Shown here one piece after another: positions 1 through 41,852 of a stretch of DNA of 41,852 nt (position 1 is the first letter of the stretch; every line of letters begins with the position of its first letter). A program made the position numbers and the translations under genes. Source of the DNA: Streptacidiphilus carbonis. GTDB lineage: Bacteria > Actinomycetota > Actinomycetes > Streptomycetales > Streptomycetaceae. The notes under the pieces are model-generated. The model saw only the letters and a program-made list of their open reading frames with translations, did not search any database and was not told the DNA's origin. The stretch covers positions 1 through 41,852 of the forward strand of contig NZ_BBPM01000017.1 in NCBI RefSeq assembly GCF_000787775.1, given 5' to 3'.

Positions 1-37
1 TGCCAATCCGCCGGTGCTCCAGATCATCAGCCACTGA
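1..37 (+). CDS. possible 3' end of an upstream gene
   Basis: One frame reads ANPPVLQIISH and stops at TGA 35-37. It would converge on the isomerase-like gene, and a hairpin candidate lies between the two. Eleven codons are too few to identify a family, and this could be chance reading. Confidence 0.25.
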   Translation, partial: ANPPVLQIISH

Positions 38-90
38 GGCCGCTGAGGTCGCCAAGGCCACTGAGGCTGGCGCACTGCCGTGGGCTTCCT

Positions 91-140
91 CCGCCGGGCC
101 TTTTCGTACCGGCCCAGCGCGGCCCGGCGCGGCCCGGCGG
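91..140. terminator. GC-rich inverted repeat between convergent ends
   Basis: CCGCCGGGCC (91-100) pairs with GGCCCGGCGG (131-140) around a 30-nt loop that is itself GC-rich. It lies just past the stop of the minus-strand isomerase-like gene. There is no T-tract, as is common for actinomycete terminators. Confidence 0.4.
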
Positions 141-151
141 CGGAACCCCGC

Positions 152-1039
152 TCAGCCGGCCCGCGCGAACTGGGCCAGGACGGCTTCGCGCACCGCGGTC
201 TCCAGCCAGGCCCGACCCTGGGCCAGCAGCAACGGGAAGGGTGCGGCCTGCTCGCCCTGTCGCCCGGGTTCGCACCCCCAGACCAGCCAGCCCTGTTGGC
301 CACCGACGACCATGTGGCGTACCCCTTCGCCGACCGGCAGGCCGCCCTCGCCCAGCGGGGCGGGGGCGAGGTCGGAGCCGTCCACGTCCTTGACCCGGGC
401 GTAACCGAGGAACGGTGCAAGCAGGTCGGCGGCGGTGCGGGGCGAGTCCCCCGCCAGGTGGGTGTTCATCATGTCCCAGAGCACACCGACAGCGGGCGAG
501 TCCACGCCGGCGGCCAGCCGTGTCGCGGCGGCGGCCGACCGGTGCGACCCCTCGGTCTCCAGCAGCAGACGGACGCCGCAGGTCTGGGCGAGGGAGGTGA
601 CTGCGGCGAGCCGGCGGGCGGCCCGCCGATCGGCGGCGTCCAGGTCGGCGACGGTCGAGGCGCTGCCGGCCAAGGCGACAGAAGACCGGCCACCAGGAGA
701 GCGACCTTGACCGTCGCCCGCTCCCGGCAGGACGCGGACGAACGGGGCACCGATGTCGGCGGCGAGCCAGATGTGGCGGCGCAGCGCGGCCAGTACCGGG
801 GCGTCCTCCCCGGGCGCGGTGATCCGCACGCGGGAGGCGACAGCCAGCGGGATCACCCGGGCCCGGGCGAAGTCCCGAGCCAGTACGGCACGTTCGGCGC
901 GGTCGAGGTCCAGGCGCACCGGCTCGTCCAGCTCGCAGCGCAGTTCCACCCCCTGGTAGCCGTGGGTCTCGGCGAGGTCCAGGACTGTCTGCAGCGGCAG
1001 TCCGGGCAGGCCCAGGGTCGAGAAGGCGAATCTGGTCAC
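152..1039 (-). CDS. sugar phosphate isomerase/epimerase-like TIM barrel
   Basis: A 295-residue protein of the xylose isomerase-like / AP endonuclease-2 TIM-barrel superfamily. These are cytoplasmic metal-dependent enzymes that isomerise or epimerise sugars and polyols. The N-terminus (FAFSTLGLPGLPLQTVLDLA, then YQGVELR) is typical of the first strand and helix. Candidate metal ligands are the Glu in LLLETEGSH, the Asp/His of LWDMMNTH and the Asp in ARVKDVDG. The usual C-terminal 'EWE' strand is only loosely preserved (WLVWGCEP). The GTG start is supported by GAGGA a few bases upstream. It is divergent from a sugar-sensing regulator and shares a 176-bp intergenic region containing operator-like repeats, so it is probably that regulator's target. 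The substrate cannot be read from sequence. Confidence 0.8.
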   Translation of the reverse strand: MTRFAFSTLGLPGLPLQTVLDLAETHGYQGVELRCELDEPVRLDLDRAERAVLARDFARARVIPLAVASRVRITAPGEDAPVLAALRRHIWLAADIGAPFVRVLPGAGDGQGRSPGGRSSVALAGSASTVADLDAADRRAARRLAAVTSLAQTCGVRLLLETEGSHRSAAAATRLAAGVDSPAVGVLWDMMNTHLAGDSPRTAADLLAPFLGYARVKDVDGSDLAPAPLGEGGLPVGEGVRHMVVGGQQGWLVWGCEPGRQGEQAAPFPLLLAQGRAWLETAVREAVLAQFARAG

Positions 1040-1118
1040 AGGGGTCCTCGCACGGCAGGGGAGAGCGATGACGGGGGCGATTCCTGAATCTACGGAGTCA
1101 ACCGAAAGCCGTCAAGAG

Positions 1119-1151
1119 CGTTCGATCAAACGATCTCAATACGTTCAAACG
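1119..1151. promoter_or_regulatory. candidate operator of the DeoR/LacI hybrid regulator
   Basis: Two CGTT...AACG inverted repeats, CGTTCGATCAAACG (1119-1132) and CGTTCAAACG (1142-1151), sit in the shared divergent intergenic region. The direct unit TCAAACG recurs with 19-bp spacing, which suits a multimeric DeoR-type DNA-binding domain. The assignment to the adjacent regulator rests on position. Confidence 0.5.
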
Positions 1152-1215
1152 CAGATTTCCTGCAGTAGGATCAGCCGGGATGTCGCCGACCGATCGACCT
1201 GCGAGGGGATATGGC

Positions 1216-2331
1216 ATGCGCATGCAGGTGGAGGAGCGCCATGCCCGGATCCTGCGAATCGTCCGGCAGCGGGGCAGTCTGCGCGTCGCCGCGCTCGCGG
1301 CGGAGCTGCGCGTCTCGCCGGTGACGGTGCGCCGCGACGTGGAGACCCTGGCCGAGCGCGGCGACCTGCGACGACAGCACGGTGTGGTGTCCTGGCCCGA
1401 GCCGGCGGCCCGCGCCGGTACCGGCCCGCTCGTCGGCCCGCTCATCGGCATGGTCGTCCCGGCCGCGGCCTACTACTTCGGCGAGATCATCCGAGGTGCG
1501 CAGGCGGCGAGCGCGGCCCTGGGCGGGCGGCTGGTCCTCGGCATCTCGGACTACGGCGCGGAGGAGGACCACCGTCAGATCGAACGGCTGCTGCGGGCCG
1601 GCGTCAACGGCCTGCTGCTGACGCCCGCCTGGGCGAGCGGCGTGGCACGGCCCGACGAGGAGGCGCGGGTCATGGGCCTGGGAGTGCCGACCGTGCTGGT
1701 GGAGCGGCGCGCCGCGCCCGGGACCGCGGCCGGTGAGCTGGACCGGGTCGGCTCCGACCACGCCCACGGCGCCGCCCTGGCAGTGCGCCACCTGGCCGGG
1801 CAGGGACACCGCAGGATCGCCCTCGCGGTCCGCGACAGCCCCACCGCCTTCCACCTGCGGGCCGGTTACCGGTCCACCCTGCACAGCCTGGGCCTGCCCG
1901 CCCCCGGCAAGGATCCCGGCGCGGACCTCGACCCGGCCGGGAACACCCTGGTCTTCCGCGCCACCCGGAGCGAGGGGTTCGAGGCCGCCGCGCTGGACCG
2001 GTTGACCGAGGAAGCCGATCAGGGCCGCGTCGACGCGGTGCTGGTGCACAGCGACGTCGACGCGATCATGCTGGTGCAACGGCTCCAGGCACGCGGTATG
2101 GACGTCCCCCGTGACCTCGCCCTGGTCGCCTACGACGACGAACTGGCAGCACTGGCCGACATCCCACTGACCGCCGTCGCACCCCCCAAGCGAGCCGTAG
2201 GTGAGACCGCAGTCCACCTGCTGCAACGTCAACTCACAGCCCCGGCCGAGGCGGCAGAGCACCGCCACGTGGAACTGCTCCCCGAACTCCACATCCGAGC
2301 CTCCTGCGGCGCTCGCGGCAACCCCCGCTGA
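1216..2331 (+). CDS. DeoR-HTH / LacI-type sugar-sensing transcriptional regulator
   Basis: A 371-residue cytoplasmic regulator. Residues about 8-57 are a DeoR-type winged HTH (RHARILRIVRQRGSLRVAAL, then SPVTVRRDVETLAERGDLRR). From about residue 72 to the end it is a periplasmic-binding-protein-like sensor of the LacI/GalR kind (GPLIGMVVPAAAYYFGEII, GVNGLLLTPA, VAYDDELAALADIPLTAV). This fusion is well known in actinomycetes, where it typically represses sugar-use genes until a sugar or sugar phosphate binds. I chose the ATG at 1216 because GAGGGG lies about 8 nt upstream and the HTH begins soon after; an in-frame ATG at 1180 would add 12 residues with no family support. The divergent isomerase-like gene is the obvious target. 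The alpha-galactosidase promoter near 16.29 kb carries similar CAAACG/TCAATA elements. Confidence 0.88.
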   Translation: MRMQVEERHARILRIVRQRGSLRVAALAAELRVSPVTVRRDVETLAERGDLRRQHGVVSWPEPAARAGTGPLVGPLIGMVVPAAAYYFGEIIRGAQAASAALGGRLVLGISDYGAEEDHRQIERLLRAGVNGLLLTPAWASGVARPDEEARVMGLGVPTVLVERRAAPGTAAGELDRVGSDHAHGAALAVRHLAGQGHRRIALAVRDSPTAFHLRAGYRSTLHSLGLPAPGKDPGADLDPAGNTLVFRATRSEGFEAAALDRLTEEADQGRVDAVLVHSDVDAIMLVQRLQARGMDVPRDLALVAYDDELAALADIPLTAVAPPKRAVGETAVHLLQRQLTAPAEAAEHRHVELLPELHIRASCGARGNPR

Positions 2332-2359
2332 GCGGGAGGTACTTGGCGTAACCGGACAT

Positions 2360-2397
2360 GCACTGAGCGGCCTGGCCGTCAACGCGGCCCACAGTGC
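2360..2397. terminator. hairpin between convergent genes
   Basis: GCACTG (2360-2365) pairs with CAGTGC (2392-2397), with GGCC-rich sequence in between. It fills much of the 94-bp gap between the stops of the regulator and the ATP-grasp gene. A weak candidate. Confidence 0.35.
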
Positions 2398-2425
2398 CTG
2401 CCCCGCCCAGCCGACCAAGCCACAC

Positions 2426-3265
2426 TCAGATCGGTCGGTCCAGCACAGGATCGGCCGTAGCCGGCGACTCCCGCACGAAGCGCCTGTCGAACCTGTCGAC
2501 CGCGCTTCGCGGTCCGGTCGCGCGCAGGACGACGTCCAGGAACGCGTCGGGGGTGGCGGCATAGCTGTGGGCGAACCACGGCATGTTGGCTTCGACGACC
2601 GCCCACTGCTCCTCTCCGTTGTCGGGGTCCTGAATAAGGCCGACGTCGACAGCCACGCCGCTGGGCAGCGAGTGGCCCACAGCCTCCAGCAACCGCTGGG
2701 CGAAGGCCCGCACCGCGGCTTCGTGCGGGTCGCCGCCGAGAGGGCGGGTATCGAGACGTCCATAGCGGGCATAGCGGCTGCCGGCGACGACCCTCCTGTC
2801 GAGGATGAACAGCCGGTACTCGACGGCAAAGGTCACTACGTCGGACACAAGGACCGCTGTGTCGGGGCCGATGCGCTCACCTTGCCTGGGCAGGCGAGCA
2901 CCGTCGGCGTAAACGGCGGCCGGGAACTGCTTGTCGCTGGGCGGCTTCACGAACATCGGACGGTGCAACGCCCACGCCTCCGAAAGCGTGGTCGACTCGA
3001 TCCAACGACCGGTGAATTCACGCTCCAGGCGAGCGAGCCAGTCATCGGCCGGCTCCAACAACGCCAGATCCAGACGGCCCGTGACCCGATCGGCCGCGAG
3101 CGGCCCGCCGTACCAGTGAACCTGACGACCCGCCATAGACCCGAGGACCGCAGGACCATCCAGCACCACCACGTCCAAGCCGCGCCGCTTGGCCGCCTCC
3201 GCCAGGAGCTGCGACGTACTGCTCTGCTGCGGCGCCAGCAGCAGAGCAGGCGTGATGGCGTTCAC
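2426..3265 (-). CDS. ATP-grasp protein, R2K-like clade
   Basis: A 279-residue predicted ATP-grasp ligase. These enzymes use ATP to join a carboxylate to an amine or thiol through an acylphosphate. Visible landmarks are an N-terminal Rossmann-like strand (ITPALLLAPQQ), RPMFVKPPSDK in the nucleotide-binding half, VEYRLFILDRRVVAGSRY for the central strands, and EEQWAVVEANMPW near the C-terminus where the metal-binding Glu/Asn usually lie. The Lys and Arg spacing fits the R2K clade (formerly DUF4343), which comparative genomics has linked to peptide modification in conflict systems. The GTG start overlaps the preceding stop as GTGA (3262-3265), so the pair is probably translationally coupled. The substrate is unknown, and the clade assignment is from memory of the motif pattern. 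Confidence 0.75.
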   Translation of the reverse strand: MNAITPALLLAPQQSSTSQLLAEAAKRRGLDVVVLDGPAVLGSMAGRQVHWYGGPLAADRVTGRLDLALLEPADDWLARLEREFTGRWIESTTLSEAWALHRPMFVKPPSDKQFPAAVYADGARLPRQGERIGPDTAVLVSDVVTFAVEYRLFILDRRVVAGSRYARYGRLDTRPLGGDPHEAAVRAFAQRLLEAVGHSLPSGVAVDVGLIQDPDNGEEQWAVVEANMPWFAHSYAATPDAFLDVVLRATGPRSAVDRFDRRFVRESPATADPVLDRPI

Positions 3266-3624
3266 AGCTGCGGTCGAAACTCGTGGACGACCTCGATGAG
3301 GCCAACGATGTGTCGGTTGAACTCGTCCAACTCCTCGGCCGGCACCCAGAGCTCCAGGATCGACTCCCCGCCGGCCTGACGGACGGGGTAGCGAGCGAGG
3401 AATCCGGAGTCGACCTTGAAGCGCGTCACGAAACCGACGCCGGAGGCAGGAACGTTCCAGTCCCGGGCGATCCGAATCGCATAGTCCTCGTTCATCACCG
3501 GGTAGAAGATCGGCTGTTCCGGCAACCGCGGCGGCCAGGCGCGCCGACCCGACGCCTCGACCAGCGCGAGCTCCTCCGGACCGGTCGGACGCCACAAAGT
3601 CGTCGTCGGCACTGTCTCGCTCAT
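3262..3624 (-). CDS. 'ADP-ribosylation/crystallin J1' family protein
   Basis: A 120-residue protein of a family commonly annotated 'ADP-ribosylation/crystallin J1' in bacterial genomes. Its hallmarks are TTLWRPTGPEELALVEASG, PPRLPEQPIFYPVMNEDYA, RDWNVPASGVGFVTRFKVD and WVPAEELDEFNRHIVGLIEV. The biochemical role of this small family is not established, and the name should not be read as proof of ADP-ribosyl hydrolase activity. The ATG at 3624 has AGGAGA about 6 nt upstream; the open frame extends further upstream without family similarity. It is the first gene of a two-gene operon with the ATP-grasp protein and is divergent from a macrodomain gene, so a shared ADP-ribose or nucleotide theme is plausible. 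Confidence 0.75.
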   Translation of the reverse strand: MSETVPTTTLWRPTGPEELALVEASGRRAWPPRLPEQPIFYPVMNEDYAIRIARDWNVPASGVGFVTRFKVDSGFLARYPVRQAGGESILELWVPAEELDEFNRHIVGLIEVVHEFRPQL

Positions 3625-3727
3625 CGCACTCTCCTGCACATTCCCACCTGGTCGGCTGCCCACCGTATGCGGCACGCCCGGTCCCCAGCCAGCGGATATC
3701 CCCGCGCCGGATGTCAGTGCCACCCGC

Positions 3728-3741
3728 TACCGTCCGGATCA
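3728..3741 (+). promoter_or_regulatory. putative leaderless promoter of the macrodomain gene
   Basis: TACCGT (3728-3733) matches the actinomycete -10 pattern TAnnnT and ends 7 nt before the ATG at 3741. No Shine-Dalgarno sequence is evident. This spacing would put the transcript start at or beside the initiation codon. Confidence 0.35.
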
Positions 3742-4220
3742 TGGCTACGGCGATCGAGTACGTCCGGGGCGACGCGACCACACCGCTGGGCAAGGGCCCG
3801 AAGGTGATCGCCCATGTCTGCAACGACCAGGGCGGCTGGGGCAAGGGCTTCGTCCTGGCCCTCTCCCGCCGCTGGCCCGAGCCCGAGAAGGCCTACCGCC
3901 GCTGGCACCGGGAACGCGCCACCAACGCCTTCGGTCTCGGCGCCGTGCAACTGGTCCAGGTCGACCGCCTGCTGTGGATCGCCAACATGATCGGCCAACA
4001 CGGCACCCGCACCGGCAGCAAAGGCGTCCCCGTCCGCTACGAGGCCATCGACACCGCACTGGCCTCACTCGCCGAACAGGTCCTCGAACTGAACGCCTCC
4101 GTCCACATGCCCCGAATCGGCTGCGGCCTCGCCGGCGGCCGCTGGGAGTTGGTCGAACCCCTTGTCCGCACCCGACTGAGCGACCAAGGCGTACCCGTCA
4201 CCGTGTACGACCATGAGTGA
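3741..4220 (+). CDS. macrodomain protein (TARG1/ALC1-like)
   Basis: A 159-residue single macrodomain, a fold that binds ADP-ribose and often removes it from proteins or nucleic acids. The opening IEYVRGDATTPL and AHVCNDQGGWGKGFVLALSR form the first binding loops. MPRIGCGLAGGRWELVEPLV and the ending VPVTVYDHE closely resemble the C-terminal half of human TARG1. In TARG1 the residue after GCGL is a catalytic Asp; here it is Ala (GCGLAG), as in several ALC1-type members, so this protein may be a reader or use a different mechanism. The ATG at 3741 was chosen because the fold begins there; an upstream in-frame start at 3711 adds only non-conserved residues. The next gene starts inside its last codons. 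Confidence 0.88.
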   Translation: MATAIEYVRGDATTPLGKGPKVIAHVCNDQGGWGKGFVLALSRRWPEPEKAYRRWHRERATNAFGLGAVQLVQVDRLLWIANMIGQHGTRTGSKGVPVRYEAIDTALASLAEQVLELNASVHMPRIGCGLAGGRWELVEPLVRTRLSDQGVPVTVYDHE

Positions 4221-4803
4221 ACTCGGCTCCGGCAACACCACCGATGCTGACCACCTCGCATGGGTCTGGGTAACGTTGAAACCCATGGAGAAGTGGGGCG
4301 CAGGTCTGTATGGAGATCCATGTGATGATTGCGACTTCGGCTGGTCGCTGACTCCGCAGGAGGCGATCCTCACCGTAGAGGGCTTACCAGCTCGAATCCG
4401 CGCGCTCCTGGTCGGGCGGACGGGCTTCGAGGGGCACCCGGATCTGGCGTGGACGGCCGCGGCCTACGTCAGCCACGTGACCGACAATCTCCGAAACTGG
4501 GCGGAACGGCTCGCGGGTGCCCGGTTGTCCGGGGCGGTTGACGTTCCCGGCTATGACCAAGACCTCGTCGCAGAAGCCCGTCACTACAACGAGATCGCTC
4601 CCGCGGCGGCTCTCTGGTCTCTGGAGCATGCCGTCGATGCCTGGGTTGCGTCGGTAACTGCCGCCCTCGAAGCGGGGGTTGTCCTGTGGCATGCCACCCG
4701 CGGAGCCCAGCGTGCCGAAGATGTCGCGCGCAACAACGCCCACGACGGTCACCATCACATCTGGGACATCGAACGCATCCTGCAGTACTGCGGAGATGCC
4801 TGA
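4213..4803 (+). CDS. DinB/YfiT-fold putative metalloprotein
   Basis: A 196-residue protein that looks like a DinB-like four-helix-bundle metal-binding protein. Candidate His ligands lie in YVSHVTDNLRNWAERL and in the C-terminal helix NNAHDGHHHIWDIERIL. An N-terminal CDDCDF adds a CxxC pair. DinB-fold proteins include thiol-dependent transferases and isomerases, but many have no known reaction, as here. The start ATG lies inside the macrodomain gene (8-nt overlap), indicating one transcript and probably coupled translation. Residue 58 is encoded by TTA (4384-4386), a codon that in Streptomyces needs the developmentally regulated bldA tRNA, so full-length product may be limited to later growth. 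The local GC content appears lower than in core genes of the window. Confidence 0.72.
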   Translation: MSELGSGNTTDADHLAWVWVTLKPMEKWGAGLYGDPCDDCDFGWSLTPQEAILTVEGLPARIRALLVGRTGFEGHPDLAWTAAAYVSHVTDNLRNWAERLAGARLSGAVDVPGYDQDLVAEARHYNEIAPAAALWSLEHAVDAWVASVTAALEAGVVLWHATRGAQRAEDVARNNAHDGHHHIWDIERILQYCGDA

Positions 4804-4925
4804 GAGTTGGAAGACGGCCACCGCGTCATCATCTGTCCACCAAAGCGGTCGGCCTCCATCCGTGGCCACGCCTCGTCGGCTTCAGCACCGACCAGTGCAT
4901 CACGCTCCATGCCCTAGCCTCAGCC

Positions 4926-4952
4926 GCCGACAGCTGTCGCCACTCTGTCGGC
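4926..4952. terminator. hairpin between convergent DinB-like and PRPP synthetase genes
   Basis: GCCGACAG (4926-4933) and CTGTCGGC (4945-4952) form a perfect 8-bp stem with an 11-nt loop, close to the stop of the minus-strand gene. The remaining sequence of the 154-bp gap shows no convincing gene. Confidence 0.5.
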
Positions 4953-4957
4953 CATCC

Positions 4958-5878
4958 TCAACCGCGGTGGATGCGGGCCATCGCCCTGGCGAATGCGGGT
5001 GCGACGGAGAGCACTCGCAGCTTGTCGGGCACGGGCCCGGCGGGCAGCGGCACGGTGTTGGTGCAGACGATCTCCAACACGTCCTCCTGCTCTGCCAGCG
5101 TCTGCAGCGAGCCGTTGGAGAACAGGCCGTGAGTGCAGGCCACCCTGATGGAGCGGGGTCCCAGTTCGCGCAGCCTGTCCAGGAGTTCGAGCACGGTGCT
5201 GCCCTTGGCTATCTCGTCGTCCAGCACGATGGCGTCGCGGCCGGCGACGGGGCCGATGACATGACTGATGCTGACCCGTCCGTCGGCGAACCGCTGCTTG
5301 ACCCCGAAGGCCACCTCGGCCTCAAGCATTCGCGCGAAGGCATCGGCCTCCTTGGCATTGCCGAGGTCCGGCGAGACGACGGTGGTCTGCGAGAGGTCGT
5401 ACCGCCGCAAGTGACCCGCGAATTCCCGCAGCGCGTTGAGATTGTCCACCGGCATCGAGAAGAACCCGTTCACCTGTGGCGAGTGGAGGGTCATGGTCAG
5501 CACGTGCTCGACTCCGGCGGTCTTCAGCAAGTCCGCCACCAACCGCCCGCCGAGTGAGATCTGCGGCCCGTCGCGCTTGTCCGAGCGCGCATAGGAATAG
5601 TGCGGTACGACCGCCGTAATCCTCGCCGCGGACGCGGCCCGCGCGGCGTCGCTCATCAACAGCAACTCGACCAGGTGCTCCTGCACCGGTGCCGTCAGCG
5701 GCTGCACGAGGTACACATCGCGTTCGCGACAGTCCTGGTCCAGTTGCACCTGCAGACAGTCGTTGGCGAACCGAGTCAGCGTGACCTGGCTCGGCGCCAG
5801 CCCGAGCTCCGCGCAGATCTCCTTCGTCAGCTCTGGATGGGCCCTCCCGCCGAACACCGCCATGTCCTGAATCACCAT
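4958..5878 (-). CDS. ribose-phosphate pyrophosphokinase homologue, divergent copy
   Basis: A 306-residue member of the PRPP synthetase family, whose usual reaction is ribose-5-phosphate + ATP to PRPP + AMP. Recognisable parts are FGGRAHPELTKEICAELGL, SYARSDKRDGPQISLGGRLV (flexible-loop region), LTMTLHSPQVNGFFSMPVDN and the PRPP-binding loop. That loop reads IVLDDEIAKGST instead of the usual VDDMIDTGGT, and the N-terminal sheet is also diverged, so it is unlikely to be the housekeeping Prs and may have altered substrate use or regulation. The ATG at 5878 follows GAGGACGGGGG and gives the family's normal length. An upstream in-frame ATG at 6013 would add 45 residues without homology. It stands alone between convergent and accessory genes. 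Confidence 0.85.
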   Translation of the reverse strand: MVIQDMAVFGGRAHPELTKEICAELGLAPSQVTLTRFANDCLQVQLDQDCRERDVYLVQPLTAPVQEHLVELLLMSDAARAASAARITAVVPHYSYARSDKRDGPQISLGGRLVADLLKTAGVEHVLTMTLHSPQVNGFFSMPVDNLNALREFAGHLRRYDLSQTTVVSPDLGNAKEADAFARMLEAEVAFGVKQRFADGRVSISHVIGPVAGRDAIVLDDEIAKGSTVLELLDRLRELGPRSIRVACTHGLFSNGSLQTLAEQEDVLEIVCTNTVPLPAGPVPDKLRVLSVAPAFARAMARIHRG

Positions 5879-5908
5879 GCCGCCCCCGTCCTCGCCCAAG
5901 CGATGTGA

Positions 5909-6157
5909 GGTGATCAGGATTCCCCGCTGCCCCCAAGTTACGCGTGCGCCACGGAGTTCGATCACACCTGCACAGGGTGCGCGCACATCGACGCGATCCA
6001 TCACCGCGGCCACGAGCCCAAGCCCGACGTCAGAGCTGAGCGGCCCGTCGCGAAGCTGCTCGACACCGACCGCCGCCCACGACTGAAGGCATACGCGTCA
6101 CTCTGTACGGCCACGATTGATCCGATGCAGGCGACGACGCTCGCTGGTTGGCCATGA
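5909..6157 (+). pseudogene. possible gene remnant without a start codon
   Basis: This 249-nt open stretch reads SYACATEFDHTCTGCAHIDA, then RGHEPKPDVRAE and KAYASLCTATIDP, ending at TGA 6155-6157. It has no in-frame ATG, GTG or TTG in its first half. The composition (Cys/His pairs, charged residues) looks more protein-like than the antisense frames here. It may be the tail of a decayed gene, but chance is not excluded. Nothing else convincing is seen in the interval 5879-6178. Confidence 0.2.
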
Positions 6158-6178
6158 CCAACGGCCTTCGCCAGGATC

Positions 6179-7383
6179 TCAACCCACCTTGGAGGCCCCG
6201 GGCGTCTGGGCAGCGGCCAAGGAGTCCTCCACGAGCTGGGCGTACTGGTGGAAGAGGTCGAGGACGCGGTCAGCGGCGCGTTGGGCGAAGGCTTCGAGCA
6301 GGCGGGGAGCCTCGGCGGGACAGTCGAGTTCGAGCAACTCCCAGCGCGGCCACCAATCCCAGGACCCCTTCTCCCACTTCGGACACTGCGTCAGGAAGTG
6401 GTCGAAGGCCGCCTCAGGCCCTTCGACCCGGATACCCAGGTATGGGCGGCGGTGCAGATCGAAGGGGTCCGGCTTCTTCCGCTGGCCAAGGCCTACGCCG
6501 GCCCGCAGGCCGCTGTCGGGCTCGATCCAGTGCGGCCGAGCCAGCAGCACGCCGATCTCGTCATATGGTGCCTTCTGTCCCTCGGCCTGGTAGGGGAACG
6601 GGCCAACGACGAGCAGTTTCTCGGGGGCGGTGTCGGTGCGTTCGGCCAGAGCAGTGGCGACGGCAGCCGGGAGCAGTTCCAGGACGGAGCATGCAGCCTG
6701 GTGGGCTGCCTGGAGATGTGCGCTGAACTGGAACCCGATGCGGGCCGCGGCCAGGTCGGTGGTGCCATGCCGATCATCCTCTCGATGGTGTCCAGGTAGT
6801 CCTCGGCACTGCGCCGTCCGCGAACGGCCTGGGGCGTGCTCGCCGGCGGGGCGGCGGTGAGCGCGCGGCGCAGCACGTGCGCGAAGTCGGTCAGGCCGAT
6901 TGGTGTGAAGCGCGGGTCTGTGGGCTCGTCGTGGTCGAGCGTCAGGTAGAGGAGGGCCAGCTGCTTGCCGGTATGTACGGCAGCCGCGTAGTCGTCCGCG
7001 AGGCGTGAGGTCTGCCGGTCGCCCTCCTTGGCGTGGATCTTCAGCTCTATGACCAGGGTCAGGTCCGGCGTCGTGACGAGGATGTCGGCGCGGGACTTGG
7101 CACGTACGACCTCCGTCTGGACAGTGATCCGGCCTGGAGTGCGGAGGCGGGATGAGGACTGGTCGACGCTGGCAAGCAGTCCGTCCAGGACCGATGACCC
7201 CAGATCGTGCGGGCCTTGCGGGTTCAGCAGCCAGGCGATCATTCGCTGGTGGGAGACCTCCAGGTGGCCCCACTCCAGGATGCCCAGTACCGTGCTGGGC
7301 CCGAGGAACCAGCCTCCCGCCGTGGTCAGCTCGTCCAACTCGGCTTGCACAGAAGCCCAGTCGGGCCTGCCGGTGTTGGTCAT
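6179..7383 (-). pseudogene. PD-(D/E)XK nuclease-superfamily gene, broken by a frameshift
   Basis: The N-terminal part (about 206 residues from the ATG at 7383, with GGGGGGAG upstream) carries a PD-(D/E)XK core: Glu91 in VQTEVV, Asp100 in SRADILV, and Glu113-Leu-Lys115 in LVIELKIHAKEGDRQTSRLA. After IERMIGMA the frame changes. The meaningful continuation, TTDLAAARIGFQFSAHLQAA through CPKWEKGSWDWWPRWELLEL to the stop at 6179, lies in another frame. Restoring one base near 6763-6766 would give ...GMATTDLAAARIG... and a single protein of about 401 residues. The nuclease core is upstream of the break, so a truncated product could still fold. It resembles stand-alone PD-(D/E)XK proteins of defence islands. 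A sequencing error is a real alternative. Confidence 0.75.
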
Positions 7384-7573
7384 CGTCGTCAACTCCCCCC
7401 GTTGTCGTCGGGAGGAGTGAATCACGGAGGTCTGACAGTCTGCAGACGGTCGTGTCCACGCCGTGTCCAGAACGGTGTTGGTTGTCGGCCGGCCGTGAGC
7501 ATCCGCCGAGTCCGGTGCAGCACCGGCATCCCGGACCGATCCGGAGCGCCTCTGCCTCTCGCGCGGTCGGCAC

Positions 7574-8143
7574 TCAGGCCAGGCGGACCAGACCGTTGAG
7601 CATCTTCTCCAGTAGATCGTTGTTCGCGTTGAAGCTGGCCACAGATGCGGCGATGTTCTCCTCTTGGTCCATGTCCTGCCAGGAGACGGTGTAACCAGCG
7701 TCGCGGGAGAGTTGGGCGAGGAAGGCGCGCTGGGTGCGACCGTTGCCTTCCCGGAATGGGTGAATAGCGTTCACGTCGCCGCAGAGGTCGGCCAGGGCTC
7801 TGACGAAACCCGGGCGGTCCAGGCCGCGTAGGTGGTGGTTGTCGGCGAGCCGGTGGAACACGTCCTCTGCGAATGGGACGATGTTGATCGACGGGCAGAA
7901 CGATGTGCCTTTGGAGATCTCTACGGTCCGCAGTTCCCCAGCCCAGGGATACACGCAGCCGAAGATCTGGCGGTGGAACGCCTGTAAGTGGGCGAGGTCG
8001 TAGCCGCCGGGCAGGGGCTCGGCGTCCAGGATCGCGAGTTCTACGACGGCCAGATCCGCCTCGGCTTCGGCCAGCACAGCTGGGTCCGTGATGCCGAGCT
8101 TGTTGCGGAAGGTGCCGTTGGGCTCGACGTAGGGGTCGGTCAC
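7574..8143 (-). CDS. Fic family AMP-transferase toxin
   Basis: A 189-residue Fic-domain protein. Fic enzymes transfer AMP (or other phosphate-containing groups) from a nucleotide to hydroxyl side chains of target proteins. The catalytic motif HPFREGNGRTQR begins at His128 and is intact, including the acidic residue and both arginines. The flap region YPWAGELRTVEISKGTSFCP is also canonical. The GTG start overlaps the antitoxin's TGA as GTGA (8140-8143), so toxin synthesis is coupled to antitoxin translation. There is no inhibitory helix inside this protein, so inhibition must come from the partner gene (a class I arrangement). The target is unknown; VbhT-like Fic toxins AMPylate DNA gyrase and topoisomerase IV. 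Confidence 0.92.
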   Translation of the reverse strand: MTDPYVEPNGTFRNKLGITDPAVLAEAEADLAVVELAILDAEPLPGGYDLAHLQAFHRQIFGCVYPWAGELRTVEISKGTSFCPSINIVPFAEDVFHRLADNHHLRGLDRPGFVRALADLCGDVNAIHPFREGNGRTQRAFLAQLSRDAGYTVSWQDMDQEENIAASVASFNANNDLLEKMLNGLVRLA

Positions 8144-8850
8144 TCAGCAGCCTCGCGGGTATGGCGGGCGAGAGCGCGGGCACGCAGAGCTGCGGCATCG
8201 AGCTCGCCGCGGGCGTAGGCGTTCAGGTCGGCGGTGGTGTCCGCGCTGACCCGCAGTCCCTCCACCTCGGTGGAGCGGACGGCTGAGGCAACAGCCGCGC
8301 GACGGCGCTGGGCCTGCTCGTTCTGTTCGCGCCGCTGGTATTCCTCCAGAGATGCGACGTCCACGCGGCGATGAGTGCCGACTCTGCGGAACTCGATCAC
8401 GCCCTTATCGAGCAGCTTGACCAGGTGCGGCCGGGAAACACCCAGAGTCTTTGCTGCCTGGATGGTTGACAGTTCCATGCTCTTGGCGATCACCTCGACC
8501 GCACGACCGGAGGCAATGAGCGCCATGGTCTCCACGAGGACCGCCAGGGCCTCACGCGGCACCTCCATGGTGACCTTGCCCGCCTCGGCGACGGTGACGT
8601 GGAACGTCTCCGCGCTGCTGGTGAGTGCGTCACGCAGGCACGGAACGGCCTCCTCCGTGGTGCGTTTGCGCTGCTCCTTCCGGGCGCGCTGCACCTGGGG
8701 CCCGCGTAGCGGCAGCAAGTCCTCTGCGGGGCGCTTCCGCGTCTTCTTCTTGGCGCGTGACGTCTGAGGCTCGTGGGCGATGCCTACTGTCTCGCCGTTG
8801 GGTTGCCGCTTCTGCTTGATTGGCTTTTGCTCCTGGTGGGTCACAGGCAT
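8140..8850 (-). CDS. HTH DNA-binding antitoxin with VbhA-type Fic-inhibitory motif
   Basis: About 236 residues in three parts. Residues 1-75 are a Lys/Arg/Gln-rich tail. Residues about 95-175 are an excisionase/MerR-like HTH domain (TIQAAKTLGVSRPHLVKLLD, then FRRVGTHRRV). The C-terminal segment STEVEG ... TADLNAYARGELDAAALRAR resembles VbhA antitoxins: STEVEG fits the Fic-inhibitory motif [S/T]xxxE[G/N], whose Glu blocks ATP gamma-phosphate positioning. One protein therefore probably both represses the operon and neutralises the Fic toxin. The ATG at 8850 has GGGGA 8 nt upstream; GTG at 8871 is an alternative. The promoter and repeated elements lie just upstream. Confidence 0.82.
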   Translation of the reverse strand: MPVTHQEQKPIKQKRQPNGETVGIAHEPQTSRAKKKTRKRPAEDLLPLRGPQVQRARKEQRKRTTEEAVPCLRDALTSSAETFHVTVAEAGKVTMEVPREALAVLVETMALIASGRAVEVIAKSMELSTIQAAKTLGVSRPHLVKLLDKGVIEFRRVGTHRRVDVASLEEYQRREQNEQAQRRRAAVASAVRSTEVEGLRVSADTTADLNAYARGELDAAALRARALARHTREAAE

Positions 8851-8893
8851 TGGATGCGTCCCCGGCTTCACTGGCTAACCGTCGTCATCCGCA

Positions 8894-8933
8894 ATCATAT
8901 GAAACAAGTGAGCCAAGTGCAATATGTGAAACT
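8894..8933 (-). promoter_or_regulatory. toxin-antitoxin promoter with operator repeats
   Basis: On the minus strand TTGCAC (8922-8917) and TATGAT (8899-8894) are separated by exactly 17 bp, a near-consensus housekeeping promoter with its start near 8887. The promoter is overlaid by repeats visible on the plus strand: ATATGAAAC (8898-8906) and ATATGTGAAAC (8922-8932), plus AAGTG twice (8906-8910, 8915-8919). They are good operator candidates for the HTH antitoxin. This stretch is strikingly AT-rich for the window. Confidence 0.6.
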
Positions 8934-9060
8934 ACCTATAGTGACTGGCTGGCAGCTGCGGGTGGCCGAAGGGGCGCCTCGCGCGACACAACAAGACTGT
9001 GTCCACACCGGATCGCTCAGCACCTACGGGGCGCAATGCGCACACCAGAGGGAATACAGC

Positions 9061-9467
9061 GGACGAGTCGGCCTGTACGCCGGGTTTTGTCTCGCGGGGG
9101 CCTTGCGGCCCGCGCGGAGGCGGTCATCCATCTACGGCTGCCGTTGCCGACAGCCTCCAGCGGTCTACCCGCAGGCTCGGGCGGGCAACCCTCGAACGCC
9201 TGCGCGGAGCGCCTCGCGGCGCTCCATCTTGACCTTGCTCCAGGTGGGGTTTACCTAGCTGCCCAGGTCACCCTGGGCACTGGTGGTCTCTTACACCACC
9301 GTTTCACCCTTACCGGCGGCCGAAGCCGCCGGCGGTCTGTTTTCTGTGGCACTTTCCCGCGGGTCACCCCGGGTGGGCGTTACCCACCACCCTGCCGTGT
9401 GGAGCCCGGACGTTCCTCGGCACACCCCGTGAAGGGTGCAACGCGACCGCCCGGCCGGCTCGTCCGC
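9061..9467 (-). ncRNA. rnpB: RNase P RNA, bacterial class A
   Basis: This is the catalytic RNA of RNase P, which matures the 5' ends of tRNAs. On the minus strand the 5' end GGACGAG (9465-9459) pairs with CTCGTCC (9067-9061) to close helix P1. Conserved elements follow in order: GAGGAACGTCCGGGCTCC, ACAGAAAACAGACCGCC, GGTAAGGGTGAAACGGTGG, TAAACCCCACCTGGAGCAAG, and the 3' part AGATGGATGACCGCC ... AAAACCCGGCGTACAGGCCG. The length of about 405 nt is typical for actinomycetes. A TACCAT -10 box lies at 9483-9478. The promoter and first about 50 nt are duplicated at 11761-11857. The ends are placed from helix P1 and could shift by a few bases. Confidence 0.96.
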
Positions 9468-9513
9468 CGTGTGGACCATGGTAGCGGCTCCCGGGAGGGC
9501 GCCGGCCCCGTGA
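9418..9513 (-). repeat. rnpB promoter and 5' end, copy A (intact)
   Basis: This is the functional copy, running from the rnpB promoter into its first helices. It is matched by copy B about 2.3 kb away in the same orientation. The shared core from AGGGTGCAACGCGA to TAGCGG differs by five substitutions and two single-base indels over about 56 positions, and similarity extends through AGGGCGCC and CCCCGTGA on the promoter side. The stop of the second dioxygenase gene lies only 10 bp outside this copy. Confidence 0.75.
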
Positions 9514-9523
9514 TCGGTTGTGT

Positions 9524-10300
9524 TCAAGGTCGGACGGGCGGCATGAGATCGCTCTCGCTGACGGTGTAGGTCAGCGGGGGATAGATGAAGTCCGTTTCAT
9601 TGTTCTCGCGGCGTCGGAGTTGGTAGAACTCACGCTTCTGCTCATCGTCGGCCGGCATGAGGCGCGCGCCCTGCGGGAGGTACGCCTGTCCGTCGCGAAA
9701 GCGGACGAAGGTCTTTGAGGTTCGAAACGTCAGGCCCATCCACTGGTTGTCCGCCGGACGGATGCGCGCGTCCAGCACGATCTTGTGCTTGAGTCGCCGA
9801 TTCGATTTGACGGAGAAGGCGATGACAGTGTTGTGAGTGAGAGGGATCTCAAACGTTTCACCATCCGACCCCTTTGATTCGAAGATAAGCTTCCTCGGCG
9901 GCCCCAGTTCGGGGTGCTCGTAACAGGAGAAGACGGCGATAAACGACTCGTCAGCCAGATCAAGGGCTTGGTCGGAATGGCTGCCCATGGTTGTGTAAGC
10001 GTTTGTGTAGCACTCGATGAGGGCGTTGTTGAAGCCGACGGAAAGCGCCGCACAGCCTTGGATCTGCTGTGCCAGCCGTTCATGCACCGTACTGAAACAC
10101 TGCGCCGGGCTGCCGTACCGAGTAGTTGTACGTACGAGAGGAACACCGCCCGCCTCGTCGAGCCTGGTCAGCACGGCGCCGCGCCGGCCTTTGCCCACGT
10201 CCTCCAGACGAGCCGAATTCGACAGCTCCGCAAAGAGGTTCCCCTCGATTGGCAGGGCATACGAAAGGATCTCGTCCGAGATCCTAGACTCGGGGGGCAA
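9524..10300 (-). CDS. AlkB-like 2OG-Fe(II) dioxygenase, gene 2 of a tandem pair
   Basis: A 258-residue predicted 2-oxoglutarate- and Fe(II)-dependent dioxygenase. The facial triad is complete: His108-x-Asp110 in TTMGSHSDQALDL and His172 in NRRLKHKIVLD. Arg193 in GLTFRTS would bind 2-oxoglutarate, and LTFR matches the C-terminal signature of AlkB DNA/RNA demethylases. An N-x-Y pair precedes the HxD, as in AlkB. The start is TTG at 10300, supported by GGAG 6-7 nt upstream and by the 17-nt overlap with the preceding stop. The upstream gene encodes a paralogue with the same spacing of catalytic residues. GC content appears well below that of the flanking core genes, suggesting transfer. The substrate is unknown; nucleic acid is an inference from the AlkB-like motif. 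Confidence 0.75.
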   Translation of the reverse strand: MPPESRISDEILSYALPIEGNLFAELSNSARLEDVGKGRRGAVLTRLDEAGGVPLVRTTTRYGSPAQCFSTVHERLAQQIQGCAALSVGFNNALIECYTNAYTTMGSHSDQALDLADESFIAVFSCYEHPELGPPRKLIFESKGSDGETFEIPLTHNTVIAFSVKSNRRLKHKIVLDARIRPADNQWMGLTFRTSKTFVRFRDGQAYLPQGARLMPADDEQKREFYQLRRRENNETDFIYPPLTYTVSESDLMPPVRP

Positions 10301-11513
10301 CGTAGTCTCCAGTATTCATGCTGAAGAGCAGTTCTTCGCCGTAGTCGATGAAGGACGAGGTCCTGTTCTCCTCGGCGTACAGCCTGCGCAGGCTGTCCAT
10401 GCCGGCCTGTGTGGGTGGCTCCAGCTTCGCCAGATCGCCGGCCATTTTGAGGAACGTGTGGCCGTTCTTGTGAACGGCTTCGGCATTCGAACAACGCACC
10501 ACGTAGCCGAGACGGGTCGGGAGCAACTCGGCGTCCAGCGCTGAGGGCCGGATTTCGTGGGTATACAGGCGGTTGGTCGACAGCGGCATGAAGAACACGG
10601 AGCCGGGGTAGAGCGTGATGGCGAACTGCACAGGGAGCGCGACGCCGTCGCCTGCTTCGGACGGATCCTTGAGGCGAAAGTGGAGTTTGGTCAGTCCGCT
10701 GGTGCCCTTTACGCCGTAGTCGAAGGCGTCTTCGGCCAGAGGCTGCAGTTTGTCGAGCCCGTCGTAGAAGGTGCAGAAGGCCATGATGCCGTTGACGGGC
10801 ATGTCCTTGGTCTTGTCGGCATGGGACGAGATCTTGGCCTTGGACTGCTTGCGCTCGGCCGTGGCGAGGGTGTTGTGGTAGATCTGAGCGAGAACGTGAT
10901 TCAGCGGCGCATGGTTCTGAAAGACGGCCGCGGCCTCGCGGTTCAGAGCCTCGACGATGGACGCGTCCGTCGGGCGGAAGGTCTCGGTCGGCCCCGATAG
11001 ATTCGTGGAGCACCGGAGCAGGCGGAAATGCAGTTCGTCACCGGTTTGCGTGACGGGCGTCAGATAGATCCCGCTGCGGTGGGCCGTTCCGGGCTTGGTG
11101 GACTCCGTCAGGGACTGGAACTCGTGCTCCGCACTGATCCGTCCGAAGTGATCGGCGTCGAGGTCGAAAAAGCGACGGTAGTACACGCCGGCGCCGTGTA
11201 CGCGGACGGGCACCCGGCCGAGGTCCACCAGAGCCCAAGCGCGGCGGTCGTCCTCTTGGTAACCGTGTGACAGCCCCCGCACAACGAATACCCGGGCCGC
11301 CGCATCCAACCGGCGGCCGCTGATCCCGGATACGTCGCCACACAGGTAGACGGTCTTCTGTGCGAGGTCGAGTGATCCGGATGCAAGGTCTTCCGGCGTG
11401 ACCGTGGACCCGAAAAAGTCTCTGACCAAGTCATGGTTCTGCAGCGGTGAAGGCGCAACCAGGATGTTGCTCGCGTCCACGATGCCGGCTTCCGCCGGCT
11501 CTGCTGTGCCCAT
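10284..11513 (-). CDS. 2OG-Fe(II) dioxygenase-like protein with long N-terminal domain, gene 1 of pair
   Basis: About 409 residues. The C-terminal half is a double-stranded beta-helix dioxygenase: His-x-Asp in KISSHADKTKDMP (about residues 231-233), distal His in NRLYTHEIRP (about 319) and Arg in RLGYVVRCS (about 340). It aligns by motif with the smaller neighbour (SHxDxxxDM, NRxxxHxI, R-T/C-S), so the two are probably ancient paralogues. The first about 190 residues (AQKTVYLCGDVSGISGRRLD, RAWALVDLGRVPVRVHGAGV) match no family I recognise. The ATG at 11513 was chosen over an in-frame GTG at 11546; neither has a strong ribosome site. Both catalytic centres look intact, so the pair may form a heteromer or act sequentially. 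Function unknown. Confidence 0.68.
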   Translation of the reverse strand: MGTAEPAEAGIVDASNILVAPSPLQNHDLVRDFFGSTVTPEDLASGSLDLAQKTVYLCGDVSGISGRRLDAAARVFVVRGLSHGYQEDDRRAWALVDLGRVPVRVHGAGVYYRRFFDLDADHFGRISAEHEFQSLTESTKPGTAHRSGIYLTPVTQTGDELHFRLLRCSTNLSGPTETFRPTDASIVEALNREAAAVFQNHAPLNHVLAQIYHNTLATAERKQSKAKISSHADKTKDMPVNGIMAFCTFYDGLDKLQPLAEDAFDYGVKGTSGLTKLHFRLKDPSEAGDGVALPVQFAITLYPGSVFFMPLSTNRLYTHEIRPSALDAELLPTRLGYVVRCSNAEAVHKNGHTFLKMAGDLAKLEPPTQAGMDSLRRLYAEENRTSSFIDYGEELLFSMNTGDYVAPRV

Positions 11514-11760
11514 CAAACCGTATCTGCCATTCGCGCCCCAATGCACGAACCCGCAGAGCCAACCAGGCGGCTTGCCAGTCCGTTTGACCTACTTGCGTGG
11601 ACTTCCGGACGGTACTCTCTGCCCGTCCGTTGAACCCTGCCGATGCTCTCATGAGGCTCGAAAGCGGGCAACGGGCTGCTGAGGCCCCACACTGCCGAAC
11701 GGATCTCCGGCGGCGCCGGCCGCACCCACTGCAGGAACCGGCTCGCCCGCCTCCACCGCC

Positions 11761-11857
11761 CGGCAGACCCAGCCAGGGTGCAACGCGATCGCCCGCCGGC
11801 TCACCCTCCGTGTGGACGATGGCTAGCGGGGTCGAAGCAGGGCGCCCACCCCCGTGA
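11761..11857 (-). repeat. rnpB promoter and 5' end, copy B (diverged fragment)
   Basis: About 97 bp homologous to 9418-9513 in the same orientation. The -10 region reads TAGCCAT instead of TACCAT because of a one-base insertion, and the P1 strand GGACGAG is changed to AGGGTGAG. Homology stops before the rest of rnpB, so this cannot be a second functional RNase P RNA. It lies upstream of the dioxygenase pair and points toward it, so any residual promoter activity would transcribe that pair. The remaining sequence of the 11514-11944 gap shows no gene. Confidence 0.72.
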
Positions 11858-11944
11858 CTTCGGCGAAGTCGTCTCGTTGGGCGATAAAGTCGGTTGTGAC
11901 CGCCACGCGCTCGGGAACCGGCGACGTCGGGGAGGAGTAGTCAC

Positions 11945-12508
11945 ATGATGGTTGCGCACGAGGTGTTCACCTACGAGGAACTGCTCGACATTCTCGAGAA
12001 CTTCGAAGCTCCCCCTGGTTTCAAGTCCGAACTGGTACGCGGGGAGATCGTCTTGTCACCTCAGGGGCGTGTGCACAGCGAAATCATCCTGGCTGGGCAA
12101 GTTGCCGCCATGGCTGCCGGGCTGCCGCGCTGGCGGGCCATCTCGGACGTACTGAGTCCGTTCCCCCACACCCGGAGCGGCTTCTGCCCCGATGTGTCGA
12201 TCCTGCGGAGCAGTGCCTCCAGGACCGCCAGGCCGCTGCCGCGAAGCGATATCGCAGCCGCGATCGAGGTCGTCTCGGGTGATCTCGGCGAGAAGGCCTA
12301 CGGGATCAAGGTGCAGGAGTACGCGGTCGCCGGGATCGAGGCCTACCTCATCGCCGACCCGTACAAGGGCCTCTGCACGCTGTTCACCGGGCCGGAGAAC
12401 GGGGTGTACCCGGAACCCGAGACCTACCCGTTCGGCGAGACGGTGAGGTTCACCGCGGACGGCACCGAGTTTGTGCTCGACACCTCCGATTGGCCGCGCA
12501 TCGGCTGA
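11945..12508 (+). CDS. Uma2 family (DUF820) PD-(D/E)XK putative nuclease
   Basis: A 187-residue Uma2-family protein of the restriction-endonuclease-like fold, numerous in actinomycetes and cyanobacteria. The biological role is not firmly known. Typical parts are VFTYEELLDILENFEAPPGF, ELVRGEIVLSPQGRVHSEII, the catalytic CPDVSIL (Asp) and AAIEVVSGDLGEKAYGIKVQ (Glu and Lys), and the closing AGIEAYLIADPYKG. GGGAGGAG at 11931-11938 is an excellent ribosome site for the ATG at 11945. The gene is convergent with the RNB exonuclease, with only 22 bp between stops. Confidence 0.9.
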   Translation: MMVAHEVFTYEELLDILENFEAPPGFKSELVRGEIVLSPQGRVHSEIILAGQVAAMAAGLPRWRAISDVLSPFPHTRSGFCPDVSILRSSASRTARPLPRSDIAAAIEVVSGDLGEKAYGIKVQEYAVAGIEAYLIADPYKGLCTLFTGPENGVYPEPETYPFGETVRFTADGTEFVLDTSDWPRIG

Positions 12509-12530
12509 GAACCCGCACCCCGGAATGCAT

Positions 12531-13976
12531 TCACGCCGGGGCGAAGCGGATGGTGCGGGTGGCGGGGTCGGCGGTGGTGAGGCGGACGCGGAGGGGGTTG
12601 CCGAGTGGGAGCGGGGCCGCGTCGGGGCGGTCGTCGGTGAGGCGGGCGCGGACGGCTGGTTCGCGGAGTTGGACGGTGCCGGTGCGGTGCTTCCTCTCGT
12701 CCACGTCGATGACCACGCCGTCGAAGGTCTCGCCCTCGCGGCCGCACAGCAGTTCGGTCTCGACGAGGTCGACGCTGGCGCGTTCGACCTCGTGGGCGCG
12801 GCGGTCGCCGGTCTCCATCAGCCTGGGGATCTCCGGCAGCGCCGCCCGCACCCACGCCGGGACCGGTTCGCCCGCCGCCACCGCCACGCAGACCTCGCCC
12901 GCGAAGCGGTCCGCGAGCCGGCGCAGCGGTGCGGTGCAGTGCGCGTACGGGGCGGCGACGGCCGCGTGGCCGGGGTCGGACGGCAGGGTGCCGTCGAAGG
13001 CGGTGTAGGAAGCGCCGCGGAGCAGGCCGGTGCACTCGTTGAGGAAGGCGGCGTGGGCCGGGAGGGCGGGAGTGAGCGAGCGGATCAGCTGCGCGTACGG
13101 GAGACCGTCGGGCCAGTCCACGCCCAGGGCGGCGGCGACCAGGCGGAGCCGGTCGTGGGCGCTCTGCGGCGCCGCCGGGAGGGTCCGGAGCAGGCCGACG
13201 CCCGCGTCCAGCATCATCTCGGCCCCGGCCATGCCGGTGAGCAGGGAGATCTGCGCGTTCCAGGCGTCGGCCGGACGGGGTGCCCGGTAGCTGAGCTGGT
13301 AGCCGCCGTCCACCGGCTCGATCTCCTGCTCGGGGACGGGGAGGCTGATACCGCCGCGGTCCTGCTCGCGGGCCTCGCGCAGCGGCCCGACGACACCCAG
13401 CAGGGCGAGCGCCTCGTCCGCCGGGCCGGCGTCGATGGCCCGCTGCACGCCCGCGTAGTCGAGCTTGCGCCGGCTGCGGACCAGCGCGCGGCGCAGGTCC
13501 GCGACGAGCAGTACGCCGTCCGCGTCCAGGTCGAGTTGCCAGAGCAGGGCGGGCACGTCCTGGCCCGGGAGCAGGCTGGCCGCGCCCTCGGAGAGCTGGG
13601 GCGGGTGCAGCGGGACGCGCATGTCGGGGAAGTACAGGGTCTCCACCCGGCGGCGGGCCTCGGTGTCGATCGCGCCGCCGGGGTGGACGAAGGCGCCGAC
13701 GTCGGCGATGGCGTAGTGGACCCGGAAGCCGTGGCCGCGCCGCTCCAGGTGCATGGCCTGGTCGAGGTCGCGCGACTCGGGCGGGTCGACCGTGAAGAGG
13801 GGCAGGGTGGTGGCGTCCTCGGCCGGAAGGCTGGGCGTCCGCACGGCCTGCTCGACCTCTGCCAGTACCGCCGGCGGCCAGCCGCCCGGGATCTCCATCC
13901 TCGCCCGGAGCTCGGCGAGTTCGCTGTCGATCCGGGCGGTGCCTGCGGTGCGCAGGTTGAGATGGCGGCGAGGCAT
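12531..13976 (-). CDS. RNB-domain (RNase II/R family) 3'-5' exoribonuclease
   Basis: A 481-residue RNase II-type hydrolytic exoribonuclease acting on single-stranded RNA in the cytoplasm. The catalytic core is clear: DPPESRDLDQAMHLER supplies the metal-binding aspartates, then HYAIADVGAFVHPGGAIDTE and RRRVETLYFPDMRVPLHPPQ. CTAPLRRLADRFAGEVC near the C-terminus is the family's R/K-rich substrate loop. There is no obvious N-terminal cold-shock domain and only a short C-terminal S1-like region, as in the compact actinobacterial form. The start ATG fits the conserved opening PRRHLNLRTAG. It follows the alpha-galactosidase gene on the same strand, but a strong hairpin separates them. Confidence 0.93.
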   Translation of the reverse strand: MPRRHLNLRTAGTARIDSELAELRARMEIPGGWPPAVLAEVEQAVRTPSLPAEDATTLPLFTVDPPESRDLDQAMHLERRGHGFRVHYAIADVGAFVHPGGAIDTEARRRVETLYFPDMRVPLHPPQLSEGAASLLPGQDVPALLWQLDLDADGVLLVADLRRALVRSRRKLDYAGVQRAIDAGPADEALALLGVVGPLREAREQDRGGISLPVPEQEIEPVDGGYQLSYRAPRPADAWNAQISLLTGMAGAEMMLDAGVGLLRTLPAAPQSAHDRLRLVAAALGVDWPDGLPYAQLIRSLTPALPAHAAFLNECTGLLRGASYTAFDGTLPSDPGHAAVAAPYAHCTAPLRRLADRFAGEVCVAVAAGEPVPAWVRAALPEIPRLMETGDRRAHEVERASVDLVETELLCGREGETFDGVVIDVDERKHRTGTVQLREPAVRARLTDDRPDAAPLPLGNPLRVRLTTADPATRTIRFAPA

Positions 13977-13996
13977 GGCTGCAGCCTACGAGGGTG

Positions 13997-14028
13997 GGGC
14001 CGGGGACGCCCCTCAACGTCCCCGGCCC
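13997..14028. terminator. strong hairpin after the alpha-galactosidase gene
   Basis: A perfect 12-bp stem, GGGCCGGGGACG (13997-14008) with CGTCCCCGGCCC (14017-14028), and an 8-nt loop. It lies 39 bp past the alpha-galactosidase stop in the direction of transcription and just upstream of the RNB gene start. Confidence 0.75.
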
Positions 14029-14066
14029 GGTCATGGATTGCTGATTGCTCCTTCGGTGAGGCGGCG

Positions 14067-16160
14067 TCAGTTCTGGCTGAAGCCGGTGAAGTCGGACTCG
14101 CCGCTGGTGCCGTCGCTGTGGGAGGTGGTGAAGACGCCCACGTCCTGGGTGGCGGCGATGCCGGGCAGGGTGGCGGTGCCGACCTGGGTCCAACTGGTGC
14201 CGTCGGTGGAGTAGTAGCCGGTTACGGCGGAGCCGGAGCGGACCAGCTTGAGCCAGCTGGGATAGACGGCGGTGCCGCTGCCGCTGTCGCTGGGGGCGCT
14301 GTTGCTGTCCAACTGTCCGTCGCCGTTGCTGTCCCACTGCAGGACGTAGCCCTTGCCGGGGGCCTCGGCCAGGATGGCGTAGCCGGGCGAGCTCGCCGGC
14401 TTGGTGATGTCGTTGCGGATCATGATGCCGGCCTTGGCCCAGGCGTTGGTGTCGGCCTGCGCGGTGATCTTGACGACTGTGGTCGAGCCGTCGTGCTCGG
14501 CGCCCTGCTGGTAGATGGTGCTGTACTGGTCGGTGCTGCCGTAGACGTCGGCGCCCGCGCCGTCGATCGCCAGGTTGGCGCCCTGCTGGCCGAAGAGCGC
14601 GGTGGTGTCGGTGTAGGTCTTCCAGGGCGCCTGCACCGGCGAGGCGATGACCGCCGAGGAGGTGGTGGTCACCTTCTCGGTGCCGCCGCTCCAGCCTGCC
14701 GCTGCGGTGGCGATCAGGTCGTACGAGGCGATCGGGGCCGGCAGCGAGGCCGGGGCCGTCACCTTGAAGGCGGCCAGGACCTCGTGGCCGACCGCGACCC
14801 GGTCCGCCTTGGTCGCCGTCAGCGCTTTGACGGTCCATCCGCTGGGGGCCTTCAGGCCGACCCTGACGTTGGTGACGGCCTCGGCCCCGTTGTTGACGAA
14901 CGTGGTGTTGACGGTGGTGGACTGGCCGGCCGCCTGCTGCGGCACCACGCTGCTCAGGGTCAGCTGCGGCGGGTACAGCTTGGGCTTGGACGTGCCGGCG
15001 ACCCGGTACATCACCGTGCCGTGAGCCGGGACGGCGGCGCTGATCACGCCGTTGGTCGTGGTCGTGGTCTTCGACCACAGGTCGTGCAGGGTGTAGGCCT
15101 TGGCGCTGCCGAGGCCCACCGCGACGGCCGTGGTGGAGATGGTGGCCGCGGTGCTGTTCTCGTTGAACAGGGTGACCGCGACACTGCCGTCGGCGAGCGG
15201 CTTGGCGAGGACGTCCAGGCCGCCGGCCGAGGAGACCTCGGTGGCCTGCTTGCCCAGGCTGTCCTGGTCGACCGCGATGACGTCCTTGTTGGCGTAGATC
15301 GACAGGGTGCCGGCGCTCGCGGTACGGAGATCGGTGCCCGAGATCAGCGGGGCGGCCATCTCGGCCCAGAGCGAGAACTCGGACCGGTCCTCGGTCGGCG
15401 TCATCCCGTTGCCGACCTCCAGCATGTCGGGGTCGTTCCATGCGCCGGGTTTGGCGCCGGCGCTGAGGCCGACGTTCTGGTGGAAGATCGAGAGCATCGA
15501 GCCGTACGAGGCGTTGATGTCCCCGGTGGTCCGCCAGAGGTTGCCGACCGAGCCGCCCCAACTGGCCACGTCGTCGTTGCCCCAGCTGCAGAGGCTGTAG
15601 ACGATGGGACGGCCGGTCTTCGCCAGAGCGTCGCCCATGGCCTGGTAGCGGGTCTGGGCCGGCACGCCCTGGTTGTTGCAGTTGTCGTACTTGAGGTAGT
15701 CGACGTCCCAGGCGGCAAAGGAGTTGGCGTCCTGCTGCTCGTGCCCGAGGCTGCCCGGGTACCCGGCGCAGGTGAGGGTGCCCGCGGTCTCGTAGATGCC
15801 CAGCTTGAGGCCTTTGGAGTGGACGTAGTCGGCGACGCCCTTGATGCCGTCGGGGAACTTCACCGGGTCGGGGACCAGGTTGCCGCCGGCGTCGCGGCTG
15901 TGGGTGAGCCAGCAGTCGTCGATGTTGACGTACTGGTAGCCGGCGGCGGCCAGACCGCTGCTGACGATCTTGTCGGCGGTCTGCTCGACCAGTTGCTCGC
16001 TGACGTTGCAGCCGAAGGCGTTCCAGTCGTTCCAGCCCATCGGCGGGGTGAGCGCCAGGCCGTTGTCGAGGGCGGCGGCGGGGGTGGCGCTGAGCGGGAC
16101 GGCGGCGAGGGACGCCGAGGTGAGCACGGCCGCGACGAGCGCGGCCCAGGTCTTGCGCAT
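14067..16160 (-). CDS. secreted GH27 alpha-galactosidase (melibiase) with accessory domains
   Basis: A 697-residue exported enzyme that removes terminal alpha-galactose from oligosaccharides and galactomannans. Residues 1-30 form a Sec signal peptide (MRKTWAALVAAVLTSASLAA, then ATPAAA). The GH27 barrel starts at LTPPMGWNDWNAFGCN. The nucleophile Asp159 lies in DYLKYDNCNNQG, and the acid/base is in GAWNDPDMLEVG. A beta-sandwich follows, then an NPCBM-associated (NEW3-type) domain (PQLTLSSVVPQQAAGQSTTV ... APSGWTVKAL). The C-terminal about 190 residues (YTDTTALFGQQ ... GESDFTGFSQN) look like a concanavalin-like carbohydrate-binding module. The ATG at 16160 has AGGAGAAGG just upstream. It is likely sugar-inducible; its promoter resembles the operator of the sugar regulator at the window's left end. 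Confidence 0.95.
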   Translation of the reverse strand: MRKTWAALVAAVLTSASLAAVPLSATPAAALDNGLALTPPMGWNDWNAFGCNVSEQLVEQTADKIVSSGLAAAGYQYVNIDDCWLTHSRDAGGNLVPDPVKFPDGIKGVADYVHSKGLKLGIYETAGTLTCAGYPGSLGHEQQDANSFAAWDVDYLKYDNCNNQGVPAQTRYQAMGDALAKTGRPIVYSLCSWGNDDVASWGGSVGNLWRTTGDINASYGSMLSIFHQNVGLSAGAKPGAWNDPDMLEVGNGMTPTEDRSEFSLWAEMAAPLISGTDLRTASAGTLSIYANKDVIAVDQDSLGKQATEVSSAGGLDVLAKPLADGSVAVTLFNENSTAATISTTAVAVGLGSAKAYTLHDLWSKTTTTTNGVISAAVPAHGTVMYRVAGTSKPKLYPPQLTLSSVVPQQAAGQSTTVNTTFVNNGAEAVTNVRVGLKAPSGWTVKALTATKADRVAVGHEVLAAFKVTAPASLPAPIASYDLIATAAAGWSGGTEKVTTTSSAVIASPVQAPWKTYTDTTALFGQQGANLAIDGAGADVYGSTDQYSTIYQQGAEHDGSTTVVKITAQADTNAWAKAGIMIRNDITKPASSPGYAILAEAPGKGYVLQWDSNGDGQLDSNSAPSDSGSGTAVYPSWLKLVRSGSAVTGYYSTDGTSWTQVGTATLPGIAATQDVGVFTTSHSDGTSGESDFTGFSQN

Positions 16161-16266
16161 GCCTTCTCCTGTATCCGAGTGGGTGGAACGGGACAGGGTG
16201 GTTCGGCAGTGCTGTGCTGTTGCTGTGCTGGTGCTTTTGCTGTGCTCCCTGCGCAGGGCCTGACCA

Positions 16267-16302
16267 AGACAAGCAAAACGCACAGCAAACGTCAATATCA
16301 AA
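16267..16302 (-). promoter_or_regulatory. alpha-galactosidase promoter and operator-like repeats
   Basis: On the minus strand TTGACG (16295-16290) and TTGTCT (16272-16267) are 17 bp apart, giving a start near 16260. The plus strand shows CAAAACG, CAAACG, TCAATA and CAAACA between 16274 and 16303. The order CAAACG-TCAATA-CAAAC also occurs at 1127-1150 beside the DeoR/LacI regulator. The long leader (about 100 nt) then contains imperfect tandem copies of AGCACAGCA (16209-16248). Confidence 0.4.
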
Positions 16303-16425
16303 CACAGGCTTACATGATATGAGCCCAAAGCATGGTGGATTGGTTTGGATTCGCCCTGGCGGCATCAGGCCCTACAGTGACGCGGGAGCTGTTCTAGATC
16401 TGTCGCGTCACCGAGGGGTACTGCC

Positions 16426-17226
16426 GTGCTGGTGCTGTTGCCGCCGTCCGAGGGAAAGGCCGCCACCGGATCGGGGGCGCCCGTGGCACTGGACGGCCTC
16501 GTCCTGCCGGAGCTCGGACCGGCGCGGGTGCGCGTACTGGATGCGCTGGTCGCACTCTGCTCCCCCGGCGGCGACGAGGACCGTGCGGCGGAGGTGCTCG
16601 GGCTGAGCCCGGGGCTGCGGGGCGAGATCGCGCGCAACGCGGTGCTGCGGACAGCGCCGACGCTGCCGGCCGGCGAGCTCTACACGGGCGTGCTCTATGA
16701 CGCGTTGGAGCTGTCGACGCTCAGTCCGGAGGCGTACGCGCGGGCGGAGCGGTCGCTGCTGGTGTTCTCGGGGCTGTGGGGCCCGGTCCGGCTCAGCGAC
16801 CGGATTCCGCCGTACCGCTGCTCGGGCGGGGTGAAGCTGCCGCCGCTGGGGGCGCTCGGCACCTACTGGCGCAGGGAGACGGCGGGGGCGATGCCGCGGG
16901 CCGCCGGGGGCGGGCTGGTGCTGGACCTGCGGTCCTCGGCGTATGCGGCGCTCTGGCGTCCCCAGGGGGAGGTCGCCGGACGGACGGCCACGGTGCGGGT
17001 GCTGCACGAGCGGGAGGTGGGGGGTGTGTTGAAGCGATCGGTGGTCAGCCACTTCAACAAGGCGACGAAGGGACGGATCGTCAGGGAGCTGTTGGAGTCG
17101 GCGGCGGAGCCGGGGTCGCCTGCGGAACTCGTCGAGGTTTTGCGGGAGTTGAAGTACACGGTGGAAGCGGGGGCGCCGGCTGGCGGGAAGGCCTGGACGC
17201 TGGACGTCGTGGTCAGTGAGCTGTAG
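16426..17226 (+). CDS. yaaA: YaaA/DUF328 family peroxide stress protein
   Basis: A 266-residue YaaA homologue. In E. coli YaaA lowers free intracellular iron during peroxide stress and so limits DNA and protein oxidation; it binds DNA and has an unusual fold. The diagnostic opening is VLLPPSEGKA, followed by ELYTGVLYDAL, LLVFSGLWGPVRLSDRIPPY and VVSHFNKATKGRIVRELL. The start is GTG at 16426. It faces the RNase H-phosphatase operon, with a repeat element in the 99-bp gap. Confidence 0.92.
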   Translation: MLVLLPPSEGKAATGSGAPVALDGLVLPELGPARVRVLDALVALCSPGGDEDRAAEVLGLSPGLRGEIARNAVLRTAPTLPAGELYTGVLYDALELSTLSPEAYARAERSLLVFSGLWGPVRLSDRIPPYRCSGGVKLPPLGALGTYWRRETAGAMPRAAGGGLVLDLRSSAYAALWRPQGEVAGRTATVRVLHEREVGGVLKRSVVSHFNKATKGRIVRELLESAAEPGSPAELVEVLRELKYTVEAGAPAGGKAWTLDVVVSEL

Positions 17227-17242
17227 GGCGGCGCTTCTGCTT

Positions 17243-17293
17243 GTTTTTCGGCTGCGGCGTGTGCGTGGTTTGTCGCGCAGTTCCCCGCGCCCC
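17243..17293. repeat. interspersed repeat, single arm
   Basis: This 51-bp stretch, starting TTTTCGG and ending TTGTCGCGCAGTTCCCCGC plus GCCC, matches 41459-41506 with about five differences. It is a known kind of dispersed Streptomyces element found after genes. Here only one arm is present, with no clear pairing partner. It sits between the convergent YaaA and RNase H genes. Confidence 0.65.
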
Positions 17294-17325
17294 TGCGGTG
17301 CCGCGAGTGGACCGCTGCGGGGAAG

Positions 17326-18696
17326 TCAGCGCAGGTGTGCCGTGTCGTTGAGGAGGCGTAGGGACGCGTTGCCGTCCGCGTAGTACTGGACGGCTGAGAA
17401 CGACGCGGCCGAGAGTTCCATTCGGTAGAGCGACTCCGGTGGGGCACCCAGCGCGAGGCGTACCAGGGTCTTGACCGGGGTGACGTGGGAGACGACGAGG
17501 ACGGTTCGGCCCGCGTACCTGGCCAGGAGCTTGTCGCGGGCGACGGCAACGCGGGAGGTGACGGTGGTGAAGCTCTCGCCGTTCGGGGGTGCGGTGTCGG
17601 GGGAGGCCAGCCAGGCGTCCAGTTCGGCCGGGAAGCGCTGTTTGGCCTCGGCGAAGGTCAGGCCCTCGAAGGCGCCGAAGTCGGTCTCCCGCAGACCCTC
17701 CTCGATGCGTACGTCCAGGCCGAGCCGGTCCGCCGCGGCCTGCGCGGTCTGCCGGCAGCGGAGCAGCGGTGAGCTGACGATCGCCTGGACGGTGCCGCGG
17801 GCGGCGAGGGCCGCGGCCACCAAGTCGGCCTGGACGCAGCCGCGTTCGGACAGCTCGGGGTCGGTCCCGCCGCTGCCGGAGAAGCGCTTCTCGGGGGTGA
17901 GCGCGGTTTCGCCGTGGCGCAGCAGCACCAGGGTGGTGGGGGTGCCCAGGTCCGGCGCAGCGCCCCAGCCGACCGTGGGGGCCGGAGCCTCCGGCAGGGC
18001 GATGGGCAGTGGCTGCTGTTGCGGGCCCTGCGGCGGGGCGGTGGAGGTCGCGGCGGTAGTTGTCACTGCAACGGGGACGGCGGTCGCGAAAGGAGTCGGT
18101 GCCGTCGCCGCAAGCGGGGCGCCCGGGTCCGCCGTCGGTGCCGCCGAAGCGGCCGGTGCGGCCGGGTCCGCCGTCGATGCCGCCGAAGCGGCCGGTGCGC
18201 CGGGGTTCGTCGTCGGTGCGGGAGCAGCGGACGGGGCGGCTGCCGCGCTCGCGCGGGGCTTGGCGGTCCACTGGCGTCCGGCACGCCCCGCGTCCATGGC
18301 CTCGTTGGCGAGGCGGTCCGCGTGCTTGTTCTGGGCGCGGGGCATCCAGTGGTAGCCGACGCGGCCGCGCGGGAAGATCGCGCGGGCCTCGGCGGCCAGC
18401 GGCTGCATGTCCGGGTGCTTGATCTTCCAGCGGCCCGACATCTGCTCGACCACCAGCTTGGAGTCCATCCGGACCTCGACCGCCGCCTCCGGGTCGAGGG
18501 CGTGGGCGGCCCGCAGCCCCGCGATCAGGCCGCGGTACTCGGCGACGTTGTTGGTGGCCACGCCGATGTACTCGGCGGCCTCGGCGAGCAGTTCGCCGGT
18601 GTCGCCGTCACGCACGGCCGCGCCGTAGCCGGCCGGTCCCGGGTTGCCCCGGGAACCGCCGTCGGCCTCGATGATGAACCGTCGGGTGGACGCCAC
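17326..18696 (-). CDS. bifunctional RNase H / histidine phosphatase
   Basis: A 456-residue fusion like mycobacterial Rv2228c. Residues 1-140 are a type I RNase H domain with its four acidic residues in EADGGSRGNPGP, NVAEYRGL, MDSKLVVEQM and NKHADRLANEA. It cleaves RNA in RNA-DNA hybrids. A low-complexity Ala/Pro/Thr linker of about 90 residues contains imperfect repeats of DPGAPAASAA. The C-terminal about 205 residues are a histidine phosphatase (VLLRHGETALTPEKRFSG, then VSHVTPVKTL), related to alpha-ribazole/acid phosphatases. GTG at 18696 is chosen because STRRFIIEADGG follows at once. It lies 14 bp after the zinc-ribbon gene's stop, forming the conserved three-gene operon. Confidence 0.93.
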   Translation of the reverse strand: MASTRRFIIEADGGSRGNPGPAGYGAAVRDGDTGELLAEAAEYIGVATNNVAEYRGLIAGLRAAHALDPEAAVEVRMDSKLVVEQMSGRWKIKHPDMQPLAAEARAIFPRGRVGYHWMPRAQNKHADRLANEAMDAGRAGRQWTAKPRASAAAAPSAAPAPTTNPGAPAASAASTADPAAPAASAAPTADPGAPLAATAPTPFATAVPVAVTTTAATSTAPPQGPQQQPLPIALPEAPAPTVGWGAAPDLGTPTTLVLLRHGETALTPEKRFSGSGGTDPELSERGCVQADLVAAALAARGTVQAIVSSPLLRCRQTAQAAADRLGLDVRIEEGLRETDFGAFEGLTFAEAKQRFPAELDAWLASPDTAPPNGESFTTVTSRVAVARDKLLARYAGRTVLVVSHVTPVKTLVRLALGAPPESLYRMELSAASFSAVQYYADGNASLRLLNDTAHLR

Positions 18697-18710
18697 GGCC
18701 GCCGGACCGC

Positions 18711-19454
18711 CTAGAGGCCGGAGTCGGAGGTGCGGATCAGGATGCGGCTGCAGTTCTCGCAGCGGACCACCTCGTCCGGCGCGGCGGCGCGGATGGTGCG
18801 CAGGTCGGCGGTGGCGAACTCGACCCGGCAGCCCTCGCAGCGGCGCTGGTAGAGGCGGGCCGCGCCGGTGCCGCCCTGGGTGTCGCGCAGGCGGGTGTAG
18901 AGCTTCAGCAGGTCGGCGGGGATGACGGCGGCGATGGCGGCGCGCTCCCGGGTGACCTTCTCGGCCTCCGCGTCGATCTCGGCCTGCGCGGCGTCCCGGC
19001 GGGACTCGGCCTCGGCCAGGCTGTGCTGGGCGTCGTCGCGGCGGGCGGTCATCTCGGAGACCCGGGCCTGCCCGGTCTCCAGCCGCTCCATGATCTCCAG
19101 GACGACGTCCTCGAGGTCGCTCTGGCGCTTGGCCAGCGCGCCGACCTCGTGCTGCAGGTTGGCGAGGTCCTTGGCGGAGCCGACCGAGCCGGAGTCCATC
19201 CGCTGCTGGTTGCGGGCGGCGCGGGTGCGGACCTGGTCGACGTCCTGCTCGGCCTTGACCAGCTCGCGCTGGGTGTCGCTGAGCTGGGTCTCGGCGGCGA
19301 CGGTGAGCGAGCGCAGCTCGGTCAGGTCGCCGCTGCGCTGCTGGATGTCGGCGTGCTCGGGCAGCGTGCGGGAGCGGTGGGCGAGCTGGTCCAGGCGGGA
19401 GTCGAGGGCCTGCAGGTCGAGCAGGCGGATCTGGTCGGCGGGCGCGGCGTTCAG
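18711..19454 (-). CDS. C4-type zinc ribbon, coiled-coil protein with a CTG start
   Basis: About 247 residues, homologous to Rv2229c. A long N-terminal coiled coil (LLDLQALDSRLDQLAHRSRT onward, to about residue 165) is followed by a zinc ribbon with two CxxC pairs, CEGCRVEF and CENCSRIL. It may act as an RNA-binding or scaffold protein; the function is unproven. The family's conserved N-terminus (NAAPADQIRLLDLQAL) is preceded by CTG, with GAGGAG exactly 6 nt upstream. In this frame there is no ATG, GTG or TTG between the TGA further upstream and the internal ATG at 19199, which would cut off the coiled coil. A CTG start, or a sequence error at this codon, is therefore implied. Confidence 0.88.
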   Translation of the reverse strand: MNAAPADQIRLLDLQALDSRLDQLAHRSRTLPEHADIQQRSGDLTELRSLTVAAETQLSDTQRELVKAEQDVDQVRTRAARNQQRMDSGSVGSAKDLANLQHEVGALAKRQSDLEDVVLEIMERLETGQARVSEMTARRDDAQHSLAEAESRRDAAQAEIDAEAEKVTRERAAIAAVIPADLLKLYTRLRDTQGGTGAARLYQRRCEGCRVEFATADLRTIRAAAPDEVVRCENCSRILIRTSDSGL

Positions 19455-19484
19455 GGGGTGCTCCTCGGGTGGTGCGTCGGTCGG

Positions 19485-20357
19485 TCAGGGGGTTTGCGGG
19501 GCTGTGCGACCGCCGGGCTGTTCGGCGGCGGCCGGCATCGGGGTGTGCAGCGTCCAGGCGTCGGTGACCTGCGTGGACACCCGGGTGCTGAGGCTCCAGC
19601 CGTGCTTGTCGGCGGCGGCCAGCAGCTCGCGTTCGGCGCTGCGCAGCCAGGGCCACTCGGTGGCCCAGTGGGCGGCGTCCAGCAGGGCCAGCGGGCTTGC
19701 TTCGCGGGCCTCGGAGACGGGGTGGTGCCGCAGGTCGGCGGTGAGGTAGGCGTCGACGCCGGCCGCGCGGACCGCGTCGAAGAAGGAGTCGCCGGAGCCG
19801 CCGCAGACGGCGACCCGGTGCACCGGGGCGTCGGGGTCGCCCGCGGTGCGGACGCCCTGCACGGTGGCGGGGAGTCCGGCGGCGACCCGGGCGGCGAAGG
19901 CGGCGAGGGGCTCTGGCCCGGGCAGTTCGCCGATCCGGCCGGTGCCCCGGCGGCCCGCCGGGTCGGTCGGGTCGGGGATCAGCGGCCCGGTGACCCGCAG
20001 GCCGACCGCCTCGGCCAGCGCGTCGGAGACGCCCGGGTCGGCGGAGTCGGCGTTGGTGTGGGCGGTGAGCAGCCCGACACCGTGCTTGATCAGCTTGTGC
20101 ACGACCCGGCCCTTGAAGCCGGTGGCGGCGACCGAGGTGACTCCGCGCAGATACAGCGGATGGTGGGTGACCAGCAGGTCGGCGCCCCACTCCAGGGCCT
20201 CGTCGACCACGGCGGCGACCGGGTCCACGGCGAACAGCACCCGGCCCACCTCGGCGTCCGGGTCTCCGCAGACCAGCCCGACCGCGTCCCAGGACTCCGC
20301 CCTGGCGGGCGGGTAGAGCTCGTCGAACACGCGGAGGACGTCGGAAAGGATCGGCAC
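19485..20357 (-). CDS. NIF3-like dinuclear metal-centre protein
   Basis: A 290-residue NIF3/YbgI family protein, a ring-shaped hexamer with a two-metal site. GTP cyclohydrolase I type 2 activity has been reported for some members, but the general role is uncertain. Metal-site residues are visible in LLVTHHPLYLRG, HTNADSADPG and DAAHWATEWPW. The middle (VHRVAVCGGSGDSFFDAVRA) is the usual inserted domain. Start GTG 20357 is preceded by TAATCT (minus strand 20369-20364) ending 6 nt before it, so the transcript may be leaderless. It is the first gene of the operon with the zinc-ribbon and RNase H-phosphatase genes, an order conserved in mycobacteria. Confidence 0.93.
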   Translation of the reverse strand: MPILSDVLRVFDELYPPARAESWDAVGLVCGDPDAEVGRVLFAVDPVAAVVDEALEWGADLLVTHHPLYLRGVTSVAATGFKGRVVHKLIKHGVGLLTAHTNADSADPGVSDALAEAVGLRVTGPLIPDPTDPAGRRGTGRIGELPGPEPLAAFAARVAAGLPATVQGVRTAGDPDAPVHRVAVCGGSGDSFFDAVRAAGVDAYLTADLRHHPVSEAREASPLALLDAAHWATEWPWLRSAERELLAAADKHGWSLSTRVSTQVTDAWTLHTPMPAAAEQPGGRTAPQTP

Positions 20358-20605
20358 CCGTCGAGATTACACGCAGGCCTGCCAAGCACTGTTCGCCGTC
20401 CGGGAGCTGACCGCCGCCGGGGATTCGGGCAAGGCCTCGCTCACCCTTATGAGTGAAGGGGCATCGATCCGTTCGGGTGCCGGGGGTGGCGTAAGTAGCG
20501 TCTGTGGTGCGGCGGGGGCGGCAACGCTCGGTTGGTCCCGGCTGCGGGCCTGCGGCTGGGAGCCGCTCGGGTCCCACCCCCATGACACCTGGTTGGTGAC
20601 CTCCC

Positions 20606-22783
20606 ATGACTGCGACACCTCTCACCCTCGTCGGCGCCTTTCCGCACACCCGTGCGGCTCCGGCGCTGCGCCGGGTCGGCTTCACCTTCTCGGCCGACGG
20701 CGGCTATGCGGCCTGCATGGCCTCGTCCGGCGAGGGCGGCTGGTATGTGGAGAGCTGGCGGCTGGACCGGGGAGACGGGCCCGGAGCGGCCGGGACGGGT
20801 CGGGAGCAGGTGGTCGGCGGCCTCATCGTCGGCGGACTCGGCGTTCCCGACAGCGAAGGAGCGCCGGGCGAGGCCATACCGGTCGCGCTCCCCCAGGCGC
20901 CCGGCGCGGTACCGGAGAGCCTGCGTTCGCAGCTGGTCTCGCTGCCGGACGGCCGGGTGCTGATCTGCCGTCGCCACGGCGACCAGCAGCACGACCTGGT
21001 GGTGCGCACCCCCGCCTCGGTGCGGGAGACCTTCGTCGGTACCCTGCGGATCCCGGGGCTGCGGCTGATGGCGATGCCGGCGCCGGGCCCCGGCGGACCG
21101 GTCGCGGTGGCGCTGGGCACCGACAGCCGCGCGGTGACCTCGGTCTGGCTGGTCAGCGCGGACGGCGGCGTGCAGCCGCAGCAGGTCGCCGAGTTCCCGG
21201 GGATGTCGGGCGGCGGGGTGTGGCTGGACCGGGGCGGACGGATGCTGGCCCTGGACCACCTGGTGCCGGGCAGCGCGGGGGGTACCGGGGCCGCGGGAGC
21301 TGCCGGGGGTGCCGGGGGCGCCGCCGCGCCCGCGGTGAAGACGGTGGTGCTGGACCTGGCGACGGGTACGGTCAGCCCCTTCCTGGAGTTGACCCCGCGC
21401 AGCAACGACCGGCTGGTCGCGGCCGACCCGGAGAGCGGGCTGATCCTGGTGCGCAGCGACGCCCCCGGGCAGGACCGGCTCGGCTGGGGCGTCCTCGGCG
21501 GCGACCAGCCGCTGCGCTTCCCCGACTGCCTGCACCGGACCAGGGAGTTCCTGCGCCCGATCGCCATCGAGCCGGCCGGGCCCGGGGTCCCCGCGAGCGG
21601 GCAACGGGTGGCGGTGCAGGGCGACTGGGGCGCCGGATCCACGCTGGCCACATGGCAGCCGGACTCGGGACGGCTGGAGACGCTGCCGGTGCCGGCCGGG
21701 CGGCTCGGCGGGGTGGGCCACTGGTCCGCGTCGGGGCTGCGGCTGCCGTACTCCTCCCCCGACCATCCGGCCGGGATCGCCACCGTGCAGGTGGACCGGC
21801 TGCTGGAGGGTCCGCCCGAGGCCGAGGAGCCGGTGCCGACGATGCCGCTGCGGCTGGCCCCGCTGCAGGGCGGCGCCGCCGGGATGGGCAGTGTGATCCG
21901 GATACTGCCGACGCCGCAGGCCCGCCGGGAGGCCGCGCTGCGTTCCGCGCCGTCCGGGTGGCGGCTCGACGGCAGCGCCGCACCGGGCGACGGCGGCCGC
22001 TGGCACGGTGCCCGTACGGTGGAACTGGCCGGGGCGGCCGGTCCGATGGAGGCCGTGGTCTACGGGGGCGACACCTGGCTGACGGCGCAACACCTGGTGA
22101 TCGCCCTGCACGGCGGCCCGGCCGACGCCTGGCGGCTGGAGTTCGACCCGGCGCTGCAGCGGATGGCCGGCGAGGGCCTGGCCGTGGTCGCCGTCAACCA
22201 GCGCGGCAGCACCGGCTACGGCGTCGAGTACGCGCAGGCGCTGCAGAACGCCTGGGGCGGCCCCGACCTGGACGACGTACTGGCGCTGCTGTCCTCGATC
22301 AGCGGGCAGCGAGCCGCGCTGGGACTTGAGCCCGCGTCACTCTTCGGGGTGAGTTACGGGGCGTTCCTGGCCCTGCTCGCCGCCTGCGCCGCGCCCGAGC
22401 AGATCGCCCGCTGCGCGGTGGTCGCCCCGTTCCTCTCCGGCCCCCGGCTGCTGGCCGAGGCCGGCCCCGCCGTCCAGGCGCTGACCCGGCGTCTCGGCGG
22501 CACGCACGAGCCGGAGGACGGCGGCGGCGCCCGGGACGTACTGCGGGTGTGCCACCGGCTGGCCGCGCCGCTGCTGGTGGTGCACGGCGACCGGGACGAG
22601 GTGGTGCCGGTGTCGCAATCGCGCACGCTGCGTCAGGAACTGCTGCGGATGGGGCACACGGAGGGTGCCGACTTCCGCTACGTCGAAGCGGCCGGGGCGG
22701 GCCACGAGGTACTGGCCGAGGACGGCGCGCCGGTGCTGCACGAGCTGCTGGCGGGCTTCCTGCGGACCGGGCGCCCGACCTGA
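20606..22783 (+). CDS. S9 family prolyl oligopeptidase-like serine peptidase
   Basis: 725 residues with a beta-propeller-like N-terminal region and a C-terminal alpha/beta-hydrolase. The catalytic triad is complete: Ser583 in GVSYGAF, Asp664 in HGDRDEVVP and His700 in AGAGHEVL. AVNQRGSTGYGVEYAQAL is the typical segment before the nucleophile in acylaminoacyl-peptidase-like members. There is no signal peptide, so it is probably cytoplasmic and trims short or acylated peptides. GGTGA lies 6 nt before the ATG. A Gly/Ala-rich insert (TGAAGAAGGAGGAAAPAV) in the propeller is unusual but in frame. The 248-bp gap upstream, shared with the NIF3 gene, holds no other gene I can support. Confidence 0.92.
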   Translation: MTATPLTLVGAFPHTRAAPALRRVGFTFSADGGYAACMASSGEGGWYVESWRLDRGDGPGAAGTGREQVVGGLIVGGLGVPDSEGAPGEAIPVALPQAPGAVPESLRSQLVSLPDGRVLICRRHGDQQHDLVVRTPASVRETFVGTLRIPGLRLMAMPAPGPGGPVAVALGTDSRAVTSVWLVSADGGVQPQQVAEFPGMSGGGVWLDRGGRMLALDHLVPGSAGGTGAAGAAGGAGGAAAPAVKTVVLDLATGTVSPFLELTPRSNDRLVAADPESGLILVRSDAPGQDRLGWGVLGGDQPLRFPDCLHRTREFLRPIAIEPAGPGVPASGQRVAVQGDWGAGSTLATWQPDSGRLETLPVPAGRLGGVGHWSASGLRLPYSSPDHPAGIATVQVDRLLEGPPEAEEPVPTMPLRLAPLQGGAAGMGSVIRILPTPQARREAALRSAPSGWRLDGSAAPGDGGRWHGARTVELAGAAGPMEAVVYGGDTWLTAQHLVIALHGGPADAWRLEFDPALQRMAGEGLAVVAVNQRGSTGYGVEYAQALQNAWGGPDLDDVLALLSSISGQRAALGLEPASLFGVSYGAFLALLAACAAPEQIARCAVVAPFLSGPRLLAEAGPAVQALTRRLGGTHEPEDGGGARDVLRVCHRLAAPLLVVHGDRDEVVPVSQSRTLRQELLRMGHTEGADFRYVEAAGAGHEVLAEDGAPVLHELLAGFLRTGRPT

Positions 22784-22944
22784 CGACGAATGACGTCCGA
22801 CCTGACGCAGAGTACCGACCGGTAATGATCGTGCACCCTTTGTTATCGAGCCGACGGGACCTGGACAGGGCGCATTGCATAGGGTGATCGGGATAGAAGA
22901 CGCACAACGGCACTGAAGCTCACACAACGGAGAGACGACTTCTC

Positions 22945-23133
22945 ATGTCAGATGCCCTCACAGACATCACTGAGAACCGCCTGGACGCTGCTCCGGGGGA
23001 CACACACGACCGGTTCGACACCGCAGGGAAGCACCGCGGCTCGGTGGCCGACGACGATGTGGAGGGCCGGCGCGAACCGGCCGGCCACGGTCGCCACCGG
23101 CGGGTGCTGCACAACGGGATGACGGTCGACTGA
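22945..23133 (+). CDS. small conserved actinomycete protein of unknown function
   Basis: 62 residues, highly charged, opening MSDALTDITENRLDA and ending GHGRHRRVLHNGMTVD. GGAGAGACGA upstream gives a good ribosome site for the ATG, and its stop sits inside a perfect terminator hairpin, both of which support a real gene. There are no membrane segments or cysteines. Small His/Arg-rich proteins with this 'GRHRR' ending are common in Streptomyces, but no function is known to me. Confidence 0.6.
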   Translation: MSDALTDITENRLDAAPGDTHDRFDTAGKHRGSVADDDVEGRREPAGHGRHRRVLHNGMTVD

Positions 23134-23143
23134 CCGTCATCCC
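23116..23143. terminator. perfect 12-bp hairpin spanning the stop codon
   Basis: GGGATGACGGTC (23116-23127) and GACCGTCATCCC (23132-23143) flank the 4-nt loop GACT. The stop codon TGA (23131-23133) falls at the top of the stem, so the hairpin serves the small gene and possibly the convergent SDR gene. Confidence 0.75.
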
Positions 23144-23193
23144 ACTGCAGCCGGGGGCTGCCAGGACTGCTCGGGCACCGGCCCGACGGTCCG

Positions 23194-24138
23194 TCAGCCC
23201 CCGTGCCGCAGGCCCAGGACGGCGAGGTTGGCATAGCCGTCGCCCGGGGTCCTACCCTGGTAGAAGGGGCTCAGCAGACCGTCCAGCTCGTCCGGGGTGA
23301 ACAGGTCCTTGGCCGTGTCGAATCTCGCCAGCACCGGCGGCTGGCCGAGCACCGCCACCATCCCGCCGTGGACCACGAACAGCTGGCCGTTGACCCGCTC
23401 GGCAGCGGGCGAGGCCAGATACCCGACCAGCGGCGACACATGCTCGGGCGCCAGCGGATCGAGCCCCTGCTCCGGCGCGCCCATCGAGCCGACGAACACA
23501 TCGTCGGTCATCCGGGTCCGCGCCCGCGGGCAGATCACATTGGACGTCACCCCGTAGCGAGCCAGCGCCGAGGCGCAGCTGAGAGTCAGTCCCACGATCC
23601 CGCCCTTGGCCGCCGCATAGTTGGGCTGCCCGGCCGAGCCGGCTACGAAGGCCTCCGAGGAGGTGTTGACGATCCGCCCGTACACCGGCCCGCCCACCGC
23701 CTTGGAGCGCTCGCGCCAGTGCGCGGCGGCGAACCGGGTGGTCGCGAAGTGGCCCTTGAGGTGGACGTGGACGACCGAGTCCCACTCCTCCTCCGACATC
23801 GAGAAGACCATCCGGTCCCGCAGGATGCCGGCGTTGTTGACCAGGATGTCGAGCTGCCCGTAGGTGTCCACGGCCACGTCGACCAGGGCGCGGGCGGCGT
23901 CCAGGTCGGCGACGTCGCCGTAGTGGGCCACCGCCCGGCCGCCCTCGGCGACGATCTCCGCGACGGTCTCGTCCGCCGGCGCGGCCGAGGCCCCGCCGCT
24001 GCCGTCCCGGCCGGGTGCGCCGAAGTCGTTGACCACGACATTGGCGCCGAGCCTGGCCAGTTCCAACGCCTCGGCGCGGCCGAGGCCCCGGCCCGCGCCG
24101 GTGACGATCGCGGTCCTGCCGGAGAGAGAAGTGCTCAT
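23194..24138 (-). CDS. SDR oxidoreductase (3-hydroxyacyl-CoA dehydrogenase type)
   Basis: 314 residues, a classical short-chain dehydrogenase/reductase using NAD(P). TGAGRGLG (13-20) binds the cofactor, NNAG is at 101-104, and the catalytic Ser161, Tyr174 and Lys178 lie in NTSSEAFVAG and NYAAAKGG. The long form with VNDFGAPGRDGSGG resembles the dehydrogenase domain of 17-beta-hydroxysteroid dehydrogenase type 4, i.e. a beta-oxidation 3-hydroxyacyl-CoA dehydrogenase acting on steroid side chains. It is the last gene after MaoC and the alcohol dehydrogenase on one strand, so hydratase and dehydrogenase steps are neighbours. It is probably controlled by the KstR-type site at 26.38 kb. Confidence 0.9.
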   Translation of the reverse strand: MSTSLSGRTAIVTGAGRGLGRAEALELARLGANVVVNDFGAPGRDGSGGASAAPADETVAEIVAEGGRAVAHYGDVADLDAARALVDVAVDTYGQLDILVNNAGILRDRMVFSMSEEEWDSVVHVHLKGHFATTRFAAAHWRERSKAVGGPVYGRIVNTSSEAFVAGSAGQPNYAAAKGGIVGLTLSCASALARYGVTSNVICPRARTRMTDDVFVGSMGAPEQGLDPLAPEHVSPLVGYLASPAAERVNGQLFVVHGGMVAVLGQPPVLARFDTAKDLFTPDELDGLLSPFYQGRTPGDGYANLAVLGLRHGG

Positions 24139-24172
24139 GCCGGGACAGCTCCTTCTGCAGAGGTCGGCTTTC

Positions 24173-25249
24173 TCAGAGGTCGATGACGGTGCGCAGGGCC
24201 TCGCCGCTGCGCATCTGCTGCACCGCGTCGTTGATCCCCTCCAACCGGACGTGGTGGGTCACCATGCCCTCCAGGTCGAGACGACCGGCCCGCCACAGGT
24301 CGATGACGGTGCGGTAGCCGCGGAGCACGTCGGTGCCGCCGTAGAGGGAGGGAAGGATGCGCTTCTCGTTGAAGAACAGCTCGAACATGTTGAACTGCGC
24401 CATGTCGTCCATCGCCCCGGCGCCGACCACGACCAGCGCGCCACCGCGCCGCACCGCGTCGTACGCGGCCCGGACCGTGGCCGACTTCCCGACCACCTCG
24501 AAGGCGTAGTCGAAGCCCTCGCCGCCGGTCAGCCGCTGCTGTGCCTCGGCCAGCCCCTCCGGGGCCACCGCCTCGGTCGCGCCGAAGCGCAGCGCCCACT
24601 CGCGACGGGCGGCGACCGGGTCCACGGCGACGATCTGCGCCGCACCGGCGACCCTGGCGCCCTGGATGGCGGCGATGCCCACGCCGCCGCAGCCGATGAC
24701 CACCACCGAGGACCCCGGCTCGACCTCGGCGGTGTGGATCGCCGCGCCCACCCCGGTGGTGACCCCGCAGCCGATCAGCGCGCCGACCTCGAACGGCACG
24801 TCGTCCGGCAGCTTCACCGCGCATCCGGCCGCGACCACGCTCTCCTCGGCGAACGTCCCGGTGCCGGAGAAGCCGAAGATGTCGGCGCCGTCGTGGTGGT
24901 AGTTGGGGCTGCCCATGTTGGCGAACCCGGCGAGGCAGAGGTTGCCCTCGCCGCGGAGGCAGCTGGGGCACTTGCCGCAGGGCGGCATCCAGCAGACGAC
25001 GACATGGTCGCCCACGGCCAGCCCTTCGACGCCCGCGCCGACCTCGGTCACCTCGCCGGCGCCCTCGTGCCCCGGCACGAAGGGGGCGGGCTGCGGCAGC
25101 ACGCCGCTCATCGCGGACAGGTCGGAGTGGCACAGGCTGGCCGCCCGCAACCGCACCTTGACCTTGCCGGGACCCACCTCGGGGAGGGTGACCCCGTCAT
25201 GGACCTCGAGCTTCTCCTGGCCTGTCTCGTGCAGGACTGCTGCGCGCAT
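24173..25249 (-). CDS. zinc-dependent class III-like alcohol dehydrogenase
   Basis: A 358-residue MDR-family Zn alcohol dehydrogenase (NAD- or mycothiol-linked types share this form). Catalytic zinc ligands are Cys40 (SLCHSD), His61/Glu62 (GHEGAGEV) and Cys161. Structural zinc cysteines are 91, 94, 97 and 105 (CGKCPSC ... NLC). The nucleotide fold is GCGGVG at 186-191. The ATG opens the conserved MRAAVLHE. It lies 34 bp upstream of the SDR gene and 71 bp downstream of the MaoC gene, so one operon is likely. In mycobacteria a related enzyme (Rv0162c, AdhE1) belongs to the KstR regulon, fitting oxidation of a sterol side-chain alcohol. Confidence 0.92.
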   Translation of the reverse strand: MRAAVLHETGQEKLEVHDGVTLPEVGPGKVKVRLRAASLCHSDLSAMSGVLPQPAPFVPGHEGAGEVTEVGAGVEGLAVGDHVVVCWMPPCGKCPSCLRGEGNLCLAGFANMGSPNYHHDGADIFGFSGTGTFAEESVVAAGCAVKLPDDVPFEVGALIGCGVTTGVGAAIHTAEVEPGSSVVVIGCGGVGIAAIQGARVAGAAQIVAVDPVAARREWALRFGATEAVAPEGLAEAQQRLTGGEGFDYAFEVVGKSATVRAAYDAVRRGGALVVVGAGAMDDMAQFNMFELFFNEKRILPSLYGGTDVLRGYRTVIDLWRAGRLDLEGMVTHHVRLEGINDAVQQMRSGEALRTVIDL

Positions 25250-25257
25250 GGCTGCTC

Positions 25258-25300
25258 CCCTGGTGGGTGCTCGGTGGTGGGTGCTCGGTGGTGGGTGGCT
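25258..25300. repeat. short tandem repeat between MaoC and ADH genes
   Basis: The unit GGTGGTGGGTGCTC occurs about two and a half times in a row, ending in GGTGGTGGGTGGCTCC. It lies in the mRNA between the MaoC stop and the ADH start; on the transcript it is C/A-rich and unstructured. Confidence 0.6.
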
Positions 25301-25320
25301 CCGAACGGAGCGGTGGTGGC

Positions 25321-26184
25321 TCAGTTGTAGGTGATGACGGTGTCGGCGAGGACCGGCGCGTCGGCGCGGTCCACCGAGGTGGCAGAGACCAGGAGCCGCT
25401 TGCCGTCCTCGTCCCAGACCCGGATCCGCAGGGTCTCGCCGGGGAAGAAGATGCCGGCGAAGCGGGTGCCGTAGCTGCGCACCCGGCTGGCATCGCCGCC
25501 GAGGACGGTGTCCACGACCGCCTTGAGCGTGGTCCCGTACGAGCAGAGCCCGTGCAGGATGGGGCGGTCGAAGCCGGCCAGCTTGGCGAAGTCCGGGTCG
25601 GCGTGCAGCGGGTTCCAGTCGCCGGAGAGCCGGTAGAGCAGCGCCTGGTCGTGGCGGACCGGCGCCTCGCGCTCCCACTCCGGCGCGCGCTCGGGCAGGG
25701 CGATGCGCTTGCTCTCGCCCCGTTCGCCGCCGAATCCGCCCTCGCCGCGGACGAAGACCTCGGTGTCGGTGGTCCACAGCGGGCCCTGCTCGTCGGCGGC
25801 CTCGCCGCGCATCACCAGCACCGCCGCCTTGCCCTTGTCGTAGGCCGCGGCGAGGCTGCTGGTGAGAACCGCCCGGCCCTCGACCGGCACCGGCCGGTGC
25901 AGCTCGATCCGCTGGCCGCCGTGCAGGACGTTGGCGAGGTTGATGTCCAGCCCGGGCAGGGTGAACACCCCCGCCTTGGCCAGGCCGCCGCCGGCGACGG
26001 TGACGAAGCTGGGCAGGACCTGCAGGTCCTTCTCATAGGTGTAGCGCAGCTCGTCCGGGTCGATCGCGGGACGCTGGGCCCCGGCGCCGACGCCGAGGTG
26101 GTAGAGCAGGACGTCCTTGGCTTCCCAAGCGAGGTCGGTGGTGCGCGGCGGGGCCGCGAGTGCCGTGACGGCGTCGATGGGCAT
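25321..26184 (-). CDS. MaoC family (R)-specific enoyl-CoA hydratase 2
   Basis: A 287-residue double hot-dog hydratase that adds water to trans-2-enoyl-CoA to give (3R)-hydroxyacyl-CoA. The hydratase 2 motif YRLSGDWNPLHADPDFAKLA has catalytic Asp189 and His194. The N-terminal half (DELRYTYEKDLQVLPSFVTV) is the decayed non-catalytic hot dog. The ATG at 26184 has AGGAGAG about 10 nt upstream; the open frame continues upstream without similarity. Together with the thiolase, SDR and acyl-CoA dehydrogenase it supplies a complete beta-oxidation cycle, which the KstR-like context assigns to sterols. Its leader contains a 14-bp perfect inverted repeat. Confidence 0.93.
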   Translation of the reverse strand: MPIDAVTALAAPPRTTDLAWEAKDVLLYHLGVGAGAQRPAIDPDELRYTYEKDLQVLPSFVTVAGGGLAKAGVFTLPGLDINLANVLHGGQRIELHRPVPVEGRAVLTSSLAAAYDKGKAAVLVMRGEAADEQGPLWTTDTEVFVRGEGGFGGERGESKRIALPERAPEWEREAPVRHDQALLYRLSGDWNPLHADPDFAKLAGFDRPILHGLCSYGTTLKAVVDTVLGGDASRVRSYGTRFAGIFFPGETLRIRVWDEDGKRLLVSATSVDRADAPVLADTVITYN

Positions 26185-26254
26185 CTGTCCTGCTCTCCTC
26201 TTGCTGCTGCTGTTTCCTGCTTGGTCCGGCTGCTTGGTCCTGCTGTTTGGTGGA

Positions 26255-26292
26255 CCCCGACGCGTCCGTCCGCACCGTCGGACGCGTCGGGG
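26255..26292. repeat. 14-bp perfect inverted repeat in the MaoC leader
   Basis: Arms 26255-26268 (CCCCGACGCGTCCG) and 26279-26292 surround a 10-nt loop. It lies about 70 bp before the MaoC start and between that gene and the KstR-type site. It could terminate the thiolase transcript or fold in the MaoC leader. Confidence 0.6.
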
Positions 26293-26382
26293 CCGCTCTG
26301 CACGGGTCGCGGCTGGTTGGGTCGGCCGCGCCCGCGGGTCGGTGGGTCGGGCTCCGGCAGGGGCCCTTGTGCCGCAGCCTAG

Positions 26383-26396
26383 TAGAACGTGTTTCA
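26383..26396. promoter_or_regulatory. KstR-type operator 1
   Basis: TAGAACGTGTTTCA fits the KstR consensus TNNAACNNGTTNNA at every fixed position. It is upstream of the MaoC-ADH-SDR operon and shares one base with the next palindrome. Confidence 0.65.
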
Positions 26397-26414
26397 CCTG
26401 ACTCACCGTCAGGT
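26396..26414. promoter_or_regulatory. second palindromic operator, site 1
   Basis: ACCTGAC (26396-26402) and GTCAGGT (26408-26414) form a perfect 7-bp inverted repeat. Read on the minus strand the core is CTGACGGTGAGTCAG, 14 of 15 identical to the site at 29979-29997. It resembles a TetR-family operator. Confidence 0.55.
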
Positions 26415-26461
26415 ATAACGCATCACGGAGCCCTTGAGAACTCCCCGAGCCGCCCGACAGG

Positions 26462-27655
26462 TCAGCGCCGCAGCATGGTCACCACCGCCGCGCCGCCCAG
26501 TCCGATGTTGTGCGCCAGACCCACCCGCGCGCCTGCGACCTGCCGTTCCGCCGCCTCGCCGCGCAGTTGCCAGACCAGCTCGGCGCACTGCGCCAGCCCG
26601 GTGGCGCCCAGCGGATGGCCCTTGGAGATCAGACCCCCGGACGGGTTCACCACCCAGCGCCCGCCGTAGGTCGTCGCACCCTCGGCGACCAGCTTGCCGC
26701 TCTCCCCGTCCGCGCACATGCCCAGCGCCTCGTAGGTCAGCAGCTCATTGACGGAGAAGCAGTCGTGCAGCTCGACCACGTCCACGTCCTCGATGCCGAG
26801 GCCGGACTCCTGGTAGACCGCCAGCGCCGCGGCCCGGCTCATCGGCTTGCCGACGACGTCGATGCACGACCCCGAGGCGAAGCTCGCCTCCGTGTCGGTG
26901 GCCATGGCCTGGCCCAGGATCTCCACCGCGCGGTCCTGCAGCCCGTGCTGCTCGACGAAGCGCTCCGAGACCACGACGGCCGCCGCCGCGCCGTCCGAGG
27001 TGGGCGAGCACTGGAGCTTGGTCAGGGGCTCATGGATGGTCCTGGACGCCAGCACCTCCTCCAGGGTGTGCACGTCGCGGAACTGGGCCCTGGGGTTGGC
27101 CGCGGAATGGCGGTGGTTCTTCACTCCGACCAGGGCCAGCTGCTCGGCGGTGGTGCCGTAGCGCTCCATGTGCTCGCGGGCGGCGTTGCCGAAGATCTGC
27201 GCGGTCGGCGGCGTGGCCGCGAATCCATGCCCGGCCGCCATCACCCCGTAGTGCCGGGCCACCGGGCTGGTGGCGAAGTCGCCGGCCCCCGCACCCGCGC
27301 CGAGCGCGCCCCGGCTCATCTTCTCGAAGCCCAGCGCGAGGACACAGTCACTGCCGCCCCCCGCGACGAACTGACGGGCCATCATCAGCGCCGTGGAGCC
27401 GGTGGCGCAGTTGTTGTTGACGTTGTAGACCGGGATGCCGGTCAGCCCCAGCTCGTAGACGGCCCGCTGACCGGCCGTCGACTGCTGCAGGCAGTAGCCC
27501 ACCGGCGCCTGCTCGACCTGCGCGTAGTCGATCCCGGCATCGGCCAGGGCGGCCTGCCCGGCCTCACGGGCCATGTCCCAGTACTGCCAGTCCCGGCTCT
27601 CCGGCTTCTCGAAGTCGGTCATGCCGACGCCGACGACGTATGTCTTTCCAGTCAT
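26462..27655 (-). CDS. lipid-transfer-type (SCP-x) thiolase
   Basis: A 397-residue thiolase of the SCP-x/Ltp group that cleaves 3-ketoacyl-CoA or removes a steroid side-chain remnant. Cys83 in [12 protein letters not shown] is the nucleophile, and the His of [11 protein letters not shown] is present. The C-terminus ends [17 protein letters not shown], where classical thiolases have their second Cys; its replacement by Gly/Leu is characteristic of SCP-x-like and Ltp enzymes. It starts 27 bp after the acyl-CoA dehydrogenase stop, so they form one transcript from the KstR-type site near 30.0 kb. Confidence 0.93.
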
Positions 27656-27682
27656 TCGCCCGACTCCCGTCAGTGGCTGTGG

Positions 27683-29920
27683 TCAATCCCTCGGCAGCCC
27701 GAGGATGCGTTCCGCGACGACGTTCAGCTGGACCTGTGTGGTGCCGCCGGCGATGGTCAGGCAGCGCGCCATCAGGAAGGCCCGGGCCGCCTGGCCGCCC
27801 ACCCCCTCCGACACCGCGCCCGCCGGACCGCACATCTCCAGCGCCAACTCGGCCACCTGCTGGGCATGCGGAGCCGACACCAGCTTGCGGACGCTGGCGC
27901 CCGGACCGGGGTCGAGACCGTCCAGGCTGCTCAGCGCCGTCCTGAGATCGATGCAGGTCAGGACATGCTCGGCGGCGACCAGCCGACCCAGTCGGGCGCT
28001 CCGGTCGCTGTCCGTCCCCAGGCCCGCACCCGACAGCGTCAGCAGCCTGCGCACCGCGTCGACGGTCGGGCTGGCGTCCGCCATGTGCACCCGCTCATGG
28101 CCCAGGGTGTGCCTGGCCACCCGCCAGCCGCCGTCCACCTCGCCGACCACCGCGTCGGACGGGAGGACGACGCCGTCCAGGAACACCTCGTTGAAGACCG
28201 AGTCGCCGGTGAGCTCGCGGAGCGGCCGGATATCGATTCCTGGAGTCGTCCGCATATCGACAAGGAAGTAGGTCAACCCCTGGTGCTTGGGCCGGTCCGG
28301 CGAGGTCCGCGCCAGCAGGATCCCGAAGTCGGCGGTGCGGGCGCTCGACGTCCAGACCTTCTGCCCGTCCACCCGCCAGCGCCCGTCCGGCAGTCGTACC
28401 GCGCGGGTGCGCAGCGATGCCAGATCTGAGCCGGCCTCGGGTTCCGAGAACAGCTGACACCAGGTCAACTCACCCTTCAGAGTCGACATCACGAAGCGTT
28501 CACGCTGCTCCGCGGTGCCATGGGCGACTATCGAGGGAATCACCCAGGTGCCGATGGTGAGATCGGGCAGCACCACCCCGGCAGCCCGCAGCTCCTGCTC
28601 CACCACCAACTGCCGCAACGCGTCCGCCCCGAGCCCGTACGGCGGCGGCAGGTGCGGAGCCGTCCACCCGCCCGGGGCCAGTCCGCGGCGCTGCTCAGCC
28701 GGGTCGAGCCCTCGGACGGCAGCGGCGGCGGCACGCGGTCCGGCGCGGAACTCCTCGGCCTCGGGCGGGAGTTCCAGCACCGGCCGGTCGAACCCCTGCT
28801 CCGCGGCGATCCGTGCCACCCGTCCGTCGAGTTCCGCACCGGCGCCCAGCAACTGACGCAAAGTCATCGCTCGCCGCAGCCGCAGATGCGCCGGATGCTC
28901 CCAGGTGAACCCGATCCCGCCGAGCACCTGGATACAGTCCTTGGCGTTCTCGAACGCCGCCTCCAGCGCCAGCGCCGCCGCGACCGCCGCCGCCAACGGC
29001 GCCGGGTCGCGCGCCGCCTGCCAGGTCGCGGCCCGGGCCGCCTCGGCCCGGACCAGCATCCACGAGCACAAGTGCTTGACCGCCTGGAACTGTCCGATCG
29101 GCCGCCCGAACTGCTCCCGCACCCGGGCATGCGCGACAGCCGTGTCCAGCGCCCACCCGGCAATCCCGCAGGCCTCCGCCGCCAGCACCACCGACGCCAG
29201 CGCCCGGACCTGCGCACCGTCCACATCGAGCCGCTGCTCCTCGGCCAGCAGCACCCCGGCGGCCCCGGCCTCGACCACCGCCAGCCCCCGGGTCAGATCC
29301 AACGCGGGACGCGGACGCACCTTCAGCCCCCCGGCATCCGCATCCGCGCCCGCATCCGTACCCACCGCGAACCAGCCCGACCCGCCGTCCTCCAACGCCG
29401 CAGCCAGCACCAGCACCTCGGCCTCGTCACCCCCGAGCACCGGACCGCTGCTCCCGCTCAGCCGCCACCCGTCGGCGACACGCTCGGCGCGCAAGCCGCC
29501 CGGCTCCAGCGCCAGCGCCCCCGTACAACTGCCGTCGCCCAGCCCGGCCAGCCACCGCTTGGCCTCCGCCCCATCGGCCGCAGCGAGCACCGTGGACGCC
29601 AGCAGCGTCGGCAGATACGCACCGGGCAGCACGGCACGGCCCGTCTCCTCCACCACCACGGCCAGGTCCAGCAGGTCTCCGCCGCCCCCGCCGTGCTCGC
29701 CGGGCAGGTGCAGGCCCATCAGCCCCTGCCCGGCGAGCCCGTCCCACCACGCCGCCCGCCCAGGACGCGCCCGCTCCTGCCCATCCACGGCAAGCGCGTC
29801 CCCAGCGGGCCCGTACCGTCCGAGCCGATCACGCACGACCTCCGGCGGGACCTCTTGCTCCAACCGGCCCCGCACGGCCGCCCGCAGCTGACGATGGTCC
29901 TCGCTGATCCCTATGGCCAT
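27683..29920 (-). CDS. fused two-domain acyl-CoA dehydrogenase (FadE34/ChsE3-like)
   Basis: 745 residues containing two acyl-CoA dehydrogenase modules in one chain, about residues 1-380 and 400-745. The first (EDHRQLRAAVRGRLEQEVPP ... REQFGRPIGQFQAVKHLCSW ... QVLGGIGFTWEHPAHL) lacks the usual flavin signature. The second carries it (TWCQLFSEPEAGSDLAS, DGQKVWTSSARTADFGILLA). Together they probably build one FAD site, as in heterotetrameric steroid ACADs and their fused homologue FadE34 in mycobacteria, which desaturates sterol side-chain CoA esters. The ATG at 29920 has GGGGAG 5 nt upstream. It is the first gene of the operon with the thiolase. Operator sites lie 59-91 bp upstream. Confidence 0.92.
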   Translation of the reverse strand: MAIGISEDHRQLRAAVRGRLEQEVPPEVVRDRLGRYGPAGDALAVDGQERARPGRAAWWDGLAGQGLMGLHLPGEHGGGGGDLLDLAVVVEETGRAVLPGAYLPTLLASTVLAAADGAEAKRWLAGLGDGSCTGALALEPGGLRAERVADGWRLSGSSGPVLGGDEAEVLVLAAALEDGGSGWFAVGTDAGADADAGGLKVRPRPALDLTRGLAVVEAGAAGVLLAEEQRLDVDGAQVRALASVVLAAEACGIAGWALDTAVAHARVREQFGRPIGQFQAVKHLCSWMLVRAEAARAATWQAARDPAPLAAAVAAALALEAAFENAKDCIQVLGGIGFTWEHPAHLRLRRAMTLRQLLGAGAELDGRVARIAAEQGFDRPVLELPPEAEEFRAGPRAAAAAVRGLDPAEQRRGLAPGGWTAPHLPPPYGLGADALRQLVVEQELRAAGVVLPDLTIGTWVIPSIVAHGTAEQRERFVMSTLKGELTWCQLFSEPEAGSDLASLRTRAVRLPDGRWRVDGQKVWTSSARTADFGILLARTSPDRPKHQGLTYFLVDMRTTPGIDIRPLRELTGDSVFNEVFLDGVVLPSDAVVGEVDGGWRVARHTLGHERVHMADASPTVDAVRRLLTLSGAGLGTDSDRSARLGRLVAAEHVLTCIDLRTALSSLDGLDPGPGASVRKLVSAPHAQQVAELALEMCGPAGAVSEGVGGQAARAFLMARCLTIAGGTTQVQLNVVAERILGLPRD

Positions 29921-29978
29921 GCGCTCCCCTTCGGCCCTCGGCTCCGGTCCACCCCGGCGGCATACGCTGCCAACCGGT

Positions 29979-29997
29979 ATCTGACGCACCGTCAGAT
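29979..29997. promoter_or_regulatory. second palindromic operator, site 2
   Basis: ATCTGACG and CGTCAGAT are perfect 8-bp arms around CAC. The minus-strand core is CTGACGGTGCGTCAG. It directly abuts a KstR-type box upstream of the acyl-CoA dehydrogenase gene. Confidence 0.65.
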
Positions 29998-30011
29998 TAG
30001 AACCCGTTGTA
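29998..30011. promoter_or_regulatory. KstR-type operator 2
   Basis: TAGAACCCGTTGTA fits TNNAACNNGTTNNA at every fixed position and lies 78 bp upstream of the acyl-CoA dehydrogenase ATG, next to the second palindrome. Confidence 0.65.
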
Positions 30012-30151
30012 GATTTCGGAAACCCCCGCCCCGCAGAACCTTCCCCGGGCACCTCCGCCGGTGGCCCGTGCGCGAGCGAAGGCCGCCCGGCGTACCGTCG
30101 AGTAGGGTCCAGACCCGGGACTACGCAGGCAGTGACAGGAGAGCAGCTCGG

Positions 30152-30811
30152 ATGACGGACACCGACACGACAGCAACCACCGCCGGGGTGCCCTCCGCCG
30201 CTGTGCTCGCGGCGTTCGAGGGGGCGACCGGGTTCATGCCCGTGGGCGAGGGGCTGGCGCTGTATGCGGCGGCTGTCGCCGCGGCGGAGCGGACCGGGTT
30301 GCCGTTGCTGGAGGTGGGCAGCTACTGCGGGCGCTCCACGCTGCTGCTCGCCGACGCCGCCCGGCGGGCGGGTGTGACGGCGCTCACCGTCGACCACCAC
30401 CGGGGGTCCGAGGAGCAGCAGCCCGGCTGGGAGTACCACGACGCCTCGCTGGTCGACCCGGAGGTGGGCCGGATGGACACCCTGCCGCGGTTCCGCCGCA
30501 CCCTGCACGCGGCCGGGCTGGAGGACCATGTGATCGCCCTGGTGGGACGGTCTCCGCAGGTGGCGGCCGTGTGGGGTTCGCCGCTGGGGCTGGTGTTCAT
30601 CGACGGCGGTCACACCGACGAGCACGCCACCGGCGACTACGAGGGCTGGACGCCGCACCTGGCCCCGGGCGGCCTCCTGGTGGTGCACGACGTGTTCCCG
30701 GACCCGGCGGACGGCGGCCAGGCCCCGTACCGGGTGTACCTGCGCGCGCTCGCCGAAGGCTTCACCGAGGTCTCGGTGACCGGCTCGCTGCGGGTGCTGC
30801 GGCGGGGCTGA
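30152..30811 (+). CDS. class I SAM-dependent methyltransferase (Methyltransf_24 type)
   Basis: A 219-residue Rossmann methyltransferase. Motif I is LLEVGSYCGRSTLLLA, followed by ALTVDHHRGSEEQQPGWEYH and LVFIDGGHTDEHATGDYEGW, a pattern typical of the family-24 cephalosporin-hydroxylase-like methyltransferases. The ATG at 30152 has AGGAGAG about 10 nt upstream. It is divergent from the acyl-CoA dehydrogenase operon, so the 231-bp gap with the two operators could also affect it. The acceptor substrate is unknown. The next gene follows after 121 bp. Confidence 0.88.
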   Translation: MTDTDTTATTAGVPSAAVLAAFEGATGFMPVGEGLALYAAAVAAAERTGLPLLEVGSYCGRSTLLLADAARRAGVTALTVDHHRGSEEQQPGWEYHDASLVDPEVGRMDTLPRFRRTLHAAGLEDHVIALVGRSPQVAAVWGSPLGLVFIDGGHTDEHATGDYEGWTPHLAPGGLLVVHDVFPDPADGGQAPYRVYLRALAEGFTEVSVTGSLRVLRRG

Positions 30812-30932
30812 GCAGCCGCCCCGCCCCGCCCCGTACCGGCACTGATCGCGGACAAGCTCCGCACCCCGGAGCCCGGCTTCGGTACGGTGGCGGGAACAGA
30901 CGCGCCAGCGGGAGGCGGGGGAGGGACCGGCA

Positions 30933-32537
30933 ATGGCCGATGCGGAGGACAGCGCACCTGCTGTGTGGGATCCCACAGCCAGGGACGGCGCGGGCGGCTG
31001 GGTGCGCCGTCGCGACCCCAAGACGGCGGCCATGTGGCAGCGGCCGGAGAACCAGGAGCCGGACGGGAGCCCGGAGGGCCCGGCGGAGCAGTCGGAGGCC
31101 GAAGCCGGCGAGGGACCGCAGTCCCCCGCCGCGTCCGACCTGTCGCCGCCGCCCGGGCCACCGGCCGTTCCACCACCCGGACCGCCGGCCACGCTGACAG
31201 CCCCGGCCCGGAACGCGGCCGCGAGCCCTGATTCCGGGCCCGGCCATGGCCCCGGACCCGCCCCCGACGGGGACGAGCCGACCTCCGTTCTGCCCCCGCA
31301 GCCGAGCACTCCGCCGCCGACGCAGTTCGACCAGCCGTTGGGCCGTCCCTACGTCCCCACAGCCAAGGACATACCGCAGGTCACGCCGCCGCAGGGCGGA
31401 CCGGCTCCGGCCGGGCCGCAGCCACCGCCGACCGCGCCGGGAGCGGCGTACGGGTACCCGCCGCCGGCCCAGGGCACGCCGGGCTACAGCGCCCCCGGCT
31501 ACGGGGCGCCGGGCTACCGGCCCCAGGGGGCTCCGGCCGCGCCGCAGTACGGCCCGCCCCCGGGCGGTGCTCAGCCGCCCTACCAGGGCCAAGGTCAGGG
31601 TGCGCAGGGCCCCTACCAGGGCCAAGGTGCCACCCTGCCCGGCCAGGCGCCGCACCAGCCGCAGCCGCAGCCGCACCAGACGCAGTACCAGCAGCCCGGC
31701 CAGCCCCCGCTGTACCCGATCCAGCCGCAGCCGCAGCACCAGTACGGCTACCCGCCGGCCTACCCCGGCGGCCCGGGCCCGGGCCCCGGCCCCGGTGGAC
31801 CGGGCGGCCCCGGCGGCCCCGGCGGCCCCGGCGGCGGTGACGGTCGGCGGCGGAACCTTCCGCTGCTGATCGCCCTGGTCGTCGTGGTCGCCGCGCTGCT
31901 GGGTGTGGGCGCGGTCTGGGGTCTGGGCCTGACCAAGAACAAGGCCGCCGCGAGCAACACCACCGCGCCGCCGGTGGCCACCAGCGGCGCGCCCTCGACC
32001 AGCGCCGGCCCCTCGGACTCCGCCTCGCCGAGCGGCAGCCAGTCCGCCAGCCCCTCGGCGAGCGACACCGCGCAGGCCCAGTCGCAGGCGTCGGCCGTCG
32101 ACCAGTTGCTCTCCACCTCGGCGAGCTCCCGTTCCCAGGTGGCCAATGCCGTCCAGGCGGTCGACAACTGCACCGACTCCGGCTCGGTCTCCAACGCCCA
32201 GAGCGTGCTGACCCAGGCCGCCCAGGCCCGGCAGTCGCTGTCCCAGCAAGCCGCCTCCCTGGACGTGTCCCAGCTCCCGACCGGGGCCGCCGCCGCGATG
32301 AAGACACTGAGCCAGGCCTGGTCGGAGTCGGCTGCGGCCGACACCGACTTCGCCACCTGGGCCGGGGCGATGGCCAACGGCGGCTGCACCCCCGGCAACT
32401 CCCCGCACACCGCCGATTGGAACAACGGTTTGAGTCAGAGCACCTCCGCAACCACCGACAAGAAGAGCTTCGTCGCGGCCTGGAACCCGATCGCGACCCG
32501 GTACGGCCTGGCGACAAGGACAGACGGTGAGATCTGA
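30933..32537 (+). CDS. proline/glutamine-rich single-pass membrane protein
   Basis: 534 residues. The N-terminal about 310 residues are cytoplasmic, disordered and rich in Pro, Gln, Gly and Tyr, ending in a GPGPGP/GGPGGPGG collagen-like run. One membrane helix follows (LPLLIALVVVVAALLGVGAV), then an Ala/Ser/Gln-rich outer domain of about 200 residues with a Ser/Ala linker. WDPTARDGAGGWVRRRD near the start is a recognisable conserved opening. Start ATG 30933 follows GGGGGAGGG. It overlaps the amidase gene by 11 nt, so a role in cell-wall turnover or anchoring is likely. Proline-rich tails of this type are frequent in actinomycete division and envelope proteins. No enzymatic motif is visible. 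Confidence 0.85.
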   Translation: MADAEDSAPAVWDPTARDGAGGWVRRRDPKTAAMWQRPENQEPDGSPEGPAEQSEAEAGEGPQSPAASDLSPPPGPPAVPPPGPPATLTAPARNAAASPDSGPGHGPGPAPDGDEPTSVLPPQPSTPPPTQFDQPLGRPYVPTAKDIPQVTPPQGGPAPAGPQPPPTAPGAAYGYPPPAQGTPGYSAPGYGAPGYRPQGAPAAPQYGPPPGGAQPPYQGQGQGAQGPYQGQGATLPGQAPHQPQPQPHQTQYQQPGQPPLYPIQPQPQHQYGYPPAYPGGPGPGPGPGGPGGPGGPGGPGGGDGRRRNLPLLIALVVVVAALLGVGAVWGLGLTKNKAAASNTTAPPVATSGAPSTSAGPSDSASPSGSQSASPSASDTAQAQSQASAVDQLLSTSASSRSQVANAVQAVDNCTDSGSVSNAQSVLTQAAQARQSLSQQAASLDVSQLPTGAAAAMKTLSQAWSESAAADTDFATWAGAMANGGCTPGNSPHTADWNNGLSQSTSATTDKKSFVAAWNPIATRYGLATRTDGEI

Positions 32538-33567
32538 CCACCCCCTCGACCGTTACGACGTCCCCGAGCCGCGCCGCCGGGCCGCGCGGGCAGCCACCGC
32601 CGCCGTGGTCGTGGCCGCCCTGGTGCCGCTGGGCTTCGCGGGCTGGCTGGGCTGGGAGGCCGTCGCCGGGCCCAAGAAGGACGGGAGCGGCGTGGCCGTG
32701 GGCAGCCTCCCGGCTCCGGGGCTGGCCACCGGACCGGCCGCCGGAGGGACCTCCGCCTCGGGAGCCGCCTCCGGCAGCGCGGGCCCGTCCGCCTCGCACC
32801 CGGCGTCCCGGGCGGCCTCAGCCTCGGCCTCGTCCTCGGCGTCCGCCGCCCACTCCGACGCCGGAAAGGTCCCGGCCGCGTCGGGGCAGCCCCTGGCGGG
32901 CAAGACCGTGGTGATCGACCCCGGCCACAACCCGAACAACGGCTCGTACGCCACCGAGATCAACAAGCTGGTCCAGATCGGCAACGGCACGACCAACTGC
33001 GACACCACCGGCACCGAGACCGACGGCGGCTACCTGGAGGCGGACTTCACCCTCGACGTGGCCCGGCGGGCCCGCACCCTGCTGGAGGCCGAGGGCGCCA
33101 AGGTGGTGTTCACCCAGGACGGCGCCACGACCTGGGGTCCCTGCGTCACCGAGCGCGCCGCCATCGGCAACAATGCCCACGCCGATGCGGCGATCTCCAT
33201 CCACGGCGACGGGGCCCCGGCGAGCGACCGCGGCTTCCATGTGATCCTCCCGGCCGGCGTGGACCAGGGCGCCGCCGACAACCTGGCCATCGTGGCACCC
33301 TCCCGCACCCTGGGCGTCGATGTCCGCGCGGCCTTCCACAGCGTCACCGCCGAGCCGTTCGCCAACTACATCAGCAACGGATCCGGCCTCGACGTCCGCA
33401 GTGACCTGGGCGGACTGAACATGTCGAAGGTGCCCAAGATCTTCATCGAATGCGGCAACATGCGTAACGCGACCGACGCCGGGGAGATGACCAGTGCCTC
33501 CTGGCGGCAGCTCGCCGCGCAGGGGGTCGTCAAGGGGATCACCACCTTCCTGGAGAGCGGCAACTGA
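32527..33567 (+). CDS. membrane-anchored N-acetylmuramoyl-L-alanine amidase (Amidase_3)
   Basis: A 346-residue zinc amidase that cuts the bond between MurNAc and L-Ala in peptidoglycan. The N-terminus has an Arg-rich stretch and one signal-anchor helix (TAAVVVAALVPLGFAGWLGW), then a Ser/Ala-rich linker of about 60 residues. Catalytic-domain zinc ligands are in VVIDPGHNP (His), DGGYLEADFTLD (Glu) and AISIHGDG (His), and the catalytic Glu is in IFIECGNMRN. The inserted segment with NCDTTGTETDGG matches the Rv3717-like actinobacterial form. The GTG start is inside the previous gene, indicating coupling. Confidence 0.93.
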   Translation: MRSDHPLDRYDVPEPRRRAARAATAAVVVAALVPLGFAGWLGWEAVAGPKKDGSGVAVGSLPAPGLATGPAAGGTSASGAASGSAGPSASHPASRAASASASSSASAAHSDAGKVPAASGQPLAGKTVVIDPGHNPNNGSYATEINKLVQIGNGTTNCDTTGTETDGGYLEADFTLDVARRARTLLEAEGAKVVFTQDGATTWGPCVTERAAIGNNAHADAAISIHGDGAPASDRGFHVILPAGVDQGAADNLAIVAPSRTLGVDVRAAFHSVTAEPFANYISNGSGLDVRSDLGGLNMSKVPKIFIECGNMRNATDAGEMTSASWRQLAAQGVVKGITTFLESGN

Positions 33568-33758
33568 CGGTGGGTCGCCGCTCCGGACGGCGGCGGCTTC
33601 GACGCCCGTTTCGACGCCGGTTTCGCTGCGTGATTCAACGTGGGTTTTGACGCGAACACACGAAACCGGAATGATCCAGACGTCTCCATCAAAGCCCGAA
33701 CACCGTACGCTATGGGCGGTCCAAGCATCGCCCCACCAATCACGAGAGGGCTCTCACG

Positions 33759-34910
33759 GTGAACCCCAGAACCGTCACCAGGGGAGACGCGGCGCTCGCG
33801 GCTGCGGCGCTCCTGTTGCTGATCTCCTCGTTCCTGCCCTACTACAGCGCCGACTGCGGCAGCTCCACCAGCTGCACCGCCAACGCCTGGCACGGCAGCT
33901 TCTTCCCGCTGCTCCCCGCAGTGTTCTTCCTGGGCGTGATCGGCGCGGCGCTGGTGCTCGTCGGCCGGCTGATGCCGCAGGCGCCCAAGGTCGCCGGCAT
34001 CGAACTGGCGCACTGGGGCACGGTGCTGACCGTCGCAGCGCTGTGGTCGGCGCTGTGGTCGCTGTTCTCCACCCCGTCCCCGCTGTTCAGTCACTCGTTC
34101 GGGGCATATCTCGGCTTTCTGTTCGCACTGTTGACGGCCGGTGCGGCGATCGCGACCCCGCTGCTGCCCGCTCTGACGGCACCGCTGGCCCCCGCGTCGC
34201 CGACGGCGCCGCAGCAGATGACCGGCCCCGGCGGCTACCCGACGTACGGTCAGCCGGGTCACCCCGGCCACCCCGGCCACCCCGGCCAGCAGCCCTACCA
34301 GCCGCAGCCGGGGCAGCAGTTCCACCACGGCCAGCCGGTGCAGCAGGCCCAGCCGGGCCAGCCCTTCAGCGGGCCGGTCGCCCCGGCGCCCAACCAGCAG
34401 CAGCCCCAGCCCCAGCCGTACCAGCAGCAGCCCAGCGGCTACGGCTACCCTCAGCCCGCCCCCGCGGCGTCCGCCCCGGCCCCGACTCCCGCCCCGGAGC
34501 CCACGCCCGCCGCGACCCCGCAGGACGCCCCGCCGCCGCGCGAGCGTGAGGACAACGCGACCGCGCTGCTCACGCCGGTGGTCAAGCCGCAGTCCTCGGC
34601 CGCAGCCGAGGAGCAGGCCGCCCAGCCGCACAACCTGGAGAAGGCGGCCCAGCCCGAGCCGGCCGCCGCGGCGCCTGCTGCCGCACCCGCCGCCGAGAGC
34701 CCGGCGGCACCGGCGTTCGCGCCGTTCTGGTTCGCCGTCCCCGCGCCCCGCGCGCTAGCTCCGGAAGGGGACGACGGGCCGTCCGTCGGCGAACTGGTCC
34801 CCGGCACCTGGTACCTGGCCATCGCGCAGCGCGGCGACGCCCTGCTCACCCAGACCCAGGAGGGCAAGCGCGGCCTGCTGTCCGACACCTCGGGCATCCA
34901 GCGCGGTTGA
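33759..34910 (+). CDS. four-helix membrane protein with Pro/Gln-rich tail
   Basis: 383 residues. The first about 145 residues hold four hydrophobic segments (LAAAALLLLISSFLPYY, LPAVFFLGVIGAALVLV, WGTVLTVAALWSALWSLF, YLGFLFALLTAGAAIATPLL). About 150 residues of Pro/Gln/Gly/Ala repeats follow (QPGHPGHPGHPGQ). A small conserved-looking C-terminus (GELVPGTWYLAIAQRGDALL ... LLSDTSGIQRG) closes the protein. The layout resembles actinobacterial DUF5336-type proteins, but I cannot assign a function. The start GTG is at 33759. The 190-bp gap upstream contains three near-copies of GTTTCGACGCC (33597-33630) and a TACGCT -10 candidate at 33706. Confidence 0.82.
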   Translation: MNPRTVTRGDAALAAAALLLLISSFLPYYSADCGSSTSCTANAWHGSFFPLLPAVFFLGVIGAALVLVGRLMPQAPKVAGIELAHWGTVLTVAALWSALWSLFSTPSPLFSHSFGAYLGFLFALLTAGAAIATPLLPALTAPLAPASPTAPQQMTGPGGYPTYGQPGHPGHPGHPGQQPYQPQPGQQFHHGQPVQQAQPGQPFSGPVAPAPNQQQPQPQPYQQQPSGYGYPQPAPAASAPAPTPAPEPTPAATPQDAPPPREREDNATALLTPVVKPQSSAAAEEQAAQPHNLEKAAQPEPAAAAPAAAPAAESPAAPAFAPFWFAVPAPRALAPEGDDGPSVGELVPGTWYLAIAQRGDALLTQTQEGKRGLLSDTSGIQRG

Positions 34911-34957
34911 CAGCGAGCGCACCTGCGCACACATCGGCGCCGGCATCGGCGCGCCTG

Positions 34958-35004
34958 ACGGGCGCGGGCCGGGACAGTTCACCACTGTCCCGGCCCGCGC
35001 CCGT
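34958..35004. terminator. 21-bp perfect terminator hairpin
   Basis: Arms 34958-34978 and 34984-35004 are perfectly complementary over 21 bp with the 5-nt loop TCACC. It is the strongest hairpin in the window and lies 48 bp past the membrane-protein stop. Confidence 0.85.
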
Positions 35005-35047
35005 TGTGGCCTCACGCCACGCGCCCTACGCTCACCCCCAAGCAAAA

Positions 35048-35062
35048 CTGACGGACCATCAG
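35048..35062. promoter_or_regulatory. second palindromic operator, site 3 (LLM gene)
   Basis: CTGACGGACCATCAG matches the CTGACGG...GTCAG palindrome with one arm mismatch. It is 45 bp upstream of the LLM oxidoreductase start, linking that gene to the sterol operons. Confidence 0.5.
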
Positions 35063-35106
35063 ATCTGCTCCACGCCAGCCTCGACACCGACCTTGGGGGT
35101 CCCACC

Positions 35107-36123
35107 ATGCGACTCGGGCTCGCACTCGGCTACTGGGGCGCCGCCCCCTCCCCCGGCTTCCTGGACCTCGCCGTCGAGGCCGAGCGCCTCGGCTACCACA
35201 GCGTCTGGACCGCCGAGGCCTGGGGCTCCGACGCGTTCACCCCGCTCACCTGGATCGCCGCCCGCACCACCACCATCCGCCTGGGCACCGGCATCGCCCA
35301 GATGGCGGCGCGCACCCCCACCGCCACCGCCATGCACGCGATGACCCTGGACCACCTCTCCGGCGGCCGGCTGATGCTGGGCCTGGGCCTGTCCGGACCG
35401 CAGGTCGTCGAGGGCTGGTACGGCCGGCCGTTCCCGCGCTCCCCGCTCACCGCCGTCCGGGAGTACGTGGACGTGGTACGCCAGGTGCTGCGCCGCGAAA
35501 ACCCGGTGACCCTGGACGGCGCCTACCACCCGCTGCCCTACCCCGGCGCTGACGGCACCGGCCTCGGCAAGCCGCTGAAGCCGATCCTGCACCCGCTCCG
35601 GTCCGACCTGCCGATCCTGCTCGGCGCCGAGGGCCCCAAGAACATCGCCCAGACCGTCCGGATCGCCGACGGCTGGCTGCCGCTCTACTTCTCCCCCACC
35701 GCCCGGGGCGACGACCTCTACGCGGACGCACTGGCCCAGGCCCGCCCCGGCTTCACTGTCGCCCCGCTGGTCCATGCCCGCGTCTGCGAGGACGTGGCCG
35801 AGGGGCTGGCGCCGATCCAGGCCATGCTCGGCTTCTACGTCGGCGGGATGGGGGCGCGCGGTCGCAACTTCCACGCCGACCTGATGGCCAGGATGGGCTA
35901 CGAGTCCGAGGCCCGGCGCATCCAGGAACTCTTCCTGGCCGGACGGCAGGACGAGGCCGTCGCCACCGTCCCCGCCGCCTTCGCCGACGAGATCTCCCTG
36001 GTCGGCCCACGCGCCCGGATCGCCGAGCGGCTGCAGGCCTGGACGGCGAGTCCGGTCACCGACCTGCTGGTCACCACCCGCGACCCGCTCACCCTGCGCA
36101 CCCTCGCCGAACTGGTGCTGTGA
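35107..36123 (+). CDS. LLM class F420-dependent oxidoreductase
   Basis: A 338-residue luciferase-like TIM-barrel oxidoreductase. FLDLAVEAERLGYHSVWTAE, ARTTTIRLGTGIAQMAARTP and LDHLSGGRLMLGLGLSGPQV are the standard strands around the F420/flavin site. The C-terminal part has the family's usual FADEISLVGPRARIAERLQA. Close mycobacterial relatives (Rv3520c type) sit in the sterol-catabolism region and belong to the KstR regulon, which fits this location. GGGGG lies about 7 nt before the ATG. The choice of F420 over FMN is by family resemblance. Confidence 0.9.
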   Translation: MRLGLALGYWGAAPSPGFLDLAVEAERLGYHSVWTAEAWGSDAFTPLTWIAARTTTIRLGTGIAQMAARTPTATAMHAMTLDHLSGGRLMLGLGLSGPQVVEGWYGRPFPRSPLTAVREYVDVVRQVLRRENPVTLDGAYHPLPYPGADGTGLGKPLKPILHPLRSDLPILLGAEGPKNIAQTVRIADGWLPLYFSPTARGDDLYADALAQARPGFTVAPLVHARVCEDVAEGLAPIQAMLGFYVGGMGARGRNFHADLMARMGYESEARRIQELFLAGRQDEAVATVPAAFADEISLVGPRARIAERLQAWTASPVTDLLVTTRDPLTLRTLAELVL

Positions 36124-36191
36124 GCGGAGCCACCCCTGTACCAACCGCGCCTGCACCACCCACACCTAATCCGACCAGCCTTGACGGAACG

Positions 36192-36971
36192 TCAGTCAAG
36201 CGTCAGGCCGTCCAGCCACAGCCCGACCACCCGGTCGTCGCCGATCACCTGGACGTCGTTCCTGCCGTCCGGCAGCCGCTTGTTGACCAGCAGCATCAGC
36301 TCCGCCGCGGGCCCCCGCAGCACCGCGTCGCCCTTGGCGTGCCCGTGCTCGTAGGTGAAGCCCTCCGGGGTGCGCCGCAGCAGCCATTCCCCCGGCACGT
36401 CGGTGCAGTGCACATGCAGGCTGTCGCCCTCGCCCTCGCCCCGCAGCCGGTCCCGGTTCGGGAACGCCCGGGACGCCGGTGCGAACGCATTGGCCAGCAG
36501 CTCGTCGATGTTGTCCGCGGCCAGCTCCGCGTCGATCCCGCCCGGCGTGCCGCCCACCGCCAGCTCGGCGTCGATCCGGTGCACCAGTGTCTCCTGTGCC
36601 ATCCGCCGCCCCCACCAGCCGGTGCTGTGCTCCCCCGCCCAGCCCCACACCGGCACCCCGGGGCCGGCCTCCCGCAGCACCGCCGTCACCTGCAGGGCGC
36701 CGCGGAGCAGCCACTCGGCCAGTCCGGCCGGGTCGGCGGGGGCCTTGGCGTCGGGCAGGGCGCTCCAGTCGACCCGCTCCTGCGCACGGGTGCTGACGAT
36801 CTGGGTCACCCAGCGGTGCACCTTGCCCAGATGGGTGCAGAGGTTGACGAGGCGCCACTCCGGGCAGCTGGGCACCATCACCTCGGGATCGCCCTCGGCC
36901 ATCGCCGCGGCGAAGAGCCGCGCGTCCGCCTCCACCGCTGCCAGGTACCGTTCGTGTCCGAGCAAGTCCAC
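36192..36971 (-). CDS. maleylpyruvate isomerase family mycothiol-dependent enzyme
   Basis: 259 residues. The N-terminal half is a DinB-like MDMPI domain with metal-binding His residues in NLCTHLGKVHRWVTQIV and MAQETLVHRIDAEL. The C-terminal half (FTYEHGHAKGDAVLRGPAAE ... VVGLWLDGLTLD) is the SCP2-like companion domain. Members use mycothiol as cofactor for transfer or isomerisation; the substrate is unknown. Start GTG follows GGGGGTGTGACCT. It is divergent from a small membrane protein gene, with an inverted repeat CTTCC...GGAAG between them. Confidence 0.9.
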   Translation of the reverse strand: MDLLGHERYLAAVEADARLFAAAMAEGDPEVMVPSCPEWRLVNLCTHLGKVHRWVTQIVSTRAQERVDWSALPDAKAPADPAGLAEWLLRGALQVTAVLREAGPGVPVWGWAGEHSTGWWGRRMAQETLVHRIDAELAVGGTPGGIDAELAADNIDELLANAFAPASRAFPNRDRLRGEGEGDSLHVHCTDVPGEWLLRRTPEGFTYEHGHAKGDAVLRGPAAELMLLVNKRLPDGRNDVQVIGDDRVVGLWLDGLTLD

Positions 36972-37051
36972 CGCAGGTCACACCCCCTTCTGGAAACATC
37001 TTCCGTGTGCGTGGAAGTTAGCATCCCTCCGGGCCGGGCAGGCGTCAGAAC

Positions 37052-37330
37052 ATGAGCGGTCTCCTACGTCTGATCGGACTCGCCCTGTACATAGGGGCGC
37101 TGATCCTCGTCATCTGGTTCCTGCTGTACCTCTTCGACGCCAACACCGGCAACTCGGTGGTCAACTGGTTCCGTGAGGCAGCAGACTGGCTCGCCACCTG
37201 GTCCAGCCACCTCTTCCACGGCGCGGACATCCACAACAACAAGCTGCGCGCCCTGCTCGTCTTCGGCCTGCCGGCCCTGGTCTACGGAGCCGTCGGCAAC
37301 GCCCTCGGGCGCACCGGCTCCCGCGAGTGA
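37052..37330 (+). CDS. small two-helix membrane protein
   Basis: 92 residues with two membrane helices, LIGLALYIGALILVIWFLLY near the N-terminus and ALLVFGLPALVYGAVGNAL near the C-terminus, joined by an amphipathic loop (NWFREAADWLATWSSHLFHG). It is a conserved type in Streptomyces genomes, without known function. A TAGCAT -10 candidate lies at 37019-37024. Its stop is 7 bp from the end of the convergent toroid gene. Confidence 0.8.
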   Translation: MSGLLRLIGLALYIGALILVIWFLLYLFDANTGNSVVNWFREAADWLATWSSHLFHGADIHNNKLRALLVFGLPALVYGAVGNALGRTGSRE

Positions 37331-37337
37331 CGGAGCG

Positions 37338-38423
37338 TCAGCACTCCTGCGGCGCGCAGCACTCGTCGGCGAGTCCGGTCGGAAGCTGTGCGCCGCCGAA
37401 GACGGTCGCGGTGGCCTCGTCCCCGCCCAGGGCCGCCACGGCCAGCAGCAGCGCGCCCGCCGTCCAGGTGGTGCGCTCCTCGGGCCAGACCGCGTCGTCC
37501 TCGAAGACGTAGCCGGTCCAGTAGCTGCCGTCCTGGTGGCGCAGGTGCTGGATGGAACGGAGTATCTCCACGGCGCGGTCGGACTCGCCGATCGCCCAGA
37601 GCGCCAGGGCCAGCTCGGCGCTCTCACCGCCGGTGACCCAGGGCCGGTCCGAGACGCAGCGGACGCCGAGGCCCGGCACCACGAAGCGGTTCCAGTCGCG
37701 TTCGATCCGCTCCGCGGCGGCCGCTCCGCGCAGCGCCGTCCCCAGCACCGGGTAGTACCAGTCCATGGAGTAGCGGTCCTTGTCCAGGAACGCCTCCGGG
37801 TGTCCGGCTACCGCGTGGCCGAGCCGTCCGGCGGCCAGCTCCCAGTCGGGCTGCGGCTCCTCCAGGCAGTCGGCGATGGCCAGCGCGCACCGCAGCGCAT
37901 GGTGCACGCTGGAGCAGCCGGTGAGCAGCGCCTCGTCCGGCGCGCTCCCGTCCTCGTCGCGGCGCCAGGCGACGGTGCCGTCGGCCCGCTGGAGGCCGAG
38001 GACGAACTCGACCGCGCGGACCACGGTGGGCCAGACCTCCTCCAGGAAGGTGTCGTCGCCGGTGGCCAGGTGGTGGTGCCAGATCCCGACGGCGATGTAG
38101 GCGCAGAAGTTGGACTCCCGGTTCCGGTCCGTCACCACGCCGTCCGTGTAGGCGGAGTACCAGGAGCCGTCCGGGTTCTGATGCCGCATCAGCCAGCGGT
38201 AGGCAGCCTCGGCGGCGGCGTGCTCGCCGGCCACGTCCAGGGCCATCGCGGCCTCGGTGTGGTCCCAGGGGTCCAGGTGGCCGCCGGCGAACCAGGGGAT
38301 GCCGCCGTCGGCCTGCTGGTCGGCGAGGATGCTGCGGACCGTGGCGGCGGCCTGCCCGGCGTCCAGCACACCCGGCAGGACCAGGACCTCGGGGACGGCG
38401 ACGGGCCCGGTGCCCGCCGTCAC
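37338..38423 (-). CDS. prenyltransferase/squalene cyclase-like alpha-toroid protein
   Basis: A 361-residue all-helical (alpha/alpha) toroid protein, usually annotated 'prenyltransferase' from its repeats. QW-like repeats include QQADGGIPWF, HQNPDGSWYSAY and HQDGSYWTGYVFED. An acidic/aromatic patch, GGHLDPWDHTEAAMALDVA, could be catalytic. There is no DxDD or farnesyltransferase zinc motif, so terpene cyclisation is unproven, and glycoside-processing toroids look similar. The C-terminus has a Cys cluster (DECCAPQEC). Its GTG start overlaps the methyltransferase stop (GTGA), so the two are coupled in the glycosyltransferase / methyltransferase / toroid operon. Confidence 0.78.
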   Translation of the reverse strand: MTAGTGPVAVPEVLVLPGVLDAGQAAATVRSILADQQADGGIPWFAGGHLDPWDHTEAAMALDVAGEHAAAEAAYRWLMRHQNPDGSWYSAYTDGVVTDRNRESNFCAYIAVGIWHHHLATGDDTFLEEVWPTVVRAVEFVLGLQRADGTVAWRRDEDGSAPDEALLTGCSSVHHALRCALAIADCLEEPQPDWELAAGRLGHAVAGHPEAFLDKDRYSMDWYYPVLGTALRGAAAAERIERDWNRFVVPGLGVRCVSDRPWVTGGESAELALALWAIGESDRAVEILRSIQHLRHQDGSYWTGYVFEDDAVWPEERTTWTAGALLLAVAALGGDEATATVFGGAQLPTGLADECCAPQEC

Positions 38424-39163
38424 CCGAGCACCGTCCGGTCGGCCCGGGGCTTGGTCGCATAGGCGACGAAGCTCTTGCCGATCAGCGGGTTCAGCGCGCT
38501 CTCGGCGGCCCGGGTCAGTCTGCTGATCACCGGGGTGCCGACGATGTCCCAGACCAGCAGCTGGTGGTAGGCGCGGACCGGCAGCGCCTTGTCATTGTCG
38601 ACGCCGACCGCGCACTTGATCCACCAGTACGGCGAGTGCAGCGCATGGGCGTGGTGCTGACCGTAGGGCTCCAGCCCGGCCTCGCGCATCCTGCCGACCA
38701 GCTCGTCGCCGCGGTAGATCCGGATGTGGCCGCCCTCGACCTCGTGGTACGCGTCCGAGAGCGCCCAGCAGACCTGCTCGGGCAGCCAGCGCGGCACGGT
38801 GATCGCGATGGAACCGCCGGGCTTGAGCACCCGGACCATCTCGGCGAGCACGCCCTTGTCGTCCGGGATGTGCTCCATCACCTCGGAGATGATGACCTTG
38901 TCGAAACTGTCGTCGGGGAAGGGCAGCGCCAGCGCGTCGCCCTCCATCGCGACCGCCGAGGCGCCGGCCGGGGCCTCGCCCTCCTGCTCCATCGCCGAGA
39001 ACCAGCGCTTGACCTCGCGGATCTCCTCCGCGTTGCGGTCCAGGGCGATGACGCGGCCACCGCGCCGGTAGACCTCGAAGGCGTGCCGGCCACCGCCGCA
39101 GCCGAGGTCGAGCACCCGGTCGCCGGGGGCGATCGGGAAGCGGGAGAAATCGACGGTCAGCAC
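38420..39163 (-). CDS. class I SAM-dependent methyltransferase (Methyltransf_11 type)
   Basis: A 247-residue methyltransferase. Motif I is VLDLGCGGGRHAFEVYRRGG, then VIALDRNAEEI, FDKVIISEVMEHIPDDKGVL and VLKPGGSIAITVP. The C-terminal part (YWWIKCAVGVDNDKALPVRA) is specific to the group found with this glycosyltransferase. It probably modifies the glycan or lipid product of its operon. GTG 39163 has GGAG 9 nt upstream. The 144-bp gap to the glycosyltransferase stop contains GGGCAGTC tandem copies (39203-39220) but no gene. Confidence 0.9.
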   Translation of the reverse strand: MLTVDFSRFPIAPGDRVLDLGCGGGRHAFEVYRRGGRVIALDRNAEEIREVKRWFSAMEQEGEAPAGASAVAMEGDALALPFPDDSFDKVIISEVMEHIPDDKGVLAEMVRVLKPGGSIAITVPRWLPEQVCWALSDAYHEVEGGHIRIYRGDELVGRMREAGLEPYGQHHAHALHSPYWWIKCAVGVDNDKALPVRAYHQLLVWDIVGTPVISRLTRAAESALNPLIGKSFVAYATKPRADRTVLG

Positions 39164-39307
39164 GGTCGCGGGGCTCCATTCGCGTCGTCGACGCCGACGG
39201 CTTCGGGCAGTCGGGCAGTCGGGCGTCGGTCACGTGGGAAGACAGGGGGAGGGTCGGGCAGGGATTCGAAGGCTCGAAGGGTTCGCGGGCGACGGGTCAC
39301 CCGCGGG

Positions 39308-40636
39308 CTAGACGTACCTCCAGCCGTCGCCGGTCCGGGCGCGTTGCCCGACGCCGGTGGCGATGGCCTCGCGGTAGCGCTCGGCGGTGAGTTCGGCGGC
39401 GCGCTCCCAGGTGAACCGGGCCAGCACCCGCTCGCGTCCGGCGGCGCCGATCCTGGCCCGCAGTTCGGCGTCGTCCAGCAGCCGGCCCAGTGCCACCGCG
39501 AGCGCTCCGGCGTCGCCCGGGGGCACGGCCAGGCAGGTCTCGCCGTCGGCGCCGGAGACCTCGGGGATCGCGCCGCCGGTGGTGGCGACCAGCGGGGTGC
39601 CGGTGGCCATCGCCTCGGCGGCGGGCAGCGAGAAGCCCTCGTAGAGGGAGGGCACGCAGGCGACCTCGGCGCTGCGCACCAGGTCGACGAACTCCTGGTC
39701 GTCGATGCCGCCGCGGAACTCCACCGCGCCCTCCAGGCCGAGCCTGCGGATCGCGTCGGCCACCGGCCCGTCCTCGCGCCGCCGGCCGACCACGACCAGG
39801 TGCGCCTCACGCTCGGTGCGGACCTTGGCCAGCGCTTCGACCAGGTGGACCAGGCCCTTGAGCGGGACGTCCGCGCTGGAGGTGGTGACGATGCGTCCGG
39901 GCACTACCGGCACCGACGGGTCCGGCGACCAGAGCCGGACGTCCGCGCCGATCGGCACCACATGGATCCGCTCGGGGCGCACGCCGAGGTGCTCGCTGAT
40001 CTCCCGGCCGGAGCTCTGCGAGACCGTCAGGATCGAGTCCAGCCGCTGGGCGACCCGGCGCTGCATCCGGGTGAAGCCGTACCAGCGGCGCACCGACAGC
40101 TGCTTGAGCGGGCCCTCGGCGGCGGCGAGGTCCAACTCCCGGTCCACGGTGACCGGGTGGTGGATGGTGGTGACCAGCGGGAAGCCGATGCGCTCCAGGC
40201 CGAGCAGGCCGTAGCCGAGGGTCTGGTTGTCGTGCACGACGTCGTAGCGGCCACGGTGCCGGGCCAGGTGGCGACGGGCCCGCATGCTGAAGGTCAGCGG
40301 CTCGGGGAAGCCGCCGGTGCGCATGGTGGCGTACTCGACCACGTCGGCGAGGCTGCGGTACTCGCCGAGGCGGGGATTGCGGAACGGGTCGGGCTGCCGG
40401 TACAGGTCCAGGCTGGCGATCTCGGTGAACGAGAGCCTGCCCCGTTCGACCTGGTCCAGCACCGGGTACGGCTGGCCGCCCAGCACCTCGACGTCATGGC
40501 CGAGCCGGGCCAGCTCGCGGGAGAGGTGACGGACGTAGACACCCTGCCCACCACAGAAGGGGTTGCCCTTGTAGGAGAGCAACGCGATCCGCAGCGGCCG
40601 GTCAGCGGGCGCGTGGCCCCGCACGGCACTGGTCAC
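39308..40636 (-). CDS. GT4 family glycosyltransferase
   Basis: A 442-residue GT-B retaining glycosyltransferase. The N-terminal domain has RIALLSYKGNPFCGGQGVYV with the acceptor-side Gly-rich loop. The C-terminal domain has SSADVPLKGLVHLVEALAKV and the EX7E motif EGFSLPAAE, followed by AMATGTPLVATTGGAIPEV, which binds the nucleotide-sugar. It is cytoplasmic and probably acts on a lipid or small-molecule acceptor. The GTG start at 40636 follows GAGGAGAAG. A KstR-type operator lies 47 bp upstream, so this operon may be co-regulated with sterol catabolism. Confidence 0.93.
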   Translation of the reverse strand: MTSAVRGHAPADRPLRIALLSYKGNPFCGGQGVYVRHLSRELARLGHDVEVLGGQPYPVLDQVERGRLSFTEIASLDLYRQPDPFRNPRLGEYRSLADVVEYATMRTGGFPEPLTFSMRARRHLARHRGRYDVVHDNQTLGYGLLGLERIGFPLVTTIHHPVTVDRELDLAAAEGPLKQLSVRRWYGFTRMQRRVAQRLDSILTVSQSSGREISEHLGVRPERIHVVPIGADVRLWSPDPSVPVVPGRIVTTSSADVPLKGLVHLVEALAKVRTEREAHLVVVGRRREDGPVADAIRRLGLEGAVEFRGGIDDQEFVDLVRSAEVACVPSLYEGFSLPAAEAMATGTPLVATTGGAIPEVSGADGETCLAVPPGDAGALAVALGRLLDDAELRARIGAAGRERVLARFTWERAAELTAERYREAIATGVGQRARTGDGWRYV

Positions 40637-40682
40637 CTTGGATTCTTCTCCTCTGTCAGCGGCTGCCTCGGTCAGGGTAATC

Positions 40683-40696
40683 TAGAACACGTTCCA
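40683..40696. promoter_or_regulatory. KstR-type operator 3
   Basis: TAGAACACGTTCCA fits TNNAACNNGTTNNA at every fixed position. It lies between the divergent glycosyltransferase operon and the kstR-like gene, and TAATCT (40678-40683) overlaps it as a plus-strand -10 candidate, so autoregulation is likely. Confidence 0.68.
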
Positions 40697-40842
40697 ATGA
40701 TGCAGCGCATGGAGCCCCTGAGATTACCGGCCCGTAGCTTTCGGCTCCGGAGCAGGGCTGGTGATTCGCGCCACCCGTGGTGTCTGCGCCATCATTCGGA
40801 ACACCGACAGCACAGCGCCGACAGCACGACGACCCAGACGGG

Positions 40843-41448
40843 GTGAGCGACCTGACCACCAACCCCAGGCCGCCGGCCGCGCCGCCGCTCACCGAGCGGC
40901 AGGAGGCCCGACGCCGCCGGATCCTGCACACGGCGGCCCAGCTCGCCTCCCGCGGGGGCTTCGACGCCGTGCAGATGCGCGAAGTCGCCGAGAGCTCGGG
41001 CGTCGCTCTGGGCACGCTCTACCGCTACTTCCCCTCCAAGGTGCACCTGCTGGTCGCCACCATGCAGGACCAGCTCCAGCTGATGCAGTCACAGCTGCGC
41101 AAGCACCCGCCCTCCGCGACCGACCCGGGCGCCCGGGTCACCGAGACGCTGATGGGCACCTTCCGCGGGCTGCAGCGCGAGCCGCAGTTGGCCGAGGCCA
41201 TGGTCCGGGCGCTGACCTTCGCCGACCGCTCGGTGAGCGCCGAAGTGGACCAGGTCAGTCGGCTCACCGCGGTGCTGATCACCGAGGCGATGGCGTTGGA
41301 CCACCCGCTGAGCCGCGACCAGTTGGCCGCGGTGCGGGTGATCGAGCACACCTGGCACTCGGCGCTGGTCACCTGGCTGAGCGGGCGCGCCTCGATCGCG
41401 CAGGTGCGGATCGATCTGGAGACGGCCTGCAAGCTGCTCGCGGAGTAG
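40843..41448 (+). CDS. kstR: TetR family regulator, KstR-like
   Basis: A 201-residue TetR repressor. The HTH region QARRRRILHTAAQLASRGGF, AVQMREVAESSGVALGTLYR and YFPSKVHLLVATM, and the ligand domain REPQLAEAMVRALTFADRSV plus AEVDQVSRL, closely follow mycobacterial KstR. KstR represses the cholesterol-catabolism regulon and is released by a 3-oxosterol-CoA ester. Three matches to its operator lie in this window, one of them just upstream. GTG 40843 gives the usual length; GTG 40777 is an in-frame alternative and neither has a clear ribosome site. The ferredoxin gene converges on it. Confidence 0.85.
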   Translation: MSDLTTNPRPPAAPPLTERQEARRRRILHTAAQLASRGGFDAVQMREVAESSGVALGTLYRYFPSKVHLLVATMQDQLQLMQSQLRKHPPSATDPGARVTETLMGTFRGLQREPQLAEAMVRALTFADRSVSAEVDQVSRLTAVLITEAMALDHPLSRDQLAAVRVIEHTWHSALVTWLSGRASIAQVRIDLETACKLLAE

Positions 41449-41458
41449 CTGCCGTCGG

Positions 41459-41577
41459 TTTTCGGGTGCGGCATGAGCATGGCTTGTCGCGCAGTTCCCC
41501 GCGCCCATGGGGGCTGCAACTGAGCCACTGCGGGCGAGTTGCACTGTCCAGGGGCGCGGGGAACTGCGCGACAAGCC
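41459..41577. terminator. long inverted repeat between kstR and ferredoxin genes
   Basis: Arms 41482-41506 (starting GCTTGTCGCGCAGTTCCCCG) and 41552-41577 are near-perfect complements over about 25 bp, separated by 45 nt. The left 48 bp also match 17243-17293. It lies between convergent genes, so it probably works as a bidirectional terminator and belongs to a dispersed Streptomyces repeat family. Confidence 0.75.
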
Positions 41578-41615
41578 AGCAACGGTCCACACCTGAAAAA
41601 AGAACCGCACCCCCG

Positions 41616-41846
41616 TCAGTCCGGCGGAAAGACGGGCTCGCTGCTCCCGGCGAGCCGCAGGCGGATGGCCTCGACGGGACAGCTCTCGGCCGCTGCCAGC
41701 AGGGACTCCGCCGCGTCCGCCTCGTCCTCCACCGGATGCGACTGCCGCGCGGCGTCCAGCCGGAAGCCGTCCGGCGCCGAGGCCACGCAGAGCCCGGAGC
41801 CGATGCACACCGACCGGTCCACCTCCACCCGCCAGCGGTCCCCCAT
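41616..41846 (-). CDS. 3Fe-4S-type ferredoxin
   Basis: A 76-residue small ferredoxin. VCIGSGLCVASAPDGF and AAESCPVEAIRL give the CX5C...CP pattern of single-cluster 3Fe-4S ferredoxins that donate electrons to cytochromes P450 or to Rieske or acyl-CoA enzymes. Similar ferredoxins (FdxD type) occur in the mycobacterial sterol regulon. ATG 41846 is chosen over TTG 41849. The ribosome site would lie outside the window, so the start is provisional. Confidence 0.88.
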   Translation of the reverse strand: MGDRWRVEVDRSVCIGSGLCVASAPDGFRLDAARQSHPVEDEADAAESLLAAAESCPVEAIRLRLAGSSEPVFPPD

Positions 41847-41852
41847 CAACCC

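Follow-up and report, generated by a model that had tools for sequence, protein, structure and literature searches.

Probable capture of a two-gene oxygenase module by break repair at the 5′ end of rnpB in Streptacidiphilus carbonis

The rnpB locus and its genes

The window analysed here is a 41,852-nt stretch of the Streptacidiphilus carbonis genome (contig NZ_BBPM01000017.1 of assembly GCF_000787775.1), in which the RNase P RNA gene rnpB adjoins two oxygenase genes, beyond which the rnpB promoter and 5′ end occur a second time (Table 1). The rnpB gene had been annotated initially as intact, and it indeed matches the RF00010 model over its full length. The coordinates and orientation given for the locus in the initial annotation, as well as the 10-nt spacing between rnpB and the oxygenase genes, were all confirmed.

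Table 1. Features at the rnpB locus, in window coordinates.
Feature	Coordinates	Strand	Evidence
Intact rnpB, bacterial RNase P RNA class A	9060..9462	-	Rfam RF00010, 291.1 bits, model positions 1-367/367
Copy A: rnpB promoter and 5′-terminal ~50 nt, continuous with the intact gene	9418..9513	-	pairs with 11761-11857
Foreign insert: upstream region and two genes	9514..11700	-	empty sites; module homology in other genomes
ox258, AlkB-like 2OG-Fe(II) oxygenase, 258 aa	9524..10300	-	PF13532 (2OG-FeII_Oxy_2), 34.1 bits, cut-off 31.2
ox420, probable 2OG-Fe(II) oxygenase, 409 aa from ATG	10284..11513	-	weak PF13532 match in 11/13 members
Promoter-like blocks of the module (TTGCCC, 17 nt, GAGCAT)	11643..11671	-	alignment of 17 modules; putative function
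Patch: 69 nt duplicating part of the RNB exonuclease gene, same orientation	11701..11769	-	87% to 12827-12894, E 5.5e-17
Copy B: rnpB promoter and 5′-terminal ~50 nt, decayed; attached to the ancestral upstream flank	11761..11857	-	pairs with 9418-9513
Uma2-family gene	11945..12508	+	PF05685, 71.3 bits; contiguous with rnpB in empty-site relatives G010, G004, G001 and G006
RNB exoribonuclease gene, patch source 12827-12894	12531..13976	-	PF00773, 128.6 bits

The two genes beside rnpB were originally described as overlapping 2OG-Fe(II) dioxygenases. This description holds for the overlap, which is 17 nt long, and for ox258, which scores above the PF13532 cut-off. The ox420 protein of the window matches the same family at 16.6 bits, below the cut-off of 31.2, and it had no Pfam family match of its own at E 0.01. 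Among 13 aligned members of the ox420 family, 11 match PF13532 weakly (best E 4.8e-4), and ox420 is probably a 2OG oxygenase as well. Its length depends on the start codon. The ATG gives the commonest length among 120 listed homologues (409 aa), while a start at the GTG at 11546 would extend the ORF to 10284-11546 and the protein to 420 aa.

The predicted structure of ox258 (pLDDT 83.8) has human ALKBH2 (ABH2) as its best fold match in the PDB (E 2.5e-10). Its residues H108, D110 and H172 are invariant in six aligned sequences, and HxD...H is the pattern of AlkB-family 2OG-Fe(II) oxygenases. Model and sequence both point to an AlkB-fold protein. The predicted model of ox420 had a pLDDT of 37.9. 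Neither oxygenase belongs to a listed defence system, as judged from PADLOC and NCBIfam searches, which gave no match at E 0.1.

The second rnpB promoter and 5′ end noted in the initial annotation is real. Pairwise alignment of copy B with 9418-9513 gave 78 identities, 16 mismatches and 5 gapped columns in a total of 99 (E about 1e-12), with both copies in the same orientation. The figure of 88% that had been put on the core is roughly right for the best-kept blocks (21 nt at 95% and 31 nt at 84%); overall identity is 79%. When copy B was compared with its own 8.46-Mb genome, it matched two places only, namely itself and 9418-9513 (E 6e-12).

The decay of the two copies is asymmetric. Among 94 gap-free columns, 16 sites were altered solely in copy B and 2 solely in copy A, which is the pattern expected for a useless copy. 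The copy on the rnpB side would have stayed under selection and functional, while the other copy drifted. The identity of 79% also bears out the suggestion that the event is old, and the exact breakpoints are therefore blurred.

An insertion on the branch of the window

Evidence for an insertion comes from 13 other genomes of the genus, all of which have rnpB. We compared 20 kb around this gene (up to 10 kb on each side) in 12 of them and a contig of 3.6 kb in the remaining one (G008). Four of the 13 relatives (G010, G004, G001 and G006) show an empty site, where the sequence equivalent to ~14000-11761 of the window, with the RNB gene, the Uma2 gene and copy B, directly abuts 9513-9059. The two alignments overlap within the repeat by 98, 73, 62 and 51 nt, respectively. 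Homology to G010 begins at 9513, the very base that bounds copy A, and copy B has retained the ancestral left flank found in G010 and G004.

The other relatives have different flanks. In six of them (G012, G009, G002, G005, G007 and G008) a gap of 12 to 45 nt, with no Uma2 gene, separates the end of the RNB match from the rnpB match, and in G003 this gap is 2.3 kb and holds another long ORF. No RNB match was found near rnpB in G011 and G013, where a flank with a YaaA-like gene adjoins rnpB. None of the 13 relatives had a match to the oxygenase module next to rnpB, within up to 10 kb on each side in 12 of them and within the 3.6-kb contig of G008.

The empty sites in 4 of the 13 relatives indicate that ~2.25 kb was inserted on the branch leading to the window, leaving a direct repeat of ~97 nt. 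The comparison with cassette-free relatives that the initial annotation had proposed was thus positive, and the relatives support its view of an insertion at the 5′ end of rnpB, with the old end left behind as a direct repeat.

The oxygenase module in other genomes

The oxygenase genes are not confined to this locus. Counting the genome of the window, ox420 was present in 71 of 394 sampled genomes of the family, and it was matched by 2644 database proteins among 7996 candidates scored. In all 18 loci that were compared, the window included, ox258 and ox420 lie side by side. Apart from the pair and the ORFs overlapping it, no conserved neighbour was found in at least 4 of these 18 loci. The oxygenase pair forms a stand-alone two-gene module.

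The DNA matches between the window and other carriers usually end no more than ~12 nt from the stop codon of ox258, but there are exceptions, up to more than 100 nt, and their upstream reach varies up to ~250 nt. The insert of the window is covered by module homology. Likewise, when G153 and G185 were compared with 40 relatives, the strongest carrier matches were limited to the module and its upstream stretch, among the matches listed. Similarity would in any case persist over the functional part, and therefore the extent of these matches leaves the unit of transfer unproven. Among the matches listed, no clean empty site of the module was found for G005 and G008 within the genus, or for G153 and G185 within the same 40 relatives.

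A phage origin was rejected, as the module had no match in the phage database. In the plasmid database it matched three records, two from Embleya and one from Nonomuraea, all of them replicons of more than 3 Mb. One carrier locus (L044) has a weak repeat of 45 nt, away from the module edges.

Which promoter drives the oxygenase genes?

Copy B is oriented into the oxygenase genes, and the initial annotation suggested that a captured rnpB promoter may drive them. If so, copy B would be a hijacked RNase P RNA promoter for both genes, and the arrangement would have been kept for that reason. We consider this improbable. The -10 region has the sequence TA[CG]CATGGTC in copy A as well as in all 13 relatives. 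In copy B it reads TAGCCATCGTC, with one base inserted in the -10 box (TAGCCAT vs TACCAT), and the 16 positions altered in copy B alone further weaken the case for a promoter that has been maintained.

The module also appears to bring an upstream region of its own, which is similar in other carriers that do not have rnpB at that place. Two promoter-like blocks were recognised in this region in an alignment of 17 modules picked for upstream similarity, that of the window included. A pattern search found both blocks in 18 of 46 distinct modules, and hence they are not universal. With an extra base in the -10 box of copy B and upstream blocks in the module itself, capture of the rnpB promoter is not needed, and expression of the oxygenase genes probably relies on the upstream region that the module brought along. 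The suggested promoter capture is thus weakly disfavoured.

An element aimed at rnpB?

Flush direct repeats that frame an insert, with the RNA gene rebuilt, could be the trace of an integrative element aimed at the 5′ end of rnpB. Its att site would have carried a replacement promoter and 5′ end, copies A and B would be attL and attR, and the integrase would since have been lost. Tyrosine-integrase elements appear to use the 3′ end of rnpB in the same genus, which lends the idea some appeal. We nevertheless regard it as improbable. As the initial annotation had noted for integrases, the 2.25-kb insert lacks a recombinase family: none was found in the two oxygenase ORFs, and the 13 other insert-overlapping ORFs of at least 60 aa had no Pfam match at E 0.1. 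Moreover, such an element would leave the RNB patch at one junction (see below) unaccounted for.

Recurrence of the site is low, too. The 5′ end of rnpB was matched in 371 of the 394 genomes and twice in only four, in a search that scored two candidate places per genome and may therefore miss weak rnpB copies. Besides the genome of the window, these four comprise G212 and G032, each with two full-length rnpB matches, and G376, which has an isolated 5′ fragment on another contig; a structure like that of the window was found in none of these three. On the side of the module, we inspected about 0.7 to 3 kb of flank for repeats in the 46 distinct modules, and only that of the window (1/46) has an adjacent flanking repeat. 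A mobile module that makes its own target duplication was rejected on the same count. In the open-licence literature, we found no paper on rnpB in Streptacidiphilus, or on RNase P RNA as an integrative attachment site beside tmRNA. Overall, an illegitimate capture accounts for the insertion better than does an rnpB-targeting element, the reading to which the initial annotation had leaned.

A patch copied from the RNB gene

A BLAST search of the insert against the window revealed a feature that is absent from the initial annotation, a patch of the RNB gene lying between copy B and the foreign genes. Its source gene is 1.1 kb away. The patch and copy B share 9 nt, and at their junction the motif GGTNTGC is common to rnpB and RNB. 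The patch has 60 identities to the window's own RNB gene, compared to 57 to that of G010 and 57 to that of G004. Since the patch is nearest to the window's own gene, it is most likely a local copy and not cargo of the foreign element, although the margin is small. At the rnpB repeat, one site is shared by both copies against G010 and G004, versus two where copy B sides with these relatives; at the patch the corresponding numbers are two and one. These shared sites are too few to prove a local origin or to date the duplication.

The position of the patch is also what gives rise to the main rival of our interpretation. Copy B is directly followed by RNB from 12894 onward, with both in the same orientation, which is an exact tandem-duplication junction with a short shared motif. 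Possibly, a tandem duplication first joined rnpB +50 to RNB, yielding a second RNB-Uma2-rnpB stretch, and foreign DNA later replaced the middle of this redundant copy, so that only the rnpB promoter and 69 nt of RNB survived. In bacteria, tandem duplications that arise under selection between microhomologies of 9 bp have been described (PMC11111574). Such a two-step history would give an identical final map. Yet, it requires two events and the clean loss of ~1 kb of the second copy, and no other long remnant of that copy turned up in a BLAST of 9400-11900 against the window. We therefore consider it unlikely, while still the strongest competitor.

Probable capture by break repair

Our preferred interpretation, to which we assign a probability of roughly 70%, is that the foreign two-gene module was captured once, in this lineage only, through break repair and not through a site-specific recombinase. 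A staggered break ~97 nt wide, or a stalled fork, would have occurred across the rnpB promoter and 5′ end, and copying from both break ends would have duplicated these 97 nt. One of the ends would have been lengthened at a short shared motif, with 69 nt of the nearby RNB gene as template. Finally, a fragment with little beyond the upstream region and the two oxygenase genes would have been sealed between the ends, probably via Ku/LigD end joining or template switching. The original insert may also have been larger and trimmed later. No donor molecule of the foreign fragment was found.

In the final map, the 5′ region of rnpB occurs twice (~97 nt each), as direct repeats of the target at both ends of an insert consisting of ~2.19 kb of foreign DNA and the 69-nt host copy, whereas relatives have this region once and without the module. 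Repair of a staggered break would be expected to produce this combination of flush target duplication, local patch and foreign insert. The same genome encodes Ku (152 bits) and LigD polymerase (252 and 246 bits), all on one contig (C137), though the presence of these genes is no evidence of their use in this event. In Streptomyces ambofaciens, two clones are reported to have gained, during break repair, insertions of 42 or 83 bp whose source lay near the break, and the authors speculate that exogenous DNA may integrate by end joining (PMC5869714).

More tentatively, and with the odds somewhat against it, the locus may be a natural fossil of horizontal transfer by end joining at an essential RNA gene, with filler taken from 1.1 kb away, and the oxygenase pair may spread largely by recombinase-free captures. 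Such captures would explain why the carriers share little besides the module.

The entry of recombinase-less foreign genes into actinobacterial chromosomes is usually inferred from their presence alone. Here, a single event has several readable scars, comprising an empty site, a duplicated target, a templated patch and the bounds of the insert. This makes the proposed end-joining route checkable in wild genomes via patches at insertion edges. The local patch renders the locus more instructive than an ordinary gene acquisition, even though it is still a single case and the kind of event is known. The AlkB-like oxygenases of the cargo, which are uncharacterised and encoded by an overlapping gene pair, pose a separate question.

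Comparison with known systems

Some elements, such as SXT in prfC, insert into the 5′ end of a gene, which they thereby reconstitute. The window resembles these SXT-type elements in its direct repeat of a gene 5′ end and in the rebuilt gene. It differs from them in that a recombinase was not found, the site shows little recurrence, and a patch of a host gene lies at one junction.

A close parallel is provided by the end-joining scars of S. ambofaciens (Hoff et al. 2018, PMC5869714). Small patches that stem from near the break occur in both cases (69 nt in the window, 42 and 83 bp in S. ambofaciens), and both hosts are actinobacteria with Ku and LigD genes. The inserts in S. ambofaciens came from its own genome after an induced cut (PMC5869714), in contrast to the foreign module and 97-nt flanking duplication of the window, for which the mechanism is inferred. 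The term 'short-patch double illegitimate recombination' had no match in the open-licence literature.

The tandem duplications of PMC11111574 share with the window an illegitimate joining at a short motif that is tied to horizontally acquired genes. However, they come from a laboratory selection system, whereas the window holds a single diverged scar with a foreign insert.

With regard to the cargo, the likeness to AlkB-family oxygenases of the ALKBH2/3 fold lies in the fold and the HxD...H pattern of ox258. In the window, the AlkB-like protein is instead part of an overlapping pair, encoded together with a larger and weakly related partner.

The 3' end of rnpB in the genus

In relatives of the genus, short copies of the rnpB 3' end (25–35 nt) are present elsewhere, 23 kb downstream in the genome G011 and 53 kb downstream in G012. 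Furthermore, matches to phage-integrase domains start ~490 bp away from the rnpB end in G011 and ~310 bp away in G006. Given these 3'-end copies and the nearby integrase matches, integrative elements in the genus appear to use the 3' end of rnpB, the gene for RNase P RNA, as an attachment site. In the window, DNA similarity to all of the 13 relatives ends at the rnpB end; directly downstream of it lie the ORFs of a VbhA-type antitoxin and a Fic protein.

Features and loci considered in this section
Feature	Position or loci	Remarks
VbhA-type antitoxin (with helix-turn-helix domain) and Fic protein	7574-8871	Overlapping ORFs, directly downstream of rnpB 3' end
PDDEXK_4 nuclease-like ORF	6493-7425	Matches PADLOC candidate family PDC-S26; same variable stretch as antitoxin/Fic ORFs
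Alpha-galactosidase gene region	14035-16270	Absent from G010
Loci bearing on the attachment-site reading	L006/L019 (G011); L009/L021 (G012); L015/L025 (G006)	
Further loci for this reading	L018, L020, L022, L023, L027	
rnpB fragment in G376	L194 1501-1680 (G376:C18)	~First 180 nt of rnpB

Other observations

The alpha-galactosidase region is another clean presence/absence site, as its flanks (window 14034 and 16271) lie only 6 nt apart in G010. A diverged, isolated rnpB fragment was found in G376, another member of the family, on a different contig than the intact gene. The oxygenase pair (ox258 and ox420) also occurs at locus L074. The contig there bears the label of an Isosphaera metagenome-assembled genome, which would point to either a mis-binned contig or transfer to a planctomycete.
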